From assembly GCF_004364935.1 (NCBI RefSeq), contig NZ_SOBT01000010.1:310001-374000 (forward strand): a stretch of 64,000 bases of DNA, in the 5' to 3' direction. Under the pieces are notes generated by a model. That model ran no database searches. It was not told the DNA's origin and saw only the letters and a program-made list of their open reading frames with translations. Positions 1-64,000 of this stretch are shown piece after piece. This DNA is from Panacagrimonas perspica (GTDB taxonomy: Bacteria > Pseudomonadota > Gammaproteobacteria > Nevskiales > Nevskiaceae). The position numbers and the translations under genes are program-made. Numbering within the stretch: the first letter of the stretch is position 1; each line of letters starts with the position of its first letter.

Positions 1-1781
<1,781 letters not shown>

Positions 1782-1853
1782 CAGCGGCTTCTCCCTTGTC
1801 CCGACGTCCCCGACCATCCCCGGCGACCGCCCCGGGTCCCGTTGTTCGTCAGG

Positions 1854-1861
1854 CAATATTG
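1854..1861. promoter_or_regulatory. Palindrome CAATATTG between GntR and SDR genes
   Basis: An 8-bp perfect palindrome in the 160-base divergent gap. GntR proteins bind short palindromes, so this is a candidate operator, but short AT-rich palindromes occur by chance and there is no second copy in the gap. Confidence 0.25.
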
Positions 1862-1940
1862 TCCTACGCTCCGCCGACTTTCCATCCCGGATGGCACCTC
1901 ATGGGCTTTCGGGAAACAACCAGAATCTGGAGGCGGGACC

Positions 1941-2720
1941 ATGGGTCGAGTGTCAGGCAAGGTGGTGCTGGTGACCGGCGCAGGCGATGGAATCGGCAAG
2001 GCTACGGCCAAGCTGTTCGCCAAGGAAGGCGCGAAGGTCTTCTGCGTGTCGCGCACGGCGTCGAAGCTCGAGACGGTGGTCAAGGACATCAAGGGCGCTG
2101 GCGGCGACGCGGCGTTCTTCGCCGCGGACCTGTCCAAGTTCGAGGGTGCCGAGGGCGCTTTCAAGGCGGCGATCGCCGCCTACGGCCGTATCGACATCCT
2201 GGTCAACGCCGCGGGCGTCGGCTACAGCTGGGAAGAGAAGAGCCCTGGCTCGATGGCCGAGACGGCCACCTGCGAGCCGGAGAAGTGGCGCGAGGTGATG
2301 GGCATCAACCTCGACTCGCTGTTCTACGTCTGCCGCCTCGTGGTGCCGCAGATGCAGAAGCAGCAGAGCGGCGCGATCGTCAACGTGGCCTCGATCTACG
2401 GAATGATCGGCGTGCCCAACGCGCATGCGTACACGGCATCCAAGGGCGCGATCATCAACTACACGCGCTCGCTGGCCGTCACCTACATCAAGGACAACAT
2501 CCGTTCGAACTGCCTGTGCCCGGGCTTCATCGACACCGGCATGGTCGCGTCGGTGACACCGCTGTTCAAGGATCCGGCGATCGGCAAGCAGATTTCGCCG
2601 TCCGCGCGTCCGGGTACCGCCGAGGAGATGGCGTACTCCTGCCTGTTCCTCGGCTGTGACGAGTCCAGCTATTGCAACGGCACGATCCTGGTGGCCGACG
2701 GCGGCAGCATCTCGCAGTAG
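1941..2720 (+). CDS. SDR family oxidoreductase
   Basis: 259-residue classical short-chain dehydrogenase. The cofactor motif TGAGDGIG is at residues 12-19, the NAG-like motif appears as VNAAG, and the catalytic Ser-Tyr-Lys set is seen in NVASIYG and YTASK. The C-terminus is the usual substrate and dimer region (LVADGGSISQ). The start is set by GGAGG eleven bases upstream; the open frame runs back to 1680 but that part is shadow. It is divergent from the GntR gene. A role downstream of the dehalogenase (alcohol oxidation) is possible but is inference from proximity. Confidence 0.88.
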   Translation: MGRVSGKVVLVTGAGDGIGKATAKLFAKEGAKVFCVSRTASKLETVVKDIKGAGGDAAFFAADLSKFEGAEGAFKAAIAAYGRIDILVNAAGVGYSWEEKSPGSMAETATCEPEKWREVMGINLDSLFYVCRLVVPQMQKQQSGAIVNVASIYGMIGVPNAHAYTASKGAIINYTRSLAVTYIKDNIRSNCLCPGFIDTGMVASVTPLFKDPAIGKQISPSARPGTAEEMAYSCLFLGCDESSYCNGTILVADGGSISQ

Positions 2721-2728
2721 TCGTTCAC

Positions 2729-2815
2729 GTAGCCCGGACGAAGTCCGGGAAGCCGTCACTCAGCTAAGCAGCGCATCCCGCTCTTTCGCTCCGCGAAATT
2801 CAACGTCCGGGCTAC
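2729..2815. repeat. REP pair 1 (GTAGCCCGGAC type)
   Basis: Two inverted arms, each with the GTAG foot and a CCGGACGAAGTCCGG-type stem, separated by a spacer containing CTCTTTCGCTCCGCGAAATTC. The right arm is shortened to CGTCCGGGCTAC. It lies between convergent genes 9 bases after the SDR stop, and the sterol desaturase frame ends inside it. Confidence 0.85.
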
Positions 2816-3686
2816 GGTTCGGGCGCTGCCATTCCGGCGGCGCCCACAGGTGCTTGAGGCGCATCGCCAGCGGACCGCGCGTGAACACGTCGCGCCACAT
2901 GTCGGCGAACTCGTGGAAATTGAGCACCAGGAAGTTCGCGCTGTGCGGCTGGCGCGTGGCGATGCCGTACTCGACCTTCTCCTGCTCTTCCTCGTACGTG
3001 CCGAACCAGCGATCGAACAGGATCAGCACGCCGCCGTAGTTCTTGTCGATGTACTGCGCGTTGCGGCCGTGATGCACGCGATGGTTCGACGGCGTGTCGA
3101 ACACATACTCGATCCAGCGCGGCAGCTTGCCCACGCTCTCCGTGTGCACGAAGTACTGGTAGCAGAGGTCCACCGCGTACAGGAAGAACACCACCGGAGG
3201 CGGCACGCCCAGGAAGATCAGCGGGCAGAAGAACAGCCACCAGCCGGTGATCGAGTACAGCAGGCTCTGGCGCATCGCCGTCGTGAAGTTCATGCGCTCG
3301 CTGCTGTGGTGCACGACGTGCGCCGACCAGAACCAGCGCACGCGGTGGCTGGTGCGGTGGAACCAGTAGTAGCAGAACTCCACGCCGATGAAGATCGGCA
3401 GCACGGTCCACGCATTCACCGGCACGTCGAACAGCCGGTGCTGGTAGATCCACAGCGTCGCCACGCCGGTGATCAGCAGGTGCGCGCCCAGTTCGAACAC
3501 CTGGTAGCTGCCGCCAAGCGACAGGTTGGCCAGGATGTCGCGCCACTCGAACTGCGCGCGCTTGCCGCGGCCGCGCATGACCTGCCACTCGATGGCGAAC
3601 GCGATCAGGAAGACCGGCGACATGCCGATCAGCAGCACCTGCTTCCAGTCCACGTCCGGACCCAGCATCTGCACCAGGGTTTCCAT
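2760..3686 (-). CDS. Sterol desaturase / fatty acid hydroxylase family protein
   Basis: 308-residue integral membrane di-iron oxygenase. The histidine clusters of the family are present: HRTSH, HVVHH and HRVHH, in the usual order between hydrophobic helices. Substrate cannot be told from sequence; sterols, carotenoids and fatty acids are all known in the family. The start at 3686 has GAGGAG about seven bases upstream. The last 14 or so residues (PDVEFRGAKERDALLS) are the translation of REP pair 1, so the natural C-terminus was probably replaced or extended by the repeat. It is convergent with the SDR. Confidence 0.85.
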   Translation of the reverse strand: METLVQMLGPDVDWKQVLLIGMSPVFLIAFAIEWQVMRGRGKRAQFEWRDILANLSLGGSYQVFELGAHLLITGVATLWIYQHRLFDVPVNAWTVLPIFIGVEFCYYWFHRTSHRVRWFWSAHVVHHSSERMNFTTAMRQSLLYSITGWWLFFCPLIFLGVPPPVVFFLYAVDLCYQYFVHTESVGKLPRWIEYVFDTPSNHRVHHGRNAQYIDKNYGGVLILFDRWFGTYEEEQEKVEYGIATRQPHSANFLVLNFHEFADMWRDVFTRGPLAMRLKHLWAPPEWQRPNRSPDVEFRGAKERDALLS

Positions 3687-3868
3687 TGCGCGCTCCTCGT
3701 CGTTCTTCGATGGCGCATGGTCGCGTCGCGGGCCGCGTCGGGGCTTGACCCTGGCCGCCTTGTTTTTGACATTTCTCGCCATCATCTGAGGGCGCCGTCG
3801 CCTGCACCCCGAGACCGGGTCATCGGGCATCCTGATGCAACGGCAGCGAACGGGGGGTGGGGATCGGC

Positions 3869-4942
3869 ATGAGGGGAAGGCGGACACAGGCGACAGGCGA
3901 TGCATCGGCGCCGCAGCCGCGTGCGGTCCGCGCCAACGCGGCACGCGGTGTCGTTCCCGCCAGCTATGTCCGCCTGCTCTACGAATATCTCGAAAACCGG
4001 AACATCGACGCGGTGAAGCTGCTCGGAGAAACGGCGCCCGAACCGACCGGGCCCGCGCCGGGCCGCTACCCGGTGGAGCGATGGCGCCGTCACCTGGAAA
4101 AAGCTGCCGCGCACCTGCAGGACGACGATCTGGGCCTGCACCTCGGCCGCACCGTGACGCCGCGACATTTCGGTGTCATGGGCTACGTGCTGCTGGCCTG
4201 CGGCACGCTCGGCGCGGCGCTCACGCGGCTGCACCGGTACCAGCGGCTGGTCTACGACGTCAGCCCGATGCGCTTCGAGACGCACGGCAATTCGGTGACG
4301 CTCGAATGGGGAACGGAGAACGGACGGCCGGGCCGTCTCGTCGATGAGACGGCGATCACGGCGCTGGTGCAGTTCGCGCGCGATGTCACCGGCGCCGTCG
4401 ACACGACCATCGACGAGGTCCACTTCGTCAACGAACCGCCGGCCAACCCGGCGTCCTACCGCCGCTATTTCGGCGGCCAGGTGCGGTGGGAGCAGGACGC
4501 CACGCGCGTGAGCCTGCCGCTATCGCTGCTCGCGCGTCCGCTGCGCCAGCCCGACGCGGCGCTGCTGGGCCTGCTCGAACAGCAGGCCGAAACGCTGCTC
4601 GCCGATCTGCCCGAAGCCGGCGATCTCGAACAGGCGGTACGTCGCGCGGTCGGCTCGACGGTTCGCGAAGGCGAGGTCACGCTCGAGCGCATCGCCAGCG
4701 CGCTGCACCTGTCGCCGCGCACGCTGCATCGCCGGCTCGATGCGCTCGAACTGGGCTTTCGCGAACTGCGCGACGACACCCGGCGGCGCCTGGCGGAGCA
4801 GCATCTCGCGGATCCCGGAATGGGCATCGCCGAGGTCGCGCTACTGCTCGGTTACTCCGAACAGAGCGCGTTCACCCGCGCGTTCAAGCGATGGACGGGA
4901 TCGACGCCGCGCGCGTTCCGTCAGGAACAACACACGACGTAG
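3869..4942 (+). CDS. AraC family transcriptional regulator
   Basis: 357-residue regulator. Residues about 30-220 match the arabinose-binding-like N-terminal domain of the OruR/ArgR-type AraC subfamily. Residues about 255-350 hold the double helix-turn-helix, ending in the typical AEVALLLGYSEQSAFTRAFK and WTGSTPRAFR. The start at ATG 3869 follows a G-rich ribosome site; an in-frame GTG at 3857 is the alternative. It is divergent from the sterol desaturase, which is a plausible target. The stop TAG at 4940-4942 is the TAG of the REP foot. Confidence 0.88.
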   Translation: MRGRRTQATGDASAPQPRAVRANAARGVVPASYVRLLYEYLENRNIDAVKLLGETAPEPTGPAPGRYPVERWRRHLEKAAAHLQDDDLGLHLGRTVTPRHFGVMGYVLLACGTLGAALTRLHRYQRLVYDVSPMRFETHGNSVTLEWGTENGRPGRLVDETAITALVQFARDVTGAVDTTIDEVHFVNEPPANPASYRRYFGGQVRWEQDATRVSLPLSLLARPLRQPDAALLGLLEQQAETLLADLPEAGDLEQAVRRAVGSTVREGEVTLERIASALHLSPRTLHRRLDALELGFRELRDDTRRRLAEQHLADPGMGIAEVALLLGYSEQSAFTRAFKRWTGSTPRAFRQEQHTT

Positions 4943-5005
4943 CCCGGACGAAGTCCGGGAACGCCGCGCTTTACGGAGCGGGAACCCGGACTTCGTCCGG
5001 GCTAC
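4939..5005. repeat. REP pair 2 (GTAGCCCGGAC type)
   Basis: Nearly symmetric 67-bp element with both arms intact and a short spacer. It begins with GTAG, whose TAG is the stop codon of the AraC gene. The pirin gene on the other strand ends 16 bases beyond the right arm. Confidence 0.9.
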
Positions 5006-5021
5006 GGTTCAGCTGGACACC

Positions 5022-5909
5022 TCAGGCCGCGACCTTCGCGAAATCGCCGCGCTGATAATCCTGGATCGCCTGCTCGATCTCTTCACGCGTGTTCATCACG
5101 AACGGTCCGTACTGCACGATCGGCTCGTTCAACGGCCGCCCGGCGACGAGGATGACGCGCGTCTCCTCCGCACCGGCCGCGATCACCATGCGATCACCGG
5201 CCGACAGCACGCCGGCTGCCTGTCGCGGCAGCGCGCGTGCGGAGTCGCCGTCGCCGATGATGGCCGCGCCCTCGTAGCTGTACACGAAGGCCGTGTGGCC
5301 CGTCGGCAGCGCGTGTTCGAAGCGCGCGCCGGCCGGCAGGTGCAGATCGAGATACAGCGGATCGGTGCTCAGCGGACGTTCCGCCGAATTGATCGGCCCA
5401 CTCGTGCTCGTCTCGCCCGCCTTCACCGTGCCCGCGATCACCTTCACGTGGCCGCCGCCCGGCAGCGCGACCACCGGAATCTCGCCGGCCGGGATGTCGC
5501 GATACCACGCCGCCTTCATCTTTTCCTTCGCCGGCAGGTTGAGCCAGAGCTGGAACCCGCGCATTCGGCCGCTCTCCTGCAACGGCATCTCGGAATGGAT
5601 CACGCCGCGCCCGGCCGTCATCCACTGCACGCCGCCCGGTCCGAGATCACCGACGTTGCCGAGGTGATCCTTGTGCTGCATGCGGCCGTCGAGCATGTAC
5701 GTGACGGTCTCGAACCCGCGATGCGGATGCGGCGGGAACCCGGCGATGTAGTCGTCCGCGTTGTCGGTGCCGAACTCGTCGAGCATCAGGAACGGATCGA
5801 GGTAGAGCCCGCGCTGGCTGCCGATGCTGCGGCGCAGCTTCACGCCGGCGCCGTCGGACGTCTCCACGGAGCGGATGACCTGGGCGAGGGTTCGCGTGTT
5901 CGTGTTCAT
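5022..5909 (-). CDS. Pirin family protein
   Basis: 295-residue double cupin of the pirin family. The metal-binding motif HPHRGFETVTYM is at about 58-69, followed by the GGVQWMTAGRGVIHSEMP segment typical of the first cupin; the second cupin is more degenerate, as in the family. Bacterial pirins include quercetin dioxygenases and redox-responsive cofactors. The start at 5909 has GGAG seven bases upstream. DoxX and azoreductase genes follow on the same strand, suggesting a redox or stress theme. Confidence 0.88.
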   Translation of the reverse strand: MNTNTRTLAQVIRSVETSDGAGVKLRRSIGSQRGLYLDPFLMLDEFGTDNADDYIAGFPPHPHRGFETVTYMLDGRMQHKDHLGNVGDLGPGGVQWMTAGRGVIHSEMPLQESGRMRGFQLWLNLPAKEKMKAAWYRDIPAGEIPVVALPGGGHVKVIAGTVKAGETSTSGPINSAERPLSTDPLYLDLHLPAGARFEHALPTGHTAFVYSYEGAAIIGDGDSARALPRQAAGVLSAGDRMVIAAGAEETRVILVAGRPLNEPIVQYGPFVMNTREEIEQAIQDYQRGDFAKVAA

Positions 5910-5952
5910 GGTGTTCTCCACGTTGGGGTCGAGTTCCCGGATTGCGAGAGCC

Positions 5953-6039
5953 GTTGCCCGGGTGCAACCCGGGGCTTTCACTCTGACAAGCCTTCTCCAA
6001 ATCGGACCGCAAAAACTTCCCGGGTTGCACCCGGGCTAC
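5953..6039. repeat. REP pair 3 (GCCCGGGTGCAACCCGGG type)
   Basis: Inverted arms with stems CCCGGGTGCAACCCGGG and CCCGGGTTGCACCCGGG. The left foot is GTTG rather than GTAG; the right arm ends in CTAC. It lies just upstream of pirin and 3 bases past the DoxX stop. Confidence 0.85.
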
Positions 6040-6042
6040 GAA

Positions 6043-6423
6043 TCAGGCGCGTCGATCCAGGCTGTACGCACCGGCACCCTGGGCCACCAGCAGCAGGAAG
6101 CCGCCGGCGATCGAGACGTTCTTCAGGAACATCGTCATCTGGATCGCGTCGTCCGGCTTGAAGTGGAACAGCGCGGCCGAGACCAGGCTGAAGCCGGCCA
6201 GCAGGAAGGCGAAGAGCCGCGTCTTCCAGCCGACGATGATCGCCAGCGCGCCGAGCACTTCGAGCGCGATCACGATGGGCAGCAGCGCACCGGGCACGCC
6301 TTGCGAGGCCATGTAGCCCGCCGTCCCTTCATAGGCGCCGATCTTCTGCAGACCGGCGAGCAGGAACAGCGAGGCAAGCAGGACGCGGCCAACGGGTGCG
6401 GCGAGGATCTGGATCTGGTTCAT
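6043..6423 (-). CDS. DoxX family membrane protein
   Basis: 126-residue protein with four hydrophobic helices (starting at about 8, 45, 70 and 100), typical DoxX/SURF4 length. It shows the LLASLFLLAGLQKIGAYEGT start and the ALEVLGALAIIVGWKTRLFA middle segment of the family. The start at 6423 has GGAG seven bases upstream. It lies between azoreductase (31 bases upstream) and pirin. DoxX proteins are found with oxidative-stress membrane complexes; the exact role here is unknown. Confidence 0.85.
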   Translation of the reverse strand: MNQIQILAAPVGRVLLASLFLLAGLQKIGAYEGTAGYMASQGVPGALLPIVIALEVLGALAIIVGWKTRLFAFLLAGFSLVSAALFHFKPDDAIQMTMFLKNVSIAGGFLLLVAQGAGAYSLDRRA

Positions 6424-6454
6424 GGAAAATCTCCTGGGTGGATGAGGGTGAGGG

Positions 6455-7066
6455 TTACGCGGCGAGCCGCGCGATGGAATCGTTGGCCTGCTCGATCGCA
6501 CGCGCCTTGAGGTCGGCGCTGATCGCCAGGCCCTCGGCGTACACGAACTCCACGTCTTCGATGCCGATGAAGCGCAGGAAGTCGCGGACGTAGCTCGTCT
6601 GCGTGTCCAGCGGCGTACCGGCCAACAAGCCGCCGCGCGCTGCCAGCACGTACACCTTCTTGCCGGTGATCAGGCCGACCGGGCCATCGGCGGTGTAGCG
6701 GAACGTCACGCCGGCGCGGGCCACGTGATCGAAATAGGCCTTGAGCTGTGAAGGCACGCCGAAGTTGTAGAGCGGCAGGCCGAGGACGATCACGTCGGCC
6801 GCGCGCAGCTCGTCGATCAGCGTGTCGGAGTAGTCGACCACGGCCTGCTGCTCGGGCGTACGGGCTTCCGGCGCGGCCAGGAAGGCGCCGAAGCGGCGCG
6901 CATCGAGATGCGGCACCGGGTCGCCGGCCACGTCGCGGGTGACGACGCGCACGTCGCCATGGCTCGCCCGGAAGCTGTTCACGAAGCGCTCGGACAGCAG
7001 GCTGGACTGACCCTTGCCGGAATAGAGGCTGGCATTGATCTGCAGGAGGTTGAGCGGCTTGTTCAT
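6455..7066 (-). CDS. azoR: FMN-dependent NADH:quinone/azo oxidoreductase
   Basis: 203-residue flavodoxin-fold enzyme of the AzoR group, which reduces quinones and azo bonds with NADH. The N-terminus LLQINASLYSGKGQSS binds the FMN phosphate and PLYNFGVPSQLKAYFDHV is the flavin-ring loop. The start at 7066 is preceded by a weak purine stretch. It is divergent from a LysR regulator with a 98-base gap, the standard arrangement for a LysR target, and is followed by DoxX and pirin in the same direction. Confidence 0.9.
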   Translation of the reverse strand: MNKPLNLLQINASLYSGKGQSSLLSERFVNSFRASHGDVRVVTRDVAGDPVPHLDARRFGAFLAAPEARTPEQQAVVDYSDTLIDELRAADVIVLGLPLYNFGVPSQLKAYFDHVARAGVTFRYTADGPVGLITGKKVYVLAARGGLLAGTPLDTQTSYVRDFLRFIGIEDVEFVYAEGLAISADLKARAIEQANDSIARLAA

Positions 7067-7151
7067 GTGGTTTCTTCCGTCGTGGTGAGGGTGTGCGCCC
7101 ATTAAATGGTTTCCAGATTGGATAAAAAAGAACATTATTTAGGCCATACCT

Positions 7152-7166
7152 ATCTATTGATTAGAT
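7152..7166. promoter_or_regulatory. LysR-type box overlapping the regulator's start codon
   Basis: A perfect 5-5-5 inverted repeat, ATCTA-TTGAT-TAGAT, which fits the T-N11-A rule for LysR operators. It overlaps the ATG at 7165. The surrounding azoR/lysR gap is much more AT-rich than the rest of the window. Candidate site for autorepression and azoR control. Confidence 0.45.
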
Positions 7167-8118
7167 GATGAGCACGCCCCGGATCAGCATCGAGCAGTGG
7201 CGGGCCCTCACCGGCGTCGTCGAGGCCGGCGGCTACGCGCAGGCCGCCGAGGCCCTGAACAAGAGCCAATCGGCCATCACCTATGCCGTGCAGAAGATCG
7301 AATCGCAGCTCGGCGTGAAGGCCTTCGAGGTGCAGGGCCGCAAGGCCGTGCTGACGCCCACGGGCACGCTGCTGTATCGCCGTGCGCGCGCCCTGCTCGA
7401 CGAGGCCGCGAGCCTGGAGCGGGCGGCCGGTTCCCTGTCCGCCGGATGGGAAGCGCAGATCCGCCTTGCGGTGGAGATCCTCTTTCCGACCCAGCTGCTG
7501 CTGACCACGCTCGACCAGTTCGGCGAGGAGAGCCCGCACACGCGCATCGAGCTGATCGAGTCGGTGCTCGGCGGCACCGCCGAGTGCCTGCTCAAGGGCG
7601 AGGCCGACATCGCCATCGCGCCGCAGGTCCCGACTGGTTTTCTCGGCGAACCGCTGATGCAGAGCCGTCTGCGCCTGGTCGCGGCGCCGGGCCATCCGTT
7701 GCACAAGCTCGGCCGGCCCGTCGGCCAGAGCGACCTGCGTGCGCACCGCCACATCGTCGTGCGCGATTCCGGCAGCCAGCGTGCCGCCACGCCGCTGAGC
7801 CTGGAGGCGAAGCAACGCTGGACCGTGAGCCACATGGCCACCTCGATCTCGGCGGTGCGCGCCGGCTACGGATTCGCCTGGCTTCCCGAGGACAAGATCC
7901 GCGACGAGATCCTGTCGGGCGCCATCGCGCCGCTCGACCTGGGCGTCGCGCAGGATCGCGTGGCCACGCTGTACCTGATCTATGCCGATCGCGACTACGC
8001 GGGACCGGGAATCCTGCGGCTGGTCGAGCTGCTGCGCGAGAATGTGGCAAAAGCCTGCGCTGCACGCGGCGCATCGGCAACCGCCTCCTCCCCGATCACT
8101 CCAGAGAGTTCCAGATGA
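7165..8118 (+). CDS. LysR family regulator next to azoR
   Basis: 317-residue regulator. The helix-turn-helix lies at about 8-65 (GGYAQAAEALNKSQSAITYAVQKIE) and the periplasmic-binding-like effector domain at about 95-295. Two consecutive ATGs start the frame at 7165 and 7168. It is divergent from azoR, its probable target. The TGA overlaps the ATG of the CinA-like gene (ATGA), so the two are translationally coupled. Confidence 0.88.
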   Translation: MMSTPRISIEQWRALTGVVEAGGYAQAAEALNKSQSAITYAVQKIESQLGVKAFEVQGRKAVLTPTGTLLYRRARALLDEAASLERAAGSLSAGWEAQIRLAVEILFPTQLLLTTLDQFGEESPHTRIELIESVLGGTAECLLKGEADIAIAPQVPTGFLGEPLMQSRLRLVAAPGHPLHKLGRPVGQSDLRAHRHIVVRDSGSQRAATPLSLEAKQRWTVSHMATSISAVRAGYGFAWLPEDKIRDEILSGAIAPLDLGVAQDRVATLYLIYADRDYAGPGILRLVELLRENVAKACAARGASATASSPITPESSR

Positions 8119-8609
8119 ACGACATCTTCGAAATGGGCAAGCGCGCCGGCGAGCTGCTCAAGGCACGCGGCGAGAAAATCGTCATCGCCGAGACCTCCGC
8201 CGGCGGCCTCGTCAGCGCCAGCCTGCTCGCCGTTCCCGGCGCGTCGGCGTACTACGTCGGCGGCGCCATCACGTACTCGTTCGACTCGATCAAGTCGCTC
8301 GTGCAGCTGGACATGAAGGAGCTGCGCAAGCAGGGCGTGCGTTCCAGTTCCGAGCCCTACGCGGAGATCCTGTGCCGCGCGATGCTGGCCAAGCACGAGG
8401 GCGTGACCTGGGGCCTCTCGGAAACCGGCGCCGCGGGTCCGCCGAATCCGTATGGCGATCCTTCGGGCCACACCTGCATGGCGATCACCGGGCCGGTGAA
8501 TCTCGTGCGCACGCTGCGCACCGGCAACGAGGATCGCGTCGAGAACATGTGGGCGTTCGCGAAGGCGACGTTGGCGTTGCTCGTCGAGGCCCTGGAAACC
8601 GCACCGTAG
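8115..8609 (+). CDS. CinA-like nicotinamide-nucleotide amidohydrolase domain protein
   Basis: 164-residue stand-alone CinA C-terminal domain. Members deamidate NMN to NaMN in pyridine nucleotide recycling (PncC). The family signature IAETSAGGLVSASLLAVPGA and the SETGAAGP motif are present. It overlaps the LysR stop by four bases. The stop TAG (8607-8609) belongs to the following inverted repeat. Some relatives lack activity, so the enzymatic role is an assignment by family only. Confidence 0.82.
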   Translation: MNDIFEMGKRAGELLKARGEKIVIAETSAGGLVSASLLAVPGASAYYVGGAITYSFDSIKSLVQLDMKELRKQGVRSSSEPYAEILCRAMLAKHEGVTWGLSETGAAGPPNPYGDPSGHTCMAITGPVNLVRTLRTGNEDRVENMWAFAKATLALLVEALETAP

Positions 8610-8675
8610 GGTGCGCTCCGCGCACGAACGCGCGCCCCCGGATGCATGCGAAGACGTGCGCGGAGCGCACCCTAC
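8606..8675. repeat. GTAGGGTGCG inverted repeat
   Basis: 70-bp element with arms GTAGGGTGCGCTCCGCGCAC and its complement, separated by about 30 bases. It has the same GTAG foot and two-arm plan as the REP pairs but a different stem. Its TAG is the stop of the CinA-like gene. It lies between convergent genes. Confidence 0.85.
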
Positions 8676-8683
8676 GCCGGCGT

Positions 8684-11600
8684 CTAGGCCATCCAGCTCC
8701 GCGCGTTCTCGAACATCCGGAACCACGGCGTGCGCTGCGCGGCGCCGCCGGAGGCGGCATCCGGCCACCAGGACCCGGTGACGCCGTGGATCGTGCGCTC
8801 GGGATGCGGCATCAGGATCGTCACGCGACCGTCCTCGTTGCAGATCGACGTCAGGCCCGACGGCGAGCCGTTCGGATTCGCCGGATAGCGCGCCGCGACT
8901 TCGCCCTGGTTGTCGATGAAGCGCATCGCGACCTGGCCGTTGTCCTTCAGCGCGGCCAGATTCGCATCGGTGCGGAATTCCGCGCGACCTTCGCCGTGCG
9001 CCACCGCGATGGGCATGCGCGAACCGGCCATGCCGGCGAACAGGATCGACTTCGAATCGAGCACTTCGACCATCGTCCAGCGCGCCTCGAACTGCTCGGA
9101 GCGGTTGCGGCGGAACATCGGCCAGCGCGACGCACCGGGCACCAGCTCCTGCAGCGCCGCGAACATCTGGCAGCCGTTGCAGACGCCGAGCGCGAACTTC
9201 GACGTGTCCGCGAGGAAGGTCTGGAACTCGTCGCGACCGCGCGGGTTGAACAGGATGGTCTTGGCCCAGCCCTGCCCGGCGCCGAGCACGTCGCCGTACG
9301 AGAAGCCGCCGCAGGCGACCAGCCCCTGGAACGTGGACAGCGACACGCGGCCTTCGAGGATGTCGGACATGTGCACGTCCACCGCCTCGAATCCTGCGGC
9401 GTGGAAGGCGTAGGCCATCTCGTACTGGCCGTTGACGCCCTGCTCGCGCAGCACCGCCACGCGCGGACGACGCGTCACGGCCGGCACCGCGAGCGGCTGC
9501 GGATCGAAACTCAATGACACGCTCAAACCGGTATCGCTGAAGCGGCCCGTCGACTCGAATTCCTCGTCGACGCAATCCGGGTTGTCGCGCAGGCGCGCCA
9601 TGCGATAGCTGGTCTCGAACCAGGCCTTGAACAAGGTGCTGCGCGCCTCGTCCAGCAACGGGGCTTTCTTCTTGCCGGGCAGCCCTTCGATGACGATGCG
9701 ATCGTCGTCGCTCGGCGCGCCCACGCGCAGCGCGTTCAGACCCAGGGCCTGCGCGTCGTCGAGCAGCCGCTGCGTATCGCCGGCGCGCACCTGCAGCACC
9801 AGGCCCAACTCCTCGGCAAACCAGCCCGCCGCATCGAGGCCGGCCGCACGCAGGCCGCAATGACCGGCGAACGCCATCTCGCACAGCGTCGCCAGCAAGC
9901 CGCCGTCGGAACGGTCGTGGCAGGCAAGCACGCGGCCTTCGCCGTTCCAGCGCTGCACGAGTTCGAACGCGGCCTTGAGCTTCGCCGGATCGTCGAGATC
10001 CGGCGGCGTCTCGCCGAGCTGCGAGTACACCTGCGTCAGGATCGATCCGCCGAGGCGGTTCTTGCCGGCGCCGAGGTCGATCAGCACGAGGGCTGTCTCG
10101 CCCGCGTCCAGACGCAGCTGCGGCGTCAGCGACGCGCGCACGTCGAGCACCGGCGCGAATGCAGTGACGATCAGCGACAGCGGCGCGATCTGCGTGTGCG
10201 CGCCCTCGGCGTCGCTCCACACCGACTTCATCGACAGCGAGTCCTTGCCCACCGGGATCGCGATGCCCAGCGCAGGGCACAGTTCGGCGCCGACCGCGCG
10301 CACGGTGTCGAACAGCCGCGCGTCCTCGTCACCCTGGCCGCAGGCGGCCATCCAGTTGGCCGACAGGCGCACGTCGGACAGGCTGCCGATGCGCGCCGAC
10401 AGGATGTTCGTGATCGCTTCGCCGACGGCCATGCGGCCCGACGCGGGCGCATCGAGCAGCGCGAGCACCGGGCGTTCGCCCATGCTCATCGCCTCGCCGG
10501 TGGTGGATTCGAAACCGCTCGCCGTGACGGCGCAGTCGGCCACCGGCACCTGCCAGGGCCCGACCATCTGGTCGCGCACCGTCAGGCCACCGACGGTGCG
10601 ATCACCGATCGTGATCAAAAACTGCTTGGAGGCGACCGACGGATGCTGCAGCACGCGGCGCGCGGCGTCCTCGAAGTTCTCGGGCATCGCGAACGGCACC
10701 GCAGCGGCGGCGGCGCGCTGCGTGTCGCGGCGCATGCGCGGCGGCTTGCCGAGCAGCACCGGCATCGGCATGTCCACCGGGCAGCTGCCGTCAGCGTCCT
10801 CGACGATGAGCTGGCGCTCCGCGGTGGCGGTGCCGACCACGGCCATCGGGCAGCGTTCGCGCGCGCAGAAACCCTGCAGCACGGCGACGCCCTCGGGACG
10901 CACCGCCAGGACGTAACGCTCCTGCGATTCGTTGCACCAGATTTCCATCGGTGACAGCGCGGGATCGGCGCTGAGCACGCTGCGCAGGCGGAAGTGGCCG
11001 CCGCGATCGTCCGCGTGCACCAGTTCCGGCAAGGCATTGGAGATGCCACCGGCACCGACGTCGTGCACCGACAGGATCGGGTTCTTGTCGCCCAGCGCCC
11101 AGCAGGCATCGACGACTTCCTGGCAACGGCGCTCCAGCTCCGGGTTGGCGCGCTGCACCGACGCGTAGTCGAGCGCCTCGCTCGATGCGCCGGTGGCCAT
11201 CGAGCTGGCGGCGCCGCCGCCCAGGCCGATCAGCATCGCCGGGCCGCCGAGCACGATCAGCTGCGCGCCGTCGACGACCTTCATCTTGTCGACGTGCTGG
11301 CGGCGGATGTTGCCGTAGCCGCCGGCGATCATGATCGGCTTATGGAAGCCGCGATTGCGGCCGTCGGCGGCGATGGCCTCGAAGCTGCGGAAGTAGCCGG
11401 CGAGGTTGGGACGTCCGAATTCGTTGTTGTACGCGGCGGCGCCGATGGGCGCCTCCAGCATGATGTTCAGCGCGCTGGCCATGCGCGGCGGGCGCGGCAG
11501 ATCGCTCTCCCAGGGCTGCGCAAAACCCGGGATGCGCAGGTTGGCCACCGTGAAGCCGCAGAGGCCTGCCTTGGGCTTGCCGCCGCGGCCGGTCGCCGCC

Positions 11601-12526
11601 TCGTCGCGGATCTCGCCACCGGCGCCGGTGGCGGCGCCCGGATGCGGCGAGATGCCGGTGGGATGGTTGTGCGTCTCCACCTTCATCAGGATGTCGACCG
11701 CCTCGTCGTGCGTGCGCCAGACGTGGTCGCTCTCGGCGAACCAGCGCATCGCGTCGTGGCCTTCGATCACCGCCGCGTTGTCGTGGTACGCGCTCAGCAC
11801 GCCCTGCGGCGAGGCCTTGGTCGACTCCTTGATCATCTGGAACAGCGACAGCGGCTGCGCCGCGCCGTCCACCGTGAATTCGGCGTTGAAGATCTTGTGG
11901 CGGCAGTGCTCGGAATTGACCTGCGCGAACATCATCAGCTCGGCGTCGCTCGGGTCCTGCTTGGACGCCAGCGCGTGCTGCACGAGGTAATCGATCTCCT
12001 CGCCCGACAGCGCGAGGCCCCAGTCGCGGTTGGCCACCACCAGCGCCTCGCGGCCACCGGCCAGGACCGGGACCCGCCGCAACGGACGAACCGCCTGCGT
12101 GTCGAACACGTGCGCCAGCTGCGCGGCATCGGTCAGCACCGATTCCATCATCGGGTCGTGCAGGTCGGCGTAGGCCTCGGGCGGCAAGGTCTCGACGCCC
12201 TGAGGCACGACGACGCGCGCCAGCTCCACGCGATGGACGGCCTCCAGGCCGCAGACGCGCGCGATGTCGGTGGCCTTGCTACTCCACGGCGACACCGTTC
12301 CCAGGCGCGGCACGACGAACAGCCGGCCAGCGCCGTCCGGTAGCGCGGCCGGGCCATCGCCCAGCAGGCGCCGCAGCGCGGCCGGGTCGGCATCGCCCTG
12401 GACGAGGAAGAAATCCTGCACCAGCAGGCCCGTAAGGCCGGGCGCCTTGGGCGCCAGACGCTCGAGCAGACGTGCGATGCGGAACGCGGAAAGTCGCGCG
12501 GCCGAGGGAACGACGTGGACGGTCAT
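8684..12526 (-). CDS. purL: Phosphoribosylformylglycinamidine synthase
   Basis: 1280-residue single-chain PurL (FGAM synthase), the fourth step of purine synthesis: FGAR plus glutamine plus ATP gives FGAM. Length matches the large proteobacterial form. Visible parts are the linker and first AIR-synthase-like half (HPTGISPHPGAATGAGGEIRD), the second half, and the C-terminal glutaminase with nucleophile Cys in LGVCNGCQMF and the catalytic His-Glu in HPERTIHG. The start at 12526 gives the expected MTVHVV N-terminus; upstream codons to 12595 have no homology. Cytoplasmic. Confidence 0.97.
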   Translation of the reverse strand: MTVHVVPSAARLSAFRIARLLERLAPKAPGLTGLLVQDFFLVQGDADPAALRRLLGDGPAALPDGAGRLFVVPRLGTVSPWSSKATDIARVCGLEAVHRVELARVVVPQGVETLPPEAYADLHDPMMESVLTDAAQLAHVFDTQAVRPLRRVPVLAGGREALVVANRDWGLALSGEEIDYLVQHALASKQDPSDAELMMFAQVNSEHCRHKIFNAEFTVDGAAQPLSLFQMIKESTKASPQGVLSAYHDNAAVIEGHDAMRWFAESDHVWRTHDEAVDILMKVETHNHPTGISPHPGAATGAGGEIRDEAATGRGGKPKAGLCGFTVANLRIPGFAQPWESDLPRPPRMASALNIMLEAPIGAAAYNNEFGRPNLAGYFRSFEAIAADGRNRGFHKPIMIAGGYGNIRRQHVDKMKVVDGAQLIVLGGPAMLIGLGGGAASSMATGASSEALDYASVQRANPELERRCQEVVDACWALGDKNPILSVHDVGAGGISNALPELVHADDRGGHFRLRSVLSADPALSPMEIWCNESQERYVLAVRPEGVAVLQGFCARERCPMAVVGTATAERQLIVEDADGSCPVDMPMPVLLGKPPRMRRDTQRAAAAAVPFAMPENFEDAARRVLQHPSVASKQFLITIGDRTVGGLTVRDQMVGPWQVPVADCAVTASGFESTTGEAMSMGERPVLALLDAPASGRMAVGEAITNILSARIGSLSDVRLSANWMAACGQGDEDARLFDTVRAVGAELCPALGIAIPVGKDSLSMKSVWSDAEGAHTQIAPLSLIVTAFAPVLDVRASLTPQLRLDAGETALVLIDLGAGKNRLGGSILTQVYSQLGETPPDLDDPAKLKAAFELVQRWNGEGRVLACHDRSDGGLLATLCEMAFAGHCGLRAAGLDAAGWFAEELGLVLQVRAGDTQRLLDDAQALGLNALRVGAPSDDDRIVIEGLPGKKKAPLLDEARSTLFKAWFETSYRMARLRDNPDCVDEEFESTGRFSDTGLSVSLSFDPQPLAVPAVTRRPRVAVLREQGVNGQYEMAYAFHAAGFEAVDVHMSDILEGRVSLSTFQGLVACGGFSYGDVLGAGQGWAKTILFNPRGRDEFQTFLADTSKFALGVCNGCQMFAALQELVPGASRWPMFRRNRSEQFEARWTMVEVLDSKSILFAGMAGSRMPIAVAHGEGRAEFRTDANLAALKDNGQVAMRFIDNQGEVAARYPANPNGSPSGLTSICNEDGRVTILMPHPERTIHGVTGSWWPDAASGGAAQRTPWFRMFENARSWMA

Positions 12527-12626
12527 GGCGACGCGTGAGGTGGGCGACGCGGGAGGGAGCGCAATTTTACCGGGAAGGGTCGGGCGCGAGGGCATCGACC
12601 GGAATAAAAGTTCGCGCCGCGCCCCC

Positions 12627-12693
12627 CTAGCCCGGGTGAAACCCGGGGCTGCGCTCCGTATGCGAGGGGAACCCCGGGCTCAGCCCGGGCTAG
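12627..12693. repeat. REP pair 4 (CCCGGGTGAAACCCGGG type)
   Basis: Inverted arms with CTAG feet at both ends instead of GTAG. It lies in the gap between the MBL gene (stop 12697) and purL on the same strand. It could also act as a transcript-stabilising or terminating hairpin between the two genes. Confidence 0.82.
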
Positions 12694-12696
12694 GGG

Positions 12697-13467
12697 TCAC
12701 GCCACTTCCCGCCACCCCGAGCTGCGATCCTGCTCCGCGCACACGCACCAGGCCGGATCCTCGTCCAGGGCCTCGCAGATGGCGGCGCGCGCCAGTTCCG
12801 GCGTGTTGTTCTTCTCCGAGAGGTGGGTCAGCACCAGCGTGCGCAGGCGCGAGCGGTCCATTCCCCGCAGCAGGCCGGCCGCCTGCGCGTTGGACAGATG
12901 CCCCCAGTCGCCACCCACCCGCCGCTTCAGGCTCTCCGGGTACGGGCCGGCCGCCAGCATCGCCACGTCGTGGTTGCATTCCAGCAGCAGCGCCTCGCAG
13001 GCATCCAGGCTGCGCGCGACGTGCGGCGTGATGCGGCCCAGGTCCGAGACGATGCCCAGGCGCCGGCCGCCGTAGGCAAACGCGAACTGGCAGGGCTCGC
13101 GCGCATCGTGAGGCACCGGGAACGGCTGGACCTGGATCTCGCCGAGCGCGAAGGCGTCGTGCGGCGACACCCGGAACAGCGTGCAGCCGTCCCAGTCGCT
13201 GCGGGCGGCCGCGGTGCCGTGGGTCAGGTAGACGGGAATGCCGTAGGCCCGCGCGAGCCGCGCGACGCCGCCGATGTGGTCGGTGTGTTCGTGCGTGACC
13301 AGGATGGCGTTCAGGCTGGCCGGATCGAACCCGATGCTCTTGGCGCGCGCATCGATCTCGCGCACCGGGAAACCGCAGTCCACCAGCAGACGGGTCGAGC
13401 CGCCCTCCACCACCGTGGCGTTGCCGCGGCTTCCGCTGCCGAGCAGGGCGAAGCGGAACAGGCTCAC
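12697..13467 (-). CDS. MBL-fold metallohydrolase (YycJ/WalJ-like)
   Basis: 256-residue metallo-beta-lactamase fold protein. The metal motif THEHTDHIGG (HxHxDH) is at about 58-67, with the later His and Asp ligands (LLECNHD) in the usual order. The N-terminus FALLGSGSRGNATVV is typical of the YycJ/WalJ exonuclease-like group. It starts with GTG. A DUF1820 gene lies 18 bases upstream on the same strand, so the two are probably co-transcribed. Confidence 0.85.
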   Translation of the reverse strand: MSLFRFALLGSGSRGNATVVEGGSTRLLVDCGFPVREIDARAKSIGFDPASLNAILVTHEHTDHIGGVARLARAYGIPVYLTHGTAAARSDWDGCTLFRVSPHDAFALGEIQVQPFPVPHDAREPCQFAFAYGGRRLGIVSDLGRITPHVARSLDACEALLLECNHDVAMLAAGPYPESLKRRVGGDWGHLSNAQAAGLLRGMDRSRLRTLVLTHLSEKNNTPELARAAICEALDEDPAWCVCAEQDRSSGWREVA

Positions 13468-13485
13468 CGGTCGATCGTGTCCCTT

Positions 13486-13815
13486 TCAGTTCTTGGTGTC
13501 GGTTCCGCCCATCATCATCGGGAACGACAGCACCTTGTCGCTGCCGGTGCTGATGCGCGCCGGGCCGGCCTTGGCCACTTCATCGATGCGGATCACGGAA
13601 TGCAGCGGGATGTAGAAGCGCTCCACGCCTTCGAACTCGGTCTTGAGCTTCTCTTCCGAGGTGTCCACGACCACCATCGACTTCTCGCCGAACACCAGCT
13701 TTTCGACTTCCACGAAGCCCGGCATGCCGCCGTGGCTCACGCCCCTGGCATAGATCTCGTACACCTTCCCGTGGTTGTGGAAGCTGACGCGGTACAGGTG
13801 CGGTTTGCTGGGCAT
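13486..13815 (-). CDS. DUF1820 family protein
   Basis: 109-residue conserved protein of unknown function, matching the DUF1820 pattern: YRVSFHNHGKVYEIYARGV at the start and the FYIPLHSVIRIDEV segment at about 68-81. No signal peptide or membrane segment. The open frame continues upstream to 13995, but the family N-terminus begins at 13815. Cotranscribed with the MBL hydrolase. Confidence 0.85.
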   Translation of the reverse strand: MPSKPHLYRVSFHNHGKVYEIYARGVSHGGMPGFVEVEKLVFGEKSMVVVDTSEEKLKTEFEGVERFYIPLHSVIRIDEVAKAGPARISTGSDKVLSFPMMMGGTDTKN

Positions 13816-13949
13816 GGGGTGGAGGGTGCTCCGGGTTTCGCGACGGTCGGCAATTATCGAAGCCCGCCGGTACCGCAAGCAAACCGGTTGAACGGCATCG
13901 ATGCCAGCGGCTCGCCGGACGGCTGCGATCCGCAGGCTAAACTGGCCCC

Positions 13950-14981
13950 ATGGAGCCTCCGATCCAGATCGAATCCGAAGGACGCAAGGACTCATCGCGC
14001 CCGTCGGCCGTCGAAGAAATGGGCCTGTCGCCGCAGCGCGGCGACGAAGGTCTCGAACGGTTGATGCAGTTGCTCGCCCGCATCGGCGGCACGTCGATGG
14101 CGGCGCTATGGGTCGTCGACAGGGAGCGCTCGTTCTTCGCCGCAGCGCACGGCTTCGCGACGCGCGACGTGCCGCGCCTGTCCGCTCTGGGCGAGCAGGC
14201 GCTCCGACAGGACGACATCCTGGTGGTGCCCGATGCCGCCCAGGATCCGCGCTTCGCGTCGGACCCGATGGTCACCGGGACACCGCGCGTGCGCTTCTTC
14301 GCGAGCATCGCGGTGCGCGGGCGTGACCGCGAGCGCATCGGGGTCTTGTGCCTGATGGATGCGGAGCCGCGCACGCGCGAAGACCTTGCCCGCGCCGCAC
14401 TGCAGGACCTGCGCGCCATCGTCGAGGACCGCCTGCGACTGCGCTCGGACGCGCTGCACGATCCGCAGACGGGGACGCTCATTCGTCGCCATTTCGATGA
14501 ACTGGGCGACCGCGAATGGCGCAGGGCGATGCGCGCGCTGGTTCCGATCAGCGTGATCGTGGCCGAACTCGATCACCTGCACGGGTTCACGGGCCGCGAG
14601 GGCGCGGCGGCGCTGGATCGCGGCCTGCGTGCAGCCGCCCTGGCGATCCAGTATTCGCTGCACCGGCCCGGCGATTGCGTGGGCCGCTTCGACGACACCC
14701 GCTTCGCGATGCTGCTGCCCGGCACCGGCCAGACCGGGGCGGTCGAGACGGCGGAACGCGTGCGCAGTGCCGTCGAAGCGCTGTATTTCCCGCTCGACGA
14801 TGCCGGCGGCAAGCTGCTGACCCTGAGCGCCGGCGTCTGCACGGTGCGCAGCGATTCGCTTTCACGCACCGATCCGATGTCCAGCATCGAACTCGCGACC
14901 ACCGCGCTTCGCCGTTCCCAGGCCGCGGGCGGCAATCGCTGGACGCTCGCCGGCTCCGCCGCCGATCCCGTGCTGTCCTGA
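13950..14981 (+). CDS. GAF domain protein with degenerate GGDEF domain
   Basis: 343 residues. Residues about 30-165 form a GAF sensor domain (FFASIAVRGRDRERIGVLCLMD) and 170-330 a GGDEF-fold domain. The active-site motif RYGGDEF is replaced by GRFDDTRF at about residues 248-255, so metal and GTP binding residues are lost and diguanylate cyclase activity is not expected. It may bind a ligand or act through protein contact. No membrane segment. The HIT gene follows 9 bases later. Confidence 0.82.
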   Translation: MEPPIQIESEGRKDSSRPSAVEEMGLSPQRGDEGLERLMQLLARIGGTSMAALWVVDRERSFFAAAHGFATRDVPRLSALGEQALRQDDILVVPDAAQDPRFASDPMVTGTPRVRFFASIAVRGRDRERIGVLCLMDAEPRTREDLARAALQDLRAIVEDRLRLRSDALHDPQTGTLIRRHFDELGDREWRRAMRALVPISVIVAELDHLHGFTGREGAAALDRGLRAAALAIQYSLHRPGDCVGRFDDTRFAMLLPGTGQTGAVETAERVRSAVEALYFPLDDAGGKLLTLSAGVCTVRSDSLSRTDPMSSIELATTALRRSQAAGGNRWTLAGSAADPVLS

Positions 14982-14990
14982 ACCCCGACA

Positions 14991-15413
14991 ATGGATTTCG
15001 AACTGCATCCGCGCCTGGCCGCCGACACGTTCGTGCTCGGACAGTGGCCGCTGTGCACGCTGCTGCTGATGAACGACGCGCAATACCCCTGGTGCATCCT
15101 GGTGCCGCGCCGCGCCGGCCTGCGCGAGATCCACGACCTGCCCGACGCCGACCAGCAGCAGTTGCTGCGTGAATCCTCGGCACTGGGACGCGCACTGATG
15201 CAGGCCTTCGGCGGGTTCAAGCTCAACGTCGCGGCACTGGGCAACGTGGTAGCGCAGCTGCACGTGCATCACATCGTGCGCTTCGACGGCGATCCGGCCT
15301 GGCCGGCGCCGGTCTGGGGCAAGCACCCGGCGCGTCCTTACACCGACGCCGAACGTCGAACATTCGTCGAGCGCCTGGCGGCGCATGTGACCGACGCGCA
15401 ACTCGCGCTCTGA
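14991..15413 (+). CDS. HIT domain protein
   Basis: 140-residue histidine-triad protein, a nucleotide hydrolase/transferase superfamily. The triad appears as QLHVHHIVR at about residues 86-94. It begins MDFELHPRLAADT, typical of small proteobacterial HIT proteins. Nine bases after the GAF/GGDEF-like gene, so likely the second gene of that operon. Substrate unknown. Confidence 0.88.
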   Translation: MDFELHPRLAADTFVLGQWPLCTLLLMNDAQYPWCILVPRRAGLREIHDLPDADQQQLLRESSALGRALMQAFGGFKLNVAALGNVVAQLHVHHIVRFDGDPAWPAPVWGKHPARPYTDAERRTFVERLAAHVTDAQLAL

Positions 15414-15504
15414 TCCACCGGCCCTCGCCTGCCTGTGGGCGCAGGTCTAGACTGCCTCACACCAACCGCGCCGTCCGAAGCGCGGTGATTTACGGGGAGG
15501 CCCC

Positions 15505-17973
15505 ATGTTCCGCAGAACACTTGCGATCGGCACGCTCGTCATCGGCGTGCCCGCGCTCCTCAGCTTCCTCGTCAACGCCCAGCCGCCACCCGAGGGCATC
15601 CCGGCCGACGTCGAACAGCCGTCCGCCAAGTCTCCCGCGCCGCTGACCGCCGACGGCGCCTACTCCACCGAGCATTACTGGCCCGAAGCCGGCAAGTATC
15701 CGGTGCCCGACGAGCCCTACTCGCTCACGCTGCGCTCGGTGTCCCTCGAAGACCTGGCCGCCCGCAACATCCTGCCGCTGGGCATCTACAAGGGCACGCC
15801 GGAACTCAACGCGCGTCGCGACTGGTTCAACGCACATTTCTACGACACGCTCGCCGCGAAGAAGGTGTGGTCCGACGGCGCGCAGCACTACACCAGCGAG
15901 TGGCAGGCGCCGGTGACCTGGAAATACGCCGGCATCCCGCAGGCCGCGCCTCCGCCCTGTGACAAGCCGCAGCCCACCGGCTACGACGCCGAGTCCTGCC
16001 GCTACGTGAACTCGCTGTTCAAGGACGTGGCCGACAAGGACAAGCAGAAGCAGTACCGCGAACAGGCGCGCCGCGGCCGCGACGTCTGGTTCAAGGGCAC
16101 GTTCGGCAACCAGGACGAGATCTACCTGCACTTCGCGCGCACCACGCCCAACGGCATCAAGGACATCTGGTACCCGTGGCTGGACACGCGCGAGCGCGCC
16201 ACGCGCTTCACCAAGTACGGCCTGATCAACGATCCCGATTGCAGCGCCGGCGACGAGTCCACGTTCTGGTGGGACCGCTGTCCGGACCCGCATTCGAGCG
16301 GCGTGCTCGGCTATCGCAAGTACTACGCGGATCCGACCAAGGATACGGCCGGCAAGGTCGTGTTCGATCCCAAGACCGCGCCGTACCGCGACGACGAACT
16401 GCAGAAGAACCTGCGCTTCGTCGTGGGACATCCTTGCGTGCAGTGCCACGTGGGCTTCGATCCCACGCATCCGCCGAAGGATCCGAACGAGCCGGAGTGG
16501 GACAACCTCTCCGCGACGATCGGCAACCAGCACATCAAGCAGCCCGAGATGTTCTTCCAGGGCACGCCCAAGGACGCGCTGGCGCGCATCGCGCTCGAGG
16601 CAGGACGTCACGGCACCATCGACACCAGCCTGGTCGCCAACGACTTCCAGAACAATCCGGGCACGCAGAACAACATCATGGACTTCCATAACCGGATCGT
16701 CCGCGAGCAGTTGATGAAGGACCCGGTCACCGGCGAGCTGAAGAAGGGCCTGACGCAGAACGTACTCAAGGGCGGTGAAGACAGCGTCGGCGATCACCTC
16801 GCGCTGATCCGCGTCTACGTCAACATCGGCATGTGCACCGAGGAATGCTGGACGCCGAACTTCCCGACGCCGGGCAGCTTGTTCGGCGAGTCGTCGCACC
16901 AGCGCCCGTTCCGCATCACGCAGTGCGCCAAGGACTGCGACGCCTGGAACTACGCCGACGCCAAGATGCCGGACCTCGCGGCCTTCCTCGTCACCGGCGG
17001 GCCGACCTACCTGCTCAAGGCCAACGACGTCGATGCCTCGCCCGGCGGGCGCTACATCGACCTGGGCAAGGTGCCGACCGGCCGCAAGATCTTCGCGCGC
17101 GAGTGCGCGACCTGCCACAGCTCGAAGGTCGCCCCCGCCGCCACGCGCGCCGACAAGGCGGCACTGGAACGCTTCTACGAAGGTCACGTCTTCGGCGCCG
17201 AGGAGTACTGGCAGTACGAGTTCGCCGAGAGCGAGCGAAACTCCGAGGAGTTCAAGGCGCGGCATCTGGCCAACGGGCGGCCCAAGCAGTTCGCCGAGAA
17301 AGGCATCTACGGCCAGGACTGGCTCGGCAACGACGAGCCCACCGCGTTCAACATCGTCGGCACCAACAGCTGCCGCGCGCTGCACGACAACCACAACGCC
17401 GGCCACATCTGGGAAGAGTTCTCGTCGGAGGACTACAAGATGCGTCCGTCGCCGGGCAGCGTGCCGGTCACGATCGCACGCATGGTCCCGGGCCTGGGCG
17501 GCGTGAAGATCGGTGAGCGCAAGATCGAGGGCGGCCCCGGCTACCTGCGCAACATCTCGCTGCTGTCGCTGTGGGCGCACGCGCCGTTCCTGCACAACAA
17601 CGCGATCGGCGAGCTGACGTATCTGGCGGACAACAAGACCATCGACTACACCGTGAAGGGCCGCATCGCGCAGTTCGAGAACGCCTTCGACGAACTGATG
17701 CGATCGGACAACCAGACCGTCACCGGTCATCGCCCGGAAAAGATCACGCGCGTGTCGCAGGACTTCAAGCTCGCTGCGCGCGAGGACGGCCAGGGCTTCA
17801 TCAAGCTGCCGGTGTCCAAGGGCACGCCGCTGGGTTATTTCACGAGCCTGAATCCGCATCGCCCGCTGACGATGAAGTGCGACGATCTGGTGGAGAACAA
17901 GGGACATCAGTTCGGCGTGTCGCTGTCGGCCGAGGACAAGCTCGCTCTGCGGGAATTCCTGAAACTGATGTGA
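15505..17973 (+). CDS. Large secreted di-heme c-type cytochrome
   Basis: 822 residues with an N-terminal signal sequence (hydrophobic stretch about 7-25), exported to the periplasm or outside. Two CxxCH heme sites are present: CVQCH at 311 and CATCH at 534. A third Cys-containing motif, CRALHDNHNAGHIWEE at 623, lacks the second Cys. The NISLLSLWAHAPFLHNN segment recalls di-heme peroxidases and RoxA-like oxygenases. I do not recognise a specific family member; peroxidase, rubber-oxygenase-like and electron-transfer roles are all possible. GGGGAGG precedes the ATG. First gene of a four-gene operon. Confidence 0.72.
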   Translation: MFRRTLAIGTLVIGVPALLSFLVNAQPPPEGIPADVEQPSAKSPAPLTADGAYSTEHYWPEAGKYPVPDEPYSLTLRSVSLEDLAARNILPLGIYKGTPELNARRDWFNAHFYDTLAAKKVWSDGAQHYTSEWQAPVTWKYAGIPQAAPPPCDKPQPTGYDAESCRYVNSLFKDVADKDKQKQYREQARRGRDVWFKGTFGNQDEIYLHFARTTPNGIKDIWYPWLDTRERATRFTKYGLINDPDCSAGDESTFWWDRCPDPHSSGVLGYRKYYADPTKDTAGKVVFDPKTAPYRDDELQKNLRFVVGHPCVQCHVGFDPTHPPKDPNEPEWDNLSATIGNQHIKQPEMFFQGTPKDALARIALEAGRHGTIDTSLVANDFQNNPGTQNNIMDFHNRIVREQLMKDPVTGELKKGLTQNVLKGGEDSVGDHLALIRVYVNIGMCTEECWTPNFPTPGSLFGESSHQRPFRITQCAKDCDAWNYADAKMPDLAAFLVTGGPTYLLKANDVDASPGGRYIDLGKVPTGRKIFARECATCHSSKVAPAATRADKAALERFYEGHVFGAEEYWQYEFAESERNSEEFKARHLANGRPKQFAEKGIYGQDWLGNDEPTAFNIVGTNSCRALHDNHNAGHIWEEFSSEDYKMRPSPGSVPVTIARMVPGLGGVKIGERKIEGGPGYLRNISLLSLWAHAPFLHNNAIGELTYLADNKTIDYTVKGRIAQFENAFDELMRSDNQTVTGHRPEKITRVSQDFKLAAREDGQGFIKLPVSKGTPLGYFTSLNPHRPLTMKCDDLVENKGHQFGVSLSAEDKLALREFLKLM

Positions 17974-17989
17974 GCCGCGCGTCCGCAAC

Positions 17990-19735
17990 GTGAAACGCCT
18001 TGCGGCCGTCGTCGTCGTCCTGCTGCTCGCGCTGGCCGGCGCGGGCGCGTGGCTGTGGTTCAGCGCCGAAGGTTCCACAGCGCCCGACATCAGCGACCTG
18101 ACGAAGCACTCCGGCTCCGCGCTGGGCCCGGTTTCCGCCAAGGCCATTCCGCAGGACGACCTGCCGCCGGCCGGCACGCGCAGCCTGTTCGACCATGTCC
18201 TGGCGCAGAACGACGGCCTGCCATTCCCGTTCGAGAAGCTCGTCGGCGTGATCCAGCGACAGGCGCCTGAAGGCAGCCAGCCGCTGGCCGTGATGATTCC
18301 GCTGGGCCGCTCGCTGCTCAAGGCGAGCGCCGACTTCCACAAGCCGCGTGTCGTGTTCGCTGCCGATTACCACGCGGACAACAGCGACGCGAACCTGGGC
18401 CTGGCACCGCGCGGCCAGTTGTTCCTCGGCTTCACCGAGGCGGCCAACGAGATCGAAGTCGTCAGCTACAACGAACTGGCCGGGCGTTTCGAATTCCAGC
18501 TCGTGCAGAACTACTGCGAAGGCTGCGTGCCGCGCATCGTCTACGCGCGCCGCGCCATCTGCCAGACCTGCCACCAGGGCGGTTCGCCGATCTTCTCGGT
18601 GCGGCCGTGGCAGGAGACCAACGGCCAGCCCGAGATCGCCAATCGCATCGTCGCCGCACGCGGCGCCGATCCCTACCTCGCCGTGCAACCGGCACAGCCG
18701 CTGTCCTCGCCCGAGCGCATCGACGAACTCACCGACGTCGGCAACTTCATCAACGCAACGCAGCGCTCCTGGCTCGACGGCTGCGGCGCGGAAGGCGTGG
18801 AGTGCCGGCGCCTGATGCTGCGACTGGCGCTGCGTTTCCTCGACGATCCGGCTGCGTTCGATCCCGGGCAGCCGGATGCGACGCGCCTGCGCGAACTGCA
18901 GGCGCAGGCCTGGCCCGCAGGTGGCATCCCGGTGCCGAACAACGACCTGAACAATCGCGACCCGCTGAACGAGAAGCTCGCGTGGCGCGACCGCATCGGC
19001 CAGATGTTTTCGAAGAAGACCGGTGCGGCGGCGAAGAACAACGAGGATCTCGATGCGTTCGAAAAGCTGCCCAAGCTGCCGGCGAATCTCGATCCGCTGA
19101 CGTCGCGCACGCCCAAGCAGGTGTTGAGCGCGCAGGATCTCGATGGCGTGTTCGGCCTGGCGCAATTCTTCACCGCTTCCGATCGTCGCACCTTGCTCGC
19201 GGCAGGCGGCTTCGTCTGGACCGCGACGCTCGACGCCGTGGACCGGCTGCCCGCGGAAGTGTTCGCAGCGCAACCGTTCTCGCGCGTGAAGACGCTGCAG
19301 GCGCTGATGGCGCCGGGCGTGATCCTCGACGTGCGCAAGGATGCGAAGGCGCGCGTGCAGCCCGGCTACTGCTGCCTCGCGACCACCGAGATGTCGCCGC
19401 CGGTCGCCATCGGCGTTCCACCGCTGCAGATCAGCGACGGCTCGGTGCTGCATCACTTCGAACAGCATTGCTTCGCCTGCCATCGCGGCAATCCGGCGAA
19501 GCGTCTGAACTTCATGGGCGGCGCCAGCGAGGCCGAGGTGCTGGAGTCGATCAAGGCGACCGCCGCGATTCGCGACGCGCTGGACTGGGATCGCTATCGC
19601 AACACCGACAAGGCGAACAAGCTGATGCCGCCGGCGGATTCGGTGCAGCGCGCGGCAGTCGAAGCCGAGCTGGCGCAGAATTCGAAGCTGCTGGAACAGA
19701 TGCGCGAAGTGGTGCCGGGCATGTTCGACTTCTGA
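17990..19735 (+). CDS. Secreted c-type cytochrome with two heme sites
   Basis: 581 residues, GTG start 16 bases after the previous stop. An N-terminal hydrophobic segment (about 3-22) serves as signal or anchor. CxxCH sites are CQTCH at 191 and CFACH at 494; a nearby CEGC could be a disulfide or an extra ligand pair. No known enzyme motif. Its stop overlaps the start of the next gene (TGATG). It probably works with its two cytochrome neighbours in a periplasmic electron chain; this is inferred from operon structure only. Confidence 0.7.
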   Translation: MKRLAAVVVVLLLALAGAGAWLWFSAEGSTAPDISDLTKHSGSALGPVSAKAIPQDDLPPAGTRSLFDHVLAQNDGLPFPFEKLVGVIQRQAPEGSQPLAVMIPLGRSLLKASADFHKPRVVFAADYHADNSDANLGLAPRGQLFLGFTEAANEIEVVSYNELAGRFEFQLVQNYCEGCVPRIVYARRAICQTCHQGGSPIFSVRPWQETNGQPEIANRIVAARGADPYLAVQPAQPLSSPERIDELTDVGNFINATQRSWLDGCGAEGVECRRLMLRLALRFLDDPAAFDPGQPDATRLRELQAQAWPAGGIPVPNNDLNNRDPLNEKLAWRDRIGQMFSKKTGAAAKNNEDLDAFEKLPKLPANLDPLTSRTPKQVLSAQDLDGVFGLAQFFTASDRRTLLAAGGFVWTATLDAVDRLPAEVFAAQPFSRVKTLQALMAPGVILDVRKDAKARVQPGYCCLATTEMSPPVAIGVPPLQISDGSVLHHFEQHCFACHRGNPAKRLNFMGGASEAEVLESIKATAAIRDALDWDRYRNTDKANKLMPPADSVQRAAVEAELAQNSKLLEQMREVVPGMFDF

Positions 19736-20595
19736 TGGCGACAGAACGTTTCAACGCAGAGGCGCAAAGGACGCAGAGAAAAATGAAAAGCGCACGACGG
19801 CCCGACCTGGTTTCCTTCGCGTCCTTTGCGCCTCTGCGCTGGATGCTGTTCGTCGTCGCCTGCACCGCGGCCATCGGCAACGCCAGGGCCGAGCCGGCGT
19901 TCGCGCGCCTCTACAAGCAGCAGTACGGCTATCCGCCCTCCTGCAACGCCTGCCACAAGGACGGCGGCGGCACACCGCGCAACGACTACGGTGACCAGTT
20001 CAAGAAAGCCGGCGAGAACCTTGCTGCCTTCGACAAGATCGCCGCGCTGGACGGCGATGGTGACGGCTTCTCCAACAGCGAGGAGGCGAGCGCAAAATCC
20101 AATCCCGGCTCGAAGAACTCGACGCCGCAGGCCAAGGGCGACTGGCTCGACACCGCGAGCCTGATCCCGCGCGAGGTGCAGGCCCTGTTCCCCGGCGTGC
20201 GCGCGTACCTTCCGAAGGATGCGCTGCTCACCGACGCCGACATCGCACGCGCCAAGGCGCTGGGCGCAGAGCTCGGCAAACAGGACGAGAACACCATCTA
20301 CATCCCGCTGCAGGATCAGCGGCCGGCCGGCACCGCGCTGATCTTCCCGGCCGAGTTCAACAAGAAGGCGTTCTTCCTGCTGCTCGCCACCGATCGACAG
20401 CTCAAGGTGATCGCCGTGCAGCCGCTGAACACCGCGCATGTGCCCGATGCGGCGAAGAGCGCCGTGTACGCGAGTTTCAAAGGCGTGTCGCTCGACCAGT
20501 TGCCGGTGGCCAAGGGCAGCGGGATCGACGCCGCGATCACCACGGCGGTGAAAAAGGCCGGCACCTTGATGTTCGTGAGGTTGAAGAATGCGTAG
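19735..20595 (+). CDS. Secreted mono-heme cytochrome with calcium-loop motif
   Basis: Up to 286 residues. One heme site, CNACH, at 70 counting from the first ATG, is followed by an acidic loop DGDGDGFSNSEE at about 104-115 that resembles a calcium-binding loop. The N-terminus is uncertain. ATG 19735 overlaps the previous stop, but the next ~35 codons are inside an inverted repeat; ATG 19843 begins a clean signal peptide (MLFVVACTAAIGNARA) though it lacks a clear ribosome site. The end overlaps the next gene by 8 bases. Confidence 0.68.
   Translation: MATERFNAEAQRTQRKMKSARRPDLVSFASFAPLRWMLFVVACTAAIGNARAEPAFARLYKQQYGYPPSCNACHKDGGGTPRNDYGDQFKKAGENLAAFDKIAALDGDGDGFSNSEEASAKSNPGSKNSTPQAKGDWLDTASLIPREVQALFPGVRAYLPKDALLTDADIARAKALGAELGKQDENTIYIPLQDQRPAGTALIFPAEFNKKAFFLLLATDRQLKVIAVQPLNTAHVPDAAKSAVYASFKGVSLDQLPVAKGSGIDAAITTAVKKAGTLMFVRLKNA
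19749..19842. repeat. GCAGAGGCGCAAAGG inverted repeat in the 5' end of a gene
   Basis: Arms CGCAGAGGCGCAAAGGACGC and GCGTCCTTTGCGCCTCTGCG, with about 47 bases between. It is related in composition to the repeats at 41.1 and 44.0 kb, which have GCAAAGGCGCAAAG-type arms. It is transcribed and apparently translated as the start of the mono-heme cytochrome. Confidence 0.75.
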
Positions 20596-21496
20596 CGCGA
20601 TAGCGGGCGCGCTGGTCGCGCTGTGGATCGGGTTGGCGCTGCCCGCGGCGGCACAACAAGGTCCCGCCGCCGGGGAACTTCACAGCGATGCCGACGCCCA
20701 CGGCGCGACAGCGCCCGCCGGATTGAGCGACGCGAACGCGTCGCTCGAATCCGGCGAGTTGGCGCCCTCTTCCGATTCCGCGAACGCGGGATCGGAAGAG
20801 GGCGACCAACAGAATTTCGACTTCTTCAGCGATGCGCCGGTGCAGAGCGCCGAGGTGATCGAACTGCCGCCGGAGAAATCACGCTGGCTGACGATCGGCG
20901 GGCCGATCGCGCTGCTGGCGCTGTTCTTCGGGATGCTGGTGCAGATCTGGTGGCTGGTGCCGTTCGATTCGCACAGCATCGATCTGAACCTGCGCAACCT
21001 GCCGCCCGCGGCCAAGCGCGGCATCGCGATGGCGGTCGGCATGTTCGGTGTGGCCTTCTGCTTCGGCGCTGCCGAGATCTGGTACCAGCTGCGGATCCAC
21101 GGATCAGCTGAGGCTTACTTCGCGCAGATGTCGCTGGGCAAGCTGATCGCGTTCACGCACGCGCACCTGTTCGGGTTCACGACGAGCTTCTTCATCGTCG
21201 GCATTCCGTTCTCGCTGCAGTTCAACCAGATCAAGACCTACCAGTGGGTGTTCCCGGCCGGTCTGGCCGCGTCACTGACCGACGTGATGTCGTGGTGGGG
21301 CATCAAGTTCGTGTCGCCGAACTTCGAGTGGGTCTCGATGTTCTGCGGGATCATCTTCTCGTCGACGTATCTGTGGATGCTGGTCGGCCTGCTGCGCGTG
21401 CTGCTGTTTCCGGACGTGATCTGGGCGTCGGACAAGGACCGGGCGGAACGGATCGCGGCGCGCAAGGCGCTGAAGCATCGCGAAGGGGATTACTGA
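20588..21496 (+). CDS. Integral membrane protein of the cytochrome operon
   Basis: 302 residues. It has a signal sequence (1-22), an acidic Ser/Ala/Glu-rich segment to about 95, then five predicted membrane helices starting near 100, 140, 180, 215 and 245. A conserved-looking histidine pair in FTHAHLFGF lies in the third helix and could ligate heme or metal. I do not recognise the family. It overlaps the previous gene by 8 bases, so it is the last gene of the cytochrome operon and is a candidate membrane anchor or quinone-side partner. Confidence 0.68.
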   Translation: MRSAIAGALVALWIGLALPAAAQQGPAAGELHSDADAHGATAPAGLSDANASLESGELAPSSDSANAGSEEGDQQNFDFFSDAPVQSAEVIELPPEKSRWLTIGGPIALLALFFGMLVQIWWLVPFDSHSIDLNLRNLPPAAKRGIAMAVGMFGVAFCFGAAEIWYQLRIHGSAEAYFAQMSLGKLIAFTHAHLFGFTTSFFIVGIPFSLQFNQIKTYQWVFPAGLAASLTDVMSWWGIKFVSPNFEWVSMFCGIIFSSTYLWMLVGLLRVLLFPDVIWASDKDRAERIAARKALKHREGDY

Positions 21497-21498
21497 AC

Positions 21499-21567
21499 GT
21501 AGCCCGGACGAAGTCCGGGGGCTTTTCGCGTTCGATCGAGCGGGATCCCGGACTTCGTCCGGACTAC
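21499..21567. repeat. REP pair 5 (GTAGCCCGGAC type)
   Basis: Both arms present; the right arm has one change (CCGGACTACG). It starts 2 bases after the stop of the membrane protein and sits between convergent genes. Confidence 0.88.
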
Positions 21568-21575
21568 GGGTTGAA

Positions 21576-23423
21576 TTACAACCCTGCGTTGTTCGAGCAA
21601 TCGGTCGCCGGTACGGCGTAGTGGCCCGCGTAGAGCCGCTCGACGTCTTCGGCATGCGCCCGTGCGATCTCGCAGCGGCGCAGCTTCTGCGTCGACGTCA
21701 TCTGGCCGTTGTTCGGCGTCCAGTGCTCGAAGATCAGCGCGACCTTGACGATCCAGTGATTGCGCGGCGCGTTCTGCAGCACTTCCTGGCAGCGCTGCAG
21801 CAGCACGCTTTCGATGGCGTCGCGCGCGGCGGACGAGTAGTCGCCATCGTTGATTCCGATCTCGGCGCGCAGCATCGCCAGCGGGCCGGGCTGCGGCACG
21901 ATCAGCGCGGTGAGGAACGGACGCGCCTCGCCGACCACCATCACCTGCTCGACCAGCGGCAGCTCGCGCAGCCGGCTCTCGATATCGGCGGGCGAGGCCT
22001 TCTCGCCGGTCGCCGTGACGACCAGTTCCTTGAACCGGCCGACCAGATAGATGCGGTCGGTATCGAGCCGGCTGACTTTATCGCCGGTGCGTAGCCAACC
22101 CGAGGGATCGAGCACCTGCTGCGTGCCGGGCTCGTCCTTCCAGTAGCCGAGCATCACGGACGGGCCGCGCACGCACAGCTCACCGTTGGCCTCGATACGC
22201 GTCTCGACGCCCTGAAGCGGCGCACCGACGCTGGCCGGATCGAGGTCATCGACGCGATTCACGCTGACCACCGGACCCGCCTCGGTCAGGCCATAGCCCT
22301 GCAGCAGCGGAATGCCCAGCGCACTGAACACGCGTCCGATCTGCGGCGACAGCGCCGCGCTACCGGAGATCGCCAGGCGTACGCGTCCGCCGAGGCGCGC
22401 ACGCAGGGCGTCACCTGCACGACGCGCCAGCACCGTCGGCAGCAACCGCGCCTTGATGCGGCTGGCGTCCTTGCGGCTCGCCGCCCAACCGGCCTCGACC
22501 GCAATGCGGAACAAGGTGCGGCGCGTCGCCGAACCCATTTCGAGTTCGTGCATGACCACGCCGTGGATGCGTTCGAACAGGCGCGGAGGTCCGATCAGCA
22601 CGGTGGGACGCTGCGAGGCCAGATCCTCGGCACCGGATCCGGCGCCGCGACCGAAGACCAGGCTGGCGCCGGCGACGACGCCAGCGTAGATCCAGGCCAC
22701 GCGCCCGAACAGGTGTGCGAGCGGCAGGTTCGAGAACAGCAGGTCGTCGGTGCGGTACTGCACCGCGTCCTGCACGGCGAACGCGTTGGCGATCAGCGCG
22801 TCGTGCGACAGCATCACGCCCTTGGGCCGGCCGGTCGCGCCGGAGGTGTAGACGATGGTCGCCAGACTCTCGCCGCTCGCCGGGTTGTCCGGCAGCGCGG
22901 TACCGCGGCGCAGGAACGGAGCGAGCGGTCGCACGCGGCGATCGGCGTGTTCCGATTTGTCACGCAACGAGACGACCATCTGCAGGTCCGGCAGCTTCGC
23001 GCGGCCGGCGACCACGTTCCACACCTCGAGGTCGCGTGCGACCAGGATGCGGGCACCGCTGTCTTCGAGCAGCGCCGCGGTGCCCGCGGCGGTCTCGTCG
23101 GCGAACAGGCCCACGGTCACCAGGCCCAGGCTGTGCGCCGCCCAGTCGAGCGCGAGCCAGTCGGCGCCATTGGGAATCTGCAGCGCGATGCGATCACCGG
23201 CCTTGAAGCCCGCTTCGCGTAGACCCGATGCAAAGCCCTGCGCGGATGCCGCAAGCTCGGCCCAGCTCAGGCTGCGCCAGCTTTGCGTCTGCGAATCGAA
23301 GCGTCGGCAGGCCTCCGCGTTCGGCGTCGCGCGCAGGCGCTCCCCGTAGAGATCGGCGAGCGTGCGCATCGAGGCGCGGTCGAGTGCCTGCGGAACAGCT
23401 TGGAGAAGACTGGCGGTGGTCAT
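21576..23423 (-). CDS. Long-chain acyl-CoA synthetase / AMP-forming ligase
   Basis: 615-residue ANL-superfamily enzyme that activates a fatty acid with ATP to acyl-AMP and then acyl-CoA. The AMP-binding motif IVYTSGATGRPKGVMLSHD is at about 190, then LQGYGLTEAGPVVSVN and the C-terminal LRTGDKVSRLDTDRIYLVGR. Length and the FACL-type insertion fit the long-chain group. Start ATG 23423 (a TTG precedes it). It lies 11 bases after the M61 peptidase stop, so the two form an operon. A gene name is not given because several paralogues share these motifs. Confidence 0.88.
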   Translation of the reverse strand: MTTASLLQAVPQALDRASMRTLADLYGERLRATPNAEACRRFDSQTQSWRSLSWAELAASAQGFASGLREAGFKAGDRIALQIPNGADWLALDWAAHSLGLVTVGLFADETAAGTAALLEDSGARILVARDLEVWNVVAGRAKLPDLQMVVSLRDKSEHADRRVRPLAPFLRRGTALPDNPASGESLATIVYTSGATGRPKGVMLSHDALIANAFAVQDAVQYRTDDLLFSNLPLAHLFGRVAWIYAGVVAGASLVFGRGAGSGAEDLASQRPTVLIGPPRLFERIHGVVMHELEMGSATRRTLFRIAVEAGWAASRKDASRIKARLLPTVLARRAGDALRARLGGRVRLAISGSAALSPQIGRVFSALGIPLLQGYGLTEAGPVVSVNRVDDLDPASVGAPLQGVETRIEANGELCVRGPSVMLGYWKDEPGTQQVLDPSGWLRTGDKVSRLDTDRIYLVGRFKELVVTATGEKASPADIESRLRELPLVEQVMVVGEARPFLTALIVPQPGPLAMLRAEIGINDGDYSSAARDAIESVLLQRCQEVLQNAPRNHWIVKVALIFEHWTPNNGQMTSTQKLRRCEIARAHAEDVERLYAGHYAVPATDCSNNAGL

Positions 23424-23434
23424 CAAGAAAGGGT

Positions 23435-25222
23435 TCAGACGCCGATCCAGCGCTTGCGTCGTTCGGCAGCTTCGCTGCCGGCATCGGCGAGCGTGAAGGT
23501 CCAGGTGTCGAGCGGCGCCGCCCGAGGGACGAGCGTGGTGCTGAACAGTTCGTCACCCCGGAAATAGTGGACCGGCACGGCGACGCCTGGCGTCAGCGCC
23601 TCGAGCCGGCGGCTCCATTGCGGGCCGGTCAGGCGCAGGCCATCGAGCGCGATCAACTGGTCGCCCGCCGAAAGACCCGCCGCCAGCCCGGGGCTGTCGT
23701 CGAGCACGGCCGAGATCGTGGTATCGCCCGGCCGCATGCGCAGGCCGACCCAGGGCACCGTGCCCTTCGCGTGCGTGCGGCCGCCGTCGTCGATGGCCGA
23801 TGTGCAGGCGCGCAGTTCCGCCTTGACTCCGAAATCGGCAAGGAGCGCTTCCAGCGGCAGTTCCTCGGTGGAGCGCAGCAACTGGTCGAACAGCGGCCGC
23901 AGATCGAGCCCCGATACTTCCGACGCAACCTTCTCCAGCCCGCCCTCGGGCACGCCGCGATCTTCACGTCCGTAGCGCGTCCACAAGGTCCGCATCACGT
24001 CGTCGAGCGTCGCCGCGGAATCGCGCCGCAGGCGCAGATCCACGCACAGCGCCGCCAGCGCACCTTTGACGTAGTAGTTCGTGCTGGCGTTGAGGCTGTT
24101 CTCGTCCGGCTGGTAGTACTTGATCCAGGTCTCGAAGCTCGCGTCGGCCAGCGTGTGGCGGCTGCGCGCGGGCGAACGCTGCAGGCGCGTGGCCTGCTCG
24201 GCGAGCGCATCCAGGTAGGTCGGTGCGTCGATGACGCCGGCGCGCAACACGAACAGGTCGTCGTAGTAGGACGTGACGCCTTCGTAGTGCCAGAGGTCGC
24301 GCGTGTAGGCCTCGCGCGCCAGATCGGACTGCTGGAACGACAGCGCGGTGATGCGCTTGACGTTCCACAGATGGAAATACTCGTGGCTGCACAGGCCCAG
24401 GAATCCACGGTATTCCTTGCTCTGCGCGGGTTGTCCCGGCCGCGGGAAATCGGCCCGCGACGAGATCAGCGCCGTGCTGGCGCGGTGTTCGAGCCCGCCG
24501 TATCCCGCAGCGACCACGTTGGTCAGGAACAGGTAGCGATCCAGCGCCGGTTCATCACCGAACATCGTGCGCTGGATCGTGCAGATCTTCGACAGGTCCG
24601 CGGTGACGCGCGCGAAGTCGGCTTCGATACGGCCCGAGATCACCAGCGTGTGCGGCACACCGCCCGCCTGGAATTCGAAGCTGCGGAACGTGCCCAGTTC
24701 GAACGGATGATCGATCAGCGCCTCGTAGTCGTCGGCCGCGTACAGACCGAATCCCCGATCATCCACTTCGACCGCCGGCATCGCGGTCGCCACTTTCCAG
24801 TCACGGAACGCGGCGCCGCGCGGCGGCTCGATCACCACCTCGAAACGGCCTTCGCGGAATCCGTCCGGGCAATAGAAGAGCGAACTGCCGTTGAAGAAGC
24901 CGCGTCGTGTGTCGAGAAAGGCCTTGCGCACGGATTCGTCGAAGGCGTTGACCGTGTACTCCAGCCGCAGCGCTCCGGTGCCGGCCGGCACCGTGAACGT
25001 GGACTTGTCGAGGCGCTCGATGGCCACGCTCTGGCCGTCGCGCCAGGCCTGAACATCGAAGACGTGCTTGGCGAGGTCGCGCACGAGGTAGCTCCCGCGA
25101 ATCCAGGCGGGAAGCCGGAACGTCAGGACGTGGGTCGCGGTGCCGGGAAGATCGCAACGGACGACGTAGCGATGCGTCGCAGGATCCGGCAGCGAAACGG
25201 TGTAACGAGGGTCGGCGCTCAC
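23435..25222 (-). CDS. M61 family metallopeptidase with PDZ domain
   Basis: 595 residues, GTG start. N-terminal M61 beta domain, then a thermolysin-like catalytic domain with zinc motif HEYFH in CSHEYFHLWNVKR at about 277-289, and a C-terminal PDZ domain (residues about 490-580, DSPGLAAGLSAGDQLIALDG). M61 enzymes are glycyl aminopeptidases. No signal peptide is seen. Operon with the acyl-CoA synthetase. Confidence 0.9.
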   Translation of the reverse strand: MSADPRYTVSLPDPATHRYVVRCDLPGTATHVLTFRLPAWIRGSYLVRDLAKHVFDVQAWRDGQSVAIERLDKSTFTVPAGTGALRLEYTVNAFDESVRKAFLDTRRGFFNGSSLFYCPDGFREGRFEVVIEPPRGAAFRDWKVATAMPAVEVDDRGFGLYAADDYEALIDHPFELGTFRSFEFQAGGVPHTLVISGRIEADFARVTADLSKICTIQRTMFGDEPALDRYLFLTNVVAAGYGGLEHRASTALISSRADFPRPGQPAQSKEYRGFLGLCSHEYFHLWNVKRITALSFQQSDLAREAYTRDLWHYEGVTSYYDDLFVLRAGVIDAPTYLDALAEQATRLQRSPARSRHTLADASFETWIKYYQPDENSLNASTNYYVKGALAALCVDLRLRRDSAATLDDVMRTLWTRYGREDRGVPEGGLEKVASEVSGLDLRPLFDQLLRSTEELPLEALLADFGVKAELRACTSAIDDGGRTHAKGTVPWVGLRMRPGDTTISAVLDDSPGLAAGLSAGDQLIALDGLRLTGPQWSRRLEALTPGVAVPVHYFRGDELFSTTLVPRAAPLDTWTFTLADAGSEAAERRKRWIGV

Positions 25223-25733
25223 AAGGCAGTCAGTCTAAGCCGGCCGCCCCGACTTTTCTATTGCACTGCACCATTTACGGCGTCGATCCGCATCGGCTGC
25301 CCGCTCGTTGCCTGGCCCGGCTGCCAGCGCCGATCGCGTCCGCGACCGCTGCCGAGTCCGGTTCGTGCGGGAGGGCGGCCCCGGGGAAGACTGACAACCC
25401 GGGTCAGATTGCGACGAAGTCGGAGCACACTTTGCGTCATCCGACGTGCCGATCAGGGCACAAGAACCTCGCCGACAGCGAGCGTCTTGTCCGGCGCAGC
25501 GGACTCGAAGGAGGCCGGATTCTCGGGCACCAGGGTCATGATGGCGCCCAGAAGCAGAAGCGTGATCAATGCTGCTCGCAGGAGTTGCATGGGAGGAAGC
25601 TCGACGGGCATTACCGGGCGGGGAGGAAAGCAAGACGTGCCCTCGGAGTGCGAGGACCGTGCCACCCGCCCCCAGAGCCGCGAGAACCTCGATCAAGCGG
25701 TCCGCGTTGCCGCGGAATGGAATGGCTTGGCCG
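25223..25733. other. 511-base stretch with only one weak small ORF
   Basis: Between the M61 gene and the thioredoxin-like gene, both on the minus strand. It holds several long frames on both strands, but none shows domain features or good codon use, except the 45-codon frame listed separately. I see no repeat, tRNA or clear terminator. Confidence 0.5.
25453..25590 (-). CDS. Possible 45-residue membrane peptide
   Basis: Begins MQLLRAALITLLLLGAIM, one hydrophobic helix, followed by a short polar tail ending VGEVLVP. Third codon positions are fairly GC-rich as in neighbours, which supports coding, but the ribosome site is poor and no family is recognised. An in-frame ATG at 25611 is an alternative start. 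Confidence 0.35.
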   Translation of the reverse strand: MQLLRAALITLLLLGAIMTLVPENPASFESAAPDKTLAVGEVLVP

Positions 25734-26297
25734 TCAGCGCGGCGCGGACCACTTGATGTTGCAGCCCATGCTGGGCTTCTGGTCGTCGAGCGGCGCAGCA
25801 CCCGCCCGCAACGCGTCCAGAGCGGCACGCAGATCCGCGCCGGTCAGCGGCCGCCCGTTGCCCGGGGTCGAATCGTCGAGACGCCCGCGGTAGACCAGCT
25901 TCGACTCCGCGTCGAACAGGAAGAAGTCCGGCGTGCAGGCAGCGTCGTAGGCGCGGGCCACCGACTGCGTGGCGTCGTACAGGTAGGGAAAGGGATAACC
26001 CTGCTCGCGGGCGACCTCGGTCATGCGTTCCGGCGCATCGGCCGGGTACGCGCGCACGTCGTTCGACGAGATCGCCACGACGCCGACACCTCGCGACTGG
26101 GCCGCCTGGGCCACGCGAACCAGCTCGGCGTTGACGTGCAGAACGTACGGACAGTGATTGCAGATGAACATCACCAGGGTCCCCGTGCGCCCACGTACGT
26201 CCGCCAACGCCAGGGTGGAACCCGAGACGACGTCGGGCAGGCCGAAATCGGGTGCGACGGTGCCGAGCGGCAGCATGGTGGACGGGGTCAAGGACAT
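25734..26297 (-). CDS. Thioredoxin-family protein (AhpC/TSA-like)
   Basis: 187 residues, thioredoxin fold. The redox motif is CNHCPYV at about 47-53, with cis-Pro in TPDFFLFD at about 124-131. These CNHCP proteins resemble resA/peroxiredoxin-like cytoplasmic proteins; no signal peptide is visible. The start at 26297 gives the expected N-terminus. Redox partner unknown. Divergent from the alpha/beta hydrolase. Confidence 0.85.
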   Translation of the reverse strand: MSLTPSTMLPLGTVAPDFGLPDVVSGSTLALADVRGRTGTLVMFICNHCPYVLHVNAELVRVAQAAQSRGVGVVAISSNDVRAYPADAPERMTEVAREQGYPFPYLYDATQSVARAYDAACTPDFFLFDAESKLVYRGRLDDSTPGNGRPLTGADLRAALDALRAGAAPLDDQKPSMGCNIKWSAPR

Positions 26298-26413
26298 GGA
26301 CGGACGTTTCCGGAGAAGGCGGTGACATGGAATGGACAGGCGCCAGAGCGCAGAACATTCTTGCACTCCACGTGCGCCCGGAACGTCCCGGCGCCTTCAA
26401 CGCACAATGAGCG

Positions 26414-27304
26414 ATGAAACCCGACGATTGGCGCCGACGCGGGCATTGGTTCGATCACCGCGGCCATGCGATTTTCTACATCGACGAGCAGCGGGGCCCC
26501 GGTCCCACGCTGGTGCTGATCCATGGCTTTCCCACCTCGAGCTGGGATTTCGCCGACATCTGGCCGCTGATCGCACCGCGCTTCGGCCGCATCATCGCCG
26601 CCGACATGATCGGTTTCGGCTTCTCCGCGAAGCCGCCGGACTACGACTACGATCTCGTCGATCAGGCCGCGCTGCACGAAAACCTGCTCGTGCGGCTCGG
26701 TGTGAAGGAAGCCCATTTGCTGGTTCACGACTACGGCGTGAGCGTGGCGCAGGAACTGCTCGCGCGGCATCTCGAACGCAAGGAGCCGCGCCAGCTCGAA
26801 TTGCGTTCGGTCACGTTCCTCAACGGCGGCCTGTTTCCCGAAACCCACCGCGCGCGCCTGGTTCAGAAGCTCCTGCTGGGCCGCTTCGGCCCGCTGATCT
26901 CGAAGCTCAACAACGAGCAACGCTTCAACCGCAGCGTGGCCGCGGTCTTCGGACCGGACACGCAGCCTTCGCCAGAACACGCGCGCGGGTTCTGGCGGCT
27001 GGCGATGCAGAACAACGGACATCGCATCGCACACCGCCTGATCCGTTACATCCTCGACCGCCGCCGCAACCGCGAGCGCTGGGTGAACGCGCTGCAGGAG
27101 ACCCCCGTACCGCTGCGCGTCATCAATGGACCGCTGGACCCGGTATCGGGGGCGCACATGGTCGCCCGCTACCGGGAGCTGGTCCCCAATCCGGACACCG
27201 TGAGCCTGCCCGGCATCGGCCATTACCCCCAGGTCGAGGCGCCGGCTGCCGTCGCGCAACCCTTCCTGGCCTTTGTCGAGCGTGTGGACGCCCGGGCAAA
27301 ATGA
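26414..27304 (+). CDS. Alpha/beta hydrolase (dehalogenase/epoxide hydrolase-like)
   Basis: 296 residues. The oxyanion motif LIHGFPTSSWDF is at about 35-46 and the nucleophile elbow is HDYGVSVAQ at about 104-112, giving Asp as nucleophile as in haloalkane dehalogenases and epoxide hydrolases. The C-terminal His is in LPGIGHYPQVEAP. The halide Asn of dehalogenases is replaced (HGFP), so epoxide hydrolase or a related activity is more likely than dehalogenation. Single gene. Confidence 0.82.
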   Translation: MKPDDWRRRGHWFDHRGHAIFYIDEQRGPGPTLVLIHGFPTSSWDFADIWPLIAPRFGRIIAADMIGFGFSAKPPDYDYDLVDQAALHENLLVRLGVKEAHLLVHDYGVSVAQELLARHLERKEPRQLELRSVTFLNGGLFPETHRARLVQKLLLGRFGPLISKLNNEQRFNRSVAAVFGPDTQPSPEHARGFWRLAMQNNGHRIAHRLIRYILDRRRNRERWVNALQETPVPLRVINGPLDPVSGAHMVARYRELVPNPDTVSLPGIGHYPQVEAPAAVAQPFLAFVERVDARAK

Positions 27305-27403
27305 CTCAGCAGGGGTTCAGTCGATGCCCCCAGAATCCGCTCACAGATGCTTTGCCCGCGACGCTCTCGCGACGCGTTCACCGTTCCATAAGGGAGTAAC
27401 ACC

Positions 27404-28039
27404 ATGTTTCGCACATCGTTGATTGCCGCAAGCTTTGCGTTCGCGCTGGCTTTGACTGGCTGCGCGCCGCCGTCCGAAGACCCGGCAGCCGAAGAAGCGG
27501 CAGCCGCTCAGGAAGCCGCCGACCTCGCCGTCGAGAAGGCCGCTGAAGAAGAGAAGGCCGCCAAGGAAGCCGCAGAGGCGAAAACAGCTGCGCTGGAAGC
27601 CGCGCGTCAGGTCGCCGACGAGCGTGCTGCTGCTGCGGCCAAGAAGCCGCGTCCGCGTCCGACCGAGCAAGCCGCTGCGCCGACGCCGGCTCCTGCGCCG
27701 GTCATCTGCAACGAGTGCGGCACGGTGTCATCGGTCGAGGCGGTCAAGGAAAAGGGCTCGGGTAGCGGCGCTGGCGCCGTGCTCGGTGCCATCGCCGGCG
27801 GCGTCATCGGTCACCAGTTCGGCGGCGGTCGCGGCAAGGACGTCGCCACGGCCGGCGGCGCGGTGCTGGGTGGTGTTGCGGGTCACCAGGCCGAGAAAAG
27901 CATCCGGGCCTCGACCTATTACCGCATCGGCGTGAACATGGAGAACGGCAGCTACCAGACCGTCAATGTTCCGGATCCGGCCGGCATCACCGCGGGCACC
28001 AAGGTGCGTGTGGTCGGCGGCAACATCCAGCTGCGCTGA
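27404..28039 (+). CDS. Glycine-zipper lipoprotein (17-kDa surface antigen-like)
   Basis: 211 residues. Lipobox LTGC at about 18-21 marks an outer-membrane lipoprotein. A long Ala/Glu/Lys segment (25-75, probably coiled coil) is followed by a Pro-rich linker and a glycine-zipper 2TM region (GAVLGAIAGGVIGHQFGGG, about 124-142, and GGAVLGGVAGH). The C-terminal domain resembles the SlyB/Rick_17kDa group. A strong intrinsic terminator follows at 28098. Confidence 0.85.
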   Translation: MFRTSLIAASFAFALALTGCAPPSEDPAAEEAAAAQEAADLAVEKAAEEEKAAKEAAEAKTAALEAARQVADERAAAAAKKPRPRPTEQAAAPTPAPAPVICNECGTVSSVEAVKEKGSGSGAGAVLGAIAGGVIGHQFGGGRGKDVATAGGAVLGGVAGHQAEKSIRASTYYRIGVNMENGSYQTVNVPDPAGITAGTKVRVVGGNIQLR

Positions 28040-28069
28040 TCATCGCCCGGCACGCCGGACCCGACGGGT

Positions 28070-28699
28070 TCAGCGTGCCTTCGGTGGCTTGATTCCACGC
28101 CGGTCCCGGCGCTGTCCGGGACCGGCGTTTTCGTTGAGCAGCGTCTGCAGCCGCTGCAGGCCGTCACGCAGTCCCAAGGACGGCCGCCTCGCGGGCGCTT
28201 CGATCTTCAGGCGTGATACGCGCAATTGCGGCAGACGTTTGGTCTTCGCCTTGGGCGCCTTGCGATGCTTGCCTCCGGCGACCAGTCCCACGCCCAGTCC
28301 CATCAGGCGCTCCCAACGCGTGCCGTCGACCGGATCATCGATGGCCACACGCGCGGCCTGACGAAGCCGCTCCCATCGCGTCTGCGGCTTGCGCACCTCG
28401 CGCGCCGCACGGACCACGGCTGCGGTCCGCTCGATGGGATCACGCACACCGCGGATCATCGGACCGACGATCGACAGGCGCAGTCGCGACGATGGAGCCG
28501 GCGGCGGCGTAGCCTTCTTGCCGCTCAGCAAGCGGACCAGTCGACGCGGCGACAGCAGCGCGGGCGGTTTCACCGCAACGGGCTGAGGCGCGAGGCGACG
28601 CAGCAAGGGCACCCGTGCCACCAGACGCATCGGCAGAACCCGCGCGGCGCCGGGCCGTGCACCCGCATCCTGATTGCGCCCCGATTTCGCCTTGAACAT
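28070..28699 (-). CDS. Very basic hypothetical protein
   Basis: 209 residues rich in Arg, Lys and Pro, with no recognised domain. Codon use (CTG, GCG, CGC) resembles the neighbours, so it is probably expressed. The start at 28699 is chosen because an AAGG lies upstream and because the further frame to 28777 runs into a tRNA fragment. A few uncharged segments (RLSIVGPMIRGV, RLMGLGVGLVAGG) could be membrane-associated. Its 3' end contains the terminator of the convergent lipoprotein gene. Confidence 0.5.
   Translation of the reverse strand: MFKAKSGRNQDAGARPGAARVLPMRLVARVPLLRRLAPQPVAVKPPALLSPRRLVRLLSGKKATPPPAPSSRLRLSIVGPMIRGVRDPIERTAAVVRAAREVRKPQTRWERLRQAARVAIDDPVDGTRWERLMGLGVGLVAGGKHRKAPKAKTKRLPQLRVSRLKIEAPARRPSLGLRDGLQRLQTLLNENAGPGQRRDRRGIKPPKAR
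28098..28131 (+). terminator. Intrinsic terminator of the glycine-zipper gene
   Basis: Perfect 12-bp stem (CGCCGGTCCCGG and its complement), 6-base loop, then TTTTCGTT. It lies 58 bases after the lipoprotein stop, inside the 3' coding end of the convergent basic protein. Confidence 0.75.
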
Positions 28700-28743
28700 T
28701 CGCGCCTTCGACGGTCGGCCCCTTCGACGCGGAAGAGGAAAAC

Positions 28744-28765
28744 TGGAGCGGGTGATGGGAATCGA
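28744..28765 (-). pseudogene. 22-bp duplicate of the tRNA-Gly 3' end
   Basis: Identical to the last 22 bases of the tRNA at 28851-28872, including CCA, discriminator, acceptor 3' strand and part of the T arm. The rest of the tRNA is missing. Either a decayed tandem tRNA or an attachment-site-like direct repeat. Confidence 0.7.
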
Positions 28766-28850
28766 CCGATCCGCCAACGTCGGATCGGCGTGAGCGCAGC
28801 GAACTTCCCACGCTCGCGGGTGAGATTCCCGAAACCACGCTTGCGGAAAT

Positions 28851-28924
28851 TGGAGCGGGTGATGGGAATCGAACCCACGCTATCAGCTTGGGAAGCTGAA
28901 GTTCTACCATTGAACTACACCCGC
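28851..28924 (-). tRNA. tRNA-Gly(CCC)
   Basis: Full cloverleaf on the minus strand. The acceptor stem GCGGGTG pairs with CACCCGC; the anticodon stem TCAGC/GCTGA closes the loop TTCCCAA, giving anticodon CCC with T33 and A37; the T arm is GTGGG-TTCGATT-CCCAT. Discriminator T and the CCA end are encoded. It reads glycine codon GGG. Confidence 0.93.
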
Positions 28925-29002
28925 ACGGGTGCAAGGGTACCCTCCCGCGCCACGCGGGTGAAGGCCGCGACGCGGCATTTCTCGCCGCGGCACACTGCGC
29001 AG

Positions 29003-29920
29003 GTGACGGATCTCGACGACATCGACCTCAACCTGCTGCGGATCTTCCACCAGCTCATGATCGAGCGGCGGGTGTCCGCCGTCGCCGAATCCCTGGGCAT
29101 GTCGCAGCCCGCCGTCAGCGGTGCGCTCAAGCGCCTGCGCGAGGTGCTCAAGGACGACCTGTTCCTGCGTACCGCGCGCGGCATGCAGCCCACGCCGCTG
29201 GCCGAGCAGCTCGCCGAACCGGTGGCGTCGGCGATCGACACCTTGCGCAACGCCATCGCGCGTCCCGGACCGTTCGATCCGATGACGGCGCGGCGCAATT
29301 TCATGCTCAGCCTCACCGACATCGGCGAGATCTACTTCCTGCCGCCGCTGCTGGCGCGGCTCGACGAGCGCGCTCCCGGCATCGACCTGAGCACCGCGCG
29401 CAACAGCATCCGCGACCTCAAGGACGAGATGGAGAGCGGGCGCGTGGACGCCGCGATCGGGCTGCTGCCGCAACTGCAGGGCCGCTTCTTCCGCCAGCGC
29501 CTGTTCCGCCAGCCGTACGTGCTGGCGATGCGCCGCGGCCATCCGCTCGCGCGGAAGAAGAAAATCACGACGACGGACTTCAGCGCCGCGGAACACGTCG
29601 TCGTGCTGGCGTCGGGGACCGGCCACGGCGAGGTGGATCGCACGCTGGAACGAAAGCGCATCGCACGGCGCGTGCGTCTCACCGTTCCGCACTTCGTCGG
29701 CGTCGGCCACATCCTGGAGGCCAGCGACCTGGTGGCGACGCTGCCCGAACGCATGGCCCAGCGCATCGCCAAGCCGTTCGGGCTGCACTATCTGCCGCAC
29801 CCGGTGAAGCTGCCGGAGGCTTCGATCGACCTGTTCTGGCACGCGCGCATGCAGCGTGATCCGGGACACCAGTGGTTTCGCCGGCAGATCGTCGAGCTGT
29901 TCACGGACCGTCGCGAATGA
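29003..29920 (+). CDS. LysR family regulator of the gentisate/salicylate cluster (NagR/NahR-like)
   Basis: 305 residues with a GTG start (LDDIDLNLLRIFHQLM). Helix-turn-helix at about 6-65 (AVAESLGMSQPAVSGALKRLRE) and effector domain to about 300. It resembles NahR/NagR/LinR types, which respond to aromatic acids such as salicylate. It is placed just before the catabolic genes and in the same direction. The start is chosen at the first codon of the family N-terminus; upstream codons run over the tRNA. Confidence 0.85.
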   Translation: MTDLDDIDLNLLRIFHQLMIERRVSAVAESLGMSQPAVSGALKRLREVLKDDLFLRTARGMQPTPLAEQLAEPVASAIDTLRNAIARPGPFDPMTARRNFMLSLTDIGEIYFLPPLLARLDERAPGIDLSTARNSIRDLKDEMESGRVDAAIGLLPQLQGRFFRQRLFRQPYVLAMRRGHPLARKKKITTTDFSAAEHVVVLASGTGHGEVDRTLERKRIARRVRLTVPHFVGVGHILEASDLVATLPERMAQRIAKPFGLHYLPHPVKLPEASIDLFWHARMQRDPGHQWFRRQIVELFTDRRE

Positions 29921-29929
29921 CACCGACCT

Positions 29930-29970
29930 TTATCCGATTTACCGAATTCACTTATCCGCGTTATCGCGTT
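29930..29970. promoter_or_regulatory. AT-rich region with TTATCCG direct repeat before gentisate dioxygenase
   Basis: Two TTATCCG copies (29930 and 29952) flank ATTCAC at 29945. ATTCAC is the first half of the NahR/NagR consensus as I recall it, but the second half is not seen. Candidate activator site for the LysR regulator, weakly supported. Confidence 0.3.
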
Positions 29971-30028
29971 CCCCGATTGCGCGTCGGCGCGTAAGGTGTC
30001 CGGGTCCGCTCCACCGCCGCGACACGCC

Positions 30029-31075
30029 ATGCCAGCCGACGCCTCCGATCATCCCCAAGCCGAAGCGCGCCGCGCGTTCTACCGGCGCATCGATCCGGCC
30101 AACCTGACACCGCTGTGGGAAGTGCTCAGCGCGCTGGTCCCGCAGACGCCGCGCACGGCGGCGCAGCCGGCGCTCTGGCGCTACACGGACGTGCGCCCGG
30201 AGCTGATGGAAGCCGGCCGCCTGATCACCGCTCACGAGGCCGAGCGCCGCGTGCTGATCCTGGAGAACCCCGGCCTGCGCGGCCAGTCGCGCATCACGCA
30301 GAGCCTGTACGCGGGCCTGCAGCTGATCCTGCCGGGCGAAGTCGCCCCCGCACACCGCCACACGCAGTCCGCGCTGCGCCTGGTGCTGGACGGCGAAGGC
30401 GCCTACACCGCGGTCGACGGCGAACGCACGACGATGCGGCGCGGCGACTTCATCATCACGCCGGCCTGGACCTTCCACGATCACGGCAACGAGGGCGACC
30501 AGCCGGTGATCTGGCTCGATGGACTCGACATTCCGATCGTCGATTTCCTCGGCGCCGGATTCCAGGAGAAGGGCGGCGCCGACGTCCAGGCCGTCACGCG
30601 TGCAGAGGGCGACGCGCTGGCGCGTTACGCCAGCAACATGGTGCCGATGGATTTCCATCCGCGGCCGTCGGACCCGACGCGCGTTTTCGTCTATCCGTAT
30701 GCGCAGACGCAACGTGCGCTCGACGGCATCGCCGCCAGCCCGATCGATCCGCACCACGGCTGGAAACTTCGCTACGTGAACCCGGCCACCGGCGCCTCGC
30801 CGATGCCGACGATCGGCGCGTTCGCGCAGAAGTTGCCGGCCGGCTTCGAGACGCGCGCGCTCAGGAGCACGGACTCGACGATCCACGTGTGCCTCGAAGG
30901 CGACGGTATGGCGCGCGTTGGTGAACAGGAATTTCGTTTCTCGCAGAACGACGTGTTCGTCGTGCCGTCATGGCATCCGCTGCACCTGCAGGCGCAGCGC
31001 GACTGCCTGCTGTTCAGTTATTCCGATCGACCCGTGCAGCAGGCGCTGGGCCTGTGGCGCGAACACAAAGACTGA
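30029..31075 (+). CDS. nagI: Gentisate 1,2-dioxygenase
   Basis: 348-residue bicupin, which opens the gentisate ring with Fe(II) and O2 to give maleylpyruvate. The N-terminal cupin carries HRHTQSALRLVLDGEGA (iron ligands in the HxH) at about 109-125 and HDHG near 150; the second cupin is in the C-terminal half. Length and order match gentisate dioxygenases. It sits between the LysR gene and the fumarylpyruvate hydrolase gene, in the order of the pathway. Confidence 0.88.
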   Translation: MPADASDHPQAEARRAFYRRIDPANLTPLWEVLSALVPQTPRTAAQPALWRYTDVRPELMEAGRLITAHEAERRVLILENPGLRGQSRITQSLYAGLQLILPGEVAPAHRHTQSALRLVLDGEGAYTAVDGERTTMRRGDFIITPAWTFHDHGNEGDQPVIWLDGLDIPIVDFLGAGFQEKGGADVQAVTRAEGDALARYASNMVPMDFHPRPSDPTRVFVYPYAQTQRALDGIAASPIDPHHGWKLRYVNPATGASPMPTIGAFAQKLPAGFETRALRSTDSTIHVCLEGDGMARVGEQEFRFSQNDVFVVPSWHPLHLQAQRDCLLFSYSDRPVQQALGLWREHKD

Positions 31076-31101
31076 TTCCCCTCGACTGTCCGGAGACCTT
31101 C

Positions 31102-31806
31102 GTGTCCGACCCGAAGTACGCCGTTGCCCTTGCACCCGTCCACTCGCTGGCCATCGCCGGTTCGGGCGAACGCTTTCCCGTGAACCGCATCTTCTGCGTG
31201 GGCCGCAACTACGCGGCGCATGCCCGCGAGATGGGCCAGGACGAGCGCGAGCCGCCGTTCTTCTTCATGAAGCCGGCGAACGCGGCGGTGGACGCCAGCG
31301 CCGCGGTCACGATTCCGTATCCCTCGATGACGTCGAATTTTCATCACGAGGTCGAGCTGGTCGTCGCCATCGGCACGGGCGGAGCGAACGTTTCGATGGA
31401 GCACGCCGAAAGTCTCGTGTTCGGTTACGCGGTGGGCCTGGACATGACGCGCCGCGACCTGCAGTTCGCGGCCCGCGACAAGGGCCGCCCGTGGGAATTC
31501 GGAAAGTCCTTCGATGCATCGGCGCCCATCGGCGCGATCACGCCGATCGCAAAGTCGGGTGCGCTCAAGGGCGGCGCCATTTCGCTGGCCGTCAACCAGG
31601 TATCGAAGCAGTCGTCCGATCTGAGCCTGATGATCTGGAGCGTCGCCGAGAGCATCGCCTATCTGTCGAAGTACGAGGCGCTGCAGCCGGGCGACGTGAT
31701 CATGACCGGCACGCCGGAGGGCGTAGGCGCCGTGAAGGCGGGCGACGTGATGCACGCGCGGATCGCCGGGCTGGAAGAGATCACGGTGAGGGTCGCGGGC
31801 GGCTGA
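31102..31806 (+). CDS. nagK: Fumarylpyruvate hydrolase (FAH family)
   Basis: 234 residues. FAH-fold motifs: VGRNYAAHARE, PPFFFMKPANAAV, the metal-binding HHEVELVVAIG at about 77-87, and TGTPEGVGAV. It hydrolyses fumarylpyruvate to fumarate and pyruvate in the gentisate route. GTG start at 31102, 26 bases after the dioxygenase stop, with GGAG upstream. An in-frame ATG much further up is inside the previous gene and rejected. Confidence 0.85.
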   Translation: MSDPKYAVALAPVHSLAIAGSGERFPVNRIFCVGRNYAAHAREMGQDEREPPFFFMKPANAAVDASAAVTIPYPSMTSNFHHEVELVVAIGTGGANVSMEHAESLVFGYAVGLDMTRRDLQFAARDKGRPWEFGKSFDASAPIGAITPIAKSGALKGGAISLAVNQVSKQSSDLSLMIWSVAESIAYLSKYEALQPGDVIMTGTPEGVGAVKAGDVMHARIAGLEEITVRVAGG

Positions 31807-31814
31807 ACGAACAC

Positions 31815-31849
31815 GCTCCCTCTCCCCGCTGCTGCGGGGGAGAGGGAGC
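31815..31849. repeat. GCTCCCTCTCCCC hairpin inside the nag operon
   Basis: Inverted repeat with GCTCCCTCTCCCC and its complement around a 6-9 base loop. It lies between nagK and nagG. CTCCCTCTCCCC palindromes are dispersed in related genomes as I recall; it may weaken readthrough or protect the upstream transcript. Confidence 0.6.
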
Positions 31850-31915
31850 AAAGCAGTCGCGGGAGCGCGCGCGAAGCGAAGGCAAGCGCCCCGAGAACAC
31901 ACGGAGGCAGAACAC

Positions 31916-33178
31916 ATGAACGACGCAGGCATTGCACTGCAACCCGAGTCGATCTGGAAGAGCGAAGGCACCCATCAGGTTCCGTTCGCCGCCTACACCG
32001 ACGCCGAGATCTACCAGCAGGAACTGCGCAAGCTGTTTTACGCGAACCACTGGTGCTACCTGGGCCTGGAAGTCGAGATCCCGAACGTCGGCGACTTCCG
32101 GCGCACCGTCGTCGGCGAACGCTCGGTGATCATGGTGCGCAACAAGGACGGCGGCGTCAGCGCCTTCGAGAACGTGTGCGCGCATCGCGGTGCACAGTTC
32201 TGCCGCGAGCGCGGCGGCAACGCGAAGGGCTTCCACTGCCCGTACCACCACTGGAACTATGACCTCGAGGGCAACCTGCGCGGCCTTCCGTTCCGCCAGG
32301 GCATCCGCCAGGAAGAACAGCTCCACGGCGGCATGCCGGAAGATTTCTCGCTGAAGGACAACGGCCTGACCAAACTCAGGGTCGCCACGCGCGGCGGCGT
32401 CGTGTTCGGGTCGTTCGATCACGACATCGAATCGTTCGAGGACTTCCTCGGCCCCACCGTGCTGTCGTACTTCGACCGCATCTTCAATGGACGCAAGCTG
32501 ACCCTGCTCGGCTACAACCGCCAGCGGATTCCGGGCAACTGGAAGCTGATGCAGGAGAACATCAAGGATCCGTATCACCCGGGCCTGCTGCACACCTGGT
32601 TCGTGAATTTCGGACTTTGGCGTGCGGACAACAAGACGCGGCTGCTGATGGATGCGCACAAGCGTCATGCGGTGATGGTGGGCGTGCGCAGCGTCGCCAA
32701 GCCGACGGCGGACGTCACCAAGGGCGTGGCGAGCTACAAGGAGAGCATGCAGCTGCACGACATGCGCCAGCTCGACATCGTCCCGGAGCCCTGGTGGAAC
32801 GGGCCGACGGTGACGATGCTCACGCTGTTCCCGAGCCTGATCATCCAGCAGCAGGTGAACTCGCTGTCGACACGCCACATCCAGCCGCGCGGCGCCGGCG
32901 TGTTCGATTTCGTCTGGACGCATTTCGGCTTCGAGGACGACACCGCGGAGATGACGGAACGACGGCTGATCCAGGCCAATTTGTTCGGGCCCTCGGGCTA
33001 CGTGTCGGCGGACGACGGCGAGGTCATCGAGTTCTCGCAGATGGGTTTCGACGAGAAGCCCTGGCACCGCGCGGTCATCGAGATGGGCGGACGCGACACG
33101 AACGAAGCGGAGACGGTGGCTTCCGAGACGCTGATCCGCGGGATGTACGCGTACTGGCGCAAGGTCATGGGGATCTGA
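31916..33178 (+). CDS. nagG: Rieske oxygenase large subunit (salicylate 5-hydroxylase NagG-like)
   Basis: 420 residues. The Rieske [2Fe-2S] ligands are in CAHRGAQFC (Cys-His, about 84) and CPYHHW (Cys-His, about 107). The mononuclear iron motif is NIKDPYHPGLLH at about 214. Substrate is most likely salicylate, hydroxylated to gentisate, because gentisate genes are adjacent; anthranilate or 3-hydroxybenzoate relatives cannot be excluded. Electron-transfer partners are not encoded nearby. Confidence 0.85.
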   Translation: MNDAGIALQPESIWKSEGTHQVPFAAYTDAEIYQQELRKLFYANHWCYLGLEVEIPNVGDFRRTVVGERSVIMVRNKDGGVSAFENVCAHRGAQFCRERGGNAKGFHCPYHHWNYDLEGNLRGLPFRQGIRQEEQLHGGMPEDFSLKDNGLTKLRVATRGGVVFGSFDHDIESFEDFLGPTVLSYFDRIFNGRKLTLLGYNRQRIPGNWKLMQENIKDPYHPGLLHTWFVNFGLWRADNKTRLLMDAHKRHAVMVGVRSVAKPTADVTKGVASYKESMQLHDMRQLDIVPEPWWNGPTVTMLTLFPSLIIQQQVNSLSTRHIQPRGAGVFDFVWTHFGFEDDTAEMTERRLIQANLFGPSGYVSADDGEVIEFSQMGFDEKPWHRAVIEMGGRDTNEAETVASETLIRGMYAYWRKVMGI

Positions 33179-33179
33179 C

Positions 33180-33662
33180 ATGGCGAACATCACGCCGTCC
33201 GACTTCCTGGACCTGGCCGCGCTGTACGCCGAGTACGCGGCCGCGGTCGATGCCGGCGACTGGGAGCGCTGGGTCGATCTGTTCGCCGACGACTGCCGCT
33301 ACATCGTCCAGCCACGCGAGAACCACGAGCGCAATCTTCCGCTGGCGACGCTGCGGCTGATCAGCAAGGGCATGCTCAAGGATCGCGCCTACGGCATCCG
33401 CGAAACGCTGTTCCACGATCCCTACTACCAGCGCCACGTCGTCGGCATCCCGCGCGTGCTGTCGATCGACGCGAGCGGCACGATCACGGCCGAGACGAAC
33501 TACACGGTGTTCCGCACCAAGCTCGGCGAGCTGTCGACGGTGTTCAACGTCGGCCGCTATCTCGACACCGTCGTGCGTACGCCGGACGGCCTGCGGTTCG
33601 CGTCCCGGCACTGCATCTACGACAGCGAAATGATTCCGAACGCGATCATCCACCCGATCTGA
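33180..33662 (+). CDS. nagH: Ring-hydroxylating oxygenase small subunit (NagH-like)
   Basis: 160-residue beta subunit with the SnoaL/NTF2-like fold. It contains YAEYAAAVDAGDWERWVDLF at about 14-33, a conserved opening for these subunits. It starts 1 base after the large subunit stop and supports assembly of the hexameric oxygenase. Confidence 0.86.
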   Translation: MANITPSDFLDLAALYAEYAAAVDAGDWERWVDLFADDCRYIVQPRENHERNLPLATLRLISKGMLKDRAYGIRETLFHDPYYQRHVVGIPRVLSIDASGTITAETNYTVFRTKLGELSTVFNVGRYLDTVVRTPDGLRFASRHCIYDSEMIPNAIIHPI

Positions 33663-33664
33663 CC

Positions 33665-34312
33665 ATGCGCCTGCACCAGTTCTTCATGAGCTCGGCCTCG
33701 TACCGCGTCCGCATCGCGCTCAACATCAAGGGCCAGCCGTACGAGAGCCTGCCGGTGAACCTGCGCAGCGCCGAGCAGCTCGCGCCGGAATTCTCGGCGC
33801 TCAATCCCGCGCAACTCGTCCCGGTGCTGGAGCACGAGGGAGAGTCGCTGTCGCAGTCACTCGCCATCATCGAGTACCTCGACGAGCGCTTCCCGAATCC
33901 GCCGCTGCTGCCCCGGACTTCCGCCGCCGATCGCGCGTACGTGCGCCAGCTCGCGCTGACGATTGCCTGCGACATCCATCCGCTGAACAACCTGCGCGTG
34001 CTGAAATACCTGCGCGATCCATTCGGCCAGGGCGACGCGGCCCGGGATGCGTGGGCACGCCACTGGATCGAGCTGGGCTTCGCCGCGATCGAGGCCCGGC
34101 TGGCGGCTTCGCCCCGGCGTGGCCGGTTCTGTTTCGGCGACAGCCCGACCTTGGCCGACGTCTGCCTCATGCCGCAGATCGCCAACGCGCTGCGCGTGAA
34201 GACCGACCTTTCGCCGTATCCGGCGATCCGCGCCATCGAGCAGAACTGCGCGGCGCTGGAGCCTTTCCGGCGGGCGCATCCGATGGCGCAGCCCGAGGCT
34301 AACCCTCCGTAG
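33665..34312 (+). CDS. nagL: Maleylpyruvate/maleylacetoacetate isomerase (zeta GST)
   Basis: 215-residue zeta-class glutathione transferase. SSASYRVRIALNIKG at about 9-23 is the diagnostic N-terminal motif with the active Ser; SQSLAIIEYLDERFP is the glutathione-contact helix. It isomerises maleylpyruvate to fumarylpyruvate with glutathione, completing the step between the gentisate dioxygenase and the hydrolase. Stop TAG at 34310-34312 is the REP foot. Confidence 0.86.
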   Translation: MRLHQFFMSSASYRVRIALNIKGQPYESLPVNLRSAEQLAPEFSALNPAQLVPVLEHEGESLSQSLAIIEYLDERFPNPPLLPRTSAADRAYVRQLALTIACDIHPLNNLRVLKYLRDPFGQGDAARDAWARHWIELGFAAIEARLAASPRRGRFCFGDSPTLADVCLMPQIANALRVKTDLSPYPAIRAIEQNCAALEPFRRAHPMAQPEANPP

Positions 34313-34364
34313 CCCGGGGCTCCCCTCGCATACGGAGCGCAACCCCGGGCTTCGCCCGGGCTAC
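34309..34364. repeat. REP pair 6 (shorter, mixed type)
   Basis: 56 bp with arms that are not fully identical (GTAGCCCGGGGC and GGGCTTCGCCCGGGCTAC). The TAG at its left foot terminates nagL. Confidence 0.8.
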
Positions 34365-34435
34365 GGGGCTGCGCTTTGGGCGATGTGGCTTCGCGGATTA
34401 GACTGCGCGCCCAACCGCCCGTACGCGACCCTTCC

Positions 34436-34636
34436 ATGCAACTGCTCGTCAACGGTGCAGCGCTCGATCTGCCCGACGGCGCCAGCGTCTCGACGTTGAT
34501 CGAGCGCATGCAGCTCGCCGGCAAGCGCCTCGCGGTCGAGATCAATGGCGAGATCGTCACGCGTTCGGCGCATGCCGACACGCAGCTGCGCGAGGCCGAT
34601 CGCGTCGAAATCGTGCAGGCCATCGGCGGCGGCTAG
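34436..34636 (+). CDS. thiS: Sulfur carrier protein ThiS
   Basis: 66-residue ubiquitin-fold protein that carries the sulfur (as C-terminal thiocarboxylate) for thiamine thiazole formation. It ends IGGG, giving the Gly-Gly tail. Typical start MQLLVNG. It is 19 bases before thiG. No TPP riboswitch is seen in the leader; the gap is mostly REP pair 6. Confidence 0.9.
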
Positions 34637-34655
34637 CACTACACAGGATCAGGAC

Positions 34656-35447
34656 ATGTCGACACCGAAGACCGATGCGCTCGTTATCGCGGGCAAGGCC
34701 TATGACTCCCGCCTGCTCGTGGGAACGGGCAAGTACAAGGACATGGAACAGACGCGCGCGGCCATCGAGGCCAGCGGCGCGCAGATCGTGACCGTCGCGA
34801 TCCGTCGCACGAACATCGGCCAGAACGCCGGCGAGCCCAACCTGCTCGACGTCATCCCGCCGAGTCGCTACACGATCCTGCCGAACACCGCCGGCTGCTA
34901 CACGGCCGAGGACGCGGTGCGCACCTGCCGCCTGGCGCGCGAACTGCTCGATGGCCACAAGCTGGTGAAGCTCGAAGTGCTCGGCGATGCCAAGACGCTG
35001 TATCCCGATGTCACCGCGACGCTCGAGGCCGCAAAGACGCTGGTGAAGGATGGCTTCGACGTCATGGTCTATTGCACCGACGATCCGATCCTGTGCAAGC
35101 GGCTCGAGGAGATCGGTTGCGTGTCGGTGATGCCGCTGGCCGCACCCATCGGCTCGGGGCTGGGTATCCAGAACCGCTACAACATCCTGACGATCGTCGA
35201 GAACGCCAAGGTGCCGATCATCGTCGACGCCGGCGTCGGCACGGCGAGCGACGCGGCCATCGCGATGGAACTGGGCTGCGACGGCGTGCTGATGAACACC
35301 GCGATCGCCGAGGCGAAGAATCCCGTGCTGATGGCCAGCGCCATGCGGCACGCGATCATCGGCGGACGCGAGGCCTTTCGCGCCGGCCGCATGCCGCGAC
35401 GCCGATTCGCATCGGCGTCTTCGCCGGTGGACGGACTGGTCGGCTGA
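34656..35447 (+). CDS. thiG: Thiazole synthase ThiG
   Basis: 263-residue TIM-barrel enzyme that joins deoxyxylulose phosphate, dehydroglycine and ThiS thiocarboxylate into the thiazole of thiamine. The Schiff-base Lys lies in [10 protein letters not shown] at about 105, and [21 protein letters not shown] is the phosphate-binding part. The start at 34656 follows AGGA. Adjacent to thiS, as in most proteobacteria. Confidence 0.95.
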
Positions 35448-35454
35448 CGACACC

Positions 35455-35523
35455 GTCGCCCGGGCGAAACCCGGGAGATTTTCGTTCGCCCCGGGAAGAC
35501 ATCCCGGGTTTCACCCGGGCTAC
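35455..35523. repeat. REP pair 7 (mixed CCCGGGCGAAACCCGGG type)
   Basis: Left foot is GTCG, right foot ends CTAC. It separates thiG and trmB, 7 bases after the thiG stop. Confidence 0.82.
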
Positions 35524-35546
35524 GACATCGCCTGCTCCTTGCACCC

Positions 35547-36257
35547 ATGACCCACCCGCCTCCACCCGATCTCGCTCCGCATCTGCGCCGCATCCGCAGC
35601 TTCGTGCGCCGCGAAGGACGCATGACCGACGGCCAGAAGGAAGCGCTGGAGCGACTCTCGCTGCGCTACTCGCTGGACCCGCTCGAAGGTCCGATCGATT
35701 TCGCCGCCGCATTCGGACGTACCGCATCGCTGAGCTTCGAGATCGGCTTCGGCGCTGGTGATGCGCTGCTGGCGCGTGCCGAAGCCAGGCCGGACTGGAA
35801 CCATGTGGGCGTCGAAGTGCATCGTCCGGGCGTTGGCCGCGCGCTGATCCTGGCGGAGCAGCGAAACCTTTCGAACCTGCGCGTCATGACGCGCGACGCC
35901 GTGGACATCCTGCGCACGCAGGTGGCCGTCGGCGTGCTCGATGAGGTCGTCATCGAATTTCCGGACCCGTGGCACAAGACCCGCCACAACAAGCGGCGTC
36001 TGGTGCAGCCTGAGTTCGCGCAGTTGCTGGCGGAACGCATCAGGCCGGGCGGGCAATTGCTGCTCGCCACCGATTGGGCGCCGTACGCGCATCAGATGCG
36101 CGAAGTGCTCGATGCCGAACCTGCCTTCGAGAACCTTTCGACCGACGGCGGCTTCGTTCCACGAGCAGCCCTGCGGCCGCTGACGCGTTTCGAGGCACGC
36201 GGCACGCGGCTGGGGCACGACGTCTTCGATCTGGCCTATCGGCGGCGTCCGGGCTGA
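35547..36257 (+). CDS. trmB: tRNA (guanine-N7)-methyltransferase
   Basis: 236-residue SAM-dependent enzyme that makes m7G46 in tRNA. It shows the SAM motif LSFEIGFGAGDALLARA at about 61-77 and the tail motif EFPDPWHKTRHNKRRLV at about 137-153, diagnostic for TrmB. The location after thiSG is conserved in gammaproteobacteria. Confidence 0.94.
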   Translation: MTHPPPPDLAPHLRRIRSFVRREGRMTDGQKEALERLSLRYSLDPLEGPIDFAAAFGRTASLSFEIGFGAGDALLARAEARPDWNHVGVEVHRPGVGRALILAEQRNLSNLRVMTRDAVDILRTQVAVGVLDEVVIEFPDPWHKTRHNKRRLVQPEFAQLLAERIRPGGQLLLATDWAPYAHQMREVLDAEPAFENLSTDGGFVPRAALRPLTRFEARGTRLGHDVFDLAYRRRPG

Positions 36258-36464
36258 TCGCGGTCCCTGATCGAGACAGGCCTCACGCAACGATTCTCCT
36301 GAGGATGATCTGCGCAGGGCCTGTCCCCACCCTGCAGGAGGGGCATCGCCCCCGATTGCCAGCCCCGAGCGTGAGCAGAGTTCCCTAACACCCCGACTGG
36401 CACCCATCGACGCGCTTCCTGCGGGCGTGGTAAATGACGTGTCCGCGTCTTCAGAAGTCAGCCC

Positions 36465-37355
36465 TTGTCCGCCCGCCATCCCATTCTCGGTATCACGGGT
36501 TCGTCCGGTGCCGGCACCAGTTCGGCGGTGCGGGTATTCGAGCACCTCTTCGAAGCGCTCGGCCTCAAGGCCACGATGATCGAGGGCGACGCGTTCCACG
36601 CCGTCGACCGCGACGGCAACAAGAAGGCGATCGAACGCGCGCGCATCCGTGGTGAGAACTTCTCGCTGTTCGGGCCGGCCGGCAATCATCTCGACCGCCT
36701 GCAGGGGCTGCTGCGCGAGTACGGCGAAAAGGGAACCGGGACGACGCGCCACTACCTGCACTCGGACGAAGAAGCCAGCGAGTGGAACCAGCCGGTCGGC
36801 ACCTTCACGCCCTGGGCGCCCATCCCTCCGGATACCGACGTGCTGTTCTACGAAGGGCTGCACGGCGGATATGTCGGTGAGGACGCCGACATCGCCAGCC
36901 ACATGGATCTGCTGATCGGCGTGGTCCCGGTGATCAACCTCGAATGGATCCAGAAGCTGCAGCGGGATACCGCGGTGCGCGGACATCAGCCCGAGGCGGT
37001 CACGGAGACGATCCTGCGCCGCATGCCCGATTACGTCACGCACATCGTCCCGCAGTTCTCGCGCACGGATGTGAACTTCCAGCGCGTGCCGCTGGTCGAC
37101 ACTTCGAATCCGTTCACGGTACGCCAGATCCCGTCGGCCGAAGAGAGCCTGATCGTCATCCACTTCAACGAGAAGACGCGCCTGCGAGCGAGCCTCGACG
37201 GACTTTCACGCGCCATCAAGGGCGCCTTCAAGTCCAACGAGCAGACCCTCGTCGTGCCGGGCACCGCGATGGCGCGCAGCATGGAGCTGATCCTCGCGCC
37301 CGCCATCGAAACGCTTTCCCACAATCATCGCCGCCTGCTGGCCCAGGCGAGCTGA
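36465..37355 (+). CDS. prkB: Phosphoribulokinase
   Basis: 296 residues. P-loop GITGSSGAGTSS at about 9-20 and the ribulose-phosphate-binding body (EGDAFHAVDR, FYEGLHGGY) of class I phosphoribulokinase. The reaction is Ru5P plus ATP to RuBP, or a related sugar phosphate. No RuBisCO gene is in the window, and such kinases also occur in non-autotrophs such as E. coli, so a Calvin cycle is not implied. Start codon TTG at 36465 has a weak ribosome site, but the sequence before it is not coding. Confidence 0.88.
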   Translation: MSARHPILGITGSSGAGTSSAVRVFEHLFEALGLKATMIEGDAFHAVDRDGNKKAIERARIRGENFSLFGPAGNHLDRLQGLLREYGEKGTGTTRHYLHSDEEASEWNQPVGTFTPWAPIPPDTDVLFYEGLHGGYVGEDADIASHMDLLIGVVPVINLEWIQKLQRDTAVRGHQPEAVTETILRRMPDYVTHIVPQFSRTDVNFQRVPLVDTSNPFTVRQIPSAEESLIVIHFNEKTRLRASLDGLSRAIKGAFKSNEQTLVVPGTAMARSMELILAPAIETLSHNHRRLLAQAS

Positions 37356-37377
37356 ATCCCGGACGCATCTCACGCAC

Positions 37378-38406
37378 ATGGAATACCGAAAGCTCAGCCA
37401 CACCGAACTCAATGTCAGCCTGATCTGCCTGGGCACGATGACCTGGGGCGAACAGAACACCGAAGTCCAGGCGCACGAGCAGATGGATTACGCGCTGGCG
37501 CAGGGCATCAATTTCTTCGATGTGGCCGAGATGTATCCGGTGCCGCCCAAGCCCGACACGCAGGGCCGTACCGAGCAATACATCGGGACGTGGTTCAAGA
37601 AGACCGGCAAGCGCAAGGACATCGTGCTGGCGACCAAGGTCACGGGTCCAGGCTTCGCGTATCTGCGCGGCGGCAGCAAGCTCGACCGCAAGTCGGTGCT
37701 GTCCGCCTGCGACGACAATCTCAAGCGCCTGCAGACCGACTACATCGATCTGTACCAGGTGCACTGGCCGCAGCGGCCGACCAATTATTTCGGCAAGCTC
37801 GGCTACGAGCACACCAACACGCCCGCCGTGCCGATCGAGGAGACGCTCGGCGCGCTCGATGAACTGGTCAAGCAGGGCAAGGTGCGTCACGTCGGCGTGT
37901 CCAACGAAACGCCCTGGGGCCTGCATCAGTACCTGAGCGCTTCGCGCGAGAAGAAGCTGACGCGCATCGCCTCGATCCAGAATCCCTACAGCCTGCTCAA
38001 CCGCAGTTTCGAGATCGGCCTCGCTGAATTCGCGCATCGCGAGAACATCGCGCTGCTCGCGTATTCGCCGATGGCGTTCGGCGTGCTCAGCGGCAAGTAT
38101 CTCGACGGCAAGCGGCCGGCCGATGGTCGCGTGACGCTGTTCGCACGGTTCTCGCGCTACAGCAATCCGCAGGCCGATGGCGCAGCGGCGGAGTACGTGG
38201 CGCTGGCGAAGAAGAACAGTCTGGATCCCGCGCAGATGGCGCTCGCGTTCGTGAATTCGCGACCGTTCTTGACCAGCACGATCATCGGCGCCACGACGAT
38301 GGAACAGCTGCGCAGCAACATCGCGTCCGAGAAAATCCGGCTATCGGCGGACGTGCTCGCCGAGATCGAGAAGATCCATCAGCGCTTCACGATTCCCTGC
38401 CCCTGA
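37378..38406 (+). CDS. Aldo/keto reductase (Tas-like)
   Basis: 342-residue TIM-barrel NADPH-dependent oxidoreductase. The start MEYRKLSHTELNVSLICLGTMTWGEQNT and segment HWPQRPTNYFG match the E. coli Tas group. Catalytic residues are Asp and Tyr in FFDVAEMYPVP and Lys in DIVLATKVTGPG. It begins 22 bases after prkB, so it is perhaps in the same operon. Substrate unknown. Confidence 0.88.
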   Translation: MEYRKLSHTELNVSLICLGTMTWGEQNTEVQAHEQMDYALAQGINFFDVAEMYPVPPKPDTQGRTEQYIGTWFKKTGKRKDIVLATKVTGPGFAYLRGGSKLDRKSVLSACDDNLKRLQTDYIDLYQVHWPQRPTNYFGKLGYEHTNTPAVPIEETLGALDELVKQGKVRHVGVSNETPWGLHQYLSASREKKLTRIASIQNPYSLLNRSFEIGLAEFAHRENIALLAYSPMAFGVLSGKYLDGKRPADGRVTLFARFSRYSNPQADGAAAEYVALAKKNSLDPAQMALAFVNSRPFLTSTIIGATTMEQLRSNIASEKIRLSADVLAEIEKIHQRFTIPCP

Positions 38407-38518
38407 AGACGTCCCGCACGGTCTGACCGGCGGCCTTGAAGGCCACGGACGAGGGGCGTAGAACAAAGCCATCGTCACGGAGAATTTTTCACTGCTCGCA
38501 ACAGTGAGGAGGCAGGCC

Positions 38519-38824
38519 ATGGCTGAATGGTTGCGCGAGATGTCGGTCGGCGAGTGGTACGAAGCCGGCGCTCATCCGTTCGAGATCATCGGCGTGGATG
38601 CACGCGCCGGCGTCGTGCTCGTCCAGCATTTCGACGGCTCTCTCGAGGAGTTCGACTTCGACTCCTGGCTCGAACTCAGTGCAAGACCCTGCGCCGCACC
38701 TGAAGACCTGTCGGGGGCCTTCGATCTCGAAAGGGACGACGTCTACGACGACGAGCGTCCGCACAACGGACACGCCGCGAATCCGCTGGACGATCTGAAC
38801 GCGCGGCTGCTCGACGACTACTGA
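38519..38824 (+). CDS. DUF6763 family protein
   Basis: 101-residue acidic protein of unknown function. It matches the small family with the pattern VGEWYEA...FEIIGVDARAGVVLVQHFDGSLEEFD, a compact beta-rich protein, and the APEDLSG motif near residue 60. GAGGAGG lies just before the ATG. Single gene; the tail is rich in Asp/Glu. Confidence 0.75.
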   Translation: MAEWLREMSVGEWYEAGAHPFEIIGVDARAGVVLVQHFDGSLEEFDFDSWLELSARPCAAPEDLSGAFDLERDDVYDDERPHNGHAANPLDDLNARLLDDY

Positions 38825-38845
38825 GGCTCGCTCGGCGCCGCCCGC

Positions 38846-38913
38846 GCAGCCCGGGTGAAACCCGGGATTGCCCCCGCAGATCGAACGGCGACCCCGGGTT
38901 TCACCCGGGCTAC
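38846..38913. repeat. REP pair 8 (CCCGGGTGAAACCCGGG type)
   Basis: Left foot GCAG, right foot ends CTAC. Between convergent genes. On the minus strand the right foot supplies the TAG stop of ampG at 38910-38912. Confidence 0.86.
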
Positions 38914-40274
38914 GACGGCGCGCGGCTCAACCGTCTATCCAGCCAGATGATCAGCAACAGCGCCGGAATCCCCAGCGCCGACGTGTAGAAGAAAAAGCCC
39001 GGCCAGCCCAAGGCCTCCGACACATAACCCGATGCCCCGCCCAGCAGCTTTCCGGGCAGCGTGAACAACGACGAGAACAGCGCGTACTGCGTGGCGGTGT
39101 ACGCGGTATTCGTCAGGCCCGACAGGTAGGCGATGAAGGCCGAGCCGGCGAATCCGGACGCGAGGTTGTCGCCGCTGATCACCAGCGCAAGACCGGTGAC
39201 GTCGGGCGAGCCGTGCACAGCCAGCGCGGCGAAACCCAGGTTCGAGAGGATCACCAGCACGCCTCCGATCATCAGCGAGCGCGACGAGCCGAAGCGCGCC
39301 ACCGACAGGCCGCCCAGGAAGGCACCGACGATCGACAGGATCACGCCGTAGAACTTGGCGATCACGGCGACCTGCTTGAGCGTGTAGCCGAGCGACAGGT
39401 AGAACGGGTTGGCCATCGATCCCATCGTGATGTCGGTCAACCGGAACAGGCCGACGAAGCACAGGATGCCCAGCCCCAGCTGCAAGCCGTTGCGCTGGAA
39501 GAAATCCATGAACGGGCAGACCACCGCGCCGACGAACCACGCGCCGGCGTTGCGCAGCCGCTCGGGCCAGTGCCCCTTGCGCTCGATCCATGCGAGCACG
39601 CGCGCCTCCGCCTGCGGCGTTCCGCGCACGCGCGCTTCGGGCTCGGGCACCATCACGGTGGTCAGCACACCGACCAGCGCCAGGCCCGCCATCGCCAGAT
39701 ACGCCACGCGCCAGCCGTACTCGGCGGCGAGGTACAGGCAGCCCGCGCCAGCGACGATCAGCGCGATGCGATAGCCGAGCTGGTAGGCCGCGGCCATCGC
39801 GCCCTGGCGCTCGACTTCGGTGGCCTCGATGCGCCAGGCGTCGATGGCGATGTCCTGCGTCGCCGAGGAGAACGCCACCAGCAGCGCGCACCAGACCATC
39901 GTGGCGAGCTGCGTCGAAGGATCGTGCACGGCCAGCCCCGCCAGGCCCGTGGCCATGCCCAGCTGCGCCACCAGCATCCACGAGCGGCGACGGCCGAGCA
40001 GGCCGTGCAGCAGCGGCAGCCGCAGACGGTCCACCACCGGCGCCCAGAAGAACTTGATCGAATACGTGATGCCGACCCAGGACAGCAGGCCGATCGTGCC
40101 GCGCTGGATACCCGCCTGCGCCAGCCACGCGGAGAGCGTGGAGAACACCAGCAGGAACGGCAGGCCGGCGGAGAAGCCGAGAAACAGCATCGCCGCGACG
40201 CGCGGGTGCGCGTAGATCGACAGCGCGCCGCCCCAGCCCGGCGCCTCGCCAGGCCCGGTGCGCTCAGCCGGCAT
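38910..40274 (-). CDS. ampG: AmpG-like muropeptide MFS permease
   Basis: 454-residue MFS transporter with about 12 membrane helices. The AmpG features are WVGITYSIKFFWAPVVDRL at about 66-84 and SSATQDIAIDAWRIE at about 136-150. AmpG imports anhydro-muropeptides for cell-wall recycling. It overlaps the exonuclease III gene upstream by 11 bases, and its stop TAG is supplied by REP pair 8. The murein amidase-like gene is elsewhere in the window (58.4 kb). Confidence 0.85.
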   Translation of the reverse strand: MPAERTGPGEAPGWGGALSIYAHPRVAAMLFLGFSAGLPFLLVFSTLSAWLAQAGIQRGTIGLLSWVGITYSIKFFWAPVVDRLRLPLLHGLLGRRRSWMLVAQLGMATGLAGLAVHDPSTQLATMVWCALLVAFSSATQDIAIDAWRIEATEVERQGAMAAAYQLGYRIALIVAGAGCLYLAAEYGWRVAYLAMAGLALVGVLTTVMVPEPEARVRGTPQAEARVLAWIERKGHWPERLRNAGAWFVGAVVCPFMDFFQRNGLQLGLGILCFVGLFRLTDITMGSMANPFYLSLGYTLKQVAVIAKFYGVILSIVGAFLGGLSVARFGSSRSLMIGGVLVILSNLGFAALAVHGSPDVTGLALVISGDNLASGFAGSAFIAYLSGLTNTAYTATQYALFSSLFTLPGKLLGGASGYVSEALGWPGFFFYTSALGIPALLLIIWLDRRLSRAPS

Positions 40275-41040
40275 AGTCGACGATCAGCGGCGCGTGGTCG
40301 GAGAAGCGCGATTCCTTCCAGACCTTGGCCGCCTTGATCTTCTTGGCCATGCCCGGCGTCGTGAGCTGGTAGTCGATGCGCCAGCCCACGTTCTTGTTCC
40401 AGGCATCGCCGCGATTCGACCACCAAGTGTACAGCTCGCCCTCGCCCTCGGGTTCGAGCTTGCGATGCGCATCGGTCCAGCCCTGCTCGCCGAGGACACG
40501 CGTCATCCAGGCGCGCTCATGCGGCAGGAAGCCCGAGTTCTTCTGGTTGGATTTCCAGTTCTTCAGGTCGCGCTCGGTGTGCGCGATGTTCCAGTCGGCA
40601 CAGACCACGTAGTCGCGTCCGTTCTTTGCCCACGACTGGAGTACCGCCAGGAAGAACTCCAGGAAGCGGTCCTTCGAGGCCTGCCGCTCCGGGCCGGCTG
40701 AACCGGACGGCAGGTACAGCGAGACCACGGACAGGTTGCCGAAACGGAATTCCAGGTAGCGCCCCTCGTCGTCGAACTCGGGCACGCCCAGCGAATCGAG
40801 CACGGCGTCCGGTTCCTGCTTCGAATAGATCGCGACGCCCGCGTAGCCCTTCTTCTTGGCGCTGTTGAAGCGCGCCGTCCAGCCTTTGGGAAAGAAATCC
40901 GGCAGCTTCTCGATGTCGGCGAGCTGCGCCTTGGTCTCCTGGATGCAGAGGACGTCGGCCTTCTGCTTGGGCAGCCACTCGAAGAGCCCCTTGGAGGCGG
41001 CGGAGCGGATGCCGTTGGTGTTGAGCGTGATGATGCGCAT
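40264..41040 (-). CDS. xthA: Exodeoxyribonuclease III
   Basis: 258-residue AP endonuclease / 3'-5' exonuclease of the ExoIII family, acting in base excision repair. It has ITLNTNGIRSA at the start, the metal Glu in CIQETKAQ at about 34-41, DWNIAH at about 152, and the C-terminal SDHAPLIVDY. The start at 41040 is taken from the family N-terminus; the upstream frame is repeat sequence. It overlaps ampG. Confidence 0.93.
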   Translation of the reverse strand: MRIITLNTNGIRSAASKGLFEWLPKQKADVLCIQETKAQLADIEKLPDFFPKGWTARFNSAKKKGYAGVAIYSKQEPDAVLDSLGVPEFDDEGRYLEFRFGNLSVVSLYLPSGSAGPERQASKDRFLEFFLAVLQSWAKNGRDYVVCADWNIAHTERDLKNWKSNQKNSGFLPHERAWMTRVLGEQGWTDAHRKLEPEGEGELYTWWSNRGDAWNKNVGWRIDYQLTTPGMAKKIKAAKVWKESRFSDHAPLIVDYAG

Positions 41041-41076
41041 GGGTCGGTCGGAAAGATCTCGCGGAATGCAGGACAA

Positions 41077-41169
41077 ATTCACCGCAAAGGAGAAAAGAGA
41101 GAACGCAAAGTTTTGTTGGAGTGTTCCTCTGCGACCTTTCTTTTCCCTTTGCGCCTTTGCGGTGAAAGC
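41077..41169. repeat. GCAAAGGCGCAAAG-type inverted repeat between exoIII and pyrE
   Basis: The right arm (41131-41169) is a 39-base stretch identical to 44164-44202. The left arm (41077-41110) is a more diverged inverse copy. It fills most of the 242-base divergent promoter gap. Confidence 0.85.
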
Positions 41170-41282
41170 TTCCGGCAACGGCGGGCGGGCGAAGAAGCGG
41201 GGCACCCCACCGAAACCCTCGTTCCGGCTGGTCCGCGCCCGGGGCATGTTCCACAATCCCGGCACCAAAAGCGACCACGCCC

Positions 41283-41930
41283 ATGCACTCCCATCAACGC
41301 GATTTCATCGAGCTGGCCCTGGCCCACGAGGTCCTGCGATTCGGCAGCTTCACGCTCAAGTCCGGCCGGGTCAGCCCCTACTTCTTCAATCTCGGACGGA
41401 TCAGCTCGGGCGCCGCGATGCTACGGCTGTCGCGCGCGTATGCGGCCGCCCTTCAGGCCAGCGGCCTTTCGTTCGACATGCTGTTCGGGCCGGCCTACAA
41501 GGGCATTCCGCTGGTCGCCACCGTGGCCTGTGCGATGGCGGATGCCGCGACCGGGCGCGACCTGCCTTACGCGTACAACCGCAAGGAAGCCAAGGACCAT
41601 GGCGAGGGCGGCCTGCTGGTCGGCGCCGAGCCGCGTGGCAGGGTCGTGATCGTGGACGACGTGCTGACGGCCGGCACGGCCCTTCGCGAGGCCATCGGCC
41701 TGCTGCGGAATGCAGGCGCGAACCCGGTCGCGGCGCTGGTCGCCCTCGATCGCCAGGAAGTCGGCCCCTCCGGCCGTTCCGCGGTCGCCGATCTCGAACA
41801 CGAGAGCGGCGTGCGCGTGATTCCGCTGGTTACCGTGCGTGACGTCATGGCGTACCTGGAAACCGACCCTGCCCGCTCCGGCACGCTCGCGGACATGCGC
41901 GACTACCAGTCGCGCTACGGCGTACACTGA
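41283..41930 (+). CDS. pyrE: Orotate phosphoribosyltransferase
   Basis: 215 residues. The PRPP-binding motif VVIVDDVLTAGTA is at about 121-133, and FGSFTLKSGRVSPYFFNLG at the N-terminus is diagnostic for PyrE. It converts orotate to OMP in pyrimidine synthesis. Divergent from exonuclease III. Confidence 0.96.
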   Translation: MHSHQRDFIELALAHEVLRFGSFTLKSGRVSPYFFNLGRISSGAAMLRLSRAYAAALQASGLSFDMLFGPAYKGIPLVATVACAMADAATGRDLPYAYNRKEAKDHGEGGLLVGAEPRGRVVIVDDVLTAGTALREAIGLLRNAGANPVAALVALDRQEVGPSGRSAVADLEHESGVRVIPLVTVRDVMAYLETDPARSGTLADMRDYQSRYGVH

Positions 41931-41963
41931 TTTCCGTTACGGCCGCGTGACCAACGGAAGCAC

Positions 41964-43040
41964 ATGACAGCAGATCGCACGGCATTCGCAGGCGTGTGGC
42001 TGCTGCTGGCGGTCGCCGTCCTGACGCCGCTGGATGCTCAGGCGCAGGCCAAGCGACTGGTCTGCTGGACGGACGACATGGGGCGCAAGGCCTGTGGCGA
42101 TTCGCTGCCTCCCAAATACGCCGACAAGCCGCGCAACATCATCGATCCCTCCGGTCGCACGGTGAAAGTCGTGCCCGGTGCGCCGACGCCCGAACAGCGC
42201 GTCGCGATGGAAGCCAAGGCACGACAGGATGCGGTGGCCCAACGCGCGGCGGAGCAGCAGTCGGCCTATGACCGCGCCTTGCTCGCCACCTACGCCACGC
42301 CGCAAGAACTCGCCTCGTTGCGCGACGATCGCCTGGCCAGCATCGACACCAGCATCGAACTGTCGGAAGCGTCGGTGCGGCGCGACATGGTTTCCGTTGC
42401 CGAGCTTCGCGCACGGCTTCCGGCTGCCACCTCGAAGGAAAAACCGGAGCCGCGACTGCTCAAGCAGGTCACCGAATTCGAGGAATCCCTGGCCGACACG
42501 CAGCATTCGCTGGCAGCGCTGCGCAAGAACCGTGAGACGCTCTGCAACAACTTCACGCGCGACATCCGACGGTTCCAGGAACTCAAGAACGGAGCAGTGA
42601 CGTTCACCAGCCCGTGTCCTGTCGCCGGCAGCCTGTCGTCGGATGCCGCGGCCGCCACCGACATCACCGGCGTGCGGGCGTTCTTCGATCACCACGCGGA
42701 ACTGGAAAACGATTTCGACCCGGCCTTCCTCGACAACTACGCCGAGAACGCCGTCATCAGGATCCCGAGGCTCGACGCGAGCGGCAAGCCGGTGATCGAG
42801 GAGCGCAAGATCGCGGACTACCGCGCGGAGCTGATCAAGGCCTTGCCGGCGGCCAAGCAGAAGCTCGAGACGCACCAGTATTCGGACATCAGAATCGAGC
42901 CGGGAAAAGACGGCCGCGCCACCGTCAGCGGCAAGCGCACGTCGACGCTGTCGAAGACCAGCGAGCCCTTCTACGTGGTCGTGAGGTCATCCGGCTCCGG
43001 CTGGAAGATCGTCGAAGCCGGATCGCAGCCGGCGCCCTGA
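41964..43040 (+). CDS. Secreted protein with coiled coil and SnoaL/NTF2-like C-terminus
   Basis: 358 residues with a signal peptide (hydrophobic 8-22, cleavage near AQA). The N-terminal part resembles DUF4124 (KRLVCWTDDMGRKACGDSLPP), followed by a helical, probably coiled-coil middle (75-185) and a small alpha/beta domain (225-358, VRAFFDHHAELENDFDPAFL). Function unknown. It lies 33 bases after pyrE, convergent with argB. Confidence 0.7.
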   Translation: MTADRTAFAGVWLLLAVAVLTPLDAQAQAKRLVCWTDDMGRKACGDSLPPKYADKPRNIIDPSGRTVKVVPGAPTPEQRVAMEAKARQDAVAQRAAEQQSAYDRALLATYATPQELASLRDDRLASIDTSIELSEASVRRDMVSVAELRARLPAATSKEKPEPRLLKQVTEFEESLADTQHSLAALRKNRETLCNNFTRDIRRFQELKNGAVTFTSPCPVAGSLSSDAAAATDITGVRAFFDHHAELENDFDPAFLDNYAENAVIRIPRLDASGKPVIEERKIADYRAELIKALPAAKQKLETHQYSDIRIEPGKDGRATVSGKRTSTLSKTSEPFYVVVRSSGSGWKIVEAGSQPAP

Positions 43041-43053
43041 GCGGGCGCGTGTT

Positions 43054-44202
<1,149 letters not shown>

Positions 44203-44303
44203 CTTTCCCTTTCGGGCAGCGGTCCCCGAATGAACGGCCCCTTTCTCCCACCGCCCAGCCCCTTCGCTTACCCTCCATAGAACCGTCTCAAGCTCGCCGC
44301 CAC

Positions 44304-45788
44304 ATGGATGCTCCCGACCTGACGCGCCGCCGCGTCCTTGCCGGTCTGCCGGCCTCGCTCGCCGCCGGGGCCGTGCTCGCACGACCGCCGCGGTCGCTGG
44401 AGGAGCCGAAACCCGTCGACGTGGTCATCGTCGGCGCTGGCATCGCCGGCCTCGTCGCGGCCCGGTTGCTGGTCAAGGCCGGCAAGTCGGTGATGGTCTG
44501 CGAGGCGCGCGACCGCGTCGGCGGCCGTACCTGGAGCCACGAGATCGCGCCCGGCGCCTACGCCGAACTCGGCGCCGCCTGGGTGGGCCCGACGCAGGAT
44601 CGCGTGCTGGCGCTGATCCAGGAACTGGGGCTGACGCTGTTCGACCAGTACACCGACGGTGAATCGGTCTACGTGTCGCGCGGGGATCGCAAGACCTTCC
44701 GCGAGAAGCCCCCGTTCGGCGCCGCGCCGCCCGATCCGCTGCTGCTGCCCGACCTCGCCATCGTCTCGACCTGGATCGATCGCATCGCCAAGGAGATTCC
44801 GGTCGGCGCGCCGTGGAAGGCCGAGGACGCGCAGGCGCTGGACCGGCAAACAGCGGAGACCTGGCTGCGCGGGCGCACGCTCAACCTGCTCGGCGAAACC
44901 GCGAAGAATTTCTCGGCGGCGTTCGAGGCCCTGTTCGGCGCCGAATCCCGCGAGATGTCGGCGCTGTTCATGCTGCACTACGTCGCCTGCGCCGGAACCG
45001 AAGGCGTGCCTGGCACGTTCGAGCGCCTGCTCAACACGCGCGCCGGTGCGCAGGAACGCAAGATCGTCGAGGGCTCGCAATCCATCTGCACGCGCATCGC
45101 GGCCGAACTGGGACCCGAGCGTGTGCGGCTCTCCACGCCGATCCGGCTGATCGCGCAGAACGGCGAAGGGGCGAACGTCATCGGCAACGCCTTCGTCGTA
45201 CGCGGCAAGCGCGTCATCGTCGCCGTGCCGCCGCCGCTGGCCGGTCGCATCACCTACGAACCCGCGCTGCCGGTCGAGCGCGACCAGTACACGCAGCGCC
45301 TGGGCATGGGCTGGCTGATCAAGTGCGAAGCGGTCTACGACACGCCGTTCTGGCGCGCACAAGGTCTCAACGGCTCGGCCGTGATCAACGACGGCCCGGC
45401 GCGTAGCATCTTCGACGTGTCGCCGCCGGACGGCAGTCGCGGAGCCTTGCTCGGTTTCGTCGGCGGCGACGCGGCGCGCGAATTCTCCGGGGCGCCCGAG
45501 TCGCTGAAGCGCGCCGTGATCGAGAATTTCGTGTCCTGCTTCGGCGAAAAAGCGCGCGAGGTGCGCGAGTGGCACGTGGCCGACTGGGGCCGCGAGGAAT
45601 GGACGCGGGGTTGTCCGACAGCGATCGCACCGCCGGGCCTGCTGACGGCCTACGGCCCGGCGCTCACGGCGCCGGTGGACCGCATCCACTGGGCCGGCAC
45701 CGAGACCGGCGGCTACTGGACCGGCTACATGGATGGCGCGGTGCGTTCGGCGGAGCGCACGGTGCGGGAGATCCTCGCGGCGTCCTGA
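44304..45788 (+). CDS. Flavin monoamine oxidase family protein, Tat-exported
   Basis: 494 residues. N-terminal [20 protein letters not shown] is a Tat-type signal, so it is exported folded with FAD. The dinucleotide fold [17 protein letters not shown] is at about 40-56, GGRTWSHE near 73, and the C-terminal FAD motif [19 protein letters not shown] near 463. The substrate is an amine, not identifiable from sequence. Confidence 0.85.
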
Positions 45789-45882
45789 CAGCGCGGACGA
45801 TCGCGCCGATCGGATGGGAGGTCGCCTATCCGTGCCGGTGCACTCGCGTCATCATCCACGGCCGCCCCTCGCCGATCCCGCA

Positions 45883-46677
45883 ATGTCCGAACTCCGCATC
45901 TTTTCCTATCTCCCGAATCCGCGGATCTGGAAGGCCACGATCGCCGCGCGCCTGTGCGGCGTGAAGGTCGAGGTCCGCGGCGCACCCGCGAACGAACTCG
46001 CCGACTGGTTGTGGGACTTTGACGCGCACCCGATGACCGACCAGGACAAGGCTGCGGCGGCGGATCTCGCGCACGGCGCGAAGACCGGCTTCACGACGCA
46101 GTTGTTCAAGACCGAGGAATTCCTCGAGGCCCATCCGTTCGGCACCGTGCCGGCGGCGTTCAGCCCCGATGGCCGGGTCGGCATCTATGAATCCAACAGC
46201 ATCATGCGCACGGTGGCGCGCCTGGGCGCCGACAACGCGCCGCTGTACGGCGACGACGCGTACAGCGCATCGCGCATCGACAGCTACCTCGACGCCAGCC
46301 TCGTGTTCGCCCGCGACGCGCAGTTCTACATCCTCGCGCTGCGCGCCGGCTCGCTGCCGCGCGACATCTACATCCGCGCCAAGCAGGCGTTCGAATCGTG
46401 GATGAGCGGAACCGAGCGCGCGCTGATGACCACCGGCGACTACATCGTCGCGGACGGGCTGAGCCTTGCCGACATCTGCTTCGTAGCCGAATTCGCGCTG
46501 TTCCACAACGAGCGCCTGCACACCGACCTGCTGCTGGCCAACGAGTTCGAGCCCATCCTCAACGCGGCTGTCGCGGAAACCTGGCCGCGAGCGCTGGATC
46601 ATTTCCAGCGTCTGTGCCGACACCGTGCGTTCGCGCCGGATGTCGAGCCATTCCTGAAGCTGCTGCCCAACAAGTAG
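45883..46677 (+). CDS. Glutathione S-transferase (EF1B-gamma-like)
   Basis: 264 residues. N-terminal thioredoxin-like part with ESNSIMRTVARL (the conserved glutathione contact) near 104, then a helical C-terminal domain with ADGLSLADICFVAEF near 193. First of a GST-GST-SDR group. Stop TAG at 46675-46677 is the REP foot. Confidence 0.82.
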   Translation: MSELRIFSYLPNPRIWKATIAARLCGVKVEVRGAPANELADWLWDFDAHPMTDQDKAAAADLAHGAKTGFTTQLFKTEEFLEAHPFGTVPAAFSPDGRVGIYESNSIMRTVARLGADNAPLYGDDAYSASRIDSYLDASLVFARDAQFYILALRAGSLPRDIYIRAKQAFESWMSGTERALMTTGDYIVADGLSLADICFVAEFALFHNERLHTDLLLANEFEPILNAAVAETWPRALDHFQRLCRHRAFAPDVEPFLKLLPNK

Positions 46678-46760
46678 CCCGGGTGACACCCGGGGATCCT
46701 CCCCGCAAACCGGCAAAAACCCCGGCTCTTTCGCTTCGCGAAATTCAACACCCGGGCTAC
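46674..46760. repeat. REP pair 9 (CCCGGGTGACACCCGGG type)
   Basis: Left arm with GTAG foot (stop of the first GST). The spacer carries the same CTCTTTCGCTTCGCGAAATTC motif as REP pair 1. The right arm is degenerate. Confidence 0.85.
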
Positions 46761-46855
46761 GGGATGGGGCGGCCACCCGTCTTGCCACCGGGCATCGATC
46801 GGAGAAGTATCCGGAGCAGCGCGGCACCCGATCGCGCCTCGATGGAGAAGATCGC

Positions 46856-47494
46856 ATGAAGCTCTACAACTGGCAGTTCGCGCCCAATTGCCGACGGGTC
46901 CGCATGTTCGTCATCGAGAAAGGCCTGAACCTTCCGGCGATCGAGGAAGTCATCGGCAGCGGACTGCGGCTGCTGCCGCAATACATCGAGAAATGGCCGC
47001 ACGCGGTGGTGCCGATGCTCGAACTCGACGATGGCACGCGCATCGCCGAAGCCGCCGCGATCTGCCGCTACTTCGAGGACGAGCATCCGGAGCCGCGCCT
47101 GATGGGACGCACCAGCGTGGAGAAAGGCGTCATCGAGATGTGGGAGCGCCGCGGCTACGACGAACTGCTCGTCGGCACCGGCGAGGTCTTCCGCAACTCG
47201 CATCCCGAATTCGTCGACCGTGGACTCGCCGGCACCAAGGATCCCGTGCCGCAGATTCCGGGACTCATCGAACGCGGCAAGGGCCGGGTCCGTCGCCACT
47301 ACGCCAAGCTCGAAGACCAGCTGCGCGACAACCGTTACGTCGCCGGCAAGGCCTTCTCGTTCGCCGACATCACGACGCTGTGCGCGATGGACTTCGCCAT
47401 CGCCGTGGACATGCCCATTCCGAAAACCTCGCCAGCCACGCAGCGCTGGTACGAGGAAATCAGTTCGCGCCCCAGCGCCAAGCAGAGTCTTTGA
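46856..47494 (+). CDS. Glutathione S-transferase
   Basis: 212 residues with a canonical GST architecture. Opening MKLYNWQFAPNCRRVRMF, EAAAICRYFEDEHPEP as the glutathione-contact segment, and a helical C-terminal domain (FSFADITTLCAMDFA). Upstream of the SDR by 10 bases, same operon. Typical detoxification or isomerase roles; substrate unknown. Confidence 0.84.
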   Translation: MKLYNWQFAPNCRRVRMFVIEKGLNLPAIEEVIGSGLRLLPQYIEKWPHAVVPMLELDDGTRIAEAAAICRYFEDEHPEPRLMGRTSVEKGVIEMWERRGYDELLVGTGEVFRNSHPEFVDRGLAGTKDPVPQIPGLIERGKGRVRRHYAKLEDQLRDNRYVAGKAFSFADITTLCAMDFAIAVDMPIPKTSPATQRWYEEISSRPSAKQSL

Positions 47495-47504
47495 GAATCC
47501 TCGA

Positions 47505-48188
47505 ATGAACCCGACCTCGCTCGCGGGAAAGCGCATCCTGCTCACGCAGGCTCAGGATTTCATGGGCCCCACGCTGGTGCCCCTGCTCACCGAAATGGGC
47601 GCCACCGTGATCACCGACGATCGCGTGCTGACCGATCCCGGACTGCCGGCCGAGCTGGTGCGCAGCGCCGGTCACGTGGACGTGCTGATCGCACACTTGG
47701 GCGTGCCTGCGGCAACGTCCACCGCGCAAGAAGGGACCGAGGAGGAATGGCGCATCGCGTTTGCCGCGATGGTCGACCCGTTGCCGCGTCTGGCGCGTGC
47801 CGTGCTGCCGCAGATGATCGCGCGACGCGCCGGCAAGATCCTGCTGATGGGCAGCGCCTCGGCACTGCGCGGCATGAAGCGCGCCTCGATCTACAGCGCG
47901 GCACGCGGCGCGCAGCTCGCGTGGGCGCAAGCCGTCGGCGTGGAGATGGCGCCGCACAACGTCCAGGTCAACGCCATCGCGCAGAACCTCGTCGACAATC
48001 CCACGTACTTCCCGGCCGAAGTGCAGGCGCATCCGAAGTTCAAGGAGCGCATCAAGTGGGAGATGCCGCTCGGGCGTCTGGTGTCGGCACAGGAAGACGC
48101 GCATTTCGCCGCCTATCTATGCAGCGAGGCGGCGAACTGTTTCGTCGGGCAGGTGTTCCCGGTGTGTGGAGGCTGGGTTCCGCGCTGA
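47505..48188 (+). CDS. Atypical SDR-fold protein
   Basis: 227 residues with an SDR-like fold but unusual motifs. The cofactor motif TGxxxGxG is replaced by TQAQDFMGP, and the catalytic region is YSAARGAQLAWA, giving Arg instead of Lys. It may have lost classical dehydrogenase activity or use a different cofactor. The C-terminal VCGGWVPR is typical of the fold. Third gene of the GST-GST-SDR operon. Confidence 0.78.
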   Translation: MNPTSLAGKRILLTQAQDFMGPTLVPLLTEMGATVITDDRVLTDPGLPAELVRSAGHVDVLIAHLGVPAATSTAQEGTEEEWRIAFAAMVDPLPRLARAVLPQMIARRAGKILLMGSASALRGMKRASIYSAARGAQLAWAQAVGVEMAPHNVQVNAIAQNLVDNPTYFPAEVQAHPKFKERIKWEMPLGRLVSAQEDAHFAAYLCSEAANCFVGQVFPVCGGWVPR

Positions 48189-48190
48189 CC

Positions 48191-48258
48191 GTAGCCCGGA
48201 CGAAGTCCGGGGTTGCGCTTGGATTGACGGGTACGGCCCCGGACTTCGTCCGGGCTAC
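48191..48258. repeat. REP pair 10 (GTAGCCCGGAC type)
   Basis: Nearly symmetric. The left foot follows the SDR stop by 2 bases; the right foot supplies the TAG stop of the ABC permease on the minus strand (48255-48257). Confidence 0.9.
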
Positions 48259-50723
48259 GTTGTTGCAGCCAGCACCCGCGTCGGCGACGTCCGCATCGTG
48301 CGCCGCAACGACAACCATCCGAGCAGGCTCACCAGTCCGGCGCCCCCCAGGGCTCCGGCCGCCCACAACGGCAGGCTGAAGACGTACGGCAACTCGAAGA
48401 CGAAGCGCGCGAGCGCCCAGCCGATCGCCTGCGCCGATGCCGCCGCGACCAGGCCGGCGATCAGCCCCAGCGCGCCGTACTCGGCAAGCAGTCCGAGGCT
48501 CAACGTGCGATCGCTCGCGCCCAGGGTCCTGAGCAGCGCGGTTTCGCGCACGCGCTCGGCGCGCGTGCCTTCGATCGCAGCGAGCAGTACCGCGAGGCCC
48601 GCGGCGAGCGTGAACAGGAAGATGAATTCCACGGCGCGCACGACGCGATCCAGGATGCTGCGGACCTGCGCCATCGCGGCGTCGAGATCCAGCGCGGTGA
48701 CGTTCGGGAACTGCGTGATCAGCTCGCGCAGCAGCGGCCGCTTTTCCGGTGGCAGGTGGAAGCTGGTGAGCCACTGCGCCTCGCTGCCGTCGATCAGACC
48801 CGGCGGCACGACGAGAAAGAAGTTGGGACGGAAACTGTCCCAGCTCACCTTGCGCACGTTGTAGATCTTCAGCTCGACCTCGCGATCGGCGATCTGCAGC
48901 TTGAGCGTGTCGCCGATCTTCAGCTTCAGGCGCTCGACGGCGTAATCGTCCACCGACAGCCAAGGCTCGTTGCGCGTCGACGGATCCCACCACTGGCCTT
49001 CGACGAGCTGGTTGTCGTCACCGAAACGATCGGTCCACGAGATGTTGAACTCGCGATTGATCCAGCGGCGCGTCTCCTCGTCGTCGAAGCTGTCGGCCGT
49101 CACCGGCTCGCCGCGCAGCTCGGTCATGCGCGCGCGCGTCATCGGCCACAGGCGCAGGTCGGGATATCCGTGCTGCGCGAAGAAGGCCTTCATCGGCTCG
49201 ACCTGCGGCGTCTGGATGTTGATCAGGAACTGGTTGGGCGCATCGTCGGGAAGACGTTTCTCCCAGGCACTCAGCAGGTCTCCGCGCACGATGCCGACCA
49301 GCAGCAGCGCCAACAACGACAGGCCCAGCGCCACCGCCTGCGCCACGCTCGCCATGCGGCGTCGCGCGATGTTCGCCAGGCCAAAGCGCAGCGCCGTTCC
49401 TCCGCGGCTGCGCAGGCCGGCCAGCAGGCGAACCAGCACGAAGGCCATCGTGCCCAACACCAGGGCCGCGACGGCCGCGCCGACGATGACGTAGCCCGCG
49501 AGCTTGATGTCGCCGGCGTGCCAGGCCACGAGCGCGGCCGAGGCCAGCGCCGCGACGATGCCGGCGATGCGACTGCCGGTGCGATCGTCCGCGCGCTGCA
49601 GCACGCGGATCGGCGGCGTGCTGCGCGCCGCCAGGAAACTCGGCGCCGCGAAGCCGAACACCAGCAGCAACGCGAGGCCCAGGCTCCACAGCGCGGCCAA
49701 CGGCCGCGGGTCCGGCAAGGGGTTGCGCATCATGCCGGTGGCCGCCGCGGCGACGACGCCCTGCGCGGCGAAACCGATCAGCAGTCCGACGGTGCCGGCG
49801 CCGAGCGCGAGCAGCAGCAGGCGCGACAGCGCGCGGCGTGCGACCTGCCGCGACGTCGCGCCGAGCGCCTTGAGGATCGCCGCCTCGTCGCGCAGCCGCT
49901 GGCCGTGCTGATGCGCCGACGCACCGATGGCCGCACCTGCCAGCAGCATCGCCGACAGCACGGCGATATCGAGGAACTGGCGCGCACGCGCCAGCGAGTT
50001 GCCGATCTCGCGGCGTCCGTCCTGCGGCGTCTGCAGGCGCACGCCCTCCGGCAGTTCGAGCTCGCGCAGCGCTTCGATGCGATCGGGCGCACCGGCGAAC
50101 ATCTCGGTGTACTGCACACGCGACCCGGCCGTGACCAGCCCGGTCTCGGCGAGCTGGTCGACCGAGATCATCAGCCGCGGCGCGAGGTCCGAGAATCCAC
50201 CGCCGCGATCCGGCTCGTACGCCAGGATGCGGCTGACCTTCACGCTCGACTTGCCGATCTGGATCGGCGTGCCGATCGACAGCTGCAGGTCCTGCCACAG
50301 CCGCAGGTCCACCCAGGCTTCGCCCAGGCCAGGGCCGCGCGGCTCCGCACGTTCCTCACCGAATGGCTCTCCGGCGCTGCGCAAGGCGCCGCGCAGCGGG
50401 TAGTTCGCATCGACCGCCTTGACCGCGGCCAGCGACGAGTTGTCGCCGACGAAGGCCACGCTCGGAAACTGCACGAGGTGCGCGCGACGCAATTCCAGCT
50501 TGCCGATGGCCTGCTCGAGTTTCTCCGGCAACGGATCGCGCGACCGGATCGCCGCATCGGCGCCGAAGGCTTCGCCGGACTGGTCTTCGAGCGCACGCGA
50601 TACGCGATCACTGAACAGGCCCACGGCGCTGCTCGCGGCCACCGCGATGACGACCGAGGCGGCGAGGATCAGCAGTTCGGGTGTGCGCAGCCAGCGGCGC
50701 AGCAGGGCCTGGATCGAGGTCAT
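48255..50723 (-). CDS. ybbP: FtsX-like ABC transporter permease (YbbP type)
   Basis: 822 residues, about ten membrane helices with two large periplasmic loops, close to the E. coli YbbP length. FtsX cores are LLLLALGAGTVGLLIGFAAQ and VEFIFLFTLAAGLAVLLAA. It exports or senses hydrophobic compounds with its ATPase partner (YbbA), function not settled in E. coli. It follows the ATPase gene by 57 bases; its stop codon comes from REP pair 10. Confidence 0.85.
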   Translation of the reverse strand: MTSIQALLRRWLRTPELLILAASVVIAVAASSAVGLFSDRVSRALEDQSGEAFGADAAIRSRDPLPEKLEQAIGKLELRRAHLVQFPSVAFVGDNSSLAAVKAVDANYPLRGALRSAGEPFGEERAEPRGPGLGEAWVDLRLWQDLQLSIGTPIQIGKSSVKVSRILAYEPDRGGGFSDLAPRLMISVDQLAETGLVTAGSRVQYTEMFAGAPDRIEALRELELPEGVRLQTPQDGRREIGNSLARARQFLDIAVLSAMLLAGAAIGASAHQHGQRLRDEAAILKALGATSRQVARRALSRLLLLALGAGTVGLLIGFAAQGVVAAAATGMMRNPLPDPRPLAALWSLGLALLLVFGFAAPSFLAARSTPPIRVLQRADDRTGSRIAGIVAALASAALVAWHAGDIKLAGYVIVGAAVAALVLGTMAFVLVRLLAGLRSRGGTALRFGLANIARRRMASVAQAVALGLSLLALLLVGIVRGDLLSAWEKRLPDDAPNQFLINIQTPQVEPMKAFFAQHGYPDLRLWPMTRARMTELRGEPVTADSFDDEETRRWINREFNISWTDRFGDDNQLVEGQWWDPSTRNEPWLSVDDYAVERLKLKIGDTLKLQIADREVELKIYNVRKVSWDSFRPNFFLVVPPGLIDGSEAQWLTSFHLPPEKRPLLRELITQFPNVTALDLDAAMAQVRSILDRVVRAVEFIFLFTLAAGLAVLLAAIEGTRAERVRETALLRTLGASDRTLSLGLLAEYGALGLIAGLVAAASAQAIGWALARFVFELPYVFSLPLWAAGALGGAGLVSLLGWLSLRRTMRTSPTRVLAATT

Positions 50724-50780
50724 CGGGCGGATCGTGTCGGTGGCGGCAGAGGTCGGGACGCAGTGCGGGACAGACGGGGC

Positions 50781-51461
50781 TCAGCCATCCAGCCGGCCGT
50801 CGCGAAGCGTGAGCTTGCGACCGCAGCGTTGCGCCAGCCCCTCGTCGTGCGTGACCAGCACCAGCGTCGTACCGCGCGAGCGATTCAGCGAGAACAGCAG
50901 GTCGATGATCTCGGCGCCGGTGGTGCTGTCGAGGTTGCCGGTGGGTTCGTCGGCGAACAGGATCGACGGGCCGGCCGCGAACGCGCGTGCGATGGCCACG
51001 CGCTGCTGCTCGCCGCCGGAGAGCTGATGCGGCAGGTGCGTGGCGCGCGCCGTCAGGCCGACCTGTTCGAGGGCTTCGCGTGCACGCTGTGCGGCGTCCG
51101 CATGACCGGCAAGGTCCGCTCCCAGGCGCGCGTTCTCCAGCGCCGTGAAGCCGGCCAGCAGCTGGAACGACTGGAACACGAACCCGACACGCCCGGCCCG
51201 CAGGCGCGCGCGGCCGTCCTCGTCGAGCGGACCCAGGTCCGCGCCGGCGAGTTCGATGCGGCCTCGCGTCGGGCGATCCAGCCCCGCCAGCAAGGACAGC
51301 AACGTGGTCTTGCCGGAGCCGCTGCGGCCGACGATGGCAACCGATTCCCCTTGTGCGATCTGGAGTTCGACCCCATCCAGGATCTTCAGATGCTTTTCGC
51401 CGCTGCTAATCTCGTGCGCGACCTCGTGGGCGCGAACGGCCCACTGCTCGATGCCTGCCAT
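50781..51461 (-). CDS. ybbA: ABC transporter ATP-binding protein (YbbA type)
   Basis: 226-residue ATPase. Walker A VGRSGSGKTTLLS at about 45-57, signature LSGGEQQRVAIARA near 146, Walker B ILFADEPTGNLDS near 166. The N-terminus lines up with YbbA, so the start at 51461 is likely. It is divergent from tesA with overlapping start codons. Confidence 0.9.
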   Translation of the reverse strand: MAGIEQWAVRAHEVAHEISSGEKHLKILDGVELQIAQGESVAIVGRSGSGKTTLLSLLAGLDRPTRGRIELAGADLGPLDEDGRARLRAGRVGFVFQSFQLLAGFTALENARLGADLAGHADAAQRAREALEQVGLTARATHLPHQLSGGEQQRVAIARAFAAGPSILFADEPTGNLDSTTGAEIIDLLFSLNRSRGTTLVLVTHDEGLAQRCGRKLTLRDGRLDG

Positions 51462-52095
51462 GTCCTTCCGATTCGTCCTGATGCTGTGGTGCCTGCTGGG
51501 CCTGCTTCCCGCAACGGCCGGCGCCGCGACGGTGGCGACGCCGCCGACGGCACCGGTGATGCTGGTGCTGGGCGACAGTATTTCCGCTGGCTACGGCCTC
51601 GATGCCGGCCAGGGCTGGGTCTTTTTATTGGACCAGAAGCTGAAGTCTCAAGGCTTGGCGTACAAGGTCGTGAATGCGTCGGTCAGCGGCGAGACCACGG
51701 CCGGGGGCCTGGCGCGCCTGCCGGGCCTGCTGACGCGCCACAAGCCGAAGATCGTGCTGGTGGAACTGGGCGGCAACGACGGCCTGCGCGCGCTGCCCGT
51801 CAAGGCGCTACGCAGCAATCTCGAGCAGATGGTGGATCTGTCGCGCAAGGCCGGCGCCACGCCGGTGATGTTCGAGATGCGGATTCCCGAGAACTACGGC
51901 CCGGCATACACCCAGGCCTTCGTCCGCACGTTCACCGGCGTGTCGGAGGAACGCAAGGTGCCGATGGTGCCGTTCCTGCTGATGCGCTTCGCGTCCGATC
52001 CCAAGTTCTTCCAGGACGACGGGATTCATCCGTCCGCCGCCGCGCAGCCGCAGATTCTCGACGCGGCCTGGCCGACGCTCCAGCCGCTGTTGTAG
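51460..52095 (+). CDS. tesA: TesA-like GDSL esterase/thioesterase/lysophospholipase
   Basis: 211 residues with a signal peptide (hydrophobic 3-20), so periplasmic. The GDSL block LVLGDSISAGYGL is at about 33-45, GGND near 106, and the C-terminal DGIHPSAAAQP gives the Asp-His pair. Start ATG 51460 overlaps the ATG of ybbA in opposite direction; ATG 51451 is an alternative. Stop TAG at 52093-52095 is the REP foot. Confidence 0.9.
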   Translation: MSFRFVLMLWCLLGLLPATAGAATVATPPTAPVMLVLGDSISAGYGLDAGQGWVFLLDQKLKSQGLAYKVVNASVSGETTAGGLARLPGLLTRHKPKIVLVELGGNDGLRALPVKALRSNLEQMVDLSRKAGATPVMFEMRIPENYGPAYTQAFVRTFTGVSEERKVPMVPFLLMRFASDPKFFQDDGIHPSAAAQPQILDAAWPTLQPLL

Positions 52096-52157
52096 CCCGG
52101 GTGAAACCCGGGATGCCGCCTCGATGCGGACGGCGCCCCGGGTTTCACCCGGGCTAC
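52092..52157. repeat. REP pair 11 (CCCGGGTGAAACCCGGG type)
   Basis: Symmetric element; its GTAG foot supplies the tesA stop codon. It precedes the lipid-modification operon by 90 bases. Confidence 0.9.
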
Positions 52158-52247
52158 GGTTCGGCGCGAGATCACCCTATTCTGGGTGCCGGGCATCCGT
52201 CCGGCCGGCCGTGACGTAATCGGCCTCGTCCCCACGCGTTGGATCCC

Positions 52248-53528
52248 ATGCAAATCGCCGTCATCGGCGCCGGCATCTCCGGCCTCATCGCCGCCTGGCG
52301 ACTTTCGCAACGCCACGACGTCACCTTGTTCGAGCAGGACGCGCGCGTCGGCGGCCACACCAACACGATCGAGGTGCCGCTGCCCGGTGGCGGAACGCAG
52401 GCCGTGGATACCGGGTGGATCGTCTACAACGGCGTGAACTACCCCAACCTCACCGCGCTGTTCGGCGAGCTGGGCGTGAAGACGCGACCCACGAGCATGT
52501 CCTTCGGTGTGTCGCTGGGCGGCGGCCGCTACGAATACATGGGCAGCGACGCGATCTGGACGGTGTTCGCGCAGCCTTCGAACCTGTTCCGCTGGTCGCA
52601 CATCCGGATGCTGCTCGACATCCTGAAGCTCAACGCGATGTGCAACGCACTACTCAAGTCGGGCGAGCTGCCAGAAGGTTCACTCGGCGAGTTCCTGGCG
52701 AAGTCCGGGCTGTCGAAAGAACTGGCCAGCCGCTACCTGCTGCCGATGGCCGGGCTGATCTGGAGCTGCTCGCCGCGCAAGGCCATGGAGTACCCGGCCG
52801 CCGACTTCATGCGCTTCTTCGATTCGCATTCGCTGTTCACCGCCACCCAGCAGCCGGTGTGGCGCACGGTGATCGGCGGCTCGCACCAGTACCTGAAGCC
52901 GCTGATGGCGGGTTTCCGCGGCCGCACGCGACTGGGCACGCCGGTGGAATCGATCCACCGCGACGGCGACGGCGTACGCCTGCGCACGGCGGGCGGCGCC
53001 GAAGAGCGCTTCGACAGCGTGATCTGCGCCACGCACTCCGACCAGGCGCTGGCGCTGCTGGCCGATGCCGACGCGGTCGAACGCAGCGTGCTCGGCGGCA
53101 TCCCGTACAACAGCAGCCGCTGCGTGCTGCACACCGACGAGAGCTTCCTGCCCAAGCGCCGCGCCGCCTGGGCCTCGTGGAACTACCTCAACGACGTCGA
53201 CGAGGTGCACGACCGTCCGATCTCGGGCAGCTACTGGATGAACAAGCTGCAGGGCATCGCGGGTCCGGTGAACTACATCGTCACGCTCAACCCGGTGCGC
53301 GAGATCCCGCGCGACCGCGTCCTGTACGACACGCTCTACCATCATCCGCACTACGGCCCGGATAGCGTCATGACCCACGAGCGGCTGCGCGAGATCCAGA
53401 ACCGCCGCGGCGTCTGGTTCGCCGGCGCGTGGACGCAGTACGGCTTCCACGAGGACGGGCTGAAGTCCGGGCTGCGCGTGGTGCGCAGCATCGATCCGCA
53501 ATGCCTGCCGGGCTGGGCGGTGTTGTGA
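52248..53528 (+). CDS. FAD-dependent oxidoreductase of the lipid-modification operon
   Basis: 426 residues. The FAD fold IAVIGAGISGLIAAWRLS is at about 3-20 and GGHTNTIEV near 36; the family is often found with DUF1365 and cyclopropane synthase genes. It probably oxidises or desaturates a fatty acyl chain before or after methylation; this is inferred from context. Stop overlaps the next gene (GTGA). A TTG in frame at 52239 is an alternative start. Confidence 0.82.
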   Translation: MQIAVIGAGISGLIAAWRLSQRHDVTLFEQDARVGGHTNTIEVPLPGGGTQAVDTGWIVYNGVNYPNLTALFGELGVKTRPTSMSFGVSLGGGRYEYMGSDAIWTVFAQPSNLFRWSHIRMLLDILKLNAMCNALLKSGELPEGSLGEFLAKSGLSKELASRYLLPMAGLIWSCSPRKAMEYPAADFMRFFDSHSLFTATQQPVWRTVIGGSHQYLKPLMAGFRGRTRLGTPVESIHRDGDGVRLRTAGGAEERFDSVICATHSDQALALLADADAVERSVLGGIPYNSSRCVLHTDESFLPKRRAAWASWNYLNDVDEVHDRPISGSYWMNKLQGIAGPVNYIVTLNPVREIPRDRVLYDTLYHHPHYGPDSVMTHERLREIQNRRGVWFAGAWTQYGFHEDGLKSGLRVVRSIDPQCLPGWAVL

Positions 53529-54373
53529 AGCCGGGAGCTGGGAATCGGGAATCGCGAATCGGGAAAGACGGGAGCGATTCCTGCCCGCCGGCCTCTCGCG
53601 ATCCGCTTCCATCGAGCCCCGCCGTCCTGTACGTCGCCCGCGTGTCGCACCGTCGTCGCGTCGCACCGTTCTACCGGTTCGTCTACCGGGTGTTCTATTT
53701 CCTGTTCGACATCGATCGCATCGACGAAGCGGCACGAAGCACCCGCCTGCTGTCGCGCAACCGTTTCAACCTGCTGTCCTTCCACGATCGCGACCACGGC
53801 GACGGCAGCCCGGGTGGGCTTCGCGCCTGGGCCGAAGGCCTGCTGACAGCCCGCGGCATCGACCTCGCCGGCGGGCGCATCCGCCTGCTGTGCATGCCGC
53901 GCCTGCTGGGCTTCGCGTTCAACCCGATCAGCCTGTGGTACTGCCAGCACGCCGACGGCAGCCTGCGGGCGGTCATCGCCGAGGTGCGCAACACCTTCGG
54001 CGAGAAGCATTGCTACGTGCTGGCATCCGGCGGCTCGCCGCTGACGTATGAAGAGGCGTGGGACAAGGAAAAGTGCTTCCACGTCTCGCCGTTCTTCGAT
54101 CTCGTCGGGCAGTACCGGTTCGTCCTGAGCGAACCCGGTGAGCGCCTGCGAGTGGCCATCCACGAGGCCCGCGAGGGTCAGCCGATCCTCAATGCGACCT
54201 TGGCGGCCGAGCGGCGGACAACGAGCGACGGTGCCATCCTTGGACAGGTGCTGCGCATGCCCTTCATGACCTTGAAGGTCGTCGCCGGCATTCACTGGGA
54301 AGCCTTGAAAATCTGGTTGCGCGGGGCGCGGTTCCACGGCAAGCCGGAACCGCCGCGACACGGAGCGAGCTGA
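53525..54373 (+). CDS. DUF1365 family protein
   Basis: 282 residues; DUF1365 body from about residue 35 (VLYVARVSHRRRVAPFYRF, FNPISLWYCQHADG). Function unknown, nearly always next to cyclopropane synthase-like genes. GTG start at 53525 overlaps the previous stop. Residues 2-35 are encoded by a GGGAATCGG-type repeat and look like an acquired N-terminus; the true start could be later (GTG 53642). Confidence 0.8.
   Translation: MKPGAGNRESRIGKDGSDSCPPASRDPLPSSPAVLYVARVSHRRRVAPFYRFVYRVFYFLFDIDRIDEAARSTRLLSRNRFNLLSFHDRDHGDGSPGGLRAWAEGLLTARGIDLAGGRIRLLCMPRLLGFAFNPISLWYCQHADGSLRAVIAEVRNTFGEKHCYVLASGGSPLTYEEAWDKEKCFHVSPFFDLVGQYRFVLSEPGERLRVAIHEAREGQPILNATLAAERRTTSDGAILGQVLRMPFMTLKVVAGIHWEALKIWLRGARFHGKPEPPRHGAS
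53531..53566. repeat. GGGAATCGGGAATCG short direct repeats
   Basis: Three imperfect GGGAATCG/CGAATCGG units in the 5' end of the DUF1365 gene. Such units are dispersed in Xanthomonadaceae genomes as I recall. Confidence 0.65.
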
Positions 54374-55665
54374 TGAGCGAGAACGGTAACGAGGATCGAC
54401 GCGACGGCGACGAGTTCGGCCGCGTCATGGGCCGCGACGGCTTCTCGCCGGACCTGCCGGGCGTGCTGTCGTCGAAGGGCGATCTGCGCGGCCTGTCGTG
54501 GAGCCTGCGCCTGATGATCTACATGCTCAGCGGCATGCAGAAGGGCTCGCTGGACGTGTACCTGCCCAATGGTTCGACGCGCCATTTCGAAGGCCCGCAG
54601 CCGGGACCGCACGGCGTCTGGCGGATCAAGAGCAGCGAGCGCCTGATGCGTCACGTGCTCGCCTCGGGCGAAGTCGGCATCGGCGATTCGTATCTCGACG
54701 ACTCCTGGGATTCGCCGGACCTGACGCGCCTGCTGATGACGCTGTATCTCAACGAGCCCTACTACAAGGGGCCGTTCGAGAAGAACTGGCTGGGCAAGCT
54801 GTACGGCTACTGGCAGCACCGCCGCAAGGCCAACACCAAGCGCACCGCGCGTCGCAACATCGAGCACCACTACGACCTCGGCAACGAGTTCTACAAGATG
54901 TGGCTCGACGAGACGATGGCGTATTCGAGCGCGATGTACATCGAGCCGACGCAGACCTTGCAGGACGCGCAGGTCAACAAGTTCAAGCTGATGTTCGAGC
55001 GCCTGGCGCTCAAGCCGGAGCACACCGTGCTCGAGATCGGATCGGGCTGGGGTGGCTTCGCGATCTTTGCTGCGAAGCACGCGGGCTGCCGCGTCCACTC
55101 GATCACGCTGTCGCAGGAACAACTGGTCGAAGCACGCCTGCGCGCCGAGCGTGCGGGCGTGTCCGACAAGGTCACGTTCGAGTTGCGCGACTATCGCGAC
55201 ATCCAGGGCCAGTTCGATCGCGTGGTCTCGATCGAGATGTACGAGGCGGTCGGAGAGGAATGGTGGCCGACGTACTTCTCGGCGATATCGCGTGCGCTCA
55301 AGCCCGGCGGTCTGGCCGCGATCCAGGGCATCACGATCGATCCCGCGATCTTCGACCACTACCGGGGCAAACGCGATTTCATCCAGAAATACATCTTCCC
55401 GGGCGGCATGCTGTGCCCGCCGAACCGCTTCGAGGAACTGTCGCGTGACGCGGGCCTGAAGCCGGTCGATCCGTTGTTCTACGCGATCGACTACGCCGAT
55501 ACGCTGGCGCAGTGGCATCGCAACGTGCTGGCCGTGCGCGATCCGATCGTCGAGCAGTTCGACGAACGCTTCCTGCGCATGTGGCGCTACTACCTCAGCT
55601 ACTGCGAGTGCGGCTTTCGCGTCGGCAGCATCGACCTGATGCAGATCACGCTGCAGAAGCCTTGA
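54373..55665 (+). CDS. Cyclopropane-fatty-acyl-phospholipid synthase family methyltransferase
   Basis: 430 residues. SAM-binding motif VLEIGSGWGGFAIFAAKH at about 219-236, YDLGNEFYKMWLDETMAYS near 166-184 typical of CFA synthases, and SIEMYEAVG near 290. Acts on unsaturated acyl chains of membrane lipids, adding methyl or methylene; in operons with FAD oxidoreductase and DUF1365, relatives make methylated or furan fatty acids. Overlaps DUF1365 (TGATG). Confidence 0.86.
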   Translation: MSENGNEDRRDGDEFGRVMGRDGFSPDLPGVLSSKGDLRGLSWSLRLMIYMLSGMQKGSLDVYLPNGSTRHFEGPQPGPHGVWRIKSSERLMRHVLASGEVGIGDSYLDDSWDSPDLTRLLMTLYLNEPYYKGPFEKNWLGKLYGYWQHRRKANTKRTARRNIEHHYDLGNEFYKMWLDETMAYSSAMYIEPTQTLQDAQVNKFKLMFERLALKPEHTVLEIGSGWGGFAIFAAKHAGCRVHSITLSQEQLVEARLRAERAGVSDKVTFELRDYRDIQGQFDRVVSIEMYEAVGEEWWPTYFSAISRALKPGGLAAIQGITIDPAIFDHYRGKRDFIQKYIFPGGMLCPPNRFEELSRDAGLKPVDPLFYAIDYADTLAQWHRNVLAVRDPIVEQFDERFLRMWRYYLSYCECGFRVGSIDLMQITLQKP

Positions 55666-55678
55666 GAGCTTGGTCGCC

Positions 55679-55742
55679 GTAGCCCGGACGAAGTCCGGGA
55701 CACCCCGTCGAATCGATGAATCCCGGACTTCGTCCGGGCTAC
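55679..55742. repeat. REP pair 12 (GTAGCCCGGAC type)
   Basis: Symmetric element beginning 13 bases after the methyltransferase stop, within the operon gap before the DUF1475 gene. Confidence 0.9.
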
Positions 55743-55887
55743 GGTTGAGCACCATCGCCGCTTCGAAGCTACCGCCCTCGCCGTTGCGGAATCCCGGCTC
55801 GCATTCGCCGGCGTCCGGCCATCCGATCGCCTGCGTATCATCGAAACCTCTCCCGTCCACCGCACCCACCGCCTGGAAACGCACACG

Positions 55888-56241
55888 ATGAAAGCCGGAC
55901 TCACGCTGTTCTCGCTCGCCGCACTGGCCGCCCTGATCGGCGTGTCGATCTGGGCCACCGGTCACATCGCGATCATGGCGTCGATTCGCGACGTCATGGA
56001 GCAACCCGGAGCCGGCAACAATCCTTGGCTCATCGCGACGTTGTTCGACGCCTATTTCGGTTTCCTGTGGTTCTGGCTGTGGGTCGCCTACAAGGAGACG
56101 TCGTGGCTGGCGCGCGGACTGTGGCTGCTGGTGATCCTGCTGCTCGGCAACATGGCGATGGCGGCATACATGCTGATCCAGATCGCGAAGCTGCGATCCG
56201 GCGCGACGGTGCAGGACCTGCTGCTGCGTCGCGCCGCATGA
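55888..56241 (+). CDS. DUF1475 family membrane protein
   Basis: 117 residues with three membrane helices (near 5-27, 55-75, 83-103). The segment NPWLIATLFDAYFGFLWFWL matches DUF1475. Function unknown. Its stop overlaps the start of the next gene (ATGA). Confidence 0.78.
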   Translation: MKAGLTLFSLAALAALIGVSIWATGHIAIMASIRDVMEQPGAGNNPWLIATLFDAYFGFLWFWLWVAYKETSWLARGLWLLVILLLGNMAMAAYMLIQIAKLRSGATVQDLLLRRAA

Positions 56242-56765
56242 GCGGGCCCGCGCCGACACCCGTGACGCAGCAGAGTTGGTGGCGACGCCGCGTGCTCGCG
56301 CCGCTGATGGCGCAGCTGCGCCAGGGCACGTCGCCGAAGATGATCGCGGTCACCGTGGCGGCCGGCTGCGTGCTCAGCCTGTTCCCGATCCTGGGCAGCA
56401 CGACGATTCTCTGCGGCATCGTCGCGGCGGCGTTCGGACTCAACCAGCCGCTGATCCAGACGGTGAACTACCTGCTGTACCCGGCGCAGATCGCGCTGCT
56501 TTTCCCGCTCTATCGGGCCGGCGAGTGGCTGTTCCAGCAGCCGCCGGTGCCCTTGTTCTCGCTGACCGAACTCACCGCGCGCTTCTGGAACAGCCCTGGC
56601 CAGTTCTTCATCGATTACGGGCTGGTCGCGGTCTACGGCATCGTGGCCTGGGCGCTGATCGCGCTGCCGACGTTCGCGCTGCTGGTCGTGCTGCTGCACG
56701 CGCCGATCCGCACGCTCGCCGCGCGCATGCGGCGCGCCGAGCCCGCGTCAGCCGTGCACGAATAG
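56238..56765 (+). CDS. DUF2062 domain membrane protein
   Basis: 175 residues. TSPKMIAVTVAAGCVLSLFPILGSTTIL matches the start of DUF2062, with about three further membrane helices. Function unknown. Probably the last gene of the lipid operon. Its 3' end overlaps the convergent membrane gene by 18 bases. Confidence 0.8.
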   Translation: MSGPAPTPVTQQSWWRRRVLAPLMAQLRQGTSPKMIAVTVAAGCVLSLFPILGSTTILCGIVAAAFGLNQPLIQTVNYLLYPAQIALLFPLYRAGEWLFQQPPVPLFSLTELTARFWNSPGQFFIDYGLVAVYGIVAWALIALPTFALLVVLLHAPIRTLAARMRRAEPASAVHE

Positions 56766-57134
56766 ACGCAGCAGCAGCGCCACGCCGAGCATCGCGCTGA
56801 GCACCACGTCGATGCGCACGATCCGCCGGATCGACGGAACCGCAACGCCGTCCTTCGCCAGCGCAACGAAGGACAGCATGCTGAACAGCGCCACGCCGCC
56901 GGCACCGACGCGCCATGCCGGCAGGAACGCAGCCGCGAGAAACGCGACGCCGAGGATCCCGAACAGCACGGCGCGGTGACGCAGCAACAGCAAGGTCACC
57001 GCATCGTGCGCGTTCACGCCATACAGCCCGTGCAGGCGTTGCGCCGACAGCACGCCGACGGCCGGAAGCAGGTGCACGACCCCTGACGACGCGAGCGCGA
57101 ATGCCAGGAACAGCTCTGTCGGATGGGCATTCAT
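56748..57134 (-). CDS. Small four-helix membrane protein
   Basis: 128 residues with four hydrophobic helices, pattern VVHLLPAVGVLSAQRLHGLYGV near 19-40. Members of this group are sometimes annotated as phosphopantetheine adenylyltransferase in databases, without basis in the sequence. Function unknown. It lies 47 bases after the DUF2834 gene on the same strand; both may be under the XRE regulator. Confidence 0.65.
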   Translation of the reverse strand: MNAHPTELFLAFALASSGVVHLLPAVGVLSAQRLHGLYGVNAHDAVTLLLLRHRAVLFGILGVAFLAAAFLPAWRVGAGGVALFSMLSFVALAKDGVAVPSIRRIVRIDVVLSAMLGVALLLRLFVHG

Positions 57135-57181
57135 CGGCGGGCTCCGCGTTGGCTTCGGGATTGGCGTGAAAGAGCCGGATC

Positions 57182-57496
57182 TCAGGCGTAGATCGTCCGC
57201 GACTCGCGCGCCGACAGCGCTCCCACCAGCAGGTACAGCAGCGGTCCGAACGATCCGAACGTCAGCGTCAGCAGCAGGTAGGGCCACACGGTCCGGCCGG
57301 TGCGACGCGCGTCGACCCCCATCCAGACCATCGCCAGCAGGCAGACGATCACCAGGTCCGCCAGCACCTGCCAGCCGGCGCTGGAGGGGAAGTGGAAGGA
57401 AAGAATTCCCCAGTAGCCGTGTTGGATCAGGGCCAGGGTCGTCAGCCCGCCGAAGCCCAGCAGGATGGCGATCAGCAACAGGATTCTTGGATTCAT
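57182..57496 (-). CDS. DUF2834 family membrane protein
   Basis: 104 residues, three membrane helices. The pattern QHGYWGI, DLVIVCLLAMVWMGVDAR and LTFGSFGPLLYLL matches DUF2834. The start at 57496 gives the family N-terminus (MNPRILLLIAILLGFGGL). Divergent from the XRE regulator. Confidence 0.8.
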   Translation of the reverse strand: MNPRILLLIAILLGFGGLTTLALIQHGYWGILSFHFPSSAGWQVLADLVIVCLLAMVWMGVDARRTGRTVWPYLLLTLTFGSFGPLLYLLVGALSARESRTIYA

Positions 57497-57556
57497 GGCG
57501 TCGCTCCGCTCGTCGTGGAAGTAGCGGCAGGCTCGTCCTCGCCGGGTCACGCCGCA

Positions 57557-57573
57557 ATTACGCCAGACGTAAT
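57557..57573. promoter_or_regulatory. Inverted repeat ATTACG-N5-CGTAAT, candidate operator
   Basis: A perfect 6-5-6 inverted repeat in the 111-base gap between the DUF2834 gene and the divergent XRE regulator, 35 bases before the regulator's start. Probable binding site of that regulator. Confidence 0.5.
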
Positions 57574-57607
57574 GGAAACACCGGCGGGGCGTGTTCACAA
57601 TCGATCC

Positions 57608-58426
57608 ATGAGCACACAGACCGATTCCGCGACGGGGCCCGAGCCATTCGGCCGATTGCTGCGTGACTGCCGCCGCGGACGGCGGCTCTCGCAACTCGAT
57701 CTGGCCCTGAACGCCGAAGTCTCGCAGCGTCACCTGAGCTTCCTGGAATCCGGCCGCGCCAAGCCCAGCCGCGAGATGGTGGTGCAGCTCGCCGAGGCAC
57801 TCGACCTGCCGCTGGAAACGCGCAACCGACTGCTCGCCGCGGCGGGATTCGCCGGACTCTACCCGCGGCGACGGCTCGATGCCGAAGCGATGGCCCCGGT
57901 GCGCATGGCGCTCGAGCGCATGCTCGCCGTGCACGAACCCTTTCCCGCCATGGTCGTGGATCGTGCGTGGAATCTGGTGATGTACAACCGCGGCCTTCCG
58001 AAGTTGTTCGAGGTGCTCGGCGGCATGGAAGCGATGGCGGCCCGTGTCGGCGGCTCGAACATGCTGCGCGTCACCTTGCACCCGGAAGGGCTGCGGCCCT
58101 ACATCGCGAATTTCGACGAGATCGCGGCGCATCTGCTGACGCGCAGCGCGCACGAGGCGCTGGAATTTCCAGCGCTGGACGAGATCCTGAAGGAAGTGCT
58201 GCGTTATCCGGGATTGCCGAGCCGCGGGCGCAATGTCGACTGGAGTACGCCGATGCTGCCGGTGTTGCCGACGCGGCTGTCGGTGGGCGGCGTCGAGCTG
58301 AGCCTGATCACGACCTTGACCAGCTTCGGCACGCCGCAGGACATCACGACGGACGAACTGCGGATTGAGAACCTGTTTCCGGCGGATGCGGCGAGCGAAG
58401 CCTTGTTGAGGAAGCTGCTGGCGTAA
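57608..58426 (+). CDS. XRE regulator with MmyB-like ligand-binding domain
   Basis: 272 residues. Helix-turn-helix at about 12-70 (RRLSQLDLALNAEVSQRHLSF), then the MmyB-like domain that usually binds a fatty acid-like ligand (MVVDRAWNLVMYNRGLPKLF near 115). In actinobacteria these control an adjacent SDR or membrane gene; here the divergent DUF2834 operon is the likely target. Confidence 0.86.
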   Translation: MSTQTDSATGPEPFGRLLRDCRRGRRLSQLDLALNAEVSQRHLSFLESGRAKPSREMVVQLAEALDLPLETRNRLLAAAGFAGLYPRRRLDAEAMAPVRMALERMLAVHEPFPAMVVDRAWNLVMYNRGLPKLFEVLGGMEAMAARVGGSNMLRVTLHPEGLRPYIANFDEIAAHLLTRSAHEALEFPALDEILKEVLRYPGLPSRGRNVDWSTPMLPVLPTRLSVGGVELSLITTLTSFGTPQDITTDELRIENLFPADAASEALLRKLLA

Positions 58427-58448
58427 CGCGCCCCGTGCTGTCGGGCGA

Positions 58449-59366
58449 CTAGCGCTGCACCCAGTGCGAGTCGCCCAGTCGCTGATACAGCGGCGGCTCC
58501 CCACGCGGAAGATTCCGCTCCAGCCATCCCAGCATGTCCGCCCAGATGCGCTGCGACTGCGCGTTGGTGGGCATGTCCGTGGCGTTGGGCAGCTCGAGCG
58601 TGATCGTCGGTACGCGCAGGACCATGCCGGCGTAGTTGCCCAGCGAACCCGGGTAGACCCCCAGCGGCTGCAGCCTCAGGTATCCGAAGCGCTGCGGCGG
58701 GTCGAGCGGGCCGTCGTAATCGAGCACGCCCCAGGGCGCGTGGATGGACACGATCGCGTCCGGCCGGAACTCGCCGATCTGGTCCATCAGCCAGCGCGTC
58801 TCGAATTCCGACGCCGCGGCCGAACCGGGGAAGCGCCGCGGGTCGTAGCGGGTGACCTTGCGCCAGCGATCCAGCGCCTTGGCGTCCCAGTCGGGCGTGG
58901 CGAAGTTGCGATTGAGGTCGACGCCGCGCCCGTTGGTCCGGGTGGATGCGGGCAACAGCAGGCCGTCCGGGTTCGAGGAGGGGATGACGCGCCAGTGGAA
59001 CGGCTGCAGCCGCTCGGTCTGCAGCTTCTTCATCCACTGGAAGGCGATCGCCACCGACGTCAGCTCGTCGCCGTGGATGCCGCCGATCAGCAGCACGCGG
59101 AACGGCGTACGTCGGCTGCTGCCGGGCACGAAATCGCGATACATCATCGGCATGCCGTTGTACGTGGCACCCTCGCCGATGATCAGGCCGGCGTCGAGAC
59201 AGCCCTGGACGCCCACATCCTTGAGCCGCTCGCCGATGCGTTCGCAGGCGCGCTCGACCGAGGCCAGCGGCGCCTGCGGCGCAGCCGCGCCCGCCGCTGC
59301 AGCAACAAAAATGAAAAGCCCGGCCAGGAGCCGGGCATTCAGCAGTCTCGATGAAAGTCGGGTCAC
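58449..59366 (-). CDS. Exported M14-type murein peptide amidase (MpaA-like)
   Basis: 305 residues, GTG start, signal peptide near 10-28. Zinc motif GGIHGDE near 95-101, DLNRNF near 150 and the downstream His in SIHAPWG, then TLELPNATD. Resembles MpaA, which cleaves gamma-D-Glu from diaminopimelate in cell-wall peptides. The sequence coding for the signal peptide contains an intrinsic terminator for the upstream dsbA operon (59304-59336), so expression may depend on readthrough or on an internal start. Confidence 0.8.
   Translation of the reverse strand: MTRLSSRLLNARLLAGLFIFVAAAAGAAAPQAPLASVERACERIGERLKDVGVQGCLDAGLIIGEGATYNGMPMMYRDFVPGSSRRTPFRVLLIGGIHGDELTSVAIAFQWMKKLQTERLQPFHWRVIPSSNPDGLLLPASTRTNGRGVDLNRNFATPDWDAKALDRWRKVTRYDPRRFPGSAAASEFETRWLMDQIGEFRPDAIVSIHAPWGVLDYDGPLDPPQRFGYLRLQPLGVYPGSLGNYAGMVLRVPTITLELPNATDMPTNAQSQRIWADMLGWLERNLPRGEPPLYQRLGDSHWVQR
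59304..59336 (-). terminator. Terminator of dsbA overlapping the amidase signal peptide
   Basis: Minus-strand stem GCCCGGC with its complement, 5-base loop, then TTTTCATTTTTG. It lies 38 bases after the dsbA stop and inside the amidase frame. Confidence 0.78.
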
Positions 59367-59373
59367 GCGAAGA

Positions 59374-60027
59374 TCAGTTCTTGCGCTCCGAACGCACCTT
59401 TTCGACGAGGAAGTCGATCACCTTCAGCATGTCGGCGAACGTCCCGCCTGCCATCTGGGCCGTCACCTGGTACTTGCCGCCCACGACCACCGTCGGGACG
59501 CTGAAGATCATGTAGTCCTTGGCCAGCGTGTCCGCGCGGCGCACGCGGCTGTCGACGGCGAAGCCGGTGAATGTGCTCTTGAAGACGTCCGGAAGCACGC
59601 CGACCTGCGAGTTGAAGAAATTACCGATCGAATCCGGCGTCATCAGCGGCAGGTGCTGCTCGTGGATGGCATCGAACAGGGGCTTGTGGATCTTCTCCGT
59701 GACGCCGAGCGCTTCAGCCGTGTAGTAGGCCTTCTGGTGCACGACGCCTTCGGGGCGGCCCAAGCTGGAGGGGATACGGATGAAATCCACATCCGCCGGC
59801 TTCTTCTTCACCCAGGCCGCGATATCGGGGTCGAAGTGGAAGCAGTGCTGGCAGCCGTACCAGAAGAACTCCTCGACAGTGATCCGCTTCGGGTCGACCG
59901 GCTTGGCGACCGTCTTGACCTCCTTGAACTGCTTGCCTTCTTCGTACTGCGCGCCTTTTTCCTGGGCCGTGCAGGCGAAGCTCAACAGAGACAGTGCGGC
60001 GACGAGCGCCCGCAGCGAACCGCGCAT
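59374..60027 (-). CDS. dsbA: Thiol:disulfide interchange protein DsbA
   Basis: 217 residues with a signal peptide (near 5-20). Active site CQHC at 59-62 in FFWYGCQHCFHFD, cis-Pro in SVPTVVV near 180. It introduces disulfides into periplasmic proteins; it would be needed for the exported proteins of the cytochrome and peptidase genes. It follows cytochrome c4 by 31 bases, the usual gammaproteobacterial order. Confidence 0.9.
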   Translation of the reverse strand: MRGSLRALVAALSLLSFACTAQEKGAQYEEGKQFKEVKTVAKPVDPKRITVEEFFWYGCQHCFHFDPDIAAWVKKKPADVDFIRIPSSLGRPEGVVHQKAYYTAEALGVTEKIHKPLFDAIHEQHLPLMTPDSIGNFFNSQVGVLPDVFKSTFTGFAVDSRVRRADTLAKDYMIFSVPTVVVGGKYQVTAQMAGGTFADMLKVIDFLVEKVRSERKN

Positions 60028-60058
60028 GGAGAGTTCCTGTGACGAGTGGGGGACAGCG

Positions 60059-60715
60059 TTACTGGAGACCGTTGACGTACGACGCCAGGGCTGCGATTTC
60101 CGCATCCGTCAGCTTGCCGGCGACTTCAGCCATGATCAGACCATTGGCGCCCGCTTTGCGTTCCCCTTTCCGGTACGCGTTGAGCTGCGCGGCCGTGTAG
60201 TCGGCGTGCTGGCCGCCGATGCGCGGGTAGGACGCCGCCGGGTTGCCCGAGCCCTTGGGGCCATGGCAGGACGAGCAGGCCGGGATGCCGCGCTCGGCAT
60301 TGCCCGCCCGGTACAGCTTCTCGGCGACCGGAATCGCATCCTTGCTGGCCACGCCCGGCGACATTTCCTGCGCGGCGAAGAACACCGCGAGGTCCTGCAT
60401 GTCCTGGTCGGACAGCGCGGCCACCTGGCCGGCCATGATCGGGTTGTTGCGCGACCCGTCCTTGAAATGCTTGAGCTGCGCGTAGAGGTAAGGCGCGCCC
60501 TGCCCGGCCAGCTTGGGCCAGGCCGGCATGGCGCTCTTGCCTCCCGGACCATGGCAGGCAGCGCACACCGCGGCCTTGGTTTCCCCGGCCTTGGCGTCGC
60601 CCTTGGTGAAGGCGCTGGCGGCAGGAGCCGCATCGGCGGCGAAAACAGAGGCGGAAAGCCCAAAAGCACAGGCCCCAACCAGACCACGAATCAGGCCACG
60701 AACGACGATCGACAT
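60059..60715 (-). CDS. Cytochrome c4 (di-heme)
   Basis: 218 residues with a signal peptide (near 7-26). Heme sites CAACH at 51-55 and CSSCH at 147-151, each in a half with WPKLAGQ or YPRIGGQ, as expected for cytochrome c4, an electron carrier for terminal oxidases. Divergent from engB; the dsbA gene follows. Confidence 0.92.
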   Translation of the reverse strand: MSIVVRGLIRGLVGACAFGLSASVFAADAAPAASAFTKGDAKAGETKAAVCAACHGPGGKSAMPAWPKLAGQGAPYLYAQLKHFKDGSRNNPIMAGQVAALSDQDMQDLAVFFAAQEMSPGVASKDAIPVAEKLYRAGNAERGIPACSSCHGPKGSGNPAASYPRIGGQHADYTAAQLNAYRKGERKAGANGLIMAEVAGKLTDAEIAALASYVNGLQ

Positions 60716-60816
60716 GTTAATGCTGGCTCCCGAAGACGATGTGCAGGCGCGCCGGGCTGGCAGGGGTTGCGCGCAAGCGTTTATGGTGGCGCGGATTTTA
60801 CACGGCGCACAGTCCC

Positions 60817-61485
60817 TTGCTGAACCCCACGGCCACTCCCCGGCCCAATCCCTTCGCGCACGCCCAGTTCGTGATGTCCTGCGCCAGCCTCGACCAGTGT
60901 CCGACCGACGCCCTGTCGGAGCTGGCGTTCGCTGGCCGTTCCAATTCGGGCAAATCCAGCGCGCTCAACGCGATATGCAACCAGAAGGCCCTCGCCCGCG
61001 TCAGCAAGACGCCGGGACGGACGCAGCTGATCAACCTGTTCGAGCTGCCTGGCCAGGCCGGGCCGGCCGGCCGCATGGTCGATCTCCCCGGCTATGGCTA
61101 CGCGCAGGTCCCGGAGAAGATCCGGAAGGACTGGGCGCGCATGGTGGGTCGATTCGTCGAGCAGCGGCCCAATCTGCAGGGCATCGTCCTGATCATGGAT
61201 TGCCGTCACCCGCTGACCGATTTCGATCAGCAGATGCTCGCCTGGATCCAGCTCGGCGAGCGCCGCTGTCACGTGCTGCTGACCAAATCCGACAAGCTGG
61301 GCTTCGGGGCGGGCAAGACCGCCTTGCTGACGGTGCAAAAGAAGATCCGCGAGATGGGAATCGAGGTCCAGTCGCAGCTTTTCTCGTCTCACTCCGGCCA
61401 AGGCGTTGAAGAGGCCCGCGATGCGCTGGCAAGGCTCCTCGCACTGCCGGACCCCGCGGCGCCCCCGAGTCCGGCGGCCGGGTAA
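60817..61485 (+). CDS. engB: Ribosome biogenesis GTPase EngB (YihA)
   Basis: 222 residues as drawn. G1 AGRSNSGKSS near 38-47, G3 DLPGYGYAQ near 88, G4 TKSDKLGF near 154. It acts in 50S subunit assembly. The start is uncertain: TTG 60817 gives a good fit to the NPFAHAQFVMS opening; ATG 60739 is upstream and GTG 60871 shorter. Convergent with polA. Confidence 0.86.
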   Translation: MLNPTATPRPNPFAHAQFVMSCASLDQCPTDALSELAFAGRSNSGKSSALNAICNQKALARVSKTPGRTQLINLFELPGQAGPAGRMVDLPGYGYAQVPEKIRKDWARMVGRFVEQRPNLQGIVLIMDCRHPLTDFDQQMLAWIQLGERRCHVLLTKSDKLGFGAGKTALLTVQKKIREMGIEVQSQLFSSHSGQGVEEARDALARLLALPDPAAPPSPAAG

Positions 61486-61496
61486 TTTCGGCGCCA

Positions 61497-61538
61497 GAAA
61501 TAGAAAAGGCCCGGCGGATCGGGGAAATCCGTCGGGCC
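61497..61538 (-). terminator. Terminator of small RNA copy 1
   Basis: Stem GGCCCGACGGAT with ATCCGCCGGGCC, loop TTCCCCG, followed by TTTTCTATTT on the minus strand. Confidence 0.9.
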
Positions 61539-61612
61539 AGCTTGCTCCGGCTGGGGAAGCCGGACCCGCTCAGGGAGTAGAAGCGGGAAGTGAGGAAGGG
61601 AGGTCCGTCACT
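61498..61612 (-). ncRNA. C-rich small RNA, copy 1 (polA-engB locus)
   Basis: About 115 nt on the minus strand, bounded by a promoter near 61617-61646 and a terminator at 61508-61538. Predicted structure is an unpaired 5' part with CCTCCCTTCCTCAC, a hairpin CCCGC/GCGGG with loop containing ACTCCCT, a second hairpin TCCGGCT/AGCCGGA with loop TCCCC, then the terminator. The C-rich loops could pair with GGAGG ribosome sites. The locus and orientation match Spot 42 (E. coli) and ErsA (Pseudomonas); the C-rich loops and length recall sX13 of Xanthomonas as I remember it. No reading frame of note is contained. Confidence 0.8.
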
Positions 61613-61618
61613 CAAGGT

Positions 61619-61646
61619 TATAGACGGCGCCTTTTCCGGAAAGTTC
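61619..61646 (-). promoter_or_regulatory. Promoter of small RNA copy 1
   Basis: GAACTT, 16 bases, TCTATAAC. It can be read as a sigma-E/AlgU type (GAACTT-N16-TC) or as a sigma-70 -10 box TATAAC with a poor -35. The spacing is the same in all three copies. Confidence 0.6.
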
Positions 61647-61723
61647 GCGGCGATCTGAAAAAGTTTTCGGGAATTTTTCTCGCCGGCCCCTTTCGAAAAA
61701 ATAACCTCGGAATTTTGTCCCAC

Positions 61724-61763
61724 AAATAGAAAAGGCCCGGCGGATCGGGGAATCCGTCGGGCC
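61724..61763 (-). terminator. Terminator of small RNA copy 2
   Basis: Same stem as copy 1 with a one-base shorter loop, then TTTTCTATTT. Confidence 0.9.
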
Positions 61764-61838
61764 AGCGCTGCTCCGGCTGGGGAAGCCGGACCCGCTCAGG
61801 GAGTAGAAGCGGGGAGTGAGGAAGGGAGGTCCGTCACT
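61724..61838 (-). ncRNA. C-rich small RNA, copy 2
   Basis: Second tandem copy, about 226 bases from copy 1. The body differs by only a few bases from copy 1, and the two hairpins and C-rich loops are kept. Its own promoter and terminator are intact, so it looks like a separate transcription unit. Confidence 0.8.
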
Positions 61839-61844
61839 CGAAGG

Positions 61845-61872
61845 TATAGAGGGCGGTTACTTCGGAAAGTTC
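61845..61872 (-). promoter_or_regulatory. Promoter of small RNA copy 2
   Basis: GAACTT, 16 bases, TCTATACC; identical spacing to copy 1. Confidence 0.6.
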
Positions 61873-61950
61873 GCGGAAACGCGAAAAAACTTTCAGCGAT
61901 TTTTTTCGTTCGCCCATCGCGGAAGATGATTCCGGAATTTCGGGCGCCAA

Positions 61951-61991
61951 AAATAGAAAAGGCCCGACGGATCGGGGAAATCCGTCGGGCC
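61951..61991 (-). terminator. Terminator of small RNA copy 3
   Basis: Stem GGCCCGACGGAT and ATCCGTCGGGCC, fully paired, then TTTTCTATTT. Confidence 0.9.
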
Positions 61992-62066
61992 AGCTTGCTC
62001 CGGCCGGGGAAGCCGGACCCGCTCAGGGAGTAGAAGCGGGGAGTGAAGGAAGGGAGGTCCGTCACT
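61951..62066 (-). ncRNA. C-rich small RNA, copy 3
   Basis: Third copy, nearest to polA. One base is added in the 5' C-rich part, and hairpin 2 keeps pairing through a U-G pair where copies 1 and 2 have U-A, which argues for selection on structure. The transcription unit is complete. Confidence 0.8.
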
Positions 62067-62072
62067 CATGGA

Positions 62073-62100
62073 TATAGAGCGACGCGCGCCGGGAAAGTTT
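62073..62100 (-). promoter_or_regulatory. Promoter of small RNA copy 3
   Basis: AAACTT, 16 bases, TCTATATC; the -35 differs by one base from the other two. Confidence 0.55.
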
Positions 62101-62195
62101 CCAAAAATTTCCCCAAAGCACCGAATTCATTTTGATACGGCGCCAAGCCACTGAGTTGTGGGAATTTATTCCCGCAATTTTTTCTTCGATTGCCA

Positions 62196-62211
62196 CTCAT
62201 CACGTGATGAG
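62196..62211. promoter_or_regulatory. Perfect palindrome CTCATCACGTGATGAG
   Basis: A 16-bp perfect palindrome between the polA stop (62277) and small RNA copy 3. It is about 95 bases before the -35 of copy 3. Possible operator for a dimeric regulator of the array, or part of polA transcript processing. Confidence 0.4.
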
Positions 62212-62276
62212 CGCTGGCTCAGGTCTTCGGATAATCGATATTGCCGCTGAAATCGGCCTTTTCCAGCTTCGCGAGC

Positions 62277-64000
62277 TCAGCTGATCGCATGCCCGGTCGC
62301 GGTATGCGCTTCGTCCCAATTCGTTCCAATTCCGTAATCCGCGACCAGCGGCACCGACAACGTGTGGATGCTCACCATGCGACCTGCAATCTCCGAGGCC
62401 AGCGCCGCAATACGATCCGACGGACCTTCGAATACGAGTTCGTCGTGCACCTGCATGATCATGCGCACGTCGGGTGCATGGCCTTCGAGCCAGCGCTGCA
62501 CGTCGATCATCGCGAGCTTGATCAGATCGGCCGCGGTTCCCTGCAGTGGCGCGTTGATCGCGGTGCGCTCCGCGTACTGACGCATCGCCTGATTCTTGGA
62601 CTGGATGTTGGGCAGATAAAGGCGTCGGCCGAACAGTGTCTCGACATAGCCGCGCTCATGCGCCGCGTGACGCGTGCCATCCATGAAACGCTTCACGCCG
62701 GGATAACGCCCGAAGAACCGATCGATCGTGTCCTGCGCCTCGCCGCGTGCGATGCCGAGATTGCGCGCAAGACCGAACGCGGAAATGCCGTAGATCAATC
62801 CGAAGTTCACCGCCTTGGCCGCACGACGTTGCTCGCCAGTGACCTGATCGAGCGCAACGCCCCAGACTTCGGCTGCCGTCGCCTGGTGAATGTCGAGTCC
62901 GCTGCGAAACGCGGCGACGAGGCGCTCGTCCGCAGAAAAATGCGCCATCAATCGCAACTCGATCTGCGAGTAGTCGATGGACAGCAGGGACTGGCCGTCC
63001 TCCGGAATGAACGCCTGGCGGATGCGACGTCCCTCTGCCGTGCGTACCGGGATGTTCTGCAGATTCGGATCCTGCGACGACAGGCGGCCTGTCGCAGCGA
63101 CGGCCTGGTGATAACTGGTGTGGATGCGACGCGTCAGCGGATTCACCGCGTTGGGCAACTGCTCCGCGTACGTCGAACGCAGCTTCTGCATGCCGCGCCA
63201 GTCGAGGATCTTGCGCGGCAGCGGATGTTCTTCGGCCAGCACTTCGAGCACGTCCTCGGCCGTGGACGGATCGCCCTTCGGCGTCTTGCTGACCACGCGC
63301 AGGCCGAGCCGCGTGAACAGGATCTCCTGCAACTGCTTGGGCGATCCGAGATTGAACTCTCCGCCGGCGACTTCGAAAGCCTCCGCACGGATCTGATCCA
63401 TGCGCGCCGCCAGTTCGACGCTGATGCGGTTGAGCAGCGGCACATCTACACGCACGCCCGTCTGCTCCATGCGCGCCAGCACCGGCACCAGCGGCATCTC
63501 GATGGTTTCGAACACGCGCTGCAACTCGGGGATCTCGACCAGCCGCGGATGCAGCGCGCGATGCAGACGCAACGTGATGTCGGCGTCTTCGGCGGAGTAG
63601 TCCGCGGCCTTGTCGAGCGCCACCTGGTTGAAGGTGATCTGGTTCTTGCCCTTGCCGGCGACGTCCTCGAACTTGATCGTCTTGTGACCGAGATATTTCT
63701 CGGACAGCGTGTCCATGTCGTGGCGATTGCCGGCTGCATCGAGCACGTAGCTCTCGAGCATCGTGTCGTAGGCCACACCGCGCACGACGATGCCGTGGCG
63801 CGCGAGCACATTGAGGTCGTACTTGATGTGCTGGCCGACTTTCGGCTTCGCGTCGTCTTCGAGCACGGCTTTCAGGCGCGCGCGCACGACCTCGAGCGAA
63901 AGCTGTTCCGGCGCACCCAGATAATTGTGCGCAACCGGCACGTACCATCCCTTGCCTTCTTCGATCGCGAACGCGAATCCGACGAGCCCCGCCTGATTCG
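62277..64000 (-). CDS. polA: DNA polymerase I, partial (N-terminus beyond the window)
   Basis: The frame stays open to base 64000, so the 5' exonuclease part is missing from view; about 574 C-terminal residues are seen. The 3'-5' exonuclease motifs KYDLNVLARHG and YSAEDADITLRLH (metal Asp) are intact, suggesting active proofreading. Polymerase motifs A (LLSIDYSQIELR), B (RRAAKAVNFGLIYGIS) and C (MIMQVHDELVFE) are intact. Convergent with engB across the small-RNA array. Confidence 0.96.
   Translation of the reverse strand, partial: NQAGLVGFAFAIEEGKGWYVPVAHNYLGAPEQLSLEVVRARLKAVLEDDAKPKVGQHIKYDLNVLARHGIVVRGVAYDTMLESYVLDAAGNRHDMDTLSEKYLGHKTIKFEDVAGKGKNQITFNQVALDKAADYSAEDADITLRLHRALHPRLVEIPELQRVFETIEMPLVPVLARMEQTGVRVDVPLLNRISVELAARMDQIRAEAFEVAGGEFNLGSPKQLQEILFTRLGLRVVSKTPKGDPSTAEDVLEVLAEEHPLPRKILDWRGMQKLRSTYAEQLPNAVNPLTRRIHTSYHQAVAATGRLSSQDPNLQNIPVRTAEGRRIRQAFIPEDGQSLLSIDYSQIELRLMAHFSADERLVAAFRSGLDIHQATAAEVWGVALDQVTGEQRRAAKAVNFGLIYGISAFGLARNLGIARGEAQDTIDRFFGRYPGVKRFMDGTRHAAHERGYVETLFGRRLYLPNIQSKNQAMRQYAERTAINAPLQGTAADLIKLAMIDVQRWLEGHAPDVRMIMQVHDELVFEGPSDRIAALASEIAGRMVSIHTLSVPLVADYGIGTNWDEAHTATGHAIS

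Follow-up and report, generated by a model that had tools for sequence, protein, structure and literature searches.

The window, the whole 64,000 nt stretch of Panacagrimonas perspica DNA that was analysed, carries three near-identical units in the gap between polA and engB. They probably arose by the recent tandem amplification of an anti-hemB/sX13-type small RNA that acts in trans; this RNA would function in envelope stress by blocking GGGAG-type ribosome-binding sites. The structure of the units, their locus, their conservation and their recent triplication come directly from computation.

The units lie directly downstream of polA and on the same (minus) strand. They are direct repeats of about 113 nt with spacings of 226 and 227 nt and pairwise identities of 91–94%. 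Predicted +1 sites are found near 61612, 61838 and 62066, so that the span of 61498–62066 given in the initial annotation fits the transcribed part well. The genes and units are arranged as follows.

60739 to 61485, plus strand: engB/ysxC (yihA), TIGR03598 with 218 bits, convergent with the array; its actual start may be further inside
61501 to 61625, minus strand: sRNA unit 1 (engB-proximal), predicted transcript from about 61612 down to about 61500
61727 to 61851, minus strand: sRNA unit 2 (middle), predicted transcript from about 61838 down to about 61726
61954 to 62079, minus strand: sRNA unit 3 (polA-proximal), predicted transcript from about 62066 down to about 61953
62277 to 63998, minus strand: 3' part of polA, NF004397 and TIGR00593 above their cut-offs, extending beyond the window

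Each unit consists of four stem-loops, the last of which is a G+C-rich hairpin followed by UUUUCUAUUU.

61589 to 61613 (unit 1), 61815 to 61839 (unit 2) and 62042 to 62067 (unit 3), minus strand: stem-loop 1 (SL1), loop CUCCCU
61565 to 61587 (unit 1), 61791 to 61813 (unit 2) and 62018 to 62040 (unit 3), minus strand: stem-loop 2 (SL2), loop ACUCCCUG, the most conserved loop
61546 to 61564 (unit 1), 61772 to 61790 (unit 2) and 61999 to 62017 (unit 3), minus strand: stem-loop 3 (SL3), loop CCCC
61504 to 61538 (unit 1), 61730 to 61763 (unit 2) and 61957 to 61991 (unit 3), minus strand: terminator stem-loop, CCCC within the loop

The folding energies of units 1, 2 and 3 are -51.9, -54.2 and -59.4 kcal/mol, with z-scores of -5.3, -5.1 and -6.7, and for each unit none of 200 dinucleotide shuffles folds as low. 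The loops of SL1–SL3 are identical in all three copies, variation being confined to the stems and spacers: compared with units 1 and 2, unit 3 has a U-G instead of a U-A pair closing SL3 and an extra U in SL1. The terminator stem is perfect in unit 3 and contains an A-C mismatch in units 1 and 2, and the terminator loop of unit 2 is one U shorter. In a simple terminator scan the polA-proximal unit was the only copy listed, probably because of this mismatch in the other two, and the three terminator sites counted in the region are not above the number in shuffled sequences (mean 1.9, s.d. 1.7). The repeats, the folding z-scores and the hairpin with its U-rich tail in all three copies nevertheless bear out what had been described initially, namely three near-identical tandem units, each with its own terminator; their placement on the polA strand between polA and engB was verified by NCBIfam matches of both flanks. 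A further terminator-like hairpin, read on the plus strand, is present at 62153–62180 between polA and the array.

A covariance model, R1, was built from 29 units (the three of the window and 26 from relatives), all belonging to the window's family. In this alignment 94.3% of the cells are paired, compared with 84.1% in shuffles and 29–53% in slid versions, against which the structure is favoured as it was derived from the same alignment. Two-sided changes occur in 20 of the 34 pairs. The covariation score is 0.396, compared with 0.193 for shuffles and at most 0.100 for slid versions, and none of 500 shuffles equals the alignment in pairing or covariation score. The number of further pair types is not above that of the shuffles, 92 of 500 reaching the observed value. 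The CUCCC of the SL1 and SL2 loops is invariant in all 29 units; stems that covary around fixed loops are what one would see if function resides in the loops. The structure of the units is under selection. R1 gives the window units 1, 2 and 3 scores of 121.4, 117.4 and 120.0 bits, which serve to fix borders only as these units helped to build the model.

The initial annotation had suggested a covariance search against Rfam, which turned out positive for one family and negative for two others. With RF02837 (anti-hemB; gathering score 49.5 bits) unit 3 scores 53.2, unit 2 49.7 and unit 1 48.1 bits, so that two of the three units pass and unit 1 falls short by 1.4 bits. With RF02232 (sX13) the window units reach 23.5 and 21.1 bits, below the gathering score of 50 bits, with no row for the middle unit, and the Spot 42 model has no match at E <= 1 in 61480–62280. 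Judged by these sequence scores, the window units belong to anti-hemB and are more remotely related to sX13. The named sX13 genes of Lysobacter gilvus (31.0 bits) and Pseudoxanthomonas wuyuanensis (29.4 bits) are matched by R1, once per genome; both genes immediately follow polA on its strand, and no engB was found within 1.5 kb of them. Anti-hemB and sX13 are thus joined by one model and one locus. Two weak R1 matches (L320 and L324) also read like sX13. Upstream of the two named genes a CGAACCA-N15-GTCATA motif looks σE-like by eye. The sX13 RNAs of Pseudoxanthomonas and Lysobacter have an extra 5' stem, GCGACAGA/TCTGTCGC versus GCGTCAGA/TCTGACGC, a two-sided change seen by eye, which begins before the Rfam match (L263:1501-1640, minus strand; L264:1480-1612, plus strand); going by these sequences, the Rfam family may not cover the full length of sX13.

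At E <= 0.001, RF02837 has a match in 73 of 80 relatives, above its cut-off in 14 of the 80. Weak single matches prove little, since three of 14 control genomes are also matched at this level, all under the cut-off. R1 at E <= 1e-4 has matches in 113 of the 369 genomes searched in the class, in 89 of 272 genera. Of 80 named engB loci, 33 contain 35 R1 matches with E below 1e-5, including loci of Azoarcus, Thauera, Aromatoleum, Denitromonas, Nitrosomonas and Thioalkalivibrio; two further matches (L045 and L041) have E above 0.1, and loci titled Neisseria or Snodgrassella within this set have none. Anti-hemB exceeds the Rfam cut-off in four of 14 loci scanned: Azoarcus, Thauera, N. europaea and N. 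halophila. At least one unit is present in 72 of 77 polA-downstream regions (76 relatives plus the window, each region about 2.5 kb where the contig allows), from which the 26 relatives' units in R1 were taken. The five unit-free regions belong to G022, where the contig ends, to G011 and to three genomes of other orders. In G011 (L220 and L221) no RNA is found by polA, and there are two copies at engB and a further one about 77 kb away; dispersed copies therefore arise. An extra RF02837 match away from polA is seen, for example, in G001 (contig C4), G009 (C5) and G020 (C116).

In the wider set (n = 37, betaproteobacteria and other orders) the CUCCC of SL2 is invariant save for one base in one sequence, and SL1 is often without a C-rich loop. 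RNAalifold on the very divergent set A3 recovers only SL2 and the terminator (12 pairs, seven with two-sided changes). This set comprises 22 of 27 loci outside the window's order and 14 of the 35 matches from named engB loci; L291 was omitted as near-identical to L289, and the other omissions followed no set rule.

A promoter-like box precedes each unit, as had been proposed. The box is of the σE type, with the deviations from the family consensus listed below, and a σ70 promoter scan of the array region found none.

61619 to 61647, minus strand: σE-like promoter of unit 1, CGAACTTT (61647-61640), 15 nt, TCTATA (61624-61619); deviates at -10
61845 to 61873, minus strand: σE-like promoter of unit 2, CGAACTTT (61873-61866), 15 nt, TCTATA (61850-61845); deviates at -10
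62073 to 62101, minus strand: σE-like promoter of unit 3, GAAACTTT (62101-62094), 15 nt, TCTATA (62078-62073); deviates at -35 and -10

Before the units of the window's order the motif has a -35 element GGAACTT and a -10 element that is mostly GTCTGA or GTCTAA (in short form GGAACTT-N15/16-GTCTRA), with a best-fit spacer of 15–16 in 123 of 127 upstream stretches. By its sequence this family motif resembles the σE (RpoE) consensus promoter, given as GGAACTTTT / GTCAAA (PMC1804206). The loose pattern GAAC-N16/19-TCNNA is found in 108 of the 127 stretches, a count that included the 14.2-bit match L149:107-172, compared with 0.7% of shuffles and 30 of 5270 random windows. It also precedes 26 of 35 R1 matches in named engB loci, mostly from betaproteobacteria (35 of 37 matches were counted, L045 and L041 being omitted for E > 0.1; L092 is cut by a contig end), and is present in 20 of 29 class-level loci and in 10 of 20 weak-match loci. 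When the motif was applied as a weight matrix to 18 rpoE loci (L250, cut by a contig end, was left out), the rpoE upstream region topped all sampled control windows in nine of ten genomes outside the window's family, L236 being weak. Within the window's family the motif is found before rpoE in none of eight cases, the window's own rpoE (L224) included, so that no autoregulation motif stands before this gene. The literature covered, mostly open-access, contains no report of a σE promoter for anti-hemB or sX13.

None of the three window units fits the loose pattern, because their -10 element reads TCTATA and not TCTRA. The pattern GAACTTN{15,18}TCTRA is not enriched in the window's genome (one match versus two in the reversed control), and the strict σE pattern in four relatives gives three matches versus one in the control. 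We consider it unlikely, although deserving attention, that the units belong to the same sRNA family with a promoter that has drifted in the window's genus to a housekeeping or another ECF σ factor, making the RNA constitutive or responsive to another signal, with a metabolic role like that of NmsR in Neisseria. The TCTATA element recurs in all three copies and in the same-genus locus L144, the organism's own rpoE is without the motif, and besides an RpoE above its family cut-off (294 bits) the genome has eight other places that match the RpoE profile at E <= 0.001. The NmsR siblings, which carry anti-Shine–Dalgarno motifs, act on the TCA cycle (PMC5362039), a precedent for such a role. Drift away from RpoE is nevertheless opposed by the GAAC core at -35 and the 15 nt spacing, which units 1 and 2 retain, by GGAACTT and TCTAAC in another genome of the genus (G002, L145), and by the empty σ70 scan.

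The genomic neighbourhood was examined starting from the RNA. The 29 top-scoring loci beyond the window, 27 of which are outside its order, include 26 with engB and/or polA within 1.5 kb, in standard orientation at 25 loci and inverted at one (L284). Among 20 weak R1 matches picked by hand from the lower part of the match list, 19 have engB, polA or hemB within about 2.5 kb, so that weak R1 matches are mostly real. Altogether, 45 of 49 neighbour-checked matches are beside engB and/or polA, or hemB. In a tblastn search of the named engB loci, hemB turned up at 26 of the 33 RNA-bearing loci and at none of the 47 others, and polA at two of the 33 and none of the 47.

These arrangements bear on the proposal of a cis role for the units where polA and engB converge, as antisense RNAs or terminators that stop read-through. 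Their position between convergent genes and their strong hairpin ends would suit such elements. In relatives, however, the RNA remains by polA when engB is about 2 kb (G035), 43 kb (G006) or 246 kb (G013) away. Betaproteobacteria carry it adjoining hemB instead (Pfam ALAD in five of five tested), and in one Propionivibrio it is by hemB at about 3.7 kb from engB. Termination, moreover, needs neither a promoter for each unit nor invariant loops, and we regard a cis role as very unlikely.

In Pseudogulbenkiania and Crenobacter (L101:5713-5822 and L103:5757-5876) the RNA is on the engB strand in an inverted locus, beyond which is a gene for a lytic transglycolase–SPOR protein. For the named engB loci of Marinobacter and Halomonas, tblastn found no polA in the sequence retrieved. 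In Marinobacter lipolyticus (L038) GAACTTTT-GTCTTA is located about 190 nt 3' of engB on the minus strand, with no polA found near, and is followed by about 115 nt and a terminator-like hairpin. Going by sequence features, this element is possibly an unrelated σE-type sRNA.

The initial annotation had also compared the array with Spot 42 of Escherichia coli, and the shared locus is confirmed: the E. coli order is polA-spf-yihA, with the RNA in the same gap and on the same strand. In the 5 kb stretch that was searched spf is also the best match of R1. The score of 8.1 bits (E 0.056) is not significant, however, and with no match of the Spot 42 model in the array the homology that had been inferred is not supported. 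There is accordingly little room for the units being a Spot 42 orthologue with a role in carbon catabolite control.

Arrays are common beside polA. The survey of copy number that had been suggested finds up to six units in a polA-downstream region, with two or more (2–6) in 24 of the 77; genus g17 has 3–6 units in 13 of 13 genomes. Old, diverged arrays, in which every copy is closer to a counterpart in another genome than to any of its array neighbours, are found in genus g5 (two of two) and in six of the 13 genomes of g17, the remaining g17 arrays being mixed or with recent copies. This comparison took 126 of the 127 units, the 14.2-bit L149:107-172 being left out. The window copies match each other best (0.91–0.94, compared with 0.88–0.91 for the same-genus G001) and form one clade within the genus with support of 98/89 in a tree of 47 of the 126 units. 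The window array is thus a recent triplication, or a product of gene conversion. The divergence under selection that had been considered does not apply to it, its copies being recent with identical SL1–SL3 loops; the diverged arrays are those of relatives. As N. halophila also has three copies, amplification has probably occurred more than once. Triplication by itself is ordinary gene dosage. Tandem arrays at polA–engB are not reported in the literature covered, mostly open-access.

A DNA search of the 5.4 Mb genome with one unit (E <= 0.001) gave no place other than the three units, and neither RF02837 nor R1 (E <= 1e-4) matches anywhere else. The copies are therefore not a repeat found mainly away from polA, the finding that the initial annotation had named as speaking against it, and a mobile repeat is rejected for this genome. 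The idea that the units are mobile or simple repeats of DNA with no role as RNA can practically be dismissed: they are tandem and near-identical and some relatives have a further copy away from polA, but the two-sided pair changes are far above controls and one locus is kept across a class.

For the trans-acting sRNA favoured here, we infer expression, RpoE control, pairing and targets as follows. Envelope stress would release RpoE, which would transcribe each copy separately. The CUCCC loops would then pair with GGGAG-type ribosome-binding sites, so that translation falls, and three copies would provide a higher dose and a faster response. The mode of action would resemble that of ErsA and sX13 in Gram-negative bacteria and that of LhrC, which Listeria has in five copies. 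The genome also encodes Hfq. Messages for outer-membrane proteins are the leading guess for targets. Upstream of a start codon, a sequence exactly complementary to the SL2 loop, CAGGGAGT-N2/9-ATG, occurs at 16 places in the window's genome versus two in the control, an excess that could be explained by ordinary ribosome-binding sites. Nine products of the 16 places, picked as credible reading frames, were scanned with no significance test, and two are outer-membrane proteins (one TonB-receptor plug and one porin O/P domain). This search is a weak, exploratory lead and not evidence.

As a kind, the RNA is already known as Rfam anti-hemB (RF02837, 'Burkholderia RNA 7'; ncS04 in B. cenocepacia). 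The apparently new element is the link of two separately filed RNA families with a σE-type promoter. The name anti-hemB comes from the position beside hemB on the opposite strand, a naming feature that is outside the Rfam model. The window units match it in sequence and structure by the covariance model, and the same promoter type precedes the RNA in most R1-matched named engB loci. They differ in having polA and engB rather than hemB as neighbours, in SL1, which is located 5' of the stretch that the 81-position Rfam model covers and presents a C-rich loop of its own, and in being three tandem copies. A 105 nt anti-hemB transcript is expressed in B. cenocepacia biofilms (PMC5688073). The literature covered, mostly open-access, reports no function for it that we found.

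The sX13 RNA (RF02232, Xanthomonadaceae) has been linked mainly to virulence, in a single genus. It resembles the window units in its R1 matches of 29–31 bits and its upstream CGAACCA-N15-GTCATA, and differs in the Rfam cut-off that the window units do not reach, in its single match per genome and in the distance to engB. It is likewise a polA-adjacent gene with C-rich hairpin loops, which repress G-rich mRNAs (PMC3771888). The present results bear on whether the polA loci of other bacteria encode sRNAs, a question raised in that paper. The common locus, architecture and promoter type of anti-hemB and sX13 give a testable envelope-stress role to a family that occurs in roughly one in three of the genera sampled from the class.

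ErsA of Pseudomonas aeruginosa, compared by locus and promoter description, occupies the polA–engB intergenic region (PMC8575079), as the initial annotation had stated. It is described as strictly dependent on the RpoE homologue σ22 and responsive to envelope stress (PMC7565897), and it represses a porin mRNA (PMC8395346). The comparison holds for the locus and, in the family, for the promoter type, which is clear there and deviates at -10 in the window copies. ErsA differs in being 132 nt long and described as a single gene. We tentatively suggest, without leaning strongly either way, that anti-hemB, sX13 and the polA-locus RNAs form one family that predates the beta/gamma split, with an ancestral RpoE-type promoter and anti-Shine–Dalgarno loops, ErsA and possibly Spot 42 being derived members or replacements at that locus. 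If so, the name 'anti-hemB' would be misleading for an RNA that regulates the envelope-stress response in trans, and its dose would have been tuned repeatedly by tandem amplification, to up to six copies.

The array finds an analogy, and an analogy only, in LhrC1-5 of Listeria monocytogenes, a distant host in which five near-identical copies with three redundant CU-rich motifs are induced by envelope stress and probably act additively on a surface-protein mRNA (PMC4132741). The Listeria RNAs differ in being driven by LisRK. Arrays of one to six copies, recent or old and diverged, provide a natural series in which additive sRNA copies can be set against a division of work.
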